Origin: Tyzzerella sp.
GTDB lineage: Bacteria; Bacillota; Clostridia; Lachnospirales; Lachnospiraceae
NCBI GenBank assembly: GCA_017410145.1
Contig: JAFQRJ010000029.1
Span: 1 to 44,401 of the forward strand
Direction: 5' to 3'
DNA length: 44,401 nucleotides
In this document: positions 1 through 44,401 of the stretch, piece after piece
Position numbering within the stretch: position 1 is the stretch's first letter
How the letters are laid out: each line of letters starts with the position of its first letter
Notes under the pieces: generated by a model
What the model saw: only the letters and a program-made list of their open reading frames with translations
What the model was told of the DNA's origin: nothing
The model's database searches: none
Made by a program: the position numbers and the translations under genes

Positions 1-1
1 A

Positions 2-3000
2 TTGGCAGGAGAAAAACTGAAATTACGTGTGGAATTCCGTGATGTCAATGATGCTAACACATCTGCGACAGTGACAGTAAAAGTAAACGACCATTGTTTG
101 TGGGATGCCATAACAGTAAAAAGAAGCAATGATAGTGCTGCGCTTTTAGGAAATCAAATGTATATGCGAAGCAATGTAACCATTCCAGAGAAACCATTAA
201 CGGAGATAAACTGGGATGATTTTAGCAATGTAGAATATGGAAAAACTTACACAAGTGCAACAGCATTGACATATAGTGGTATAAGTTTGAATGGTACTGC
301 ATTTGAAGATTATGTACAGTTCGCAGAAGGGGCGTCTCTCCTGTACGGAACATCAGGTAGTAATCATGGTATATCGATGGGAGTGAATACAAATGGAGAG
401 TTTTATGTCAAAGGACTTCAATATTGGTATAACTCCACTGTATATGGAAATGAGCAGAAGTGCACCGCAGTTGATCTTGGACTTGCTGGAGATACGTTGG
501 CAGGAGTAAAACTAAGATTGCGCGTCGAATTACATAATGTCAGTGATGATAACACATCTGCGACAGTGACAATTAAAGTAAATGACCATTGCTTGTGGGA
601 TGCCATAACGGTAAAAAGAAATGCTGAAGTAGCTGATCTTTTGGGAAATACTATCAATTTAGTCACAAGTAATAATACAACCGCACCTGTAACCATTCCA
701 GCAAAATCATTAAAAGAGATCGGTTGGTCTGATTTTGCAAAAGATGGTACAGCATTGAAAGATGGAGAAACCATAAGTAGTGAACGTTTAGTGACATACA
801 CAGGCACTGACTTGAGTAACACTGCGTTTGAAGGAGATGTGTCGCTCCCAGCAGGAAGCGGATTCCGTTATGCATCAGTTGACGGCTCTTATGGATTAGA
901 AATTAAAGAGTCTGAAGGAAACCTTTTAATTGGAGGAACCGAGGGAGTACAGCTTGGTGAAAGCAATGCCTATACTTGTACACCGGAAGAGTACAATGTA
1001 GGAACTTCGTTTGCAGATAAGCGGTTTACTATAAGAATAGAGTTCGTTTATCTGATTACAGATAGTGAAGCTAATAGTTCTAGTGCAAGAGTGAACATCT
1101 CTATTAACGGTATTGAGGTTGCGAAAGAAGTGACTTTAACAAGTGAAGTCGGTAACGAGAATTGTATGCTGAGTAATCATATTGGATTAGCAACAGGAAT
1201 CACAGTATATGATGTGGCACCGACTTGGGAAGAGGTTACCACAGGTCTTGAAGATGAAGTTCTTTCATGGGAAGAATTTGGTTATACTGGTGGGATAACG
1301 CCTGCAAGTATGGTAACGAAAACCGCAAGCCACTTAGATACGCTGAAGGGTTATATCTTTAATGGGAATATTATCATGCAGCCAGAGACGTATATTCGCT
1401 ATGGACGAGTGGGAACTAGCGGTCCATTTGTGCTTATACAGGTTGATAGCGAAGGCGTACTGTATGTTGGCACTTATAATAGTGGGATAACTAAAGTATA
1501 TACAGCAATTGCAAATCATCATAATTTGAATAGTTTTGTAAATACGGAATTCAACTTGAAGATTGTTCTCACATCAGAAGGTGAGATTAGTGTGTGGATT
1601 AATGACGTAATCATGGGAAATCCATTTAAGCCAGACATTACATGGGGAACTACGCTTGCGGCAAAAGGTGTTACGCCTATTTCTTTAAGAACAACAGTAC
1701 CGACAGGCTTAACGGAAATCAGTTTGGATGATTGGACGAAAGATGATGCGACGAGTACTGTTAGAGCCGATTTCGAACTGAGAAATAATGAACTGCGGGG
1801 GGCTCATAAAACACTTCCTAATTTGCTCAATACATCCTTGCATGAAGTTGTGAAATTTGTAGATACCAATGGTTCGGTAGGAAGTCATACATTCGTATAC
1901 GGTGGTTGTACAGGTCATGACTATCAGGGTATCAAGATCAGCATCAATGATGCTGGTCAGATGGGGATTCATTGTGTTGATATAATAAATGGGGCAGAAA
2001 CGAGCGTAGAGAAATTCACGATAGATCCAGTTAAGGCTGGTGTGGGAACCACATTCAGAGGTGAAGAAATTTCTTGGCAATTAGATACAGTGCGACTTGG
2101 AAACCACGTGTTGTTATATATGTCATTTAATGGACAACTATATAATAATGCCCCGTTTGTATTCCATGATTTTGCGGATTCTATGGTTGCTAACATGTAT
2201 TATACTTCACATGAAACAGCAGCAGAGGTCAATAACTGTTATGTAATACTTGGTGCTTCTGTAAAAGAATTACCGGTGTTGTATCACGATTTAGCAAAGG
2301 AAGCATATACCATTCCTGCATACAAGTCGGTAACGTTCTATGAGAAAGATGCGAACGGAGCGTGGGTTGAAGCTACGAAACCAGCCACACTAACAAAAAC
2401 CGGCGATTACAAATTGGCATTTAACGATGGTTTATCTGAATATACACAAATCATTTCATGTTATAACTACGCAACTGATGTGGATGTCGCTACGTTAGTA
2501 AGAAGCTTGAAAATGACAAATAATACAGAAGATGACTGGGCAAACTATGAAACACGTTTGTGTGACAAGAACTATGATGGCAAAGTAACATTGGATGATA
2601 TCAGCGATATTCGTTCTATGTTGTTAGGTACCTATGTGGCTGATACAGACGTTATGAAAATCTCCGGATTTTATAGTCCGACAGCTTCGTTGATTGAGGA
2701 CGAAACTTATGCGACCATCAAGGCGACCGGTGTAAATCATATCATTGAGTCTAATGTGTATTATACTGATGATGCAATAGCAAGATACAGAATCTATCAA
2801 GAATTGAGTTATGCACAAAAATATGGTTTGACTGTTACAGTAAACGACAAACGCTTGACAGACATTGGTGCCAGCGGCGGAACAGCAACCGCAGATGATG
2901 TAGATGCTTATGTGGCTAATTACAAGGATTACCAGTCCTTCGCAGGTTTATTTATTTTTGATGAGCCAAAAGCGGCAGATTATCCGAAAGGTATTTGGGA

Positions 3001-3988
3001 AGGCCACGATGAAATTGGTACGTATAGTTCCGTTGCACAGGCGATTGCTGATGCAGGGTACGAAGGATGGTCCAATGCGTTCACTGCAACCTCAGATATC
3101 TTGTTTGACGGTTACAACTATGATTATGCGGGTAGGATGAGATATGGATATTATAAGCATCTGAAAAATATGGTTCAAAGCTTTAAATTGAGCTTTATGA
3201 GTTCCACTCATTACCCATATTTAAATAATACAAGCGGCTCGGGTGAAACTATGTGGTGCTACTTTATGAATCTGGCGATAAATAAAGCTGTCGCAAAAGC
3301 TGAAGACGTAGAATTAAGAACCTTTGTACAGGGCATGGCCGCTGACAATAATGATATGAATGAAAACTATAGCGAAGCACAGCTTAAGTGGAACGCCAAT
3401 ATGAATCTTACCTTTGGAACGAGTGCACTTGAGTATTTCCCACTAGTTCAGCCTGGCAGCTTCCAAACCTATTCAGATGGAAGCTGTGCGAGTGGTCTTC
3501 TTGATAAAGACGGACAGCTGACCAAGTTTGGCGAATGGGCAACGAGTGTCAATAAGCAGGTTCAGGCAATTGATGGTATTTTGTTGAATGCGTCGCATGA
3601 AGGGTTTATGGCAATCGGCGGAAATTCGTCTTATGCAACAACGATTGCAAGAGAGAATGTTGAAGAAATTACGATGACAACCAATTGGCTTGGGACTAAA
3701 ACGGAAACCATCAGCCATACATTCATTGAGGAGGCTGACGGATATGAAGGTGCAAAAGTTATTGCAACGGATAGTACGCATGGCGCATTCGCAGGATGTT
3801 TTGAAATTTCAGCTGAAAAACATGCGATGTACATTGTGAACTTCAACGATGCAGGTGAAAATACAATTACTGTTGACTTGGGAGATGGTGTAACAGCTAC
3901 GGCAATTTATCAAGGTACAGAAACACCATATTCAGGTGACTTTAATATCACATTAGCAGCAGGTGAAGCTGTTTTAGTGGTATACTAA
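2..3988 (+). CDS. Large modular extracellular protein, 5' end missing; dockerin-like motif and TIM-barrel-like C-terminal region
   Basis: The frame is open at the window edge, so the true start and any signal peptide lie upstream; the 1328 visible residues are the C-terminal part. Residues 1-760 form about four and a half tandem beta-rich repeats of roughly 150-190 residues, each opening with a line like TEI-WDDF; the first two share the strings TSATVT and VNDHCLWDAITVKR. An Ig-like stretch follows (about 760-825), then a dockerin or EF-hand-like segment with a calcium-loop pattern at D855 (DKNYDGKVTLDD). Residues about 885-1230 look like a TIM-barrel glycoside hydrolase, with GLFIFDEP (D987-E988) as a possible acidic active-site strand. 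A beta domain ends the protein, and no C-terminal anchor is seen. The location beside a glycan operon suggests polysaccharide binding or attack. The family assignment is inferred, and a non-catalytic role is possible. Confidence 0.7.
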   Translation: MAGEKLKLRVEFRDVNDANTSATVTVKVNDHCLWDAITVKRSNDSAALLGNQMYMRSNVTIPEKPLTEINWDDFSNVEYGKTYTSATALTYSGISLNGTAFEDYVQFAEGASLLYGTSGSNHGISMGVNTNGEFYVKGLQYWYNSTVYGNEQKCTAVDLGLAGDTLAGVKLRLRVELHNVSDDNTSATVTIKVNDHCLWDAITVKRNAEVADLLGNTINLVTSNNTTAPVTIPAKSLKEIGWSDFAKDGTALKDGETISSERLVTYTGTDLSNTAFEGDVSLPAGSGFRYASVDGSYGLEIKESEGNLLIGGTEGVQLGESNAYTCTPEEYNVGTSFADKRFTIRIEFVYLITDSEANSSSARVNISINGIEVAKEVTLTSEVGNENCMLSNHIGLATGITVYDVAPTWEEVTTGLEDEVLSWEEFGYTGGITPASMVTKTASHLDTLKGYIFNGNIIMQPETYIRYGRVGTSGPFVLIQVDSEGVLYVGTYNSGITKVYTAIANHHNLNSFVNTEFNLKIVLTSEGEISVWINDVIMGNPFKPDITWGTTLAAKGVTPISLRTTVPTGLTEISLDDWTKDDATSTVRADFELRNNELRGAHKTLPNLLNTSLHEVVKFVDTNGSVGSHTFVYGGCTGHDYQGIKISINDAGQMGIHCVDIINGAETSVEKFTIDPVKAGVGTTFRGEEISWQLDTVRLGNHVLLYMSFNGQLYNNAPFVFHDFADSMVANMYYTSHETAAEVNNCYVILGASVKELPVLYHDLAKEAYTIPAYKSVTFYEKDANGAWVEATKPATLTKTGDYKLAFNDGLSEYTQIISCYNYATDVDVATLVRSLKMTNNTEDDWANYETRLCDKNYDGKVTLDDISDIRSMLLGTYVADTDVMKISGFYSPTASLIEDETYATIKATGVNHIIESNVYYTDDAIARYRIYQELSYAQKYGLTVTVNDKRLTDIGASGGTATADDVDAYVANYKDYQSFAGLFIFDEPKAADYPKGIWEGHDEIGTYSSVAQAIADAGYEGWSNAFTATSDILFDGYNYDYAGRMRYGYYKHLKNMVQSFKLSFMSSTHYPYLNNTSGSGETMWCYFMNLAINKAVAKAEDVELRTFVQGMAADNNDMNENYSEAQLKWNANMNLTFGTSALEYFPLVQPGSFQTYSDGSCASGLLDKDGQLTKFGEWATSVNKQVQAIDGILLNASHEGFMAIGGNSSYATTIARENVEEITMTTNWLGTKTETISHTFIEEADGYEGAKVIATDSTHGAFAGCFEISAEKHAMYIVNFNDAGENTITVDLGDGVTATAIYQGTETPYSGDFNITLAAGEAVLVVY

Positions 3989-4010
3989 TTTTAAATGAAT
4001 AAAATATAAG

Positions 4011-4040
4011 ATAGGGCTGTTTTTAAACAGCCCTATTTAG
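4011..4040 (+). terminator. Rho-independent terminator after the modular protein gene
   Basis: Near-perfect inverted repeat ATAGGGCTGTTT / AAACAGCCCTAT followed by TTT. It lies 22 bp after the stop of the large gene and just before the ribosome binding site of the next operon. It therefore separates the two units, or attenuates read-through into the operon. Confidence 0.8.
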
Positions 4041-4055
4041 CAAGGAGAAATTATT

Positions 4056-6023
4056 ATGTTGTTGTTTCATGGAAAACAGTGTGTGGATATATGCTTGAAA
4101 AACCATAATAAATATGTTCGTTTGGCTGTGGAAGACTTGAGAAGGGATTTTGAAAGGATAAGTTTAGGTTGTGTCAAACCACAGATTATAGAGGACGAAA
4201 GTGATTGTTGTATTGTGATTGAAGACAATACAACAGAAAACTGTGAGCCAATCAAGGATGAGGGATTTATCATTAAAAGCGAAGGAAACAAGATTCGTAT
4301 CATGGCAGACGGATACCTTGGGAGCATGTGGGGCATCTATACTTTTAGTGAGAAATACTTGGGTGTTGACCCTTGTTATTTGTTTAATGATATGGAAATA
4401 GAGAAGGTAGATTCATTAACCGTGCCGCCTATACATATAGAAGATAAGCCAAAGAGTTATGGTTTTCGAGGCGTATTTATCAACGACGAAGACCTACTTA
4501 CCGGTTGGAAAGATGGTGGTGGAATTCGTGACATCGATTCTCGTTTTTACACACTGACAGTAGATGAAATGGTTATGGATATGGTGGTGGAAACCATCCT
4601 GCGTTTGAAATTAAATCTGGTTATTCCGGCATCATTTCTTGATATTGATAATCCTCCGGAGAAGCTACTTGCTGATTGTGTGGCAAAACGTGGTATCTTT
4701 TTGTCGCAACATCATGTGGAGCCCCTCGGACTGTCATATTTTACACTGGAACGTTATTGCAAGAGATTTCAAAAGAAAGGCGAGTTTTCTTATATACAGT
4801 ATCCTGACTTAATGGAAGAAGCATGGTCTTATTATGCAAAAAAATGGGCGGAATATGATCATGTTGTGTGGCAAATAGGATTGCGAGGTAAATTAGATCG
4901 TCCTGTATGGGAGGAGGATAAACCGAACGAGGAAGAATTACGTGAATTTGGTGAATTTATTAGTTCGGCTATGGAGAAGCAACAACAAATCATCTTAGAG
5001 GCTACAGAAGGAAAGGCAAAATATTATACCAGTACTTTGTGGATGGAAGGCTCTGAGTTGGTGGCGAAAGGACTCTTACGTTTTCCGGAAAATACCATTA
5101 TGGTTTTTGCAGATACCGGTCCGAATCAGATGTACGGAGCCGATTATTATGATGTTCCAAGATTTGAGAGTATACCAAGTGGTATTTATTATCATTTGCA
5201 ATATAATTGCTGCGGCCCGCATCTTGCACCACAGACAGGCTTGGATAAATTGTATTACAATCTGAAACTTGCCATGGATAAGGGGGATGACGCATATTGC
5301 ATTATCAATGCATCTAATGTACGAGAGTTTGTCTTCGAGCTTCATGCATATGCTCAAATTTTGTGGGATGTAGATGGATTTTCAAAGGACGAATATTTGA
5401 AACAATATTGTTTAGCTTATGGTGAATTCGCAGAAAAAGCAGAAGCATTGATAAAAAGATATTATGATGATATGCCTGAGATAGATGTGCATTATCTTTC
5501 GAGACATCATGAAAAGTATTTCAATTATGACTTTGAACATGCTCCGAAAGGCATCAAGAATTTCATCGTAAAAGAAGGAAATATTTTAGAACATGGTCGG
5601 GATCTTCTTTCCAATTTTCATAATAGAATAGAAATTCCTTTGGATGAAGAATTTTATCATGCCCTTAAAAGTGTTCTTCCAAAATATATTGAAATTTGTG
5701 CCAAGTTGCGCCAATTAGCAGATGATTTGCCGGTGGCAATGAAAAAGCATGTGGAAGTGAAGTGGTTATGCTACGCCATGACACTGCGCTATATCTATGA
5801 GTGGTATGTCAATAGCTATGAAGCAAAGCAATATCGTCGCGAAGGTAATAGTGAACAGATGAAGAAATCTTTATATGCAGCTTGCGAAAGCCTGGAGGCA
5901 TATTTAGATTACAGAAAATGTGCTGAATACGGTATTTTCGAGAATTGGTATCGTGGTGATTTGAAAATGGATGTAAAACAAAGACTCTATGCTACCAGAA
6001 GTCTTTTGGGACAGACGGAGTAA
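4056..6023 (+). CDS. GH115-like alpha-glucuronidase, intracellular short form
   Basis: 655 residues, ATG preceded by AAGGAGAA. The layout matches GH115 alpha-glucuronidases: an N-terminal GH67/GH115-type alpha/beta domain (about 1-125), the landmark YGFRGVFINDED (135-146), a barrel region, and SGIYYHLQY (375-383) followed by a segment ending in FVFELHAYAQILWD. GH115 enzymes remove glucuronic acid or 4-O-methylglucuronic acid side chains from xylan-type chains. No signal peptide is visible, so it should act on imported oligosaccharides. It is shorter than the usual GH115 proteins and seems to lack their C-terminal beta domain. It opens an operon whose next genes catabolise glucuronate, which fits. 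I cannot name its catalytic residues with certainty; a divergent GH115 subfamily is the main alternative. Confidence 0.75.
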   Translation: MLLFHGKQCVDICLKNHNKYVRLAVEDLRRDFERISLGCVKPQIIEDESDCCIVIEDNTTENCEPIKDEGFIIKSEGNKIRIMADGYLGSMWGIYTFSEKYLGVDPCYLFNDMEIEKVDSLTVPPIHIEDKPKSYGFRGVFINDEDLLTGWKDGGGIRDIDSRFYTLTVDEMVMDMVVETILRLKLNLVIPASFLDIDNPPEKLLADCVAKRGIFLSQHHVEPLGLSYFTLERYCKRFQKKGEFSYIQYPDLMEEAWSYYAKKWAEYDHVVWQIGLRGKLDRPVWEEDKPNEEELREFGEFISSAMEKQQQIILEATEGKAKYYTSTLWMEGSELVAKGLLRFPENTIMVFADTGPNQMYGADYYDVPRFESIPSGIYYHLQYNCCGPHLAPQTGLDKLYYNLKLAMDKGDDAYCIINASNVREFVFELHAYAQILWDVDGFSKDEYLKQYCLAYGEFAEKAEALIKRYYDDMPEIDVHYLSRHHEKYFNYDFEHAPKGIKNFIVKEGNILEHGRDLLSNFHNRIEIPLDEEFYHALKSVLPKYIEICAKLRQLADDLPVAMKKHVEVKWLCYAMTLRYIYEWYVNSYEAKQYRREGNSEQMKKSLYAACESLEAYLDYRKCAEYGIFENWYRGDLKMDVKQRLYATRSLLGQTE

Positions 6024-6038
6024 ATACGGAGGTGCAGA

Positions 6039-7397
6039 ATGAAGGAAGATTTTTTATTGAATAGTGAAGTGGCGAAACACTTATATCATGATGTTGCAGC
6101 AAAACTACCAATTATTGATTATCACAATCACTTATCAGTAGCAGATATTGCTTCTGACAGAAAGTTTGATAATATTACACAGTTGTGGGTGAGTGTAGAC
6201 CCATACAAGCACAGAGCAATGAGAATTCTTGGCATTCCTGAAAAATACATTACAGGTGATGCAAGTGATTATGAAAAGTTTGAAAAATGGTACGGATGTC
6301 TTCCAAGATTAGCAGGCAACCCGCTGTTTGACTGGTCCATGATGGAATTTGACACCGTGTTTGGAATGGAGATTTATCCGTTTACGAGAAATGCCAAAGA
6401 AGTTTGGGATGAAGTAAATGAGAAAGTAAGAAACTTATCGGCAACAAAGATTTTAGATAAGTTCAACATCGAATACAGTGCTCCATGTGCATCGCTTATT
6501 GAAGATTTATCAAACTTTGACAAATCAAAAGGTATTTGTCCATCCCTTCGAGGAGACGACATTGTTGGTGTAAACAAGTCGTTTGTCGAAAAATTAGAAC
6601 AAGTGACGAATATGCCAATCCAAAGTCTGGCGGATTTTGAATGTGCAATTGAAAAAAGGCTGGAGGCCTTTGTGGAAACAGGTTGTAAATACTCCGACCA
6701 TGCATTGGATGATGGATTTGATTATGTGGCAGACGATGAAAAAAATGAGGAACGTTTCGTAAAAGTTCTTCAAGGAATAGAATTGTCAGAGCAAGATAAA
6801 TTGCAACTTTCTTCTAGAGTTTTAAAGACACTTGCAGGACTTTACTCAAAGAATGGTTTTACGATGCAATTACATATCGGCGCGAAGAGAAGTACAAGTA
6901 CGAGACTTCGCAAGGTGGCAGGACCAGCAGGTGGTTATGCGGCTATCGGGCATCCGGTAAATGTGAAGGCACTCACAAGTTTGCTGGATGATATTGAAAA
7001 GCAGGAATATGGACTTCCAAAGACCTTGCTATTCACCTTAAATCCTGCTGATAATGCAGTCATGTCGATTTTATCCGGCTCTTACAGTAAGGACGGAGTG
7101 GCGGCTATTGTCAGTCAAGGACCTGCTTGGTGGTGGTGCGACCACTATCAAGGAATGACAGAGATGTTAGACCACTTATCGGTATTTGGTGTGGCATCTA
7201 CATTTATTGGAATGACAACAGACTCGCGCAGTTTATTGTCATTTGTCAGACATGATTATTTTAGACGTATTCTTTGTAATTGGATAGGAGAAAAAGTAGA
7301 GAAGGGTATTTTGCCTGAAGATATGGAAATTTTATCAGAGATGATTAGAAATATGTGTTACCACAATGCAGAGAGAACAGTTAAGGGGGAAAAATAG
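6039..7397 (+). CDS. uxaC: Glucuronate isomerase
   Basis: 452 residues, close to the usual UxaC size; RBS GGAGG before ATG. UxaC interconverts D-glucuronate and D-fructuronate (also galacturonate and tagaturonate) in the cytoplasm. Visible signatures are IIDYHNHLS with metal-ligand histidines near 29 and 31, the WVSVDPYKHRAMR block, and the C-terminal GPAWWWCDHYQGM and GMTTDSRSLLSF segments, characteristic of this amidohydrolase-related family. It lies 15 bp after the alpha-glucuronidase gene and 1 bp before the next start, so co-translation is likely. It takes the glucuronate freed by the upstream enzyme. Confidence 0.95.
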   Translation: MKEDFLLNSEVAKHLYHDVAAKLPIIDYHNHLSVADIASDRKFDNITQLWVSVDPYKHRAMRILGIPEKYITGDASDYEKFEKWYGCLPRLAGNPLFDWSMMEFDTVFGMEIYPFTRNAKEVWDEVNEKVRNLSATKILDKFNIEYSAPCASLIEDLSNFDKSKGICPSLRGDDIVGVNKSFVEKLEQVTNMPIQSLADFECAIEKRLEAFVETGCKYSDHALDDGFDYVADDEKNEERFVKVLQGIELSEQDKLQLSSRVLKTLAGLYSKNGFTMQLHIGAKRSTSTRLRKVAGPAGGYAAIGHPVNVKALTSLLDDIEKQEYGLPKTLLFTLNPADNAVMSILSGSYSKDGVAAIVSQGPAWWWCDHYQGMTEMLDHLSVFGVASTFIGMTTDSRSLLSFVRHDYFRRILCNWIGEKVEKGILPEDMEILSEMIRNMCYHNAERTVKGEK

Positions 7398-7398
7398 T

Positions 7399-8313
7399 AT
7401 GCATTTCAATGATAGAGAGAGAATTATTGCACTTACACCACAGTGGAAGGGAGAAAGACTTCCAGATGGAAGACCAAAGGTAGCGGATAAATATTTGGAT
7501 GCACTTTATGGAATGACATTGGAAGAAGTATGGAAACCGATTTATGTACTCGGATATGAAAATCAATTCGTAGGCGGTGGACTTGCACCTTTAACACCAC
7601 TTCATGATGATGGAAGAAAGTTGGTAGGTAGAGCTGTTACTTGTACCTATTGTCCTACAAGACCAGACCTTCATGAACTCCAATTTGCAAGAGGAGCGGA
7701 AGACGGAAGACAAGGAAACTACAATCAATGGGTAATTGATAACCTTATGGAACGTGACGTGGTTGTTTGCGATATGTATGACAAGATTTATAAAGGGACT
7801 TTCCTTGGTGGAAACCTGACTACAGCCATTAAGAAAAGAACGAAAAACGGCGGAGCTGTTGTGTGGGGCGGCGTTCGTGACGTAGAACAGATGAAAGCAG
7901 TTCCTGATGTACAAGTGTACTACAGAGGAATAGACCCAACACCGATTCGTGAGTTTGTTATGAAAGACTACAATGATATCACAAACTTTGGCGGAGCAGT
8001 TTGTTTACCAGGAGATATCGTATTTGGAGCAGGCGGTGGCGTTCTGTTCATCCCGGCACACTTAGTTGCTGAAGTAGTAGAAGGTGCTGCAAAGACGCAT
8101 GTAAAGGATGATTTTGGTTTTGAGATGATTGGGCAGGGCAAGTTTACAACGGCACAGATTGACAGAAATACTTGGACTGTAGAAATGTTAGATATGCTGA
8201 CCGAATGGATTCAGACAGACCCTAGAGGAGAAGAATACCGTGACCTTGACTGGTCAAAAGAGTATGATATGGCCATTAATGGCGATCCTAACGATACTCA
8301 GACAGCTTTATAG
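7399..8313 (+). CDS. RraA-family protein (class II pyruvate aldolase-like) in the uronate operon
   Basis: 304 residues from the ATG at 7399, which sits behind AAGGGGGAAAA and one base after uxaC; a longer in-frame start inside uxaC has no such site. The core (about 75-235) has RraA/HMG-aldolase features: GRAVTCTY (77-84), VVVCDMYD (121-128), GGNLTTAIKKR (137-147), the catalytic-type pair R160-D161 in GGVRD, and GDIVFGAGGGVLFIP (205-219). Members of this family include 4-hydroxy-4-methyl-2-oxoglutarate aldolases and oxaloacetate decarboxylases; others inhibit RNase E. Extra N-terminal (about 70 residues) and C-terminal extensions make it longer than typical members. Its place between uxaC and the oxidoreductase suggests action on a 2-keto acid of the uronate pathway, perhaps KDG or a methylated derivative. 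That substrate is inference. Confidence 0.8.
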   Translation: MHFNDRERIIALTPQWKGERLPDGRPKVADKYLDALYGMTLEEVWKPIYVLGYENQFVGGGLAPLTPLHDDGRKLVGRAVTCTYCPTRPDLHELQFARGAEDGRQGNYNQWVIDNLMERDVVVCDMYDKIYKGTFLGGNLTTAIKKRTKNGGAVVWGGVRDVEQMKAVPDVQVYYRGIDPTPIREFVMKDYNDITNFGGAVCLPGDIVFGAGGGVLFIPAHLVAEVVEGAAKTHVKDDFGFEMIGQGKFTTAQIDRNTWTVEMLDMLTEWIQTDPRGEEYRDLDWSKEYDMAINGDPNDTQTAL

Positions 8314-8323
8314 GAGGAGAAAA

Positions 8324-9172
8324 ATGGATACATATTTTAATGATAAAATCGCAGTTGTAACAGGAGCAGGCGGTGTTATCTGTTCAGAAGTTTCAAAAGG
8401 ACTTGCAAAGGAAGGTGCAACAGTTTTACTTGTAGGTAGAACGATAGAAAAATTAGAGAAGGTCGCAGAAGAAATCAAGGCAGAAGGTGGCAAATGTGCC
8501 TGCTATATCTGTAATGTTGCTGAACAGAAAGATGTTAATAAACTTGCTGACCGTATTATCGCAGAGTATGGAAAGGTAGATTATTTGGTAAATGGTGCGG
8601 GCGGTAACAACGCTTTGGCACAGCCAAACATTGCAAAATTTGATCCAAGAGAATTAGATGAAAACAAACCGGAAGATTTGAAAGGTCTCTACAATGTAGA
8701 TATGGATGCGTTTGAAAGTGTTATTCAAATCAACACAATGGGAACCGTATATCCAATCCTTGCATTTGCAAAATATATGGTAAAAGAGGGGAAAGGAAGT
8801 ATTGTAAACTTTGCTTCTATGAACACATACTGTCCACTTACTAGAAACTTTGCTTATGCCATGAGTAAGGCTGCAGTAGCAAACTTTACACAATCCTTGG
8901 CAGCATATTTTGGAGAAACAGGAATCCGTATCAATGCAGTTGCACCAGGATTTGTAGTAAATGAACGTTCTGTAAAAATTTTGGGAACAGTAGAAACAGG
9001 GTTGACAGAAAGAGGTTCAAAAGTAATCGGTCATACACCAATGGGTAAATTTGGTCAGGCGCAGGATATGTATGGTTGTGTGAAATTCCTCTTAGATGAC
9101 AGAATGTCAAGCTTTGTAACAGGTGTGACGATTCCGGTTGACGGCGGATTCTTAACCCTCAGTGGTGTATAA
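8324..9172 (+). CDS. SDR oxidoreductase, probable D-fructuronate reductase (D-mannonate oxidoreductase)
   Basis: 282 residues, ATG behind AGGAGGAG; a longer in-frame start would overlap the preceding gene. It is a classical short-chain dehydrogenase: cofactor motif TGAGGVIC (13-20), NGAGG (90-94), catalytic Ser165, Tyr178 and Lys182 (YAMSK), and a C-terminal VTGVTIPVDGGF. Between uxaC and uxuA it is best read as the NAD(P)H-dependent reduction of fructuronate to mannonate, the role of the SDR-type UxuB/YjmF of Bacillus; it is not related to the long-chain UxuB of E. coli. Family membership is certain; the substrate rests on context. Confidence 0.88.
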   Translation: MDTYFNDKIAVVTGAGGVICSEVSKGLAKEGATVLLVGRTIEKLEKVAEEIKAEGGKCACYICNVAEQKDVNKLADRIIAEYGKVDYLVNGAGGNNALAQPNIAKFDPRELDENKPEDLKGLYNVDMDAFESVIQINTMGTVYPILAFAKYMVKEGKGSIVNFASMNTYCPLTRNFAYAMSKAAVANFTQSLAAYFGETGIRINAVAPGFVVNERSVKILGTVETGLTERGSKVIGHTPMGKFGQAQDMYGCVKFLLDDRMSSFVTGVTIPVDGGFLTLSGV

Positions 9173-9185
9173 GGAAGGAGTCAAT

Positions 9186-10124
9186 ATGATTTTAGCAGAT
9201 TACTTCAGATATCCAAAGGATTCCACTTGGGATATTGCAAGGCAATGCGGTGTGGAGCATGGGGTTATCAGACTTCCAGAAACGGGTGAGTTTGATTTGA
9301 CAAATGCATCCCACTGGCAACAAGTTTATGACGATTTCGTAAACTTTGGAATCAAACCGGTTATTATTGAACCGATGCCAAATGAACTTCACGACCATAT
9401 CAAAGCAGGTGACGAAAAACGAGATGAGTCCATCGAGAAGGTGATTAAAATGTTCCCAATCATGGACAAATTAGATATCCGTTGTATCTGTTTTAACTGG
9501 ATGGCTCATATCGGTTGGTATCGCAATCAGACCATTTTGGAACGTGGCGGTGCTAAAGTTACAGGCTTCAAATTGGAAGACTTCGTACCGACAGATGCTT
9601 GTATCACAGAAAAGGAATTGTGGGATAATTATGAATACTTTTTGAAGGCAGTGATTCCATATGCTGAAAAGTATGGCATCAACCTGGCGCTTCATCCAGA
9701 TGACCCACCGATGTCGCTTGGAAATGTGGCAAGAATCATGACAAGTTACGAAAACATTGACAGAGCAATTAACAAGATTGTACCTAGTAAGAATCTTGGT
9801 GTAACAATGTGTCAGGCGACATACCATATTATGGGCGAAGACTTGTACAAGGTGATTCCGGCACTTGCGGAAAAGATTTTCTTTGTTCATTTCAGAAATA
9901 CAACAGGTACACTTACTGATTACCGTGAGACTTTCCATGATAATGGTGAGATTAAAATGGCAGAGATTATGAAGTTGTATAAAAAGTGTGGAGTGAATGT
10001 ACCGATTCGCGTAGACCATGTGCCAACTATGGTTGGAGAAGATGTGGTCAATCAAGGGTATGATGCACAGGGAAGATTATATGCCATTGGATATCTCAAG
10101 GGAATCTTAGAGAGCACGTCATAA
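9186..10124 (+). CDS. uxuA: Mannonate dehydratase
   Basis: 312 residues from the ATG at 9186 behind AAGGAAGGAG; the longer reading overlaps the previous gene. UxuA dehydrates D-mannonate to 2-keto-3-deoxygluconate (KDG). Recognisable blocks are NWMAHIGWYR (104-113), HPDDPP (170-175), TMCQATYH (207-214) with a probable metal Cys209, VHFRN (234-238) and RVDHVPTM (275-282). The length is at the short end of the family because N-terminal and central insertions are reduced, but the metal-binding motifs are intact. It completes the glucuronate to fructuronate to mannonate to KDG series within this operon. Confidence 0.93.
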   Translation: MILADYFRYPKDSTWDIARQCGVEHGVIRLPETGEFDLTNASHWQQVYDDFVNFGIKPVIIEPMPNELHDHIKAGDEKRDESIEKVIKMFPIMDKLDIRCICFNWMAHIGWYRNQTILERGGAKVTGFKLEDFVPTDACITEKELWDNYEYFLKAVIPYAEKYGINLALHPDDPPMSLGNVARIMTSYENIDRAINKIVPSKNLGVTMCQATYHIMGEDLYKVIPALAEKIFFVHFRNTTGTLTDYRETFHDNGEIKMAEIMKLYKKCGVNVPIRVDHVPTMVGEDVVNQGYDAQGRLYAIGYLKGILESTS

Positions 10125-10157
10125 GATTTGAATCTAAATTAGCAGGTGATTTTATTT

Positions 10158-12635
10158 ATGAGATATAAATTAGATAAAAATTGGAGAATTAAATATAACA
10201 ATGGTCATTCTGCTCCGGCAAAAGTACCGGGAGATATTACGGCTGATTTGCATCGGGCAGGAGTAATTAAGGAACCTTATTATGGAATCAACCATCAGGA
10301 ATTGGGTTGGATTATAGAGTCTGACTTTGTATATCAGACCATGTTTGATGTGGATGAGCAGATTTTTAATCAGGACGAGATACTCTTAACTTTTGATGGG
10401 ATTGATACTTTTGCGGAAATTCTATTAAATGGGAAAGTATTAGGCATAACACAGAATATGTTCCTACAATACGAATTTCGTGTGAAAGAATATGTAAAAC
10501 GGACAGATAATGTTCTAGAAGTACGTATGATTTCCACCAAAAAGAAAATGGCCGAAATAAATACAGACGGTCATTTTGGAATCTTTAATACGGAGCGTTT
10601 GTTTATCAGAAAGACGCAATGTCATTTTGGATGGGATTGGGCGCCAAACTTACCGGGATATGGAATTTATAGAGCCGTGTGGCTTACGGGTGTTAGTAAA
10701 CATCGTATTGTTGACACTAGTTATCGTTCCTACACAGACGGAAATGTTCAGTTAAATATAGAATTGAATTATGATACGAAACCGATGAGAGATTATTTTG
10801 GAAAGATAATCGAGGAAGTAGATGAAGATTCATTGAACACCGTTTTGCGCTATCGTGTGGCAACTAGACCGAACGAAGAAATCACAGTTGACAATGCAAT
10901 TACATATGAACAATTGGTAAAGAATAAAAATAATTTTGCCAATTTCAAAATTCCAAAACCAGAACTTTGGTGGCCTTCCGGATATGGAGAACAACCAATG
11001 TATTCCTACAAAGTCGAGCTTCTGCGAAATGATGAGGTGCTTGATTGTAAGGAAGGAAAGCTTGCTATACGAGAGGTTTCCTTATCAAAGAAGCCAGTTG
11101 CAGAAGATAGATTAGAGTGCAAGTTTATCGTAAATGGTGTACCTGTATTTGCAAAGGGTTCTAATTGGGTTCCAATAGAATGTTTTATTGGAGAAGCAAC
11201 CAGAGAAAAATATGAAAAACTACTGACACTTGCGAAACAAGGCAACTTTAATATGTTGCGTGTCTGGGGCGGTGGCGTCTATGAAGACGATGCTTTCTAT
11301 GAGATTTGTGACAAATTGGGAATGATGGTATGGCAGGACATGATGTTTGCCTGCGCAGATATTCCGGAAGACAGACCAGGTTTTGTTGAAAACGTCAAGA
11401 AGGAAATCATTTATCAAATCAAGAGACTTCGCAACCATCCGTGTATTGTATTATGGAGTGGTGGTAATGAAAAAGTGGGAACGCTTTGTAAACAGCCTTC
11501 CCATGGTGATTACTTTATGGAGGTTATACTTCGAGGGCTGATTACGAATTTGGACGAGAGCAGACCATATGTCAAACAAAGCCCATTTGGAATGAATGAT
11601 TTGGGAAATGAGACTACTTCTGGAGATTCACATACCACTTCCTTTGAAGTGAGCTTGCAGGAAGGTGTTGATAAGTATCGAGATTTTGTGAGCAGTACAG
11701 TTGCGTCTTTCGTATCCGAGTGTGCAGTGATGGGACCTGGTTCGTTAGAATCTGTAAAGAAGATGTTTCCGGCTGATAAGATATGGCCAATAAACGAATA
11801 CTGGGATGATAGGTTGATGGATAATCCGTATGCAGAAGTAGTTGTTCCGTTTGCCGAGAGGCAGAAACAGTACGCCACAGCATTATATGGAGCATGTAGG
11901 AACATAGAAGACTTTATTTGCAAGGGCATGACGGCACATGCGGAAGTGATGCGTGCAGAGCTTGAGTATGCAAGAAGCAACAAGGGGACAACATGGGGAT
12001 TTATGAACTGGATGTACTCCGATTGTTGGCCATCTGGGAATTGGTCAGTTGTAGATTATTATTGTGAGCCAAAACAAGTCTACTATCAGATGAAACGCTC
12101 GTTTGCGCCGATTCTTTTAACCTTTGTACAGACATCAGACTATCATACAAAATTATGCGTTATCAATGATACTTGCAAGGAGTTAAGGGGTGCTGTTGAG
12201 TTTGGAATGAAGGATTTGAATGGACAGGTTCTTTGGAATCGAAACATTCAAATTGTTTTGGGGATGAATGATGTGTTCTTTGAAGAAATTGTGGAAAACT
12301 TTAAAAAGCCGGATACATACCTGTATGCAAAAGGAATTTTAAACGGAGAAGAATATACGACTGTTTATTCCTATAACATGTGGAGTGGATATACTTTTGA
12401 AAGTGATTATGTTTATGATGTGAAACAAGAGGGAAACAAATTGTTTGTAACATTGAAAGCAAATCGTTTTGCAAAAGGAATTACTTTGCGTTTTCAGGAT
12501 AATGCGAACTATGTATTTTCAGATAATTATTTTGATATAGAAGCAGGGGAGAAAAAGACGGTTATAATCGCAGGAGCAGGCGATTTGGACATACAGAATT
12601 TGCTTGTGACAGATTTTGCAAATGAAACTTCCTGA
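10158..12635 (+). CDS. Glycoside hydrolase family 2, beta-mannosidase-like
   Basis: 825 residues. I chose ATG 10158 because AGGTGA lies about 8 bp upstream; a GTG at 10146 in the same frame overlaps that site. GH2 order is visible: N-terminal sugar-binding jelly roll with HFGWDWAPNLPG near 158-170, Ig-like domain, then the barrel. GSNWVPIECF and LRVWGGGVYEDD are beta-mannosidase-type segments; E438 in WSGGNE is the predicted acid/base and E521 in VSECAVMGP the predicted nucleophile. The acid/base motif differs from the more common WCGNNE. No signal peptide is seen, so it is probably cytoplasmic. It would remove terminal beta-mannosyl (or a related sugar) residues from imported oligosaccharides. 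The substrate is not certain. Confidence 0.85.
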   Translation: MRYKLDKNWRIKYNNGHSAPAKVPGDITADLHRAGVIKEPYYGINHQELGWIIESDFVYQTMFDVDEQIFNQDEILLTFDGIDTFAEILLNGKVLGITQNMFLQYEFRVKEYVKRTDNVLEVRMISTKKKMAEINTDGHFGIFNTERLFIRKTQCHFGWDWAPNLPGYGIYRAVWLTGVSKHRIVDTSYRSYTDGNVQLNIELNYDTKPMRDYFGKIIEEVDEDSLNTVLRYRVATRPNEEITVDNAITYEQLVKNKNNFANFKIPKPELWWPSGYGEQPMYSYKVELLRNDEVLDCKEGKLAIREVSLSKKPVAEDRLECKFIVNGVPVFAKGSNWVPIECFIGEATREKYEKLLTLAKQGNFNMLRVWGGGVYEDDAFYEICDKLGMMVWQDMMFACADIPEDRPGFVENVKKEIIYQIKRLRNHPCIVLWSGGNEKVGTLCKQPSHGDYFMEVILRGLITNLDESRPYVKQSPFGMNDLGNETTSGDSHTTSFEVSLQEGVDKYRDFVSSTVASFVSECAVMGPGSLESVKKMFPADKIWPINEYWDDRLMDNPYAEVVVPFAERQKQYATALYGACRNIEDFICKGMTAHAEVMRAELEYARSNKGTTWGFMNWMYSDCWPSGNWSVVDYYCEPKQVYYQMKRSFAPILLTFVQTSDYHTKLCVINDTCKELRGAVEFGMKDLNGQVLWNRNIQIVLGMNDVFFEEIVENFKKPDTYLYAKGILNGEEYTTVYSYNMWSGYTFESDYVYDVKQEGNKLFVTLKANRFAKGITLRFQDNANYVFSDNYFDIEAGEKKTVIIAGAGDLDIQNLLVTDFANETS

Positions 12636-12667
12636 CATAAATTTTTTGATAATAGGAGTGAGGTAAC

Positions 12668-13483
12668 ATGTACGAGAATACTCAAAATGTTAAAGGCTAT
12701 GATATTGTTATCATAGCAGGCCAGTCAAATGCACAAGGATTTGGCCATGGTCCTGTATATGAAGATTATAAGGAAAATGAAGACATCTTATATTTAACTG
12801 GGCAAGTTTGCGATATTATGGGAGAAGGTTATAGAGATATTTCTTACCCGGATAAAACTTTAACAATTGACATTGCAAGAGAGCGTATAACCGAAAATGG
12901 CAAAAACGGAGATTTGACTTTGCTCTTTGCAGAACAATATATCAAGTCGGGTTTGCTTGAAAAAGGGCGTAAAATACTTATTGTCAGAGCAGCCCTAGGC
13001 GGTACAGGATTCCAGCAAAAACAATGGGGAGAAGGTTGCGTGGTTGAAGAGAGAATGCACGAGATGGTAGAGTATGCATTGACGTTGCATGAAAGTAACA
13101 GAATCGTTGCTTTTCTATGGCATCAGGGTGAACATGATGCTTTCGAAGGAAACACGCCGGAACATTATAAAGAGCAGCTTGCGAAAACGATGCATACCGT
13201 ACGTGAGAGATATCATTGCGAAGATGCGCCGTTTATTGCAGGCGACTTTTGCAATGAGTGGAAAAGCAAGAATCTTTCTCAGTGCAGTCCAATTGTAAAG
13301 GTCATAAGAGAGGTCTTTTCGGGTGAAAAGTATGGCTTTGTAGAGACATCGGATCTATTGTCTAATAATCAAAAATTGGGAAATGGTGATGATATTCATT
13401 TTTGCAGAGATGCATTGCATACACTTGGGAAACGATATTTTGAGGCTTATTGCAATATATTGGGTTTGGAAATGGTAGAATAA
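12668..13483 (+). CDS. Carbohydrate acetylesterase, SASA/CE6-type SGNH-like hydrolase
   Basis: 271 residues, ATG behind GGAGTGAGG. The Pfam SASA (sialate O-acetylesterase/CE6) pattern is clear: nucleophile Ser20 in IIAGQSNAQG (15-24), the block WHQGEHDA (151-158), and a late DDIHFCRDALH segment supplying the catalytic histidine. Such enzymes remove O-acetyl groups from sugars. There is no signal peptide, so deacetylation would take place inside the cell on imported oligosaccharides, alongside the glucuronidase and mannosidase of the same operon. The stop is one base from the next start. CE6 acetylxylan esterase and sialate esterase are equally compatible; the operon favours plant glycan. Confidence 0.82.
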   Translation: MYENTQNVKGYDIVIIAGQSNAQGFGHGPVYEDYKENEDILYLTGQVCDIMGEGYRDISYPDKTLTIDIARERITENGKNGDLTLLFAEQYIKSGLLEKGRKILIVRAALGGTGFQQKQWGEGCVVEERMHEMVEYALTLHESNRIVAFLWHQGEHDAFEGNTPEHYKEQLAKTMHTVRERYHCEDAPFIAGDFCNEWKSKNLSQCSPIVKVIREVFSGEKYGFVETSDLLSNNQKLGNGDDIHFCRDALHTLGKRYFEAYCNILGLEMVE

Positions 13484-13484
13484 T

Positions 13485-15347
13485 ATGTTAATGAATAAAA
13501 AAACAATTTGGGTAAACGAACAAAATCAAGCAGATACTTATGTAGAATTCGTTGGCGAGTTTCAAACGATTTCTAATAAGAAGGTAATTATGAACATTGC
13601 TTGTGATGGGCATTTTGCTGTCTATCTAAACGATGAATTAGTGTTCTTTGGTGCGGATGCAGATTATCCTTGGTACAAGATGTATGATAAAAAGGATATT
13701 TCCAGATTTTGCACTGCAAACAATAAAATAAAAATCATTGTGTGGTATATTGGCGTGGATAGCCAGACTTATGTAAAAGATGATGCCGGCGTGTTTTTTG
13801 AGATTGTGCAAGACCAGACAGTTCTGTTAGAGAGTAATAAGAATATTCTTTCTCGCATTCATAAGAATTATCGTAATGGTTATTGCAAAACAATCACAAA
13901 TCAGTTGGGATTAAGCTTTTATTATGACAATTCTATAGAGAACCAGGAAGCTTATCAGCCGAGTGTAGAAAGAAATATAATTCCAAGATTATATCTTAGG
14001 AAAACGGGTCCAATTTATCTGGGGTCTAGAACTAGGTGTAAGGTAAGTGAAACGGAATACGGTTATCTAATTGATATGGGAGAGGAAGAGGTTGGTTTTT
14101 TGGATTTGGAATTTGAGAGTCCGAAGGAACAGGAAATTCTAATCGCATATGGAGAACATTTGGCAGATGGGTGTGTTTTACAACACATAGATGAAAGAGA
14201 TTTCAGCGTGGAATTTCGAGCAAAACAAGGCGATAATAGATATTTGAATCCTTTCAGACGATTGGCTGGACGTTATTTGCAAGTAACATGTGAATATCCC
14301 CTGCAGCTTGGATTTATCGGATTAAGGAGAACAGACAAAAGAGTTATCATGCAAAAGCGTATCTTCCCTGACAAGGAATTACAGCAGATATATGATACAT
14401 CTGTGAATACGCTTAAAAAATGTATGCATGAACATTATGAGGACTGTCCGTGGCGAGAACAGGCAATGTATACGCTTGATAGCCGTAATCAGATGTTGTG
14501 TGGGTATTATGCATTTAAAGGACATCAGTATCAGAGAGAGAATCTTTTATTTGTTGCGCAGGGGCAACGAAAGGACGGACTTTTGAGCCTGTGTTTTCCG
14601 GCGGGTTTGGATGTGCCGATCCCCTTTTTTTCGCTGGTATACCTAATCCAAATATCAGAATATGTTCAGCATACAGAGGATTATAAGGTGTTGAAACAAC
14701 TAAAGCCTGTTGTTGATCGAATTATGAATGCTTTTAAGAGCAGTATTGACGAAACTGGATTGATTCCAAATTTCCCGTATCCGTATTGGAATTTTTACGA
14801 GTGGAGTGAAGCGAGTAATAATGGGCAGGATACGATGCGTCAGCCGAATGAACCGTATGAAAAACAGTATGATTTAATTTTAAACTGTATGTACATACTC
14901 GCTTGTAATACTTATAAATCGCTATATGAAGTTGATTTGTTAAATGAAGAAATGCTAGCTACAATACATCATACTTTTTACAATGAGAAAAAACGTTTGT
15001 ATAAGTTGAGTACAAATGGAGAGCATTACAGCCAATTGGGAAATAGCTTTGCTATTTTGATTGGATTTGGTGGAAAAGAACTGGCAGAGCGGATTATTCA
15101 TGATAAGAGTTTGATTCAAGTCACTTTGTCTATGAATACGTTTTACTATGATGCGTTGCTTAAGGTTGAACCATCGTATAAAGCATTTATTATGAATGAT
15201 ATGCGTAAAAAATATGGAAATATGTTAAAGCAGGGAGCAACGACTTTCTGGGAAACGGAAAAAGGCTGGGAAGATTTTGGCGGAGCAGGTAGCTTGTGCC
15301 ACGGCTGGTCAGCAATTCCGGTTTACTATTTGTCGATGCTGAGTTGA
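13485..15347 (+). CDS. GH78-like alpha-L-rhamnosidase-type glycoside hydrolase
   Basis: 620 residues. ATG 13485 follows the previous stop by one base; ATG 13491 is an alternative and neither has a strong ribosome binding site, so translational coupling is likely. An N-terminal beta-sandwich (about 1-290) includes LRRTDKRV at its end; an (alpha/alpha)6-type barrel follows. HYEDCPWREQAMYTLDSR (E319-D320) resembles the GH78 active-site string, with further blocks IPNFPYPYWNFYEW and the C-terminal CHGWSAIPVYYLS. It is shorter than multidomain rhamnosidases and has no signal peptide. It would act last on the operon's oligosaccharide. The substrate may be rhamnose or another sugar, as this clan includes several uncharacterised activities. 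Confidence 0.72.
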   Translation: MLMNKKTIWVNEQNQADTYVEFVGEFQTISNKKVIMNIACDGHFAVYLNDELVFFGADADYPWYKMYDKKDISRFCTANNKIKIIVWYIGVDSQTYVKDDAGVFFEIVQDQTVLLESNKNILSRIHKNYRNGYCKTITNQLGLSFYYDNSIENQEAYQPSVERNIIPRLYLRKTGPIYLGSRTRCKVSETEYGYLIDMGEEEVGFLDLEFESPKEQEILIAYGEHLADGCVLQHIDERDFSVEFRAKQGDNRYLNPFRRLAGRYLQVTCEYPLQLGFIGLRRTDKRVIMQKRIFPDKELQQIYDTSVNTLKKCMHEHYEDCPWREQAMYTLDSRNQMLCGYYAFKGHQYQRENLLFVAQGQRKDGLLSLCFPAGLDVPIPFFSLVYLIQISEYVQHTEDYKVLKQLKPVVDRIMNAFKSSIDETGLIPNFPYPYWNFYEWSEASNNGQDTMRQPNEPYEKQYDLILNCMYILACNTYKSLYEVDLLNEEMLATIHHTFYNEKKRLYKLSTNGEHYSQLGNSFAILIGFGGKELAERIIHDKSLIQVTLSMNTFYYDALLKVEPSYKAFIMNDMRKKYGNMLKQGATTFWETEKGWEDFGGAGSLCHGWSAIPVYYLSMLS

Positions 15348-15359
15348 TAAGAATTCAAG

Positions 15360-15395
15360 GACCAATTATTCGAGAGAATAGTTGGTCTTTCTTTG
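15360..15395 (+). terminator. Terminator of the glucuronate-oligosaccharide operon
   Basis: Twelve-base stem GACCAATTATTC / GAATAGTTGGTC with one G-U pair and a GAGA loop, followed by TTTCTTT. It lies 13 bp after the stop of the GH78-like gene and closes the eight-gene unit. Confidence 0.85.
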
Positions 15396-15419
15396 CTGCG
15401 CAACCGCACCTCGCGCGAC

Positions 15420-15437
15420 GAGTTTGCAAGCAAACTC
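15420..15437. other. Short GC-containing inverted repeat before the kinase-fusion promoter
   Basis: GAGTTTGC, AA, GCAAACTC: an eight-base perfect inverted repeat directly followed by TTTATTT and only 4 bp before the -35 box. It may act as a second weak terminator that insulates the next promoter. No protein-binding role can be shown from sequence. Confidence 0.5.
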
Positions 15438-15441
15438 TTTA

Positions 15442-15470
15442 TTTACAATTTCCCCTGAATATACTATAAT
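15442..15470 (+). promoter_or_regulatory. Sigma-A promoter for the kinase fusion-galE unit
   Basis: TTTACA (15442-15447), 17 bp spacer, perfect TATAAT (15465-15470). It stands between a terminator and the ribosome binding site at 15494-15500, so it is the natural start for transcription of the fusion gene and galE. Confidence 0.8.
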
Positions 15471-15483
15471 AGTCTATTATAGT
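15463..15483. promoter_or_regulatory. Perfect palindrome over the -10 box, candidate operator
   Basis: Two 10-base arms, ACTATAATAG and CTATTATAGT, separated by one base: a perfect 21-bp palindrome covering the -10 hexamer and the expected transcription start. This position is typical for a repressor operator. No adjacent regulator gene of obvious partnership exists in the window, so the binding protein is unknown. Confidence 0.6.
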
Positions 15484-15507
15484 GTGCAATTTTGGGAGGA
15501 CATTTCG

Positions 15508-17520
15508 ATGTGTAAACCAGTCTTGGTGATTATGGCGGCTGGAATGGGAAGCCGTTATGGTGGATTAAAACAAATTGACCCGATAGACGAACAGGGTCAT
15601 ATTATTATGGATTTTTCCATATTTGATGCGAAGAGAGCCGGATTCGAGAAGGTTGTATTTATTATAAAGAAAGAGAACGAAGCAGATTTCAGGGATGCAA
15701 TCGGCAACCGTATTGCTAAGGAAATCGAGGTTGCGTATGTGTATCAGGATTTACATAATCTTCCGGAAGGATTTGAGGTGCCGGAGGGCAGAGTAAAGCC
15801 TTGGGGAACAGCACATGCAGTACTTAGTGCAATTGATGAAATCGAAGGACCATTCGCAGTTATCAATGCGGATGACTATTATGGAAGGGATGCATTCCAT
15901 AAGATTTTCAAGTTTTTAACACGCAATCAGGATGATGATAAGTATCGTTATGCAATGGTTGGCTATAAATTGGAAAATACATTGACAGAGAATGGTCATG
16001 TTGCCCGTGGTATCTGTACTTTGGATGAGAATGACCATTTGGTAAAAGTAGTAGAACGTACCAGAATCGAGAGAAGAGGGGACGGAGCTGCATTTACAGA
16101 AGATGATGGAGAAACTTGGACCAACATTGCAATGGATAGTGTAGTATCCATGAATCTTTGGGGATTCTCAGCAAGCTTTCTTCAAGAGATTAAGAAAGGT
16201 TTTGCAACCTTTTTAGAAGAAGGATTAAAGAACAATCCATTGAAGTGTGAATACTATCTTCCATCTGTGGTGACAAGTTTGTTGGAAGCAGATAAGGCGA
16301 CGGTAAAGGTGCTTACATCGAAAGATAGATGGCATGGAGTTACTTACAAGGAAGACAAGCCGGTAGTTGTGAATGCAATTAAGACCATGAAGGACAATGG
16401 TGTATATCCGGAGGAAGTTTGGTGTGGACGTGGAGAAGCGCTTGTTAACTTCAAATTAAAGGGTATGGTGATGTCCGGTATTCCATTTGGCAGTGGACAT
16501 ATCAACGATACTTTTTTGATGACACTTCGCAAGGATGACGAGACCGAGGGACGCGTTATCATGCAGCGTATGAATAAGTCGGTTTTTAAAAAGCCGGTTG
16601 AATTGATGGAAAATATGTTAAAGGTTACCTCTTACCTTCGTAAAAAGATTGAAGAAGAAGGGGGAGACCCAACTAGAGAAACACTGACTGTTATTAATAG
16701 CAAACAAGATTTGCCATATTTCTTAGATTCAGAAGGGCAATATTGGAGATGTGTCAATTATGTTGAGGACTCTGTAACTTATGATGAAGTAAGGTGTCCG
16801 GATGATTTTTATCAGAGTGCTTTTGCATTTGGTAATTTCCAACGAATGTTGGCAGACTATCCGGCAGACACACTGCACGAGACGATAGAAGGTTTCCACG
16901 ATACAAAAGCAAGATTTGAGGTCTTTAAAAAAGCGGTTTCTGATGATGTGTGTGGACGAGCTGCATCTGTTCAGGAAGAGATTGATTTTTACCTAGAACG
17001 AGAAGATGTTGCAGGAGTCTTTGGTGATTTACTGGAAAAAGGCGAGATTCCACTTCGTGTTACACATAATGATACCAAGCTTAACAATGTTATGATTGAT
17101 AATAAAACAGGAAAGGCAATCTGTGTCATAGACCTAGATACTGTAATGCCGGGGCTTGCAATGAATGATTTCGGTGATTCTATTCGTTATGGTGCCAATA
17201 CGGCTGCTGAAGACGAAAAGGATTTGGATAAGGTTTCATGTAGCATGGAGTTGTTTGATGTTTATGTCAAAGGATTTATTGAAGGCTGTGGCGGAAGTTT
17301 GACACCGAAAGAGATTGAGTTATTACCGATGGGCGCAAAGGTCATGACCTATGAGTGCGGAATGCGTTTCCTTACAGATTATTTGCAAGGGGATGTTTAT
17401 TTTAAAACTCATCGCGAAGGGCATAATCTGGATAGGTGTCGTACACATATTAAACTTATTCAAGATATGGAAGCGAAATGGGATATCATGAAAGATATCG
17501 TTAAGAAATACAATATATAG
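15508..17520 (+). CDS. Bifunctional sugar nucleotidyltransferase / sugar 1-kinase fusion
   Basis: 670 residues from ATG 15508 behind GGGAGGACA; the longer open frame runs back through the promoter. Residues 1 to about 295 are a sugar-phosphate nucleotidyltransferase with the signature LVIMAAGMGSRYGGLKQ (6-22) and INADDYYG. From about 310 onward is an aminoglycoside-phosphotransferase-fold kinase resembling N-acetylhexosamine 1-kinase (NahK): SGHINDTFLMT, catalytic loop HNDTKLNN (H520-D522), metal site VIDLDTVMPG (D542). The arrangement recalls the fucokinase/GDP-fucose pyrophosphorylase FKP, but with different parts in the opposite order. One chain could phosphorylate a sugar at C1 and convert it to an NDP-sugar. 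The adjacent galE suggests UDP-hexose or UDP-HexNAc. Substrate specificity is inferred. Confidence 0.82.
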   Translation: MCKPVLVIMAAGMGSRYGGLKQIDPIDEQGHIIMDFSIFDAKRAGFEKVVFIIKKENEADFRDAIGNRIAKEIEVAYVYQDLHNLPEGFEVPEGRVKPWGTAHAVLSAIDEIEGPFAVINADDYYGRDAFHKIFKFLTRNQDDDKYRYAMVGYKLENTLTENGHVARGICTLDENDHLVKVVERTRIERRGDGAAFTEDDGETWTNIAMDSVVSMNLWGFSASFLQEIKKGFATFLEEGLKNNPLKCEYYLPSVVTSLLEADKATVKVLTSKDRWHGVTYKEDKPVVVNAIKTMKDNGVYPEEVWCGRGEALVNFKLKGMVMSGIPFGSGHINDTFLMTLRKDDETEGRVIMQRMNKSVFKKPVELMENMLKVTSYLRKKIEEEGGDPTRETLTVINSKQDLPYFLDSEGQYWRCVNYVEDSVTYDEVRCPDDFYQSAFAFGNFQRMLADYPADTLHETIEGFHDTKARFEVFKKAVSDDVCGRAASVQEEIDFYLEREDVAGVFGDLLEKGEIPLRVTHNDTKLNNVMIDNKTGKAICVIDLDTVMPGLAMNDFGDSIRYGANTAAEDEKDLDKVSCSMELFDVYVKGFIEGCGGSLTPKEIELLPMGAKVMTYECGMRFLTDYLQGDVYFKTHREGHNLDRCRTHIKLIQDMEAKWDIMKDIVKKYNI

Positions 17521-17542
17521 AATGGCTTAAGGAGGATTTAAA

Positions 17543-18559
17543 ATGGCAATTTTAGTAACTGGTGGAGCAGGATATATCGGGAGTCATACATGTATTGAAC
17601 TTATCAATGCAGGATATGATGTAGTAGTAGCAGATAATTTGTGTAATTCAAGTAAAGAATCTTTGAAACGTGTGGAGAAAATCGTTGGAAAGGAGATTCC
17701 GTTCTATGAAGCGGATATCCGCGATGCAAAGGCGATGAGCGCAATTTTTGACAAAGAAGACATTACAGCTGTGATTCATTTTGCCGGATTAAAGGCAGTA
17801 GGCGAATCGGTTGCAAAACCAATGGAGTACTATGACAATAACATTAATGGAACTTTGGTATTGTGTGATGCAATGAGAAAAGCAGGTGTAAAAAACATTA
17901 TTTTCAGTTCTTCAGCAACTGTTTATGGAGACCCTGCATTCATTCCAATCACAGAGGAATGTCCGAAGGGACAATGCACCAATCCTTACGGATGGACCAA
18001 GTCTATGTTGGAGCAAATATTAACTGATTTCCACACAGCTGACCCAGAGTGGAATGTGGTACTTCTGCGTTATTTCAATCCGGTTGGAGCGCATAAGAGC
18101 GGTACTATCGGAGAGGATCCAAAGGGAATTCCAAACAACTTAATGCCATACATTACACAGGTTGCAGTTGGAAAACGCGAGTTCCTCGGTGTATTTGGTA
18201 ATGACTACGATACTCCGGACGGAACAGGTGTACGTGATTACATTCACGTAGTTGACCTTGCAATTGGACATGTGAAGGCATTAAAGCAGATCGAGAACAA
18301 AGCGGGAGTGTGTGTATACAATCTTGGTACCGGAAATGGATATTCGGTTCTTGATATGGTGAAAGCATTTAGCAAAGCATGTGGACACGACCTTCCATAT
18401 AAGATTTTGGACAGAAGACCAGGGGATATTGCGATGTGTTATGCAGATCCGACAAAAGCGAAAGAAGAACTCGGATGGGAAGCTGTTCGAGGCTTAGATG
18501 AAATGTGTGAAGATTCATGGAGATGGCAATCAAACAATCCAAACGGATACGGAGAATAA
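17543..18559 (+). CDS. galE: UDP-glucose 4-epimerase
   Basis: 338 residues, full GalE length, ATG behind AAGGAGGATT. NAD-binding [10 protein letters not shown] (6-15), FSSSATVYG with the catalytic serine region, YGWTKSM (YxxxK) and the [14 protein letters not shown] block are all present. GalE interconverts UDP-glucose and UDP-galactose, and in some bacteria the N-acetyl forms. It follows the kinase-nucleotidyltransferase fusion by 22 bp without a terminator, so the two are probably one transcript and may share a sugar-nucleotide salvage route. Confidence 0.95.
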
Positions 18560-18560
18560 T

Positions 18561-20588
18561 ATGAAAAAATTGTTGAATTGGCTGAAACAATGGCCGGCAG
18601 TCATGACGCTTTTCATGATTGCGATGACTGTTACAATGTTCTTTGTGGAACCGAAAGCGGGTATTGTGATGAGCGGCTTTACAATGGGATACGTTGTGGT
18701 TTTGTTGCTTATGTATTTTCACAATAAAACGCTGGTAATTTCCAATCCAAAAGGGATTGCGGAACAATATGGTTTCTTACAGAATACGTTTCTTAAAGAA
18801 ATCGCGTTTCCGCATGCAGTACTGATGGATGATGGAAAGGTTGTTTGGGCAAATGAGCGGTTTGAGAAAATTTTTGGATATGATTCAGTGATTAATAAGT
18901 ATCTGAGTAATTATATCCATGATTTAAACCGTAGTGTTTTCCCAAGGGGCGAGGAAAATGTTGAAATGGAAGTTCAGTTTGGAAATCGGGACTATCGTGC
19001 TATTTTGGAAAAGATTCCGGTAGACATGCTGAATGATACAGAGAGTGTATTCGGTCTTCCGAAAGGAAAAGAATATTTTGTTACGGTCACACTGGAAGAT
19101 ATAACAGAACTCAACTTCTATATTCGTGAAAACGAAGAACAGAAGTTAGTATCGGGACTGATCTATTTTGATAATTATGAAGAGGTAATGGAGAGCGTGG
19201 AGGAAGTACGTCAATCACTTCTCATTGCTTTGATCGACCGAAAGGTAAACCAGTATTTATCAAATTTTGACGGTCTTGTGAAAAAGATGGAAAAGGATAA
19301 ATACTTTTTCGTTGTAAAACAGAAGTTTTTTAAAGAAATGGTGAAGGGTAAATTTGCCATTTTAGAAGAAGCTAAGAGTGTAAATATTGGGAATACCAGA
19401 CCGGTTACCTTAAGTATTGGCATGGGGCTTTCGACAGAGACTTATGGGCAAAGTTACAACCATGCTCGTGTGGCAATCGATCTTGCGTTGGCACGTGGTG
19501 GTGACCAGGCAGTTGTAAAAAATGGTAGCAATATCACATATTATGGTGGCAAGAGAGAACAGACATTAAAGAATACCCGCGTGAAGGCTCGTGTAAAAGC
19601 AGAGGCATTGCGAGAGTTTATTATGTCGAAGGACCAGCTCATTGTTATGGGACATCGAATTGCAGACGTGGACTCATTTGGTGCTGCAATTGGTATTTAT
19701 CGAGCTGCGCAATCTATGGAGAAGAAAGCTTATATTGTGCTCAATGAGATTACGTCCTCAGTACGCCCGTTCTACAATGCATTTTGTGAAAGTGCAAATT
19801 ATCCAAATAATATGTTCGTCAAGTCGTCAGAAGTACATGACATTATGAATGACAATACGATGGTAGTAGTTGTTGATACCAATCGTCCGGAAATGACAGA
19901 TTGTCCGGAATTGCTGAAAAAGGCAAAAACTGTTGTAGTATTCGACCATCATAGACAGTCAAATGATATCATTGAAAATACAGTCTTATCGTACATTGAA
20001 CCGTATGCATCATCTGCTTGTGAAATGGTTGCAGAAATGCTTCAGTATATTGCTGATGATATTAAAATCTCCAATATTGAAGCAGACAGTATGTATGCCG
20101 GTATTATGATTGATACGAACAATTTTATGAGTCGAACCGGTGTCAGAACCTTTGAGGCGGCAGCATTCCTTCGTCGTTGTGGTGCAGACATTACACACGT
20201 CAGAAAGGTGTTTAGGGATGATTTGGATTGGTATCGTGAAAAATCAAAAATTGTCAGCAGTGCAGAGATTTATCACGAGGAGTATGCGATCGCTCGTTTT
20301 GAAAATGAAACAATAGACAGTCCGACGATTATCGGTGCACAGGCGGCAAACGAACTCCTTAATATTAATGGTATTAAAGCTTCTTTTGTTTTGACTGAAT
20401 ATTATGGGAAGATTTACGTGAGTGCGCGTGCAATTGATGAAGTCAATGTCCAGATTGTTATGGAGAGACTGGGTGGCGGTGGTCATATCAACACTGCCGG
20501 AACGCAGTTCCAACACACAGATATGGACGAAGCAATCAAGGCCCTTAAGATGACCATTGATACGATGATTGCAGAAGGAGATATTTAG
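18561..20588 (+). CDS. gdpP: GdpP-type membrane cyclic-di-AMP phosphodiesterase
   Basis: 675 residues from ATG 18561, one base after galE; longer in-frame starts overlap galE. Order: two transmembrane helices (about 12-55), a PAS domain (about 75-165), a degenerate GGDEF domain lacking the GGDEF string (about 180-300), then DHH (about 340-480) and DHHA1 domains. Metal motifs are visible: D369-V-D371 in [21 protein letters not shown]462-H463-H464, and [11 protein letters not shown] near the end. The family hydrolyses c-di-AMP, a signal for osmotic and cell-wall state, at the inner membrane face. It is followed by rplI and dnaB, the conserved Firmicutes order. Read-through from the galE unit is possible. 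Confidence 0.93.
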
Positions 20589-20590
20589 AA

Positions 20591-21037
20591 ATGAAAATAA
20601 TTTTGTTAGAAGATGTGAAATCACTTGGCAAAAAAGGTGAAATTGTAAATGTAAGTGATGGCTATGCCAGAAACTTTGTATTACCGAAAAAATTGGGGTT
20701 GGAAGCAACCGGCAAGAATCTGAATGATTTGAAATTACAGAAAGCAAATGAAGAAAAAGTTGCAAAACAGATTTTGGATGAGGCCAAAGAACTTGCTACA
20801 AAAGTAGAAGCAGGAAAAGTAGAAGTAAAAATCAAAGTCGGCGAAGGTGGAAGAACCTTCGGGTCGGTTTCTACTAAAGAAATTGCGATAGCAGTAAAAG
20901 AGCAGATGGGATATGACATTGACAAGAAGAAAATCCAGCTCAAAGATGCAATTAAAACATTAGGCACACACATGGTTCCTGTGAAATTGCATCAAAAAGT
21001 TACTGCAGAGTTAAAAGTGATTGTTACGGAAGAATAG
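20591..21037 (+). CDS. rplI: 50S ribosomal protein L9
   Basis: 148 residues, the normal bL9 length. It starts [19 protein letters not shown] with the YARNFVLPK signature, has a long central helix, and a C-terminal domain beginning near [13 protein letters not shown]. It binds 23S rRNA near the L1 stalk base. ATG lies 2 bp after gdpP, with AAGGAG inside the gdpP end, so translation is coupled. Confidence 0.97.
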
Positions 21038-21049
21038 GAGGCAGAAACT

Positions 21050-22387
21050 ATGGATGAAGCACTCATTAAACGAGTACTGCCACATAGTATCGAAGCAGAA
21101 CAAGCGGTTATCGGTGCAATGCTGATGGACAAGGAAGCTATTTTGACATCTTCAGAGATTATATCCGGTGCTGATTTTTATCAGTCAGCATATGGTGTGG
21201 TTTTTGAAGTAATTGTGGAGATATATAATGAAGGTAAGCCGGTAGACCTTGTTACTTTGCAGAGTCGTCTGAAAGAAAAGGATGTGCCTGCAGAAATTAG
21301 CAGTTTGGAATTTGTGCGTGATTTAGTTGCAGCGGTTCCGACATCTGCCAATGTAAAGTACTACGCAGAAATTGTTGCTGATAAGGCAATGCTTCGCCGT
21401 TTGATTAAGTTAAACGAAGAAATTGAAAACATGTGCTATCTGGGGAAAGAACCGATGGAAGTAGTGTTGGAAACAACGGAGAAGAAGGTATTTGAATTGG
21501 TTCAAAAACGAAATACCGGAGACTTTGTCCCGATTAAGCAAGTTGTACTTAATGCCCTTGACAAGATAGAAATGGCATCTAAAAATGCAGGAAGTGTAAC
21601 AGGCATTCCAACCGGATTTTTAGATTTGGACTATAAGACTGCAGGTTTGCAAAATTCAGATTTGATTTTAGTTGCAGCCCGTCCTTCCATGGGAAAAACC
21701 GCGTTTGTGCTGAATATTGCTCAGCATGTTGCGTTTAAGGTTCAAAAATCCGTTGCAATTTTCAGTTTGGAAATGTCAAAAGAACAATTGGTTAACCGTT
21801 TGTTTGCATTGGAGGCACAAGTAGATGCACAATCCCTTCGTACCGGTAATCTTAAAGATTCCGACTGGGAAAAACTGATTGAAAGTGCAGGTACTATCGG
21901 AAAATCAAAATTGATGATTGACGATACGCCGGGAATTTCTATTTCTGAATTACGTTCCAAATGTCGTAAGATGAAATTGGAGCATGGTTTAGATCTGATT
22001 ATTATTGACTACCTTCAATTGATGTCGGGACGTGTAGGAGGAAGAAGCGAGTCAAGACAACAGGAGATTTCTGAAATTTCAAGAGCATTGAAAGGGGTTG
22101 CAAGGGAATTGAATGTGCCGGTTATCGCATTGTCACAGCTTAGCCGGGCAGTAGAACAACGTCCGGACCATCGTCCGATGATGTCTGACCTTCGTGAATC
22201 CGGAGCGATTGAACAGGATGCCGACGTGGTAATGTTCATATATCGTGATGATTACTATAATAAGGACACGGAAATGAAAAATGTGGCAGAGATTATTATC
22301 GGAAAACAGAGAAATGGTGCGATTGGAACCATTAATCTGACTTGGTTACCACAGTACACCAAATTTGCGAATTATTTAAAAGAGTAA
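21050..22387 (+). CDS. dnaB: Replicative DNA helicase DnaB
   Basis: 445 residues, standard size, ATG behind AGGAGGCAG. N-terminal primase-interacting domain (PHSIEAEQAVIGAML, 11-25), linker, then the RecA-type motor with Walker A RPSMGKT (211-217), LIIIDYLQLMSG as Walker B/H3 and the late SDLRESGAIEQDADVV block. It is the hexameric 5'-3' helicase of the replication fork. No intein is present. It is the last gene of gdpP-rplI-dnaB and is followed by a terminator. Confidence 0.97.
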   Translation: MDEALIKRVLPHSIEAEQAVIGAMLMDKEAILTSSEIISGADFYQSAYGVVFEVIVEIYNEGKPVDLVTLQSRLKEKDVPAEISSLEFVRDLVAAVPTSANVKYYAEIVADKAMLRRLIKLNEEIENMCYLGKEPMEVVLETTEKKVFELVQKRNTGDFVPIKQVVLNALDKIEMASKNAGSVTGIPTGFLDLDYKTAGLQNSDLILVAARPSMGKTAFVLNIAQHVAFKVQKSVAIFSLEMSKEQLVNRLFALEAQVDAQSLRTGNLKDSDWEKLIESAGTIGKSKLMIDDTPGISISELRSKCRKMKLEHGLDLIIIDYLQLMSGRVGGRSESRQQEISEISRALKGVARELNVPVIALSQLSRAVEQRPDHRPMMSDLRESGAIEQDADVVMFIYRDDYYNKDTEMKNVAEIIIGKQRNGAIGTINLTWLPQYTKFANYLKE

Positions 22388-22417
22388 AAAAGGGGATTGC
22401 AATGCAATCTCCTTTTT
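22388..22417 (+). terminator. Terminator after dnaB
   Basis: AGGGGATTGC, loop AAT, GCAATCTCCT with one G-U pair, then a T-run. It starts directly behind the dnaB stop. Confidence 0.9.
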
Positions 22418-22460
22418 GGGTGTTTGGGAGCAGCATTTAGGCATAATACCGGCGAGACAC

Positions 22461-22775
22461 AGGGGGATTTTCTATATACATAATAATTTGCATGCCATAC
22501 CCTGCAGGATTGTTGTAACGGGTTAAAGGTAGGCGGTTTTTCTATATGGAAAATAATTGCAAAGATATATCCTGTTTTACTTTTCAAAAAGGGTATGGTA
22601 GAGGACTTTTCTCCCATATAGAAAGTTTGCCAACTCCCGCCAAACTCCTCTTGTAAAATGCGGGTATAGTGCAGGGGTATTGAGCCATATAGAAAATCTA
22701 GCCCATAAATTATCTTTCTTCAGAGAGCCTGTGGGCATGACGAGTAAGAAATTTCCTATGTACCCAAGACACCAA
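22461..22775. repeat. Modular intergenic repeat, copy A (inverted relative to copy B)
   Basis: Non-coding stretch between dnaB and the MerR-like gene. Its reverse complement matches 24281-24597 along almost all its length; 22525-22572 is a 48-bp perfect match to the reverse complement of 24485-24532. Inside, two short motifs alternate in modules mostly about 70 bp long: a TTTCTATATGG / CCATATAGAAA motif and an ATACCC / GGGTAT motif (near 22495, 22590, 22661 and 22731). Short open frames here carry no recognisable protein and mirror those in copy B. No coding function is supported. Confidence 0.85.
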
Positions 22776-22811
22776 TTAGCGCCACAGAAAGTTAGATAAC
22801 AAATGCTGTTG

Positions 22812-22849
22812 AAAAGGATAGGGGACTGCTTAAGCAATCCCCCTATCCT
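22812..22849 (-). terminator. Terminator of the MerR-like gene
   Basis: On the minus strand, GGATAGGGGGATTGC pairs with GCAGTCCCCTATCC, then TTTTC. The stop codon of the gene lies inside the 5' arm. The hairpin faces copy A of the repeat and prevents transcription into it. Confidence 0.8.
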
Positions 22850-23340
22850 TCAAATATTTTTCTTAATTGTCTTAAAGGTGTTGACCTTGCGTATTCTTTA
22901 CGATATGATTGTTGTTGACGAATCAAATAATCAAGTTTCTTATATCGTTCTTCCTCCTGCAAATCTTGCGCCTGGAACAAATATCCCATTTCCCTTATTA
23001 TAGCTTCTTGCAATATCTGATTGTTTTCAAGTAGGGCCATCTGCAATTCTGACATATGTTTTTGTTCCTCTTTTTCTTTATTCATCTTGCGTTCATTTGC
23101 TTTTGCTTTGGCCTTTAGCATATCAGGAATTAAATCCTTTAACTCTTTCAAAAGCATACCTTGTTCTTTGAGTTCTTTAATGCAGTTAAACAACCGCACA
23201 TCTTCTTCTGTATAGTAACGATGCCCCATTTCAGTACGTCCAATTTTAAGTCCCAATTCTTCCTCCCAATGCCTAAGAACATGAGTTTCCACATTGACAC
23301 GTTTGGAAGCTTCTGAAATCATGTAACGAACTTCGCCCAT
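22843..23340 (-). CDS. MerR-like helix-turn-helix regulator with coiled coil
   Basis: 165 residues, ATG preceded by AGGGGGCG. The N-terminus (about 6-70) is a MerR-type winged helix: MISEASKRVNVETHVLRHWE, then EMGHRYYTEEDVRLF. After residue 70 come charged helices predicted to form a coiled coil (KAKANERKMNKEKEEQ) and no effector-binding domain. It may be a DNA-binding architectural or RacA-like regulator; no metal or drug ligand cysteines are present. It is transcribed away from the divergent nuclease-like gene, sharing a 131-bp spacer, and lies between the two inverted repeat copies. Whether it belongs to that element or is an ordinary neighbour of dnaB cannot be told from one genome. Confidence 0.8.
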   Translation of the reverse strand: MGEVRYMISEASKRVNVETHVLRHWEEELGLKIGRTEMGHRYYTEEDVRLFNCIKELKEQGMLLKELKDLIPDMLKAKAKANERKMNKEKEEQKHMSELQMALLENNQILQEAIIREMGYLFQAQDLQEEERYKKLDYLIRQQQSYRKEYARSTPLRQLRKIFEG

Positions 23341-23471
23341 ACAAAACGCCCCCTATAATCATATTTTTGATTTATGTATCGTATATATCATAGCATAGGG
23401 TGGAAACTTTGTCTCAAAAAATCAACCATCAAAGTTCGACAAAAACTATATTTATTCAAAGGAGAAAATTT

Positions 23472-24251
23472 ATGATTCATGAAAAGATATTAAAAGAAAG
23501 CCAACGGCTGGATGAACAAATTCAAACAATTCAATCAAAACTAGATACATTACCTACTGGGAAACTAATATGTGCCTCTAATGGAAAGGGCTACAAATGG
23601 TATCGTAGTGATGGTCACACCCCTACTTATCTTTCAAAGAAGGACAGAAACCTTGCAGAGAAACTTGCTTACAAGAAATATTTATCACTTCATTTAAGGA
23701 ATCTTCTTCATGAGAAAAATGCCATTAACTTTTATCTTAGACACCATGACATAAATGCATATCAAGCAGAACAATCATTCATTAACTCCCCAAAATATCG
23801 AGATTTACTGGCTCCTTTTTTTACTCCACTATCAAAGGAAATGCAAGATTGGATGGAAGCTCCGTATGAAAAATGCAATAATCACCCAGAAAATTTAAAA
23901 ATTCAATCCTATTCGGGAAATCTAGTCCGCTCAAAATCGGAGATGCTTATTGACATGTTTCTTTTCAAGAACTGTATCCCCTTTCGTTATGAATCTCTTT
24001 TGCAATTAGATGAAATCAACATGTATCCGGATTTCACGATTCGCCATCCTAAAACGGGAGATGTTTACTATTGGGAGCATTTTGGAATGATGGATGATCC
24101 TACATATAGTAAAAACGTATGTCTTAAACTCGAAAATTACATTTCACATGGTATCATCCCATCTATTCAATTAATAACAACTTATGAAACCCTAAAAGAA
24201 CCTTTGTGTGCAGAGACAATCGAGAAAATTGTTGAACATTATTTTTTATAA
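23472..24251 (+). CDS. Uncharacterised PD-(D/E)XK-type nuclease-like protein
   Basis: 259 residues from ATG 23472 behind AAAGGAGAAAATT; a GTG 24 codons upstream in frame has no ribosome binding site. No named family is recognised. Residues 1-95 hold a helical coiled-coil-like region around a conserved-looking KLICASNGKGYKWY and a basic LSKKDRNLAEKLAYKKY string. The C-terminal half looks like a restriction-endonuclease-fold core: E157 in VRSKSEMLID, FRYE (171-174), D187 in YPDF, and E202 in YYWEHFG, the variant active site in which the usual lysine of (D/E)XK is replaced and may be supplied by K214 or K219 in the next helix. HGIIP and LITTYE follow. It is bracketed by inverted repeat copies A and B. 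The nuclease call is by motif only; activity is unproven. Confidence 0.65.
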   Translation: MIHEKILKESQRLDEQIQTIQSKLDTLPTGKLICASNGKGYKWYRSDGHTPTYLSKKDRNLAEKLAYKKYLSLHLRNLLHEKNAINFYLRHHDINAYQAEQSFINSPKYRDLLAPFFTPLSKEMQDWMEAPYEKCNNHPENLKIQSYSGNLVRSKSEMLIDMFLFKNCIPFRYESLLQLDEINMYPDFTIRHPKTGDVYYWEHFGMMDDPTYSKNVCLKLENYISHGIIPSIQLITTYETLKEPLCAETIEKIVEHYFL

Positions 24252-24280
24252 GTATTTCTGTAGTTTTAATTGTAAATGAG

Positions 24281-24597
24281 TTGGTGTCTTGGGCAGATAG
24301 AAAATTTCTTGCTCGTCATACCCGCAGGTTCTCTGAAGAAAGATAATTTATGGGCTGGAATTTCTATATGGCTCAAAACCTCTGCACCATACCCACATTT
24401 TACAAGAAGAGTTTGGCTGGAGTAGTCGAACTCTCCATATGGGAAAAAAGTCCTCTACCATACCCTTTTATGAGAAGTAAGACGGGATATATCTTTGCAA
24501 TTATTTTCCATATAGAAAAACCGCCTACCTTTTAACCGATTCCAACAATCCTGTCGGGTATGACAATTGAATTTTTATGTATATAGAAAATCCTCCC
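24281..24597. repeat. Modular intergenic repeat, copy B (inverted relative to copy A)
   Basis: Begins with TTGGTGTCTTGGG, which is also the inner boundary of copy A read in reverse. It contains four ATACCC-type motifs (near 24318, 24388, 24457 and, reversed, 24556) and five TATAGAAA-type motifs (near 24295, 24361, 24433, 24508 and 24579), giving a period of about 65-75 bp. It starts 30 bp after the nuclease-like gene. Copies A and B together form a large inverted repeat with an inner segment of about 1.5 kb. Confidence 0.85.
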
Positions 24598-24649
24598 GCA
24601 CCACCGGCAATCCACTGAAAATCCTCCCGCACCACCGGCAATCCACTGA
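24588..24649. repeat. 31-bp tandem duplication
   Basis: Two perfect adjacent copies of a 31-base unit (24588-24618 and 24619-24649), each containing CCTCCCGCACCACCGGCAAT, GC-richer than its surroundings. The first unit overlaps the outer end of repeat copy B. Confidence 0.95.
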
Positions 24650-24665
24650 GCCCATCTTCAGCATC

Positions 24666-24693
24666 AAAAAGAGGCTGCAATCACAGCCCCTTT
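24666..24693 (-). terminator. Terminator of the sugar-binding lipoprotein gene
   Basis: On the minus strand AAAGGGGCTG pairs with CAGCCTCTTT (one G-U pair, loop TGATTG), ending in a T-run. It begins a few bases after the stop. Confidence 0.85.
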
Positions 24694-24699
24694 CAATTC

Positions 24700-25854
24700 C
24701 TAATATAACATTCCTTTAATTTCTTTTAAATTCATATTTTCCTTTGTTACCCATGTATAACCGCTGTTAACAAAGGATTCATTTGGTAGGCCAAGAGAAA
24801 CTCTTGCTGCCGCAACAACAGTTGCATAGCCGATTCCGTATGGATTTTGAGTGATTAAACCATTCAATGTTCCATCTTGCAATAAATTCATTTGAGATTC
24901 TCCACCATCAAACCCAACAAACTTCAGATCATCTTTCTCCATGTTTTTAAGGACTTTTGCAACAGCTTGGGTTGTATCAAGGTTTGTTGCATAAATGCCT
25001 TTTAAATTTGGATATTTTTCAATAATAAATTTAATTACATCTTCTTGTGAAAGAGACTCTGCCTTTATCCCTTCTTCACCTTCCGTTAACGCAGCATTCT
25101 TTTCATTTGCAATTGCTTCACGCATCGCATTTAATTGGTCGAAGCGGTAAGTTTCAGCAATTTTTATATTTGGAAATTTAGAAGATATGGTGTCTAAAAA
25201 TCCTTGTAATCGTTGTTTGGCTGTCATGGAAACGGAATCTTGTACAAAAACGACGACTTCCCCTTCTTCTTCTATCTCGTATGCTAATTGGGTGGCAGCA
25301 GTTTGGGTTGCTGCAAGGTTGTCGGTTGCAATATGAGAAGCAACATGCTTATAGTCACTTCCTGAATCGAAGGTAATAATCGGAATATTATTTTCGGAAG
25401 CCAAGTCAAATTGAATGGTACAAGCGGTAGTGTCAATAGCAGCAATACCAATTGCAATTGGTTCACGAGATAATTCTTCGTCCAAAATATTTACTTGTTC
25501 ATTTACATCGTCCCTGATTTCCGGAGCACTGTAAGTTAATTTGATTTTCTTGTCACCTTTGTAGCCAAGCATGCTGTTGAGGTCTGCCACAGCTTGCTTC
25601 GCACCTGCTTCCACCTCTTTCCAGTAGCTATCGTCGGAGTAGCGACCTATAATAGAAATGTATGAACCTGGTTCCAAACTCAAACCATTTACGCTGCCAT
25701 ATGCAACAGGTTTCAACACGTCTAATTTTGTTTTTACTCTATCAATACTTGTCCCGGATGGGTCAGTTTGCGTTTGATTGTGCTTATTTGAGCAAGCTCC
25801 AAGTGCCAAAGAACAACAAAGAACTGCTGCGATAAGAGATAGTTTTCTTCTCAT
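24700..25854 (-). CDS. Sugar ABC transporter substrate-binding lipoprotein (periplasmic-binding type 1)
   Basis: 384 residues. The start is set at ATG 25854 because GGAGG lies 9 bp upstream; the ATG 15 bases earlier would include that site. A lipoprotein signal MRRKLSLIAAVLCC-SLALGAC places the modified Cys near residue 21. The mature part follows the ribose/galactose-binding fold: SIIGRYSDDSYWKEVEAGAK, IAAIDTTACTIQFDLA, IPIITFDSGSDY, IATDNLAATQTAA, LKFVGFDGGESQMNLL and a hinge NPYGIGYATVVAA. It would deliver a sugar or similar ligand to an ABC permease, but no permease or ATPase gene is nearby, so it is an orphan here; a chemosensory or regulatory partner is possible. It is divergent from the pyruvate formate-lyase operon across 223 bp. 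Confidence 0.85.
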   Translation of the reverse strand: MRRKLSLIAAVLCCSLALGACSNKHNQTQTDPSGTSIDRVKTKLDVLKPVAYGSVNGLSLEPGSYISIIGRYSDDSYWKEVEAGAKQAVADLNSMLGYKGDKKIKLTYSAPEIRDDVNEQVNILDEELSREPIAIGIAAIDTTACTIQFDLASENNIPIITFDSGSDYKHVASHIATDNLAATQTAATQLAYEIEEEGEVVVFVQDSVSMTAKQRLQGFLDTISSKFPNIKIAETYRFDQLNAMREAIANEKNAALTEGEEGIKAESLSQEDVIKFIIEKYPNLKGIYATNLDTTQAVAKVLKNMEKDDLKFVGFDGGESQMNLLQDGTLNGLITQNPYGIGYATVVAAARVSLGLPNESFVNSGYTWVTKENMNLKEIKGMLY

Positions 25855-25990
25855 AATTAAATCCTCCATATATTATTTTTGTTAGGATATATTTCACTAT
25901 ACACCAAAATACAGAAAAAAGGGTGAATATTTTCTTAAATTTTTAAAATAATATATGTATACTGTATTCAATTTAGTACAATCCAAAGTA

Positions 25991-26019
25991 TTGCACTAAA
26001 AAAACATCTACGTTATAAT
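25991..26019 (+). promoter_or_regulatory. Promoter of the pyruvate formate-lyase operon
   Basis: TTGCAC (25991-25996), 17 bp, TATAAT (26014-26019), giving a leader of about 50 bases before the ATG at 26078. The upstream bases are very AT-rich. No Rex or FNR consensus box was found by eye. Confidence 0.8.
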
Positions 26020-26077
26020 AAGCATGTTGAAAATAATAAAACAAAAAACATATATACATGAAAGAGGAGGACTTACC

Positions 26078-28189
26078 ATGGAAAGAAGATGGCACTCAAA
26101 CTGGGACGGTTTTAAACCGGGTCGTTGGAACCGTACATCTATTAACGTACGTGACTTCATTCAACAAAACTACACACCATATGAAGGAGACGATTCGTTC
26201 TTAGCTGGTCCAACAGAAGCAACAACAAAATTGTGGGCACAAGTAATGGAATTATCAAAACAAGAGCGAGAAGCAGGCGGTGTATTAGATATGGATACAA
26301 AGATCGTATCTACTATTACATCACATGGTCCGGGATATTTGAATAAAGATATAGAAACAATCGTTGGTTTCCAAACAGATAAACCATTCAAACGTTCTCT
26401 GCAACCATTTGGCGGTATCCGTATGGCACAAAACGCTTGCGAACAAAATGGTTATGAAGTAGATCCGGAAATCGTTAAGATTTTTACGGAATACAGAAAA
26501 ACACATAACCAAGGTGTCTTTGATGCTTATACTCCAGAGATGAGAGCTGCCAGAAAATCTGGTATCATTACAGGTCTTCCGGATGCATACGGACGTGGAC
26601 GTATTATCGGTGACTACCGTCGTGTTGCTCTATATGGAACAACAAAATTAATCGAAGACAAGAAACAACAGCTTGCAACATCTCTCAAGAGAATGACAGG
26701 TGAAAATATCCGTCTTCGCGAAGAATTATCAGAACAAATTCGTGCACTCGGTGAATTACAGAAACTCGGTGAAATCTACGGATATGATATTTCTGAACCG
26801 GCTAAAAATGCACAGGAAGCAATCCAATGGTTATACTTCGGTTACCTTGCAGCTGTTAAGGAACAAAATGGTGCTGCAATGAGCCTTGGACGTACTTCTA
26901 CATTTATTGATATCTATATTCAACGTGATTTGGATAACGGTGTTATCACAGAAGAACAAGCACAAGAGTACATTGACCACTTCATCATGAAGTTACGTCT
27001 TGTAAAATTTGCTCGTACACCGGAATACAATGCATTGTTCTCAGGTGACCCTACATGGGTAACAGAATCAATCGCAGGTGTTGGTCTCGATGGACGTCCA
27101 TTGGTAACGAAGACATCATTCCGTTACTTGCACACATTAGATAACCTTGGAACAGCACCAGAACCAAACTTAACAGTGCTCTGGTCAACAAGACTTCCAA
27201 AAGCATTTAAAGAATACTGTGCTAAGATGTCAATCAAATCATCTTCAATTCAGTATGAAAATGATGATATGATGCGTGAAACACATGGAGATGACTACGC
27301 AATCGCATGTTGTGTATCTTCTATGAGAGTTGGTAAGGAAATGCAATTCTTCGGAGCTCGTGCAAACCTTGCAAAATGTTTGTTATACGCAATCAACGGT
27401 GGTGTGGATGAGAAATCAAAAGCACAGGTTGGACCAAGATACCGCGCAGTAGAAGGCGATGTTCTTGAATTCAATGATGTATGGCAGAAATTCGATGATA
27501 TGATGGAATGGTTAGCAGAACTTTATGTTAACACATTGAACATCATTCACTACATGCATGACAAGTACTGCTACGAAAAGATTCAAATGGCTCTTCATGA
27601 CAGAGAAGTAAAACGTTACTTCGCAACAGGTATTGCCGGACTTTCAGTAGTAGCTGACTCACTTAGTGCAATTAAATATGCAAAAGTTACACCAATCCGT
27701 GATGAAGATGGTTTAGTAGTAGATTATGTAGTAGAAGGTGACTTCCCTAAATATGGTAACGACGATGATGACGTAGATGAATTAGCAGTATTAGTTGTTA
27801 AAACATTTATGGACAAAATCCGTAAACACCACACATACCGTCACGGTGTTCCAACAATGTCAATCTTAACAATTACTTCAAATGTAGTATATGGTAAGAA
27901 GACAGGTAACACACCAGATGGTAGAAAATTAGGTGAACCTTTGGCACCAGGTGCTAACCCAATGCACAGACGTGACACACATGGAGCATTAGCTTCACTT
28001 GCTTCTGTAGCAAAGATTCCATTTAGACATGCTCAAGATGGTATCTCAAATACATTCTCAATCATTCCAAGTGCTCTTGGTAAAGAAGATCAAATCTTCG
28101 CAGGAGACTTAGATGTTGACAGAATTGCAGGAGAATGTCCAACATGTGCAGATATTCCAAACATTATGGAAAGTATTGACAACGAATAA
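26078..28189 (+). CDS. pflB: Pyruvate formate-lyase catalytic body lacking its glycyl-radical domain
   Basis: 703 residues from ATG 26078 behind AGAGGAGGAC. It matches formate C-acetyltransferase throughout, including the paired catalytic cysteines C411-C412 in [10 protein letters not shown] and the following [12 protein letters not shown] block. The enzyme converts pyruvate and CoA to acetyl-CoA and formate. Family proteins of about 740-760 residues end with a glycyl-radical loop RVSGYAV; here the chain stops after [21 protein letters not shown] and a 22-residue tail, before that domain. The missing domain is encoded by the next gene, 23 bp downstream with its own AGGAGG. The two products together have about the normal length. 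The enzyme can work only if the small protein docks into it. Codon use looks highly expressed. Confidence 0.92.
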
Positions 28190-28212
28190 GATTATATAGG
28201 AGGTATATTAAC

Positions 28213-28455
28213 ATGGCAGTAAATCAACAACAAATCGATAACTTAGTTAATATGTTAGATGGTTACGTTGAAAAAGGTGGACATCACCTTAACGTAAACG
28301 TATTTACAAGAGAAACTTTATTAGATGCTCAAGCTCATCCTGAAAACTACCCACAATTAACAGTGCGTGTATCTGGATATGCCGTAAACTTTATCAAGCT
28401 TACAAAAGAGCAACAAGATGACGTAATTTCACGTACATTCCACGAAGGTATGTAA
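28213..28455 (+). CDS. Stand-alone glycyl-radical domain of pyruvate formate-lyase (GrcA-like)
   Basis: 80 residues, ATG behind TAGGAGGTATATTAAC. The whole protein equals the C-terminal domain of [24 protein letters not shown], then [15 protein letters not shown] with the radical glycine G55, then [18 protein letters not shown]. In E. coli, GrcA (YfiD) is a spare copy that repairs oxygen-cleaved PflB; here the main PFL gene has no such domain, so this protein is an obligatory second subunit rather than a spare. It would be activated at G55 by the enzyme encoded at 28830. It is co-transcribed with the catalytic body and ends at a terminator. Confidence 0.93.
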
Positions 28456-28463
28456 AGCAAATG

Positions 28464-28494
28464 ATAGGAGATGGGATTTTCCATCTCCTATTTG
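28464..28494 (+). terminator. Terminator after the glycyl-radical domain gene
   Basis: ATAGGAGATGG, loop GATTTT, CCATCTCCTAT: an 11-bp perfect stem followed by TTTG. The T-run is short, so some read-through toward the activase gene is possible. Confidence 0.8.
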
Positions 28495-28499
28495 TAACT

Positions 28500-28775
28500 A
28501 TGGGTATATGGGAGATTTCTTGCGTACTATACCCGCAAATTTACTTATTTCTGTAAAAATCATCTTGATTTTTCTATATGTGAAATTATTGTATTGAAAT
28601 ACCCTGTTTTTATGCAAGAAATGCTTGTTTTCGTGTATGAAAAACCTGATTTCAATCAAAACAAGGGTACTGTGAATGAGTTTTTTGACATATAGAAAAT
28701 TAGGTTGGTAAAAGAATATAAATTTATTAAAAATAGGGTATGGGAGACAAACATTTTGGTATATAGAATAATATA
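28500..28775. repeat. Modular intergenic repeat, copy C (diverged)
   Basis: The 374-bp gap between the radical-domain gene and the activase gene holds no supported gene. It shows the same two alternating motifs as copies A and B: ATACCC or GGGTA near 28532, 28598, 28663 and 28735, and TTTCTATATG / CATATAGAAA near 28570, 28690 and 28760, spaced about 65-70 bp. Near 28505, TATGGGAGATTTCTTGCG-then-TATACCCGCA parallels the start of copy B. Overall identity to A and B is low outside the motifs. A short reverse open frame here has no protein resemblance. Confidence 0.65.
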
Positions 28776-28829
28776 GCAAAAAGACAAGTTCGAAATATAA
28801 GCCCGTGCCCAGGCAAGAGGTAACAAAAC

Positions 28830-29582
28830 ATGACTAAAGGTTATATTCATTCAATCGAAACATGCGGAACAGTAGATGGACCAGGGCTCCGTTATGTAAT
28901 ATTTTTACAGGGATGTCCAATGCGGTGTCAGTATTGCCACAATCCGGACACTTGGGAGCCGAATAAAGGGGAACAGATGACAGTGGATGAAGTGCTGGAA
29001 AGTTTTTATAACAACACAGCATTTTATAAAACCGGTGGCGTTACTGTAACCGGTGGTGAGCCGATGATGCAGATGGACTTTTTAATTGAATTATTTGGTA
29101 AATTGCATAAGGATGGTTTTCATACATGTATTGACACATCGGGAATTATGTTTCAGCCGGATAATGAAAAGATGATGATGAAAATCGAGAAGTTAATGGA
29201 TTTGACAGATTTGGTTATGTTGGACATTAAACACATTGATGACGAAAAGCATAAGGAATTAACTGCCCACTCGAATGAACGTATCCTAGCATTTGCCAGA
29301 TATTTGGATAAGAAAGGTATTCCAATCTGGGTTCGTCATGTGATTGTTCCTGGTATTACTTTATATAAAGAATATTTGGAGCGTCTTGGAGAATTCATGG
29401 GAACTCTTACGAATGTGAAGGCTCTTGATGTGCTACCATATCATTCCATGGGAAAAGTGAAGTACGAGAGTTTAGATATGGATTACCCGTTAGGAGATAC
29501 CAGAGAGGCAACCAAGCAAGAAGCGGTGGCAGCAAAGAATATTATATTAAGTGCTTATAAAAGAGCAAAAGGGAAAAAATAA
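28830..29582 (+). CDS. pflA: Pyruvate formate-lyase activating enzyme (radical SAM)
   Basis: 250 residues, ATG behind CAAGAGGTAA. Radical-SAM cysteines C29, C33 and C36 lie in QGCPMRCQYCHNPD, followed by TGGVTVTGGEPMMQ and the late VRHVIVPGITL and DVLPYHSMG blocks typical of PFL-activating enzymes. It uses SAM and a reduced 4Fe-4S cluster to abstract hydrogen from the PFL glycine, here on the separate small subunit. It is separated from its substrate genes by a terminator and repeat copy C, so its expression may be partly independent. Confidence 0.96.
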   Translation: MTKGYIHSIETCGTVDGPGLRYVIFLQGCPMRCQYCHNPDTWEPNKGEQMTVDEVLESFYNNTAFYKTGGVTVTGGEPMMQMDFLIELFGKLHKDGFHTCIDTSGIMFQPDNEKMMMKIEKLMDLTDLVMLDIKHIDDEKHKELTAHSNERILAFARYLDKKGIPIWVRHVIVPGITLYKEYLERLGEFMGTLTNVKALDVLPYHSMGKVKYESLDMDYPLGDTREATKQEAVAAKNIILSAYKRAKGKK

Positions 29583-29588
29583 AACCCC

Positions 29589-29617
29589 TTGTATATTTCC
29601 TCCATATGTATTAGAAT
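29589..29617 (+). promoter_or_regulatory. Promoter of the ferredoxin gene
   Basis: TTGTAT (29589-29594), 17 bp, TAGAAT (29612-29617), starting 6 bp after the activase stop and about 50 bp before the ferredoxin ATG. Confidence 0.65.
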
Positions 29618-29667
29618 AAGTGAAAGGACAAAGATACTTTGTCAATTGCAAAAGGAGGATACATACC

Positions 29668-29838
29668 ATGGCATACGTAATTACAGATGATTGTGTAGAA
29701 TGTGGAGCATGTGCAGCACAATGTCCAGTTGAAGCTATTGCAGAAGGTGATGGAAAATACGTAATCGACGCTGATACATGTGTAGAATGCGGAGCTTGCG
29801 CAGCACAATGTCCAGTTGAAGCTATCGTAGAAGAATAA
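29668..29838 (+). CDS. 2[4Fe-4S] clostridial-type ferredoxin
   Basis: 56 residues from ATG 29668 behind AAAGGAGG; a longer in-frame start has no site. Two near-identical halves each carry CVECGACAAQCPVEAI, the CxxCxxCxxxCP pattern for two 4Fe-4S clusters. It is a small soluble low-potential electron carrier. Lying just behind the PFL activase, it is a natural candidate to reduce that enzyme's cluster, though it has its own promoter and terminator and may serve many partners. Confidence 0.95.
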   Translation: MAYVITDDCVECGACAAQCPVEAIAEGDGKYVIDADTCVECGACAAQCPVEAIVEE

Positions 29839-29844
29839 TATGAA

Positions 29845-29880
29845 TAAAAAAATGGCTACCGTTCGGTAACCATTTTTTTA
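29845..29880 (+). terminator. Terminator of the ferredoxin gene
   Basis: ATGGCTACC / GGTAACCAT hairpin with a TTC-containing loop, A-rich before and a run of seven Ts after. It is effective in the plus direction and, from the flanking A-run, possibly also in the minus direction. Confidence 0.85.
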
Positions 29881-29884
29881 TTCC

Positions 29885-30027
29885 ATAACTGTTCAGAGCC
29901 ACCTCGAAAACACGATGTGCTTCCTCGGTGAGGCGTATCCGCCAAATAGATTTCGATAAAAAGATATTCATGAATGCAAGCATTCACCATACTTTTTATC
30001 AAAATCTGCTTGGCTCTGAACAGTTAT
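29885..30027. mobile_element. 143-bp hairpin element with 16-bp perfect terminal inverted repeats (MITE-like)
   Basis: ATAACTGTTCAGAGCC (29885-29900) is exactly repeated in reverse complement at 30012-30027. Inside, AGATTTCGATAAAAAG near 29948 faces CTTTTTATCAAAATCT near 29992, and GAATGC-AA-GCATTC lies at the centre, so almost the whole element can fold on itself. No open frame of note. The right end contains the stop codon of mutS2. It could be a MITE-like insertion or a structured 3' RNA; no clear target-site duplication is seen. Confidence 0.65.
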
Positions 30028-32399
30028 TCAAATTCCACAATGGTCACGCCAGCATCACCCTCGCCAAACGCACCCAAGCGATAGGACTTCACATGTTTCT
30101 GGCGTTTCAAATAATTGTGCACACCTGCACGAAGTGCACCGGTCCCTTTTCCGTGAACAATACGTACCGGACTAAGATGGGAGAGGTATGCATCATCCAA
30201 ATATTTATCTAACTCAGCAATTGCTTCGTCTACAGTCTTGCCCAAAAGATTTAATTCCGGGCTGACAGTCATAGCCTTATTCATCTTCATTTTCCCGGAA
30301 GAAGTACGTTGCCTCTGGCGTTCTGTTGCAGTCACTGGTTCCTCGATAATTGACAAATCAGAGATGTGAACCTGAGAGCGAAGAATCCCCATTTGCACAT
30401 ACAGATTTCCTTTGGCATCCGGGAGGGAACTTACGGTTCCTGTCAAGTTCAAACTGTGAACCTTTACAGACTCTCCAAGACGGAAATCACTCGGTTTATG
30501 TTGTTTTATCGGTTTCTTGGTTTCTAATTTCACACCGGATTGAGTTTTCGCAATTTTTTGTCTCAAGCGTTCTCGCTCTTTTTCCATCTCGGCGGCAGAG
30601 ATACCTTCTTTTCCAAACTTACGGAAGTTCTTCATGGTTTCATCGGCAAATTCTTTGGCTTCCCGTAAAATGGTGTTGGCCTTCTCATTGGCCTCTTTTA
30701 TAATTTTTTCGCTACGTGCGTCCAAACGTTCCTGTTTTGTGTGGAGCTCACGTTTCAATATTTCGATTTCTCGTTTGTATGCGACGATCTCGGCCTGTTC
30801 TTTTTCAATGGTCCGACGACTGGTTTCCAAATCCGTCAATAAGTCTTCAAAAGATTCATCCTGCTCCGACAAATGCCCTTTGGCACTTTCAATAATATAG
30901 TCCGGAAGTCCCAATTTGCTTGATATGGCAAATGCATTACTCTTTCCCGGGATTCCAATCAGCAAATGATAGGTTGGTCTCAATGTATCCACATCAAATT
31001 CACAGCAAGCATTTTCAACCCCCGGTGTGGATAGTGCAAATACCTTTAATTCACTGTAGTGTGTGGTTGCCATCGTGCGAATGCCACGTTCATGCAAATG
31101 TGACAAAATGGCAATGGCAAGAGCAGCACCCTCGGTAGGGTCAGTTCCTGCACCTAATTCGTCAAATAATACAAGAGAACGTTCATCCACATCCTGTAGA
31201 AAAGATACAATGTTCGTCATATGTGAAGAAAATGTACTCAAACTTTGTTCAATGCTTTGCTCGTCACCGATGTCAGCAAAAACCTGTTCAAAAACTGCTA
31301 ATTCTGAGCGGTCAAGGGCAGGAATGTGAAGACCTGCTTGCCCCATTAAAGTAAATAGTCCTACTGTTTTTAATGAAACCGTCTTACCACCGGTGTTTGG
31401 GCCGGTCACGATGAGAAGGTCAAATTCGCCGCCCAGATAAATGGTAATTGGAACTACCTTCTTCTTATCTAACAGAGGATGACGTCCCTCGCGAATGTGG
31501 ATATATCCATTGGTATTAAAAATTGGTTTACTGGCATTCATAGACAGCGCTAAGGCACCTTTTGCAAAAATGAAGTCCAGTTCCCCAAGCACTTCATAAT
31601 TGGTGCGGATTTCGTCAATATATTCTGCTGTCTCTACACTCAGTTTTGCAAGAATGACTTGAATTTCTTCCTGCTCTTTTGCGTAGAGTTCTTTTAGATC
31701 ATTATTTAATTTCACAATCGCCATCGGTTCAATAAATAAAGTAGAACCGGTAGAAGACTGGTCGTGAATGAGACCGTTTACCTGGCTGCGATATTCTGCT
31801 TTCACAGGAAGGCAGTAGCGATCCCCGCGCATGGTAATAATTGCTTCTTGTAAATAGGAACGCAGGGAGCCATTTACCAGAGTATTCAAAGTGGAGTGCA
31901 CCTTGTCATTAATTGCACTCATGTTTCTTCGAATCTGCTTCAATGTACTGCTGGCATCATCACTAACCTCGTCTTCGGAGATAATACAGCGCCTGATTTC
32001 ATTTGCAAGGGGAGTCAGAGGCGATAATTGTTCAAAATAATTATCCAAACAGTCAGCTAGTTCATCTACAGTATCATGCCTGCCGTAGGATTTGGCTCGA
32101 CCTGCCACCTCGCAAAGTTTACACACCCGAAGAAGTTCCGGAATGCTTAAAGTTCCGCCCACCTCCAGACGCATCATAGAGTCCTCTACAGAGTAACAGC
32201 CACTAAAAGAAAGTCGTCCCTTCTTTACCAGCCTAGAGAAGGCGGCTGAAGTCTGTGTTTGCGCGGTATTAATTTCTTCCAAATCAATCATTGGTTTTAA
32301 ACTGCGACAACGGTTTTTTCCTGTTTCAGAAGATGCGTGATCTACTAAAAGGCCAATGATTTTATCATATTCTAATTTTGTTAATGTTTTTTGATTCAT
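30024..32399 (-). CDS. mutS2: MutS2 family endonuclease/ATPase
   Basis: 791 residues; ATG 32399 chosen because CAGGTGAG sits 8 bp upstream (a GTG three codons earlier lies inside that site). Order: helical lever/clamp region, MutS ATPase with Walker A TGPNTGGKT (332-340), DELGAGTDPTEG as Walker B, a long coiled coil (about 510-610), a KOW-like segment, and a C-terminal Smr nuclease domain (LNLLGKTVDEAIAELDKYL through VRIVHGKGTGALR). MutS2 lacks the mismatch-recognition domain; it suppresses homologous recombination and in Bacillus rescues collided ribosomes. The stop codon lies in the terminal repeat of the hairpin element at 29885-30027. Confidence 0.95.
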   Translation of the reverse strand: MNQKTLTKLEYDKIIGLLVDHASSETGKNRCRSLKPMIDLEEINTAQTQTSAAFSRLVKKGRLSFSGCYSVEDSMMRLEVGGTLSIPELLRVCKLCEVAGRAKSYGRHDTVDELADCLDNYFEQLSPLTPLANEIRRCIISEDEVSDDASSTLKQIRRNMSAINDKVHSTLNTLVNGSLRSYLQEAIITMRGDRYCLPVKAEYRSQVNGLIHDQSSTGSTLFIEPMAIVKLNNDLKELYAKEQEEIQVILAKLSVETAEYIDEIRTNYEVLGELDFIFAKGALALSMNASKPIFNTNGYIHIREGRHPLLDKKKVVPITIYLGGEFDLLIVTGPNTGGKTVSLKTVGLFTLMGQAGLHIPALDRSELAVFEQVFADIGDEQSIEQSLSTFSSHMTNIVSFLQDVDERSLVLFDELGAGTDPTEGAALAIAILSHLHERGIRTMATTHYSELKVFALSTPGVENACCEFDVDTLRPTYHLLIGIPGKSNAFAISSKLGLPDYIIESAKGHLSEQDESFEDLLTDLETSRRTIEKEQAEIVAYKREIEILKRELHTKQERLDARSEKIIKEANEKANTILREAKEFADETMKNFRKFGKEGISAAEMEKERERLRQKIAKTQSGVKLETKKPIKQHKPSDFRLGESVKVHSLNLTGTVSSLPDAKGNLYVQMGILRSQVHISDLSIIEEPVTATERQRQRTSSGKMKMNKAMTVSPELNLLGKTVDEAIAELDKYLDDAYLSHLSPVRIVHGKGTGALRAGVHNYLKRQKHVKSYRLGAFGEGDAGVTIVEFE

Positions 32400-32447
32400 G
32401 TTTCTCACCTGATAAATAATATCTGTTCACATTATACTTTATAAAAG

Positions 32448-32477
32448 TTGCAAAGAAAAGGGGGAATATGCTACACT
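32448..32477 (+). promoter_or_regulatory. Promoter of the YhaM-like gene
   Basis: TTGCAA (32448-32453), 18 bp, TACACT (32472-32477), about 36 bp before the ATG. It lies in the divergent spacer shared with mutS2. Confidence 0.55.
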
Positions 32478-32512
32478 TATAAGAAGATTAATAGAAAGAA
32501 GGAAATACTACC

Positions 32513-33454
32513 ATGAGATATATAAACACACTAAGAGAGGGCGATTCCGTGCGCTCCATTTATCTTTGTAAGTCGAAACGTTCTGCAGAGACGAGAAATG
32601 GTAAACCGTATGACAATCTTGTTCTGCAAGACAAAACAGGAACTTTAGATGGAAAAGTGTGGGACCCGAACTCCGGCGGAATTGCGGATTATGACGAAAT
32701 GGATTTTGTGGAGGTTTTTGGGGAAGTTGTGAGTTATAACAACAACCTGCAGTTAAATATCAAACAGCTTCGCAAGCCATATGAAGACGAGTATAACGTA
32801 GCAGACTATATGCCGACCAGTGAAAATAATGTGGATGGCATGTACGAGGAGTTGTTATCTTATGTCAATCAGATTGACAACAAATATTTACGTCAACTTG
32901 CAGAGTATTATTTTGTAAACAATGCAGCCTTTGTTAAGATTTTCAAAGAACATTCGGCAGCAAAAAGCGTGCACCACAGCTTTGCCGGTGGTCTTTTAGA
33001 ACATACACTTAGCATTGTGAAAATGTGTGAATATTATGTAAAGGCATATCCGCTGTTGAGTAAGGATTTGCTTTACAGTGCGGCGCTTTTTCATGACATA
33101 GGAAAAACAAAAGAACTTTCTAATTTCCCGGAAAATGATTACACAGACGAAGGACAGTTGCTTGGTCATATTGTAATGGGAGTGGAAATGATTAGTGAAG
33201 GAGTTCGCAATATTGAAGGTTTTCCGGAAAAGATTGCAAATGAATTGAAACATTGCGTGATTGCGCATCATGGAGAATTGGAATTTGGGTCGCCAAAGAA
33301 ACCTGCACTTCCGGAAGCAGTTGCACTTCATTATGCAGATGCAACAGATGCGAAAATGCAGACCTTGAAAGAACTTTTCAAAGACAAAGAAACGGATGAG
33401 TGGTTAGGTTTCCAACGCTTATTTGATTCAAACATGAGAAAGAGTAGTTTGTAA
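32513..33454 (+). CDS. YhaM-type 3'-5' exoribonuclease (OB fold plus HD domain)
   Basis: 313 residues, the usual YhaM length; ATG behind GAAGGAAATA. The N-terminal OB-fold nucleic-acid-binding domain is about residues 12-95 (VLQDKTGTLDGKVWD). The C-terminal HD domain has SVHHSFAGGLLEHTLSIV, metal pair H194-D195 in FHDIGK, and VIAHHGE. YhaM-family proteins degrade short RNA from the 3' end in Gram-positive bacteria. It is followed directly by the RlmD-like gene and is probably co-transcribed with it. Confidence 0.9.
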   Translation: MRYINTLREGDSVRSIYLCKSKRSAETRNGKPYDNLVLQDKTGTLDGKVWDPNSGGIADYDEMDFVEVFGEVVSYNNNLQLNIKQLRKPYEDEYNVADYMPTSENNVDGMYEELLSYVNQIDNKYLRQLAEYYFVNNAAFVKIFKEHSAAKSVHHSFAGGLLEHTLSIVKMCEYYVKAYPLLSKDLLYSAALFHDIGKTKELSNFPENDYTDEGQLLGHIVMGVEMISEGVRNIEGFPEKIANELKHCVIAHHGELEFGSPKKPALPEAVALHYADATDAKMQTLKELFKDKETDEWLGFQRLFDSNMRKSSL

Positions 33455-33459
33455 AATTG

Positions 33460-34863
33460 ATGAAGAAAAACGATAAATTCATAGTTACAATTGAAGATAT
33501 TGGAATAAATGGCGAGGGCATTGGCAAGGTTGACGGATATACCCTGTTTGTGAAAGATGCCATTATCGGAGACACTGTCGAGGCGGTTATTACGAAACCA
33601 AAAAAGAATTATGGTTATGCCAAGATGTTGAAGATTATGGATTATTCCCCACACCGTGTTCCGGCAAAATGCCCGGTGGCACGTCAATGCGGGGGATGCC
33701 AGATACAGGAACTTTCCTATGAGGCACAACTTGCATTTAAGGCAAAGAAAGTGCGTGGGAATCTGGAACGAATCGGGGGATTCACACCGGAATTTTTAGA
33801 CCAGGTTATGGAACCGATATGTGGGATGGACACACCTTTCCATTATCGCAACAAAGCACAGTTTCCAATTGGCACTGACAAGGAAGGTAATGTTATTACC
33901 GGATTTTATGCGGGCCGTACCCATCAAATTATTCCGAATATGGAATGTGCCCTTGGGGTGTCTGTGAATCAGGAAATCCTCGGTATCATTGTAGATTTTA
34001 TGAATGAATACCATTTGACTGCTTATGACGAGGAAACGCAAAGGGGTCTTGTGCGTCATGTATTAATTCGCTATGGTTTTACCACCAAGGAAATCATGGT
34101 TTGCCTTGTGATAAATGAGGATAACTTGCCACACAGTGAAAAACTTGTGGATAAGTTAGTGCAAATCAATGGAATGACCAGCATTACGTATAGTATCAAT
34201 CGAGAAAATACAAACGTAATTATGGGAAAAGAAATTCGCCTGCTTTGGGGACAAAGTTACATTACAGATTATATCGGCAATGTGAAATATCAGATTTCAC
34301 CGCTGTCTTTTTACCAAGTGAATCCGGCTCAGACAGAAACGTTATACGGACTTGCACTGGAATATGCACAGCTTACGGGTGGAGAGACGGTTTGGGATTT
34401 GTATTGTGGAATTGGTACCATTTCTTTGTTCCTTGCACAGAAGGCAAAGAAGGTATATGGAGTGGAAATTGTACCACAGGCCATAGATGATGCAAGAAAC
34501 AACGCCAAGATAAATGACATGGAAAATGTAGAGTTCTTCGTGGGGAAAGCGGAGGAAGTGCTACCGGAATATTATGCTGAGTATGAACGTCAACATGGTA
34601 AAAAGGCTTATGCAGATGTTATTGTGGTTGATCCGCCAAGAAAAGGCTGTGATGAGACATTGCTTGATACTATTGTGAAAATGCAGCCGAAACGGATTGT
34701 GTATGTGAGCTGTGATTCAGCCACTCTTGCTAGAGATTTGAAGTATCTGTGTGAAAAAGGATATGAATTGAAGAAAGTGAAACCGGTGGACCAATTTCCG
34801 ATGACAACACATGTTGAAGTTGTATCATATCTTGATTATAAAAGTCTTGAATCCCAACTATAA
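33460..34863 (+). CDS. 23S rRNA m5U methyltransferase, RlmD/RlmCD (TrmA family)
   Basis: 467 residues from ATG 33460, 5 bp after the preceding gene; a TTG one codon earlier is less likely. N-terminal TRAM domain (about 3-58), 4Fe-4S ligands C71, C77, C80 and C163, SAM-binding VWDLYCGIGTISLFLA, motif VDPPRKGCDE and the nucleophile region YVSCDSATLARDL. The family methylates U1939 and/or U747 of 23S rRNA. In Firmicutes one enzyme may do both, so I do not choose between RlmC, RlmD and RlmCD. Confidence 0.92.
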   Translation: MKKNDKFIVTIEDIGINGEGIGKVDGYTLFVKDAIIGDTVEAVITKPKKNYGYAKMLKIMDYSPHRVPAKCPVARQCGGCQIQELSYEAQLAFKAKKVRGNLERIGGFTPEFLDQVMEPICGMDTPFHYRNKAQFPIGTDKEGNVITGFYAGRTHQIIPNMECALGVSVNQEILGIIVDFMNEYHLTAYDEETQRGLVRHVLIRYGFTTKEIMVCLVINEDNLPHSEKLVDKLVQINGMTSITYSINRENTNVIMGKEIRLLWGQSYITDYIGNVKYQISPLSFYQVNPAQTETLYGLALEYAQLTGGETVWDLYCGIGTISLFLAQKAKKVYGVEIVPQAIDDARNNAKINDMENVEFFVGKAEEVLPEYYAEYERQHGKKAYADVIVVDPPRKGCDETLLDTIVKMQPKRIVYVSCDSATLARDLKYLCEKGYELKKVKPVDQFPMTTHVEVVSYLDYKSLESQL

Positions 34864-34875
34864 AAATGATATAAT
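34847..34875 (+). promoter_or_regulatory. Promoter of the CpsB-sortase operon
   Basis: TTGAAT (34847-34852), 17 bp, TATAAT (34870-34875). It overlaps the end of the RlmD-like gene and lies 41 bp before the first gene of the next operon. Confidence 0.75.
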
Positions 34876-34916
34876 GGTAATTCGGAAGACTATCTTATAA
34901 GAATGGATGGATTAAT

Positions 34917-35636
34917 GTGAAAATAGATATACATGCCCATGTCCTGCCCGGTGTAGACCATGGTGCAAGAGATTGGGAAATGTCTTTGAAGATGCTTGCA
35001 AAGAGTGCACGTTGCGGTGTAGATACGATTATTGCAACACCCCACTATCTGCCTTGGAAGAAAGAGGACATGGCAGAGACCATTCGGGAACTTTGCAAAG
35101 AAGCAGAAAAGAGATTGCAGGAAGCGTATGGTGTTTCTATGACAATCTATCCCGGAAATGAGGCATATTACAGTACAGAGACAGTGGAACTATTAAAAGC
35201 AGGTAAGATTCTTACAATGGCAGATAGTCGCTACGTGTTAATTGAGTTTGAACCTCAGGTTTCATATAGTACGCTTTGTAAGGCGGCAAGAGATTTGAGA
35301 TTTCATAGTTATCTTCCGATATTTGCACATGTGGAAAGATACCAGTGCTTAGAAAATATCGAAAGGTTAAAAGAATTAAAGGAAATGGGTGCATTGTTAC
35401 AAGTGAATGTAGGCTCATTTCAAGGTGGTTTATTCGATTTCCAGAGCAATAAAGTAAAAAAATGGTTAAAAAAAGGTTTTATTGACTTCGTGGCTTCGGA
35501 TATGCACGATATGGAGGAAAGGCCTCCATTGTCAAATGACAGATTGGAATGGTTTCAGACGAAATTGGATTCCAAATATCAAGATAAACTTTTATACGGT
35601 AATGCTCAGAATATTATAGACGGTATAAAAGAGTAA
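34917..35636 (+). CDS. CpsB/YwqE-type PHP tyrosine-protein phosphatase
   Basis: 239 residues with a GTG start behind GGATGG; no better ATG exists before the catalytic motif. The PHP metal site begins at once, KIDIHAHVLPGVDHGARDW, with further ligands in ATPHYLPW, GNEAYY, FAHVERYQ and ASDMHDMEERPP. CpsB-type enzymes are manganese-dependent phosphatases that remove phosphate from BY-kinase tyrosine tails. The partner kinase is two genes downstream, so this is the phosphatase of that switch. First gene of a six-gene unit. Confidence 0.92.
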   Translation: MKIDIHAHVLPGVDHGARDWEMSLKMLAKSARCGVDTIIATPHYLPWKKEDMAETIRELCKEAEKRLQEAYGVSMTIYPGNEAYYSTETVELLKAGKILTMADSRYVLIEFEPQVSYSTLCKAARDLRFHSYLPIFAHVERYQCLENIERLKELKEMGALLQVNVGSFQGGLFDFQSNKVKKWLKKGFIDFVASDMHDMEERPPLSNDRLEWFQTKLDSKYQDKLLYGNAQNIIDGIKE

Positions 35637-35650
35637 GAAAGGAAACGGGA

Positions 35651-36385
35651 ATGGAAAATAACAAAACATTTGAAGAAGAAATTGATTTAGTGTGGCTTGC
35701 CTACGCGCTACTAAAAAGAATATGGTTGATTCTTGCTGCAGCCGTTGTTACAGCAAGTCTTGTGGCAGGATACACACATTTAAAAATTGAACCTACATAT
35801 TCATCAACATCAACGATGCTTGTGTTGACAAAAGAGACTACATTGACATCTTTGACGGATTTACAGATCGGAAGTACACTTACCAAGGACTATTCTGTAC
35901 TTATTACCAGTCGTCCGGTATTGGAAAATGTAATTGAGAATCTTGGTTTGAAGATGGGACACAAGTCACTAAAAGGCAGAATCTCTGTTGACAACCCGGA
36001 AGATACTCGTTTACTTTTCATTACGGTTACAATGAATGACCCACAACAGGCAAAAGCAGTGGTTGACGAGTTGTCAATTGTGGCGTCTGAGTTTATCGGG
36101 GACAAGATGGAAGTTACTCCGCCTAAGATCATTGAACAAGGTGAGATGGGAAGCAAAAACGGTCCAAGCGTTTCAAAGAACGCGACGATGGGATTTTTGG
36201 CAGGAGCATTTTTGGTATGTGTAATTATTGTTGTTCTTGAACTTTTGAATGATACTATTCAAAAAGAAGACGATATTGAAAGATACTTAGGTGTTCCGAC
36301 ATTGGCAGTTATTCCTGAAAAAAATAACACACCAAAGAAAGAAGACAGTTCAAAAAAAGTGAGTTTAAAAGGAAAGGCGAAGTAA
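35651..36385 (+). CDS. CpsC/Wzz-type chain-length determinant and kinase activator
   Basis: 244 residues, ATG behind GAAAGGAAACGGG. Two transmembrane helices (about 22-42 and 178-202) enclose an extracellular Wzz-type domain; the helix-flanking EIDLVWLAYALLKRIW is typical. The cytoplasmic C-terminal tail after TM2 (NDTIQKEDDIERYLGVPTLA) is the region that activates the BY-kinase. It forms a two-part tyrosine kinase with the next gene, 3 bp downstream. Confidence 0.9.
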   Translation: MENNKTFEEEIDLVWLAYALLKRIWLILAAAVVTASLVAGYTHLKIEPTYSSTSTMLVLTKETTLTSLTDLQIGSTLTKDYSVLITSRPVLENVIENLGLKMGHKSLKGRISVDNPEDTRLLFITVTMNDPQQAKAVVDELSIVASEFIGDKMEVTPPKIIEQGEMGSKNGPSVSKNATMGFLAGAFLVCVIIVVLELLNDTIQKEDDIERYLGVPTLAVIPEKNNTPKKEDSSKKVSLKGKAK

Positions 36386-36388
36386 GAC

Positions 36389-37123
36389 ATGGCATATAAG
36401 AGTATTACATTAACAGACAGTAATCCTGGAGATTATTTTTACGATGAGGCCATGAAAACCTTACGTACAAATGTACAATTTTCAGGAAAAAATAATAAGG
36501 TTATTTTATTGACCAGTGGGCATGGAAATGAAGGGAAAAGTGATATCAGCTTTAACTTGGCTGTTGAACTTGGAAAAGCCGGAAAAAAGGTGCTTCTGAT
36601 TGATGCCGATATACGTAAATCTGTATACAAAGAACGTTACAATATACAAGAAGAAACAAAAGGACTTTCACAATATCTCAGCGGACAGGTTGAACAAATT
36701 GATGAAGTTGTTTGTAAGACAAATTATGAGAATGTATATATGATTTTGGCAGGACCATATGCACCAAATCCTACAGAAATGCTAGGGGATGAGTTGTTTG
36801 GTCAATTGCTGAAAGCTGCTAAACAAGTATTCCAATATGTAATCATAGATACACCGCCACTTGGTATCGTAGTTGATGCTGCAGTTATCGGCCAGTATTG
36901 TGACGGAGCTATTATTGTAGTTGAAAAAGATTCTACCAGTTACCGCTTGTGCCAAAAAGTAAAAACGCAACTCGAAAAAAGTGGTTGTAAGATTCTCGGT
37001 GCGGTGCTTAATAAGGTAAATCATGGCGGCAAAGGATATTATGGCGGCAAATATGGTAGATATAGCAAGTATGGTAAATACGGTGAATATGGAAGTGGGT
37101 ATATTAACCCAGAAAAGAAATAA
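36389..37123 (+). CDS. CpsD-type bacterial tyrosine kinase
   Basis: 244 residues. BY-kinase motifs: Walker A SGHGNEGKS (43-51), Walker A' LLIDADIRKS (69-78), and Walker B VIIDTPPLG. The C-terminus is an autophosphorylation tail with about ten tyrosines in roughly 25 residues, built of KYG/RYS/EYG steps after GGKGYYGG. It phosphorylates its own tail when bound to CpsC, and CpsB resets it. In other bacteria this controls capsule or exopolysaccharide export, but no polysaccharide genes are in this operon. Confidence 0.93.
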   Translation: MAYKSITLTDSNPGDYFYDEAMKTLRTNVQFSGKNNKVILLTSGHGNEGKSDISFNLAVELGKAGKKVLLIDADIRKSVYKERYNIQEETKGLSQYLSGQVEQIDEVVCKTNYENVYMILAGPYAPNPTEMLGDELFGQLLKAAKQVFQYVIIDTPPLGIVVDAAVIGQYCDGAIIVVEKDSTSYRLCQKVKTQLEKSGCKILGAVLNKVNHGGKGYYGGKYGRYSKYGKYGEYGSGYINPEKK

Positions 37124-37129
37124 TACACT

Positions 37130-38113
37130 ATGAATAGAAAGAAAAAAATCATTTTTATTATTATATGCCTTCTTGTTTTCCTGGTAGGTATTATCGCCTT
37201 CCGGTTTCTGCGTGATAAGGACGATACATATTCTACGGAATATACGGAAAGCGGACGGGAAAATGCTGTCGTGTACGATGGGAAATCTTACCAGTATAAT
37301 GAACATCTAAGTAATTACCTGTTCATGGGTATTGATACCAGAGAGACAGTGGAAGGTGAGCATGCACGTGCTGAGAATGGCCGTGCAGATGCGATTTATC
37401 TGTTGTCTTATGACCGTGTCAAAAAAACGGTAAAAAGCATAGCTATACCTCGTGACACGATTGCAAATATTCATGTGTATGCCGCAGATGGCACAGACCT
37501 TGGCATGACAAAAGACCATATTAATATGCAGTATTTGTATGGAGATGGAAAAACAAAAAGTTGTCAATTGATGAAGGAGAGCATATCTACTTTATTATAT
37601 GGCATTCCGATTCAGGGGTACTGTGCTTTGAATATGGATGGGATACCGGAAGCAGTTAAAGTACTTGGTGGAGTAAACTTAATAGTACCTGATAAGACAT
37701 TGGAGAAGGTTAATCCCAAATTCAAGGAAGGTGCAGAAGTAACCATAACAGAAGTGGATGCAGAACAGTTTGTTCGCTATCGAGATACACAGCAGTCTCA
37801 AAGTGCCATGGACCGTATGAATCGTCAGAAGGTATTTATGGAAGCATTTGTGGATACCGCAAAGAAGCAAGCAGTTAATGATGCAGGATTGGTAGTTAAC
37901 CTGTACAACGGTGTAAAACCATATATGGTTACCAACATGGGCACTGATTTGTTTGCACAACTTCTGGAAGCCACCTACGATAATGATAATAAAATTACAG
38001 ATATTCCGGGAGAAAAGGTTGACGGAATTGATTTTGACGAGTATCATATAAGTGAGACGCAATTACATGAATTAATACTTCAAATGTTTTATCAAGAATT
38101 GCAGGATAATTAG
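37130..38113 (+). CDS. LytR-CpsA-Psr (LCP) family cell-wall transferase
   Basis: 327 residues; ATG 6 bp after the kinase gene, without a strong ribosome binding site, so coupling is likely. One N-terminal membrane anchor (about 5-25) and an extracellular LCP domain: FMGIDTRE, GRADAIYLLSYD, VKSIAIPRDT, and YCALNMDGIPEAV, VRYRDTQQSQSAMDRMNRQ. LCP enzymes attach lipid-linked glycans (teichoic acid, capsule) to peptidoglycan. Its placement behind the CpsBCD switch and before a sortase points to cell-wall attachment of a glycopolymer together with a protein. Confidence 0.92.
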   Translation: MNRKKKIIFIIICLLVFLVGIIAFRFLRDKDDTYSTEYTESGRENAVVYDGKSYQYNEHLSNYLFMGIDTRETVEGEHARAENGRADAIYLLSYDRVKKTVKSIAIPRDTIANIHVYAADGTDLGMTKDHINMQYLYGDGKTKSCQLMKESISTLLYGIPIQGYCALNMDGIPEAVKVLGGVNLIVPDKTLEKVNPKFKEGAEVTITEVDAEQFVRYRDTQQSQSAMDRMNRQKVFMEAFVDTAKKQAVNDAGLVVNLYNGVKPYMVTNMGTDLFAQLLEATYDNDNKITDIPGEKVDGIDFDEYHISETQLHELILQMFYQELQDN

Positions 38114-38115
38114 TT

Positions 38116-38877
38116 ATGAGAAGAAAGATTTTAATTGCAATCGGAATTATTCTAATCATCCTAGGATTGATTTTTGGATGCATTGGTTTTTATAAATATT
38201 ATTCTGAAAAGAAAGCAGGAGAAGTTTATGAAGATTTGAAGGTCGAGTTTGATATGGCACCCTTGATAGATGTGCCGCAGATGGATGTTGAGGAGTTAGA
38301 GATTCCGATTGACTTTGCAAATCTTAAAAGCCAGTATCCAGATGTCTACGCGTGGATTACGATTCCGGGAACAAGGATTGACTATCCTATCGTACAGCAT
38401 GGGAGTGATAATGGCTACTATCTGAATCATACCGTAGATGGGCGCAAGCGAGTAGAAGGAGCTATTTACACGGAGAACTATAACAGCAAAGATTTCAGTG
38501 ATCCCAATACTTTGATATATGGACATAACATGAAGAATGGTTCCATGTTCAAAGGATTACATAAATACAGAGATAAAAAATATATGTCAGAGCACGATGA
38601 AGTTATTATATATCAAGAAGGAAGAATCCTTCGATATAAAATATTTGCTGCATATGTATATGACAGCAGACACATTATGCAAAGCTTTGACTTTACTGAT
38701 GAAAATATTTTTCGTTCATATTTAAATTCTGTTTTGACAAAAAAGGATATGAGTAGTAATATAGATACAACGATAGATATTACAACGGATGATAAGATTA
38801 TTACATTATCCACATGTAATAATAATGATGCTCAGAGATATCTAGTACAGGCAGTACTATTATCTATACAAGAATAA
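38116..38877 (+). CDS. Class B sortase
   Basis: 253 residues, ATG 3 bp after the LCP gene. N-terminal anchor (about 5-28), then the sortase barrel with DVYAWITIPGTRIDYPIVQ, H137 in YGHNM, C234 in TLSTC and R241 in AQRYLVQ: the full catalytic triad. The string of short helices between the strands is class B-like. Sortases cut a C-terminal sorting motif and join the protein to peptidoglycan. The next gene encodes a likely substrate. Confidence 0.92.
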   Translation: MRRKILIAIGIILIILGLIFGCIGFYKYYSEKKAGEVYEDLKVEFDMAPLIDVPQMDVEELEIPIDFANLKSQYPDVYAWITIPGTRIDYPIVQHGSDNGYYLNHTVDGRKRVEGAIYTENYNSKDFSDPNTLIYGHNMKNGSMFKGLHKYRDKKYMSEHDEVIIYQEGRILRYKIFAAYVYDSRHIMQSFDFTDENIFRSYLNSVLTKKDMSSNIDTTIDITTDDKIITLSTCNNNDAQRYLVQAVLLSIQE

Positions 38878-38895
38878 GAAAGGAAAGAGGTTGAC

Positions 38896-39495
38896 ATGAA
38901 AAAGAGAGTTTTAGCAGGAATTATGATGGCGGTTATGATGATGGCTTCTGTAATGAGCGTATCAGCAGCTAAGAGTAAATCTGATGAGGTTACTGCAACT
39001 GGAACCAGTGCAAATACTCACGAAACAGATTTAATATTTGATGTGGATGATTCAGTTAAAAAAGTAATTGCTGAGATCAACGATGGTAAACTTACATCAC
39101 TTAGCGCAGATATCCAAAAGAAATTAACTGGTAAAAAGTTGGTAGCAGAAGTTGTTGACTTACAACACAAAGATGCTACTGCAACATGTAACCACGAAGT
39201 GGAATTAACAGTGACACCGTTAACAGACAAATGTAGTGGTGTTGTAATTCTTCACTATAACAAAGTGGCTGGCGCATGGGAAATCATCGAACCAATCAGC
39301 GTTAAAGGCGATGTAATCGTAGCTAAGTTTGACAACTTATCACCGGTTGCTGTTTTTGCTAAGGTTGCAACAGGTGGTTCTACAGGAACATCTCCATCAA
39401 CAGTTGGCACATCTTCAACATGGATGCTTTGGGTAGCAGTAGCAATTGTTGCTCTTGGTACTGGTGTTGTTGCAACTCAAAAGAAAAGCCGTTAA
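38896..39495 (+). CDS. Secreted protein with C-terminal sorting signal, probable substrate of the adjacent sortase
   Basis: 199 residues, ATG behind AGAAAGGAAAGAGG. Signal peptide 1-24 (cleavage near SVSA-A), a single beta-rich domain (about 43-157) with two cysteines (98 and 113), a Thr/Ser/Gly linker, then SPSTVG (166-171), a hydrophobic stretch (175-193) and KKSR: the layout of a sortase substrate. The motif is close to the SPxTG or NPxT types used by class B sortases in clostridia but has an extra Val before Gly. No named domain is recognised. It ends the CpsB-to-sortase operon. Confidence 0.82.
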   Translation: MKKRVLAGIMMAVMMMASVMSVSAAKSKSDEVTATGTSANTHETDLIFDVDDSVKKVIAEINDGKLTSLSADIQKKLTGKKLVAEVVDLQHKDATATCNHEVELTVTPLTDKCSGVVILHYNKVAGAWEIIEPISVKGDVIVAKFDNLSPVAVFAKVATGGSTGTSPSTVGTSSTWMLWVAVAIVALGTGVVATQKKSR

Positions 39496-39524
39496 TAATT
39501 CATTGACATATGAATAAATAAAAG

Positions 39525-39557
39525 AAAACCTTGTCGTATCGCGAACGACAAGGTTTT
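39525..39557. terminator. Bidirectional terminator between the sortase-substrate and methyltransferase genes
   Basis: Thirteen-base perfect stem AAAACCTTGTCGT / ACGACAAGGTTTT with a 7-base loop, T-run on each strand. It serves both convergent genes. Confidence 0.92.
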
Positions 39558-39562
39558 TTAAA

Positions 39563-40426
39563 TTAGTGGTTCATTTCCCATCTTCCTGATGCTCCACAAG
39601 GCAACACCAGTCCATTCTCAGATACAGGAAGTCCGATTTCCTGCGAATCTACAGTTCCATTAAATCTCTTCAACTCTGTAGCCAGCATATAGGTTAATAC
39701 TGCAGGTGCAAGACCTGTTGTGTAGGAGTTAATCAAGAAGAAGAGTGGTTCATCTGATAAAATCTTTGTACAGAGTTTAATCAGTGGATGAATCATGTCT
39801 TCGATTTTCCAAATCTCACCTTTTGGACCACGACCATAGGATGGTGGGTCCATGATAATCGCATCGTATTTATTTCCGCGACGGATTTCCCGTTCTACAA
39901 ATTTTACACAGTCATCCACAAGCCAACGGATTGGTGCTTCGGATAATCCGGAAGAGGCAGCATTTTCTTTTGCCCAGCCCACCATACCTTTTGATGCGTC
40001 CACGTGAGTTACATTTGCGCCTGCAGCAGCTGCTGCAAGTGTGGCACCGCCTGTGTAAGCAAACAGGTTCAAGACTTTGATTGGTCGTCCGGCATTTTTG
40101 ATTTTTTCAGAAAACCAGTCCCAGTTCGTAGCTTGCTCTGGGAAGAGTCCGGTGTGTTTGAAACTAAATGGTTTTAAATTAAATGTCAGGCTTTTGTAAT
40201 GGATTTGCCATTGTTCCGGCAAGTCAAAGAACTCCCATTCCCCACCGCCTTTTTTGCTGCGATGGTAGTGACCATTCATATTTCTCCAGCCCTTGTGTGT
40301 TTTCTTTGTATCCCAAATCACCTGAGGGTCCGGTCTTACCAAAAGGTAATCGCCCCAGCGTTCTAATTTTTCTCCATTGGAAGTGTCGATTACTTCGTAA
40401 TCCTTCCAACCATCTGCTATCCACAT
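39563..40426 (-). CDS. SAM-dependent rRNA-type methyltransferase (RlmI/RlmK-like)
   Basis: 287 residues, ATG behind AAGGAAGGATTT. An N-terminal beta region (about 1-85) rich in Trp and Lys may bind RNA; a Rossmann methyltransferase core follows with VLNLFAYTGGATLAAAAAG (motif I), the acidic VDAS and DAIIMDPPSYGRG (motif IV). It resembles the catalytic half of RlmI/RlmK 23S rRNA methyltransferases without their PUA domain. The target base is not predictable. It lies 31 bp behind proA and is probably in the same transcript. Confidence 0.82.
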   Translation of the reverse strand: MWIADGWKDYEVIDTSNGEKLERWGDYLLVRPDPQVIWDTKKTHKGWRNMNGHYHRSKKGGGEWEFFDLPEQWQIHYKSLTFNLKPFSFKHTGLFPEQATNWDWFSEKIKNAGRPIKVLNLFAYTGGATLAAAAAGANVTHVDASKGMVGWAKENAASSGLSEAPIRWLVDDCVKFVEREIRRGNKYDAIIMDPPSYGRGPKGEIWKIEDMIHPLIKLCTKILSDEPLFFLINSYTTGLAPAVLTYMLATELKRFNGTVDSQEIGLPVSENGLVLPCGASGRWEMNH

Positions 40427-40457
40427 AATTAAATCCTTCCTTATATATAGAACATTG

Positions 40458-41699
40458 TTATCGTGTCTGCCCGTTGCCGCGAATGATGTATTTGTACGTA
40501 TTCATTTCGCAAAGCCCCATTGGTCCTCTCGCGTGTATCTTCTGTGTAGAGATACCAATTTCGCATCCCAGTCCAAATTCTCCACCGTCTGTAAAGCGAG
40601 TAGAAGCATTTACATATACGGCAGCACTGTCAACCATCTGCGTAAAGTAAGCAGCATTTGCGTCCGTTTGTGTCACAATGGACTCGCTGTGATGGGTAGA
40701 ATGCTTTGCAATGTGGGAAACTGCTTCTTTCACATCCTCCACCACTTTCACTGCAAGGATATAATTTAAAAATTCTGTATCAAAATCTGTTTCGCCAGCA
40801 GGTGTACCATCAATGATTTCCTGAGCGGTTTCATCAAGACGGAGTTCACAAACCGGTTTACCTTCCGCAGGATTCGAAAGACGTTCCTTTAATAAAGGAA
40901 GAAATTCATTGGCAATCTTTTTGCTTACAAGGCAAACCTCTGCGGCATTACATACGGAAGGCCGACTCATTTTTGCGTTTTCTACTATTTGAATAGCTGT
41001 TTCTATATCAGCAGATTCATCTACATAAATGTGACAAATACCGGTACCTGTTTCAATACAAGGAACGGTAGCGTTTTCTACGCAGGCACGAATCAGTCCG
41101 GCACCTCCGCGAGGGATTAATAAATCTACCTTTCCGGCAGCGGTCATAAGCGCAGTTGCTTCGCTGCGGTCTGTGTTAGAAGGCATTCCTACAAGGTCGG
41201 CAGGAAGTCCTGCTTTTGCGAGACCTTCTTTTAACGCATTTACAATTGCCATAGAGGAGCGGAATGCTTCCTTGCCACCGCGCAAGATGCATACGTTACC
41301 ACTCTTAATCAGAAGGGCGGCAGCATCAGAAGTTACATTTGGTCGGCTTTCATAAATGACTGCGACCACACCGATTGGTACGGAAATCTTTTCTAGCTCC
41401 AGACCGTTATAAAGAGTTCTTGTTTCTAATACGCGTCCCACCGGATCCGGTAAATTACAGACATCAGTAATACCTTTTGCCATTGCTTTGATACGAGCTT
41501 CGTCTAATTTCAATCGGTCAGCCATCACACCGTCACCGTAAGCTGCGAGGTCTTCTTTGTTCGCTTTTAAAATTTCATCTGTATGTGCAATGAGGCTTTC
41601 AGCCATAGACTGAAGACCTTTATTCTTAGCGTCTTCACTTAAGGATGCTGCAATTGGCTTCACTGTTAAGGCAGCATCTAAGAGTTCATGAACTGTCAT
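40458..41699 (-). CDS. proA: Glutamate-5-semialdehyde dehydrogenase (gamma-glutamyl phosphate reductase)
   Basis: 413 residues; ATG 41699 preferred because AAAGGA is 8 bp upstream, whereas the ATG three codons earlier touches that site and overlaps the proB stop. The aldehyde-dehydrogenase fold shows VIYESRPNVTSDAAALLIKSGN, CILRGGKEA, IPRGGAGLI, the catalytic cysteine in SRPSVCNAAE and LGCEIGISTQKIHARGPMGL at the end. It reduces glutamyl phosphate to the semialdehyde in proline synthesis and works with proB immediately upstream. Confidence 0.96.
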   Translation of the reverse strand: MTVHELLDAALTVKPIAASLSEDAKNKGLQSMAESLIAHTDEILKANKEDLAAYGDGVMADRLKLDEARIKAMAKGITDVCNLPDPVGRVLETRTLYNGLELEKISVPIGVVAVIYESRPNVTSDAAALLIKSGNVCILRGGKEAFRSSMAIVNALKEGLAKAGLPADLVGMPSNTDRSEATALMTAAGKVDLLIPRGGAGLIRACVENATVPCIETGTGICHIYVDESADIETAIQIVENAKMSRPSVCNAAEVCLVSKKIANEFLPLLKERLSNPAEGKPVCELRLDETAQEIIDGTPAGETDFDTEFLNYILAVKVVEDVKEAVSHIAKHSTHHSESIVTQTDANAAYFTQMVDSAAVYVNASTRFTDGGEFGLGCEIGISTQKIHARGPMGLCEMNTYKYIIRGNGQTR

Positions 41700-41704
41700 A
41701 TGAA

Positions 41705-42472
41705 TCATCCTTTCTTTGTAAAACGTGTTCCGACGGATTTTCCATCAAAAATATCGTAGAGAACTTCCGGGTCACTTCCATTTGCAATAATCATGTCGAT
41801 TCCTGCATCCATGCAAATCTGTGCAGCATGAAGCTTGGTTATCATACCGCCGGTACCACGTGAAGTTCCGGCTGCACCAGCAAGTTTCATAATGTCTTCG
41901 CTGATTTCATTTACCGTTGGAATGAGAGCAGCATCAGCATCTTTATGAGGGTCTGCTGTATATAGACCATCAATATCTGAAAGCAAAATTAATAAGTCTG
42001 CATTGGCACTTGTGGCAATGATAGCAGATAGGGTGTCGTTGTCTCCTACCTTGATTTCTGAAGTGGCAATGGTATCATTCTCATTTATAATAGGAAGAAC
42101 TCCGAATTCAAGTAGTCTATTTAAGGTGTTATCAAAGTTTGTGTGTCGTTCTTCATTTTCAAAATCAGCACCGGTCATTAACATCTGAGCAACTGTGTGA
42201 TTGTACTCTTGAAACAACTTGTCATAGGTGTACATCAACTCGCATTGGCCGATGGCAGCACAAGCTTGTTTGGAAGGAATGTCTTGTGGCTTCTCTGTTA
42301 GCCCAAGTTTGCCAACACCCATGGCAATAGCACCGGATGATACAAAGATAATATCCAATCCTGAATTTTTTAAATCGGAAATCACCTTGCAAAGATTCTC
42401 GATTCTTCTTATATTAATATTACCATTTTGATGAGTCAGCGTAGAAGTGCCGACTTTAATTACAACACGCAT
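41705..42472 (-). CDS. proB: Glutamate 5-kinase, kinase domain only
   Basis: 255 residues, ATG behind TAGGAGGTAG. Amino-acid kinase fold: VVIKVGTSTLT, FVSSGAIAMG, INENDTIA, GDNDTLSAI, LLSDIDGLY and GTGGMITKLHAA. It phosphorylates glutamate as the first step of proline synthesis. The C-terminal PUA domain of the E. coli enzyme (367 residues) is absent, as in several Firmicutes forms. The stop is within 6 bp of the proA start. Confidence 0.95.
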   Translation of the reverse strand: MRVVIKVGTSTLTHQNGNINIRRIENLCKVISDLKNSGLDIIFVSSGAIAMGVGKLGLTEKPQDIPSKQACAAIGQCELMYTYDKLFQEYNHTVAQMLMTGADFENEERHTNFDNTLNRLLEFGVLPIINENDTIATSEIKVGDNDTLSAIIATSANADLLILLSDIDGLYTADPHKDADAALIPTVNEISEDIMKLAGAAGTSRGTGGMITKLHAAQICMDAGIDMIIANGSDPEVLYDIFDGKSVGTRFTKKG

Positions 42473-42518
42473 TGTACTACCTCCTAAAGAAGAGTTTCTT
42501 TTGTTTTACTTGAAAAAG

Positions 42519-42547
42519 AGTATACTATAAGGAAGGTTTTTGCGCAA
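42519..42547 (-). promoter_or_regulatory. Promoter of the proBA operon
   Basis: Read on the minus strand: TTGCGC (plus 42542-42547), 17 bp, TATACT (plus 42519-42524), with the proB ATG about 47 bases further on. Confidence 0.6.
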
Positions 42548-42773
42548 GTGATTAGGGGATTGTTTGGGAAAAGGAATTGTGCATTTGGGTGTTTACGGTA
42601 TAGATAAACAAAAATACACATTGCACCGTAATTGACCAAAAGAACGAAATTAAACCCAACAAGACTACGGCGCAACATACCAAAAACAAGATTTGCACCG
42701 TAGATGAAAAATCACCATAAAGAAGTGCGAAAAAATATGCGAAAAAATATTTAAAAAAAACTAAAAAAAGTGC

Positions 42774-42802
42774 TTGCATTATGGATTTCTTTCCTGTATA
42801 AT
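42774..42802 (+). promoter_or_regulatory. Promoter of the S10 ribosomal protein operon
   Basis: TTGCAT (42774-42779), 17 bp, TATAAT (42797-42802), preceded by a long A-tract (42740-42770) like an UP element. The stretch from 42548 to 42740 upstream shows no supported gene. Confidence 0.85.
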
Positions 42803-42808
42803 AAAAAA

Positions 42809-43015
42809 GCTGTGACAAGATAGCGATGAAGCGAGAGGTTGCTACCCACCGTGGTAGGTATTCCGTGGAGCGAATGTCAAGTTAGGAAACTGGCGACAAG
42901 TCACTGTACGAATCTATAACAGCCGATGAGAAACGGTAACAACGTGTGAGTACTCACGACACACACGGGAGAGTGTACAGTCACCACTTGTCGTACTAAA
43001 ACCCAAGTACGAAAA
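42809..43015 (+). ncRNA. Structured leader of the S10 operon (ribosomal protein leader, S10-Clostridia-like)
   Basis: About 200 transcribed bases between the promoter and rpsJ. GCTGT (42809-42813) can close with ACAGC (42919-42923) around a region holding GAAGCGAGAGGTTGC, CCACCGTGGTAGG and AACTGGCGACAAG. A second part has GTGTGAGTACTCACGACACAC and a GTCGTACT / AAGTACGA hairpin directly before the ribosome binding site AAAAGGAGG. Such leaders are bound by a ribosomal protein of the operon to repress it. The link to the named Rfam family is from memory of its context and not verified. Confidence 0.6.
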
Positions 43016-43031
43016 GGAGGCGGCTTTTTTT

Positions 43032-43349
43032 ATGGCAAGTCAAGTAATGAGAATTACACTGAAAGCGTATGAACATCAATTAGTTGATGCGAGCGCAAAG
43101 AAAATCATCGAAACTGTAAAGAAAACAGGATCACAAGTAAGTGGACCAGTACCACTTCCAACAAAGAAGGAAGTTGTAACAATCTTAAGAGCGGTTCATA
43201 AATACAAAGATTCTCGTGAACAGTTCGAACAAAGAACTCATAAAAGACTCATTGATATCATTGCTCCAACACAAAAGACTGTTGATGCATTATCAAGATT
43301 AGAGATGCCAGCAGGTGTTTACATTGATATCAAAATGAAAAACAAATAA
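43032..43349 (+). CDS. rpsJ: 30S ribosomal protein S10
   Basis: 105 residues, standard uS10 length, ATG behind [32 protein letters not shown], the loop [17 protein letters not shown] and [14 protein letters not shown] are diagnostic. Besides its ribosomal role, S10 (NusE) partners NusB in transcription antitermination. First gene of the S10 operon. Confidence 0.98.
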
Positions 43350-43442
43350 GAGTTCAGGTAACTAATTAACAGACAGTAAGAATCCTATAATTTAGGATGA
43401 ACACAGGATGTGTTCCGCTGTAAATCACAGGAGGTAGTAATA

Positions 43443-44123
43443 ATGAAGAAAGCTATTTTAGCGACAAAAGTCGGAATGACTCAAATCTTCAACGAAGACG
43501 GAGTGTTAACTCCAGTAACTGTTCTTCAAGCTGGTCCTTGTGTAGTAACACAAATCAAAACAGTTGAGAACGACGGTTACAGCGCAGTTCAAGTTGGTTT
43601 TGTAGACAAGAAAGACAAAATCGTGAACAAAGACGCAAACGGTAAAAAAGAAATCGTACACAGAAATGGTGTAACAAAAGCAGAAAAAGGACATTTTGCA
43701 AAAGCTGGTGTTTCAAGCAAGAGATTTGTAAGAGAATTCAAATTTGAAAATGCTGACGAGTACACATTAGCACAAGAAATCAAAGCTGATATCTTCGCAG
43801 CAGGAGATAAGGTAGATGCAACAGCAATCTCAAAAGGTAAAGGTTTCCAAGGTGCAATCAAGAGACATAACCAACACAGAGGTCCTATGACTCATGGTTC
43901 TAAATTCCATCGTCATGCAGGTTCTAATGGTGCTGCATCTGATCCAAGTAAAGTATTCAAGGGTAAAAAGATGCCAGGACACATGGGAAGCAAGAGAATT
44001 ACAATTCAAAATCTTGAAATCGTAAGAGTAGATGCTGAAAACAACTTAATCTTAGTAAAAGGATCAGTTCCGGGACCTAAGAAATCTTTAGTGACAATTA
44101 AAGAAAGCGTTAAAGCAAACTAG
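43443..44123 (+). CDS. rplC: 50S ribosomal protein L3
   Basis: 226 residues from ATG 43443 behind CAGGAGGTAG; an upstream in-frame start is unsupported. [16 protein letters not shown] at the N-terminus, [21 protein letters not shown] and the [11 protein letters not shown] signature are typical of uL3, an early 23S rRNA assembly protein near the peptidyl-transferase centre. Confidence 0.98.
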
Positions 44124-44152
44124 TCTTTAATAGGAAAGGAGGAACACTTGAG

Positions 44153-44401
44153 ATGGCAAACGTAAATGTTTACAATATCGAAGGTAAAGAAGTTGGAACA
44201 ATCGAATTAAATGATGCAGTATTCGGTGTTGAAGTTAACGAACACTTAATGCACATGGCGGTTGTAGCGCAACTTGCAAATAAACGTCAAGGAACTCAAA
44301 AAGCAAAAACTCGCTCAGAAGTTTCAGGCGGTGGTAGAAAACCATGGAGACAAAAAGGAACAGGTCATGCAAGACAAGGTTCTACAAGAGCTCCACAATG
44401 G
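44153..44401 (+). CDS. rplD: 50S ribosomal protein L4, truncated by the window end
   Basis: 83 residues visible from ATG 44153 behind [28 protein letters not shown] and the [19 protein letters not shown] loop that lines the exit tunnel identify uL4. In several bacteria L4 represses its own S10 operon through the leader. The C-terminal part lies beyond the window. Confidence 0.96.

Follow-up and report, generated by a model that had tools for sequence, protein, structure and literature searches.

A predicted PD-(D/E)XK-type nuclease gene family of Lachnospiraceae recurs with hairpin repeat arrays, possibly as a REP/RAYT-like partnership

Two long inverted repeats bracket a MerR-type gene and a nuclease-like gene in a 44,401-nucleotide stretch of Tyzzerella sp. 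DNA (the window), which raises the question whether repeats and genes form a unit and, if so, of which kind. Inverted repeats of about 315 bp with a 48-bp perfect block had been claimed from the sequence, and both are there: blastn aligned 22462-22775 with 24281-24596 as an inverted pair, 88% identical over 316 columns with E values around 1e-109 to 1e-111, far above chance level, and the pairwise alignment of the arms places the perfect block at about 22525-22572 of the left arm. Both arms are built as short arrays of ~34-bp modules in either orientation, like-oriented neighbours lying 70-71 bp apart, with two modules one way, two the opposite way and then a self-paired module that was assigned by eye. 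A module ends in the half-site GGGTAT on one side and in TATAGAAA on the other. The left arm (22462-22775, no strand assigned) fills the gap between dnaB and MerR, a gap without array in the congeners G003, G006 and G007, and consists of module 1 (22469-22502, minus strand, GGGTATGG...TATAGAAA), module 2 (22539-22572, minus), module 3 (22591-22624, plus), module 4 (22662-22695, plus) and module 5 (22733-22765, plus), the last being of the self-paired type GGGCAT...TACCC, recognised by eye and having a counterpart in the right arm. The right arm (24281-24596, no strand assigned) is the inverted copy in the gap between the nuclease-like gene and PBP, with modules 4' (24361-24394, minus), 3' (24432-24465, minus), 2' (24485-24518, plus) and 1' (24556-24589, plus). 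A perfect 31-bp tandem duplication (24586-24647) abuts the right arm and starts with the GAAA of its terminal half-site.

Between the arms lie, as described in the original prediction, two divergent genes, one for a MerR-family regulator (22843-23340, minus strand; PF13411, E 3e-21) and one for a PD-(D/E)XK-like protein (plus strand), and the arms occupy the two convergent gene gaps on either side of this pair. The gene order GdpP-rplI-dnaB-MerR-PBP-PFL is found in G003, G006 and G007, in which MerR is the ancestral neighbour of dnaB, the gaps measure about 48-81 and 105-144 bp, and neither repeat nor nuclease is present in the dnaB-MerR-PBP stretch; G003 and G006 nevertheless carry nuclease genes elsewhere in the genome. 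These three congeners are explained most simply if MerR acquired new flanking DNA to its left and right in the window. Furthermore, no MerR match at E 1e-3 was found in the loci of the best 80 relatives of the nuclease-like protein, some of these loci ending at contig ends. Gene order marks MerR as an old gene of the host that came to lie between the arms, a bystander outside any unit; its proposed membership of a mobile unit did not hold, and the congener synteny together with the 80 loci without a MerR match speaks against it as a partner of the repeats.

G002 shows the same bracket: one array separates dnaB from MerR, the nuclease copy is broken, and a second array adjoins PBP on another contig; we infer that its dnaB/MerR-side and PBP-side contigs join into one bracket. 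This second case bears on the suggestion that a segment of about 1.5 kb is invertible, for which the inverted arms around two divergent genes would be a fitting layout. MerR, however, faces dnaB identically in both bracketed genomes (the window and G002) and in the three unbracketed congeners, so that no second orientation was seen (2/2 bracketed genomes), and no recombinase-like ORF lies between the arms; we rejected inversion as very improbable.

Nuclease genes flanked by inverted repeat copies were found in the window, in G002, in G004, where the copies are full elements, and at contig C50 of G003. The G003 C50 bracket encloses an internally deleted nuclease and, in MerR's place, a host gene that by eye resembles a phosphoglucosamine mutase; its arms and those of G002, like those of the window, sit in convergent gaps on either side of a divergent host-gene/nuclease pair. 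The two arms share 88% identity in the window and, at the G002 locus, 83%, and blastn between the two loci aligned only 14-16-bp pieces, a pattern of arms alike within each locus and not between loci that would fit local copying or gene conversion. The two arms of G004 are 63% alike against a mean of 62% among its other copies, and we therefore rejected the idea that they resemble each other more than other copies do. By plain blastn, bracketing arms were detected in 4 of the 80 relatives L007-L086 (L013, L014, L024 and L077) and around the window genome's own paralogue L004; L007, taken as the G004 locus with its 63% arms, was not picked up in this way. At C15 of the window's own genome (L127, 4930-6377), inverted arms that match less well (75% identity along 85 columns) and carry a different motif enclose a nuclease paralogue and a gene judged by eye to be ClpP-like.

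The nuclease-like gene (23472-24251, plus strand; likely ATG at 23472, stop at 24251) encodes 259 amino acids with an N-terminal small beta-sheet and long helices and a C-terminal domain of PD-(D/E)XK type. The conserved acidic pattern of a PD-(D/E)XK active site is present in all 31 aligned members, with K155, E157, P186-D187 and E202 invariant (31/31). The position two residues past E202, usually K, is F204, and the lysine of the putative active site may come from K155. A confident structure model (pLDDT 90.8, pTM 0.58) gave Foldseek matches that were weak (best E 6e-3, low TM), the best of them including Bax1, MunI, DrdV, Can2, Card1, BamHI and R2 endonuclease, and also prefoldins and Drosha; by fold class we take these to be largely PD-(D/E)XK nucleases. 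The N-terminal part is modelled as a three-strand sheet with helices; its fold search against solved structures returned nothing usable (best E 0.64), and neither solved structures nor Pfam, NCBIfam and PHROGs offered a convincing relative for it; the whole protein likewise found no convincing family name in Pfam, NCBIfam and PHROGs. Residues 139-257 match the last ~120 residues of the PADLOC PDC-S68 models, as do all 31 aligned members; these models are ~1200-1270 positions long, compared with 259 residues here, and the N-terminal part is unmatched. No paper on PDC-S68 was found in the PMC literature.

Relatives were confirmed in 231 of 253 candidate stretches, and the best 80 of the 231, which were analysed, are mostly labelled Lachnospiraceae or its genera, some only Clostridia or 'bacterium', and one Paenibacillaceae. 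Of 150 genomes drawn from the family, 46 contain a nuclease match, the window's genome included, although in G035, G082 and G143 only inside a longer protein. A plasmid or phage origin was rejected: of eight plasmid records matching the protein none does so over more than 80% of its length, the plasmid relatives of the C-terminal domain being annotated mostly as AAA family ATPases and once as a RecQ helicase, and of three phage-labelled records one reaches 95% coverage, at 26% identity. Among 84 listed family matches, 17 start less than 1 kb from the first base of the contig (a raw count without control), as if assemblies break in arrays.

The nuclease gene family recurs with repeat arrays. 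We compared 82 loci (the 80 relatives plus two from the window's genome, namely the window locus and a paralogue; near-duplicates, for example L043/L044, were kept in) and found a 10-mer occurring at least three times in 29/72 upstream and 26/77 downstream 800-bp windows, versus 20/522 distant ones; with an intergenic-centred control, repeats were seen in 42/103 windows near the gene versus 4/57 far from it. Repetition of a 10-mer at least three times at a period of at least 40 within 800 bp was observed at 57 of the 82 loci, leaving 25 without. The array motif varies by locus (CTATATGCCC, TATGTCCAAA, TATACCCCGCC and others), yet a core ATRYCC is among the top eight 10-mers in 27 of the 57 loci, compared with a background of 2.1% per flank 10-mer and with 1 of 13 repeat-bearing distant windows; the top 10-mers of the window lack this core, which places it outside the 27. 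This recurrent association of array and gene speaks against a chance insertion of a common repeat. Spacings between repeats cluster near 42, 52, 62, 71, 82, 92 and 104 bp, with a best period of 10.25-10.3 bp that none of 5000 uniform random sets equalled in regularity, and such helical phasing suggests a protein on one face of double-stranded DNA.

Copies away from the gene were sought in ten genomes of the genus. A search with the module pattern gave 12 matches in G004 and none for the reversed control; at least one of the 12 (C6:254) looks coding, and some matches in other genomes look random. Ten G004 copies align as an element of ~167 nt made up of two hairpins, TTTCTATAT...ATACCC / GGGTAT...TATAGAAA followed by GGGTAT...TATATACCC. 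A two-hairpin covariance model of this element, R1, yielded at least 122 matches at E 0.01 or better, merged to 81 places: at least 42 in G003, 23 in G004, 10 in G000 and 6 in G002. Since scoring covered 150 candidates in each genome, out of 2245-5136, these counts are lower bounds, and the absence of a match among the 150 in G001 and G005-G009 is not final; completeness is 68% for G000 and 65% for G004. The six matches of G002 are weak (E 1e-5 to 1.6e-3), none of them at its arrays by dnaB and PBP, and several in G000 are weak too. At G000:C5:45615-45839 and 21561-21692, modules of the type seen in the window form two arrays that stand alone, with no nuclease match in the surrounding sequence analysed, and in two further genomes arrays recur without a nuclease match within about 1.5 kb.

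Nuclease matches occur in G000, G002, G003, G004 and G006, and as a fragment only in G007. All four R1-bearing genomes carry one: R1 matches are present in 4/5 genomes with more than a nuclease fragment versus 0/5 without, G007 counted among the latter (one-sided p 0.024, in a small sample with 150 candidates scored per genome). Three of the six nuclease loci of G003 (C50, C51 and C54) adjoin an R1 place, for which the rough chance is 2e-4, and none was found beside the copies at G006, at C21, C23 and C19 of G003, or at C15 of G000. The array at G006 C25 stands beside its own gene, with no other copy in the ten genomes. The nuclease tree unites the copies of the window, G004, G003 C51, G003 C21 and G006 C25 (support 98/97, the bootstrap not having settled), yet those of G003 C21 and G006 C25 have no adjoining R1 match. 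Taken with the flank enrichment, the presence of a nuclease match in every genome with R1 matches among the candidates scored supports the expectation that repeat copies cluster with homologues of the nuclease-like gene.

Empty sites in related genomes, asked for by the original prediction, were found as well. A solitary element of the same repeat family (28502-28698, minus strand) lies in the window between a gene that by eye resembles a glycyl radical cofactor gene and a pflA-like gene, and all seven congeners examined (G002 and G008 were not covered) have a gap of 21-183 bp there, with no element and no R1 match in those stretches. With 7/7 congeners empty, the element would most simply be a gain in the window. 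By eye, target duplications were recognised neither at G004 elements nor at G003 palindromes.

For placement, 63 of the 81 R1 places, merged by hand, were used: 56 of the 63 are intergenic, versus 213 of 2172 random positions (9.8%), and the neighbouring genes are convergent at 31 places, co-directional at 26 and divergent at 3, the remaining 3 being unassigned. This distribution bears on the reading that the protein is a sequence-specific DNA binder, be it for regulation, chromosome organisation or defence, with the arrays as operators that spread by recombination and not through catalysis by the protein. The helical register of the spacings and the relation of the C-terminal domain to the PADLOC defence candidate PDC-S68 (31/31) would agree with such a role; divergent-gene placement in only 3/63, however, is unlike operators, and the presumed active-site acidic residues are invariant, so that we consider it unlikely.

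The hairpins could also act as RNA, being transcribed at gene 3' ends and processed by the protein as an RNase. They are long and strong (z -8.7 and -7.4 for two copies folded), compensatory changes number 14 cells versus 5.3 in shuffles when the structure is taken from the same alignment, and the element is on the genes' strand in 14 of 17 scored co-directional cases (9 of 26 rows were dropped by eye). An RNA role is nevertheless quite improbable in our judgement, as G-U versus A-C in fixed register (31 versus 19, p 0.12) shows no clear excess, the 10-bp phasing points to double-stranded DNA and no Rfam family is found in the arms. A known RNA family in the arms was rejected in the Rfam search: nothing reached the gathering score, one loose snoRNA-family match lying far below it.

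The main rival is hitchhiking, in which an unrelated transposase of DDE or Y1 type mobilises the repeats as ordinary MITEs, while the nuclease gene travels as cargo or is a neighbour with a preference for the same sites. MITEs are small non-coding dispersed palindromic DNA, and in this the element resembles them; it differs in the unlike ends (TTTC and CCC) of the G004 copies, and the search for a parent covered Y1 transposases. Large palindromes in G003 feed this rival. Palindromes or inverted arms of about 0.37-1.06 kb, whose ends include CTGTTGCAAAATAAA and CAATGTCATTAAGTTAAGG, hold R1-type matches at L233, L235, L236, L238, L241, L243-L248 and L250, and about 17 of the 63 R1 places, in 12 G003 loci, lie inside or between the arms of such larger palindromes. 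Five of them were compared with other loci, each having 85-92% identical matches elsewhere, and those of 0.4-1.08 kb count in favour of hitchhiking. They are possibly IS-derived or REPIN-like doublets, and another transposase may have moved them and spread copies. Y1 transposase matches, too, are present in 8 of the 10 genus genomes. Against this, G005 has four Y1 matches and no R1 match among the candidates scored, whereas G004 has 23 R1 places and no Y1 match (at 65% completeness); as Y1 genes do not track the elements in the genus, a Y1 transposase was rejected as the mover. Arrays are moreover enriched beside the nuclease gene, and their motifs vary by nuclease locus, yet often keep a common half-site core (27/57). 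Overall, we deem hitchhiking rather unlikely.

The explanation we favour, and hold to be somewhat on the probable side, is a REP/RAYT-like partnership in which the hairpin repeat is paired with the PD-(D/E)XK-type gene beside it in place of a Y1 transposase. The predicted RAYT/REP-like logic is supported in that arrays cluster with the nuclease family and copies are dispersed between genes. PMC2817692 describes RAYT genes flanked by inverted short hairpin repeats whose number tracks the gene and whose copies may concentrate nearby, and REPs as solitary and mosaic copies between genes; REPINs are treated in PMC3116915. The present system is alike in the gene bracketed by inverted hairpin repeats, in solitary and mosaic intergenic copies, in a copy number that follows the gene and in copies that can gather near it. 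It differs in the element, which either measures ~167 nt and has two hairpins or consists of tandem modules spaced at 52/62/71/82 bp, and in number, tens of places per genome as a lower bound, whereas REPs usually exceed 100 per genome (PMC2817692). The GTAG/CGTC-type tag at one end of REP palindromes, mentioned in PMC3733652, is absent: the conserved ends of the ten G004 copies are TTTCTATAT and TATATACCC.

The protein itself is of PD-(D/E)XK type and not a Y1/HUH transposase, and no Y1_Tnp match is listed for it or its 30 aligned relatives; with this difference in enzyme class, the nuclease-repeat system is no RAYT. To our knowledge, the known REP systems all rest on Y1 transposases (RAYT). 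Other PD-(D/E)XK proteins are used in transposition, among them TnsA of Tn7, which the protein resembles in a (here predicted) nuclease fold at repeated binding sites near element ends; unlike Tn7, no DDE partner, fixed terminal repeats or target duplication were seen here.

By analogy with RAYT/REP proposals (PMC2817692), we infer that the protein may bind, cut and copy the repeats. It would bind paired half-sites, which at many loci share the core ATRYCC, either as a dimer or in a row on one DNA face, and would cut or nick DNA there; host repair or template switching would then copy the element into nearby, sometimes distant, gene 3' ends. A bolder version has a little less than an even chance, namely that this is an independent, Y1-free, REP-like selfish partnership, in which a PD-(D/E)XK nuclease widespread among Lachnospiraceae would recognise inverted half-sites in helical phase and, by cleaving DNA that the host then repairs, multiply its own hairpin arrays and spread them to the 3' ends of genes, with one motif per subfamily. 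The titles and abstract openings of the PMC matches listed describe no such nuclease-repeat system, bioRxiv and most subscription papers being outside this scope. If true, an unrelated nuclease family in gut bacteria would share the layout of a gene plus dispersed repeats, meaning that this lifestyle evolves repeatedly; an unnamed family present in 46/150 sampled Lachnospiraceae genomes would gain a function, and testable protein-motif pairs would become available. The arrays lie largely at gene ends and may affect transcription 3' ends.

Elsewhere in the window, an S10-Clostridia ribosomal protein leader (Rfam RF03136) is present at 42818-42899.
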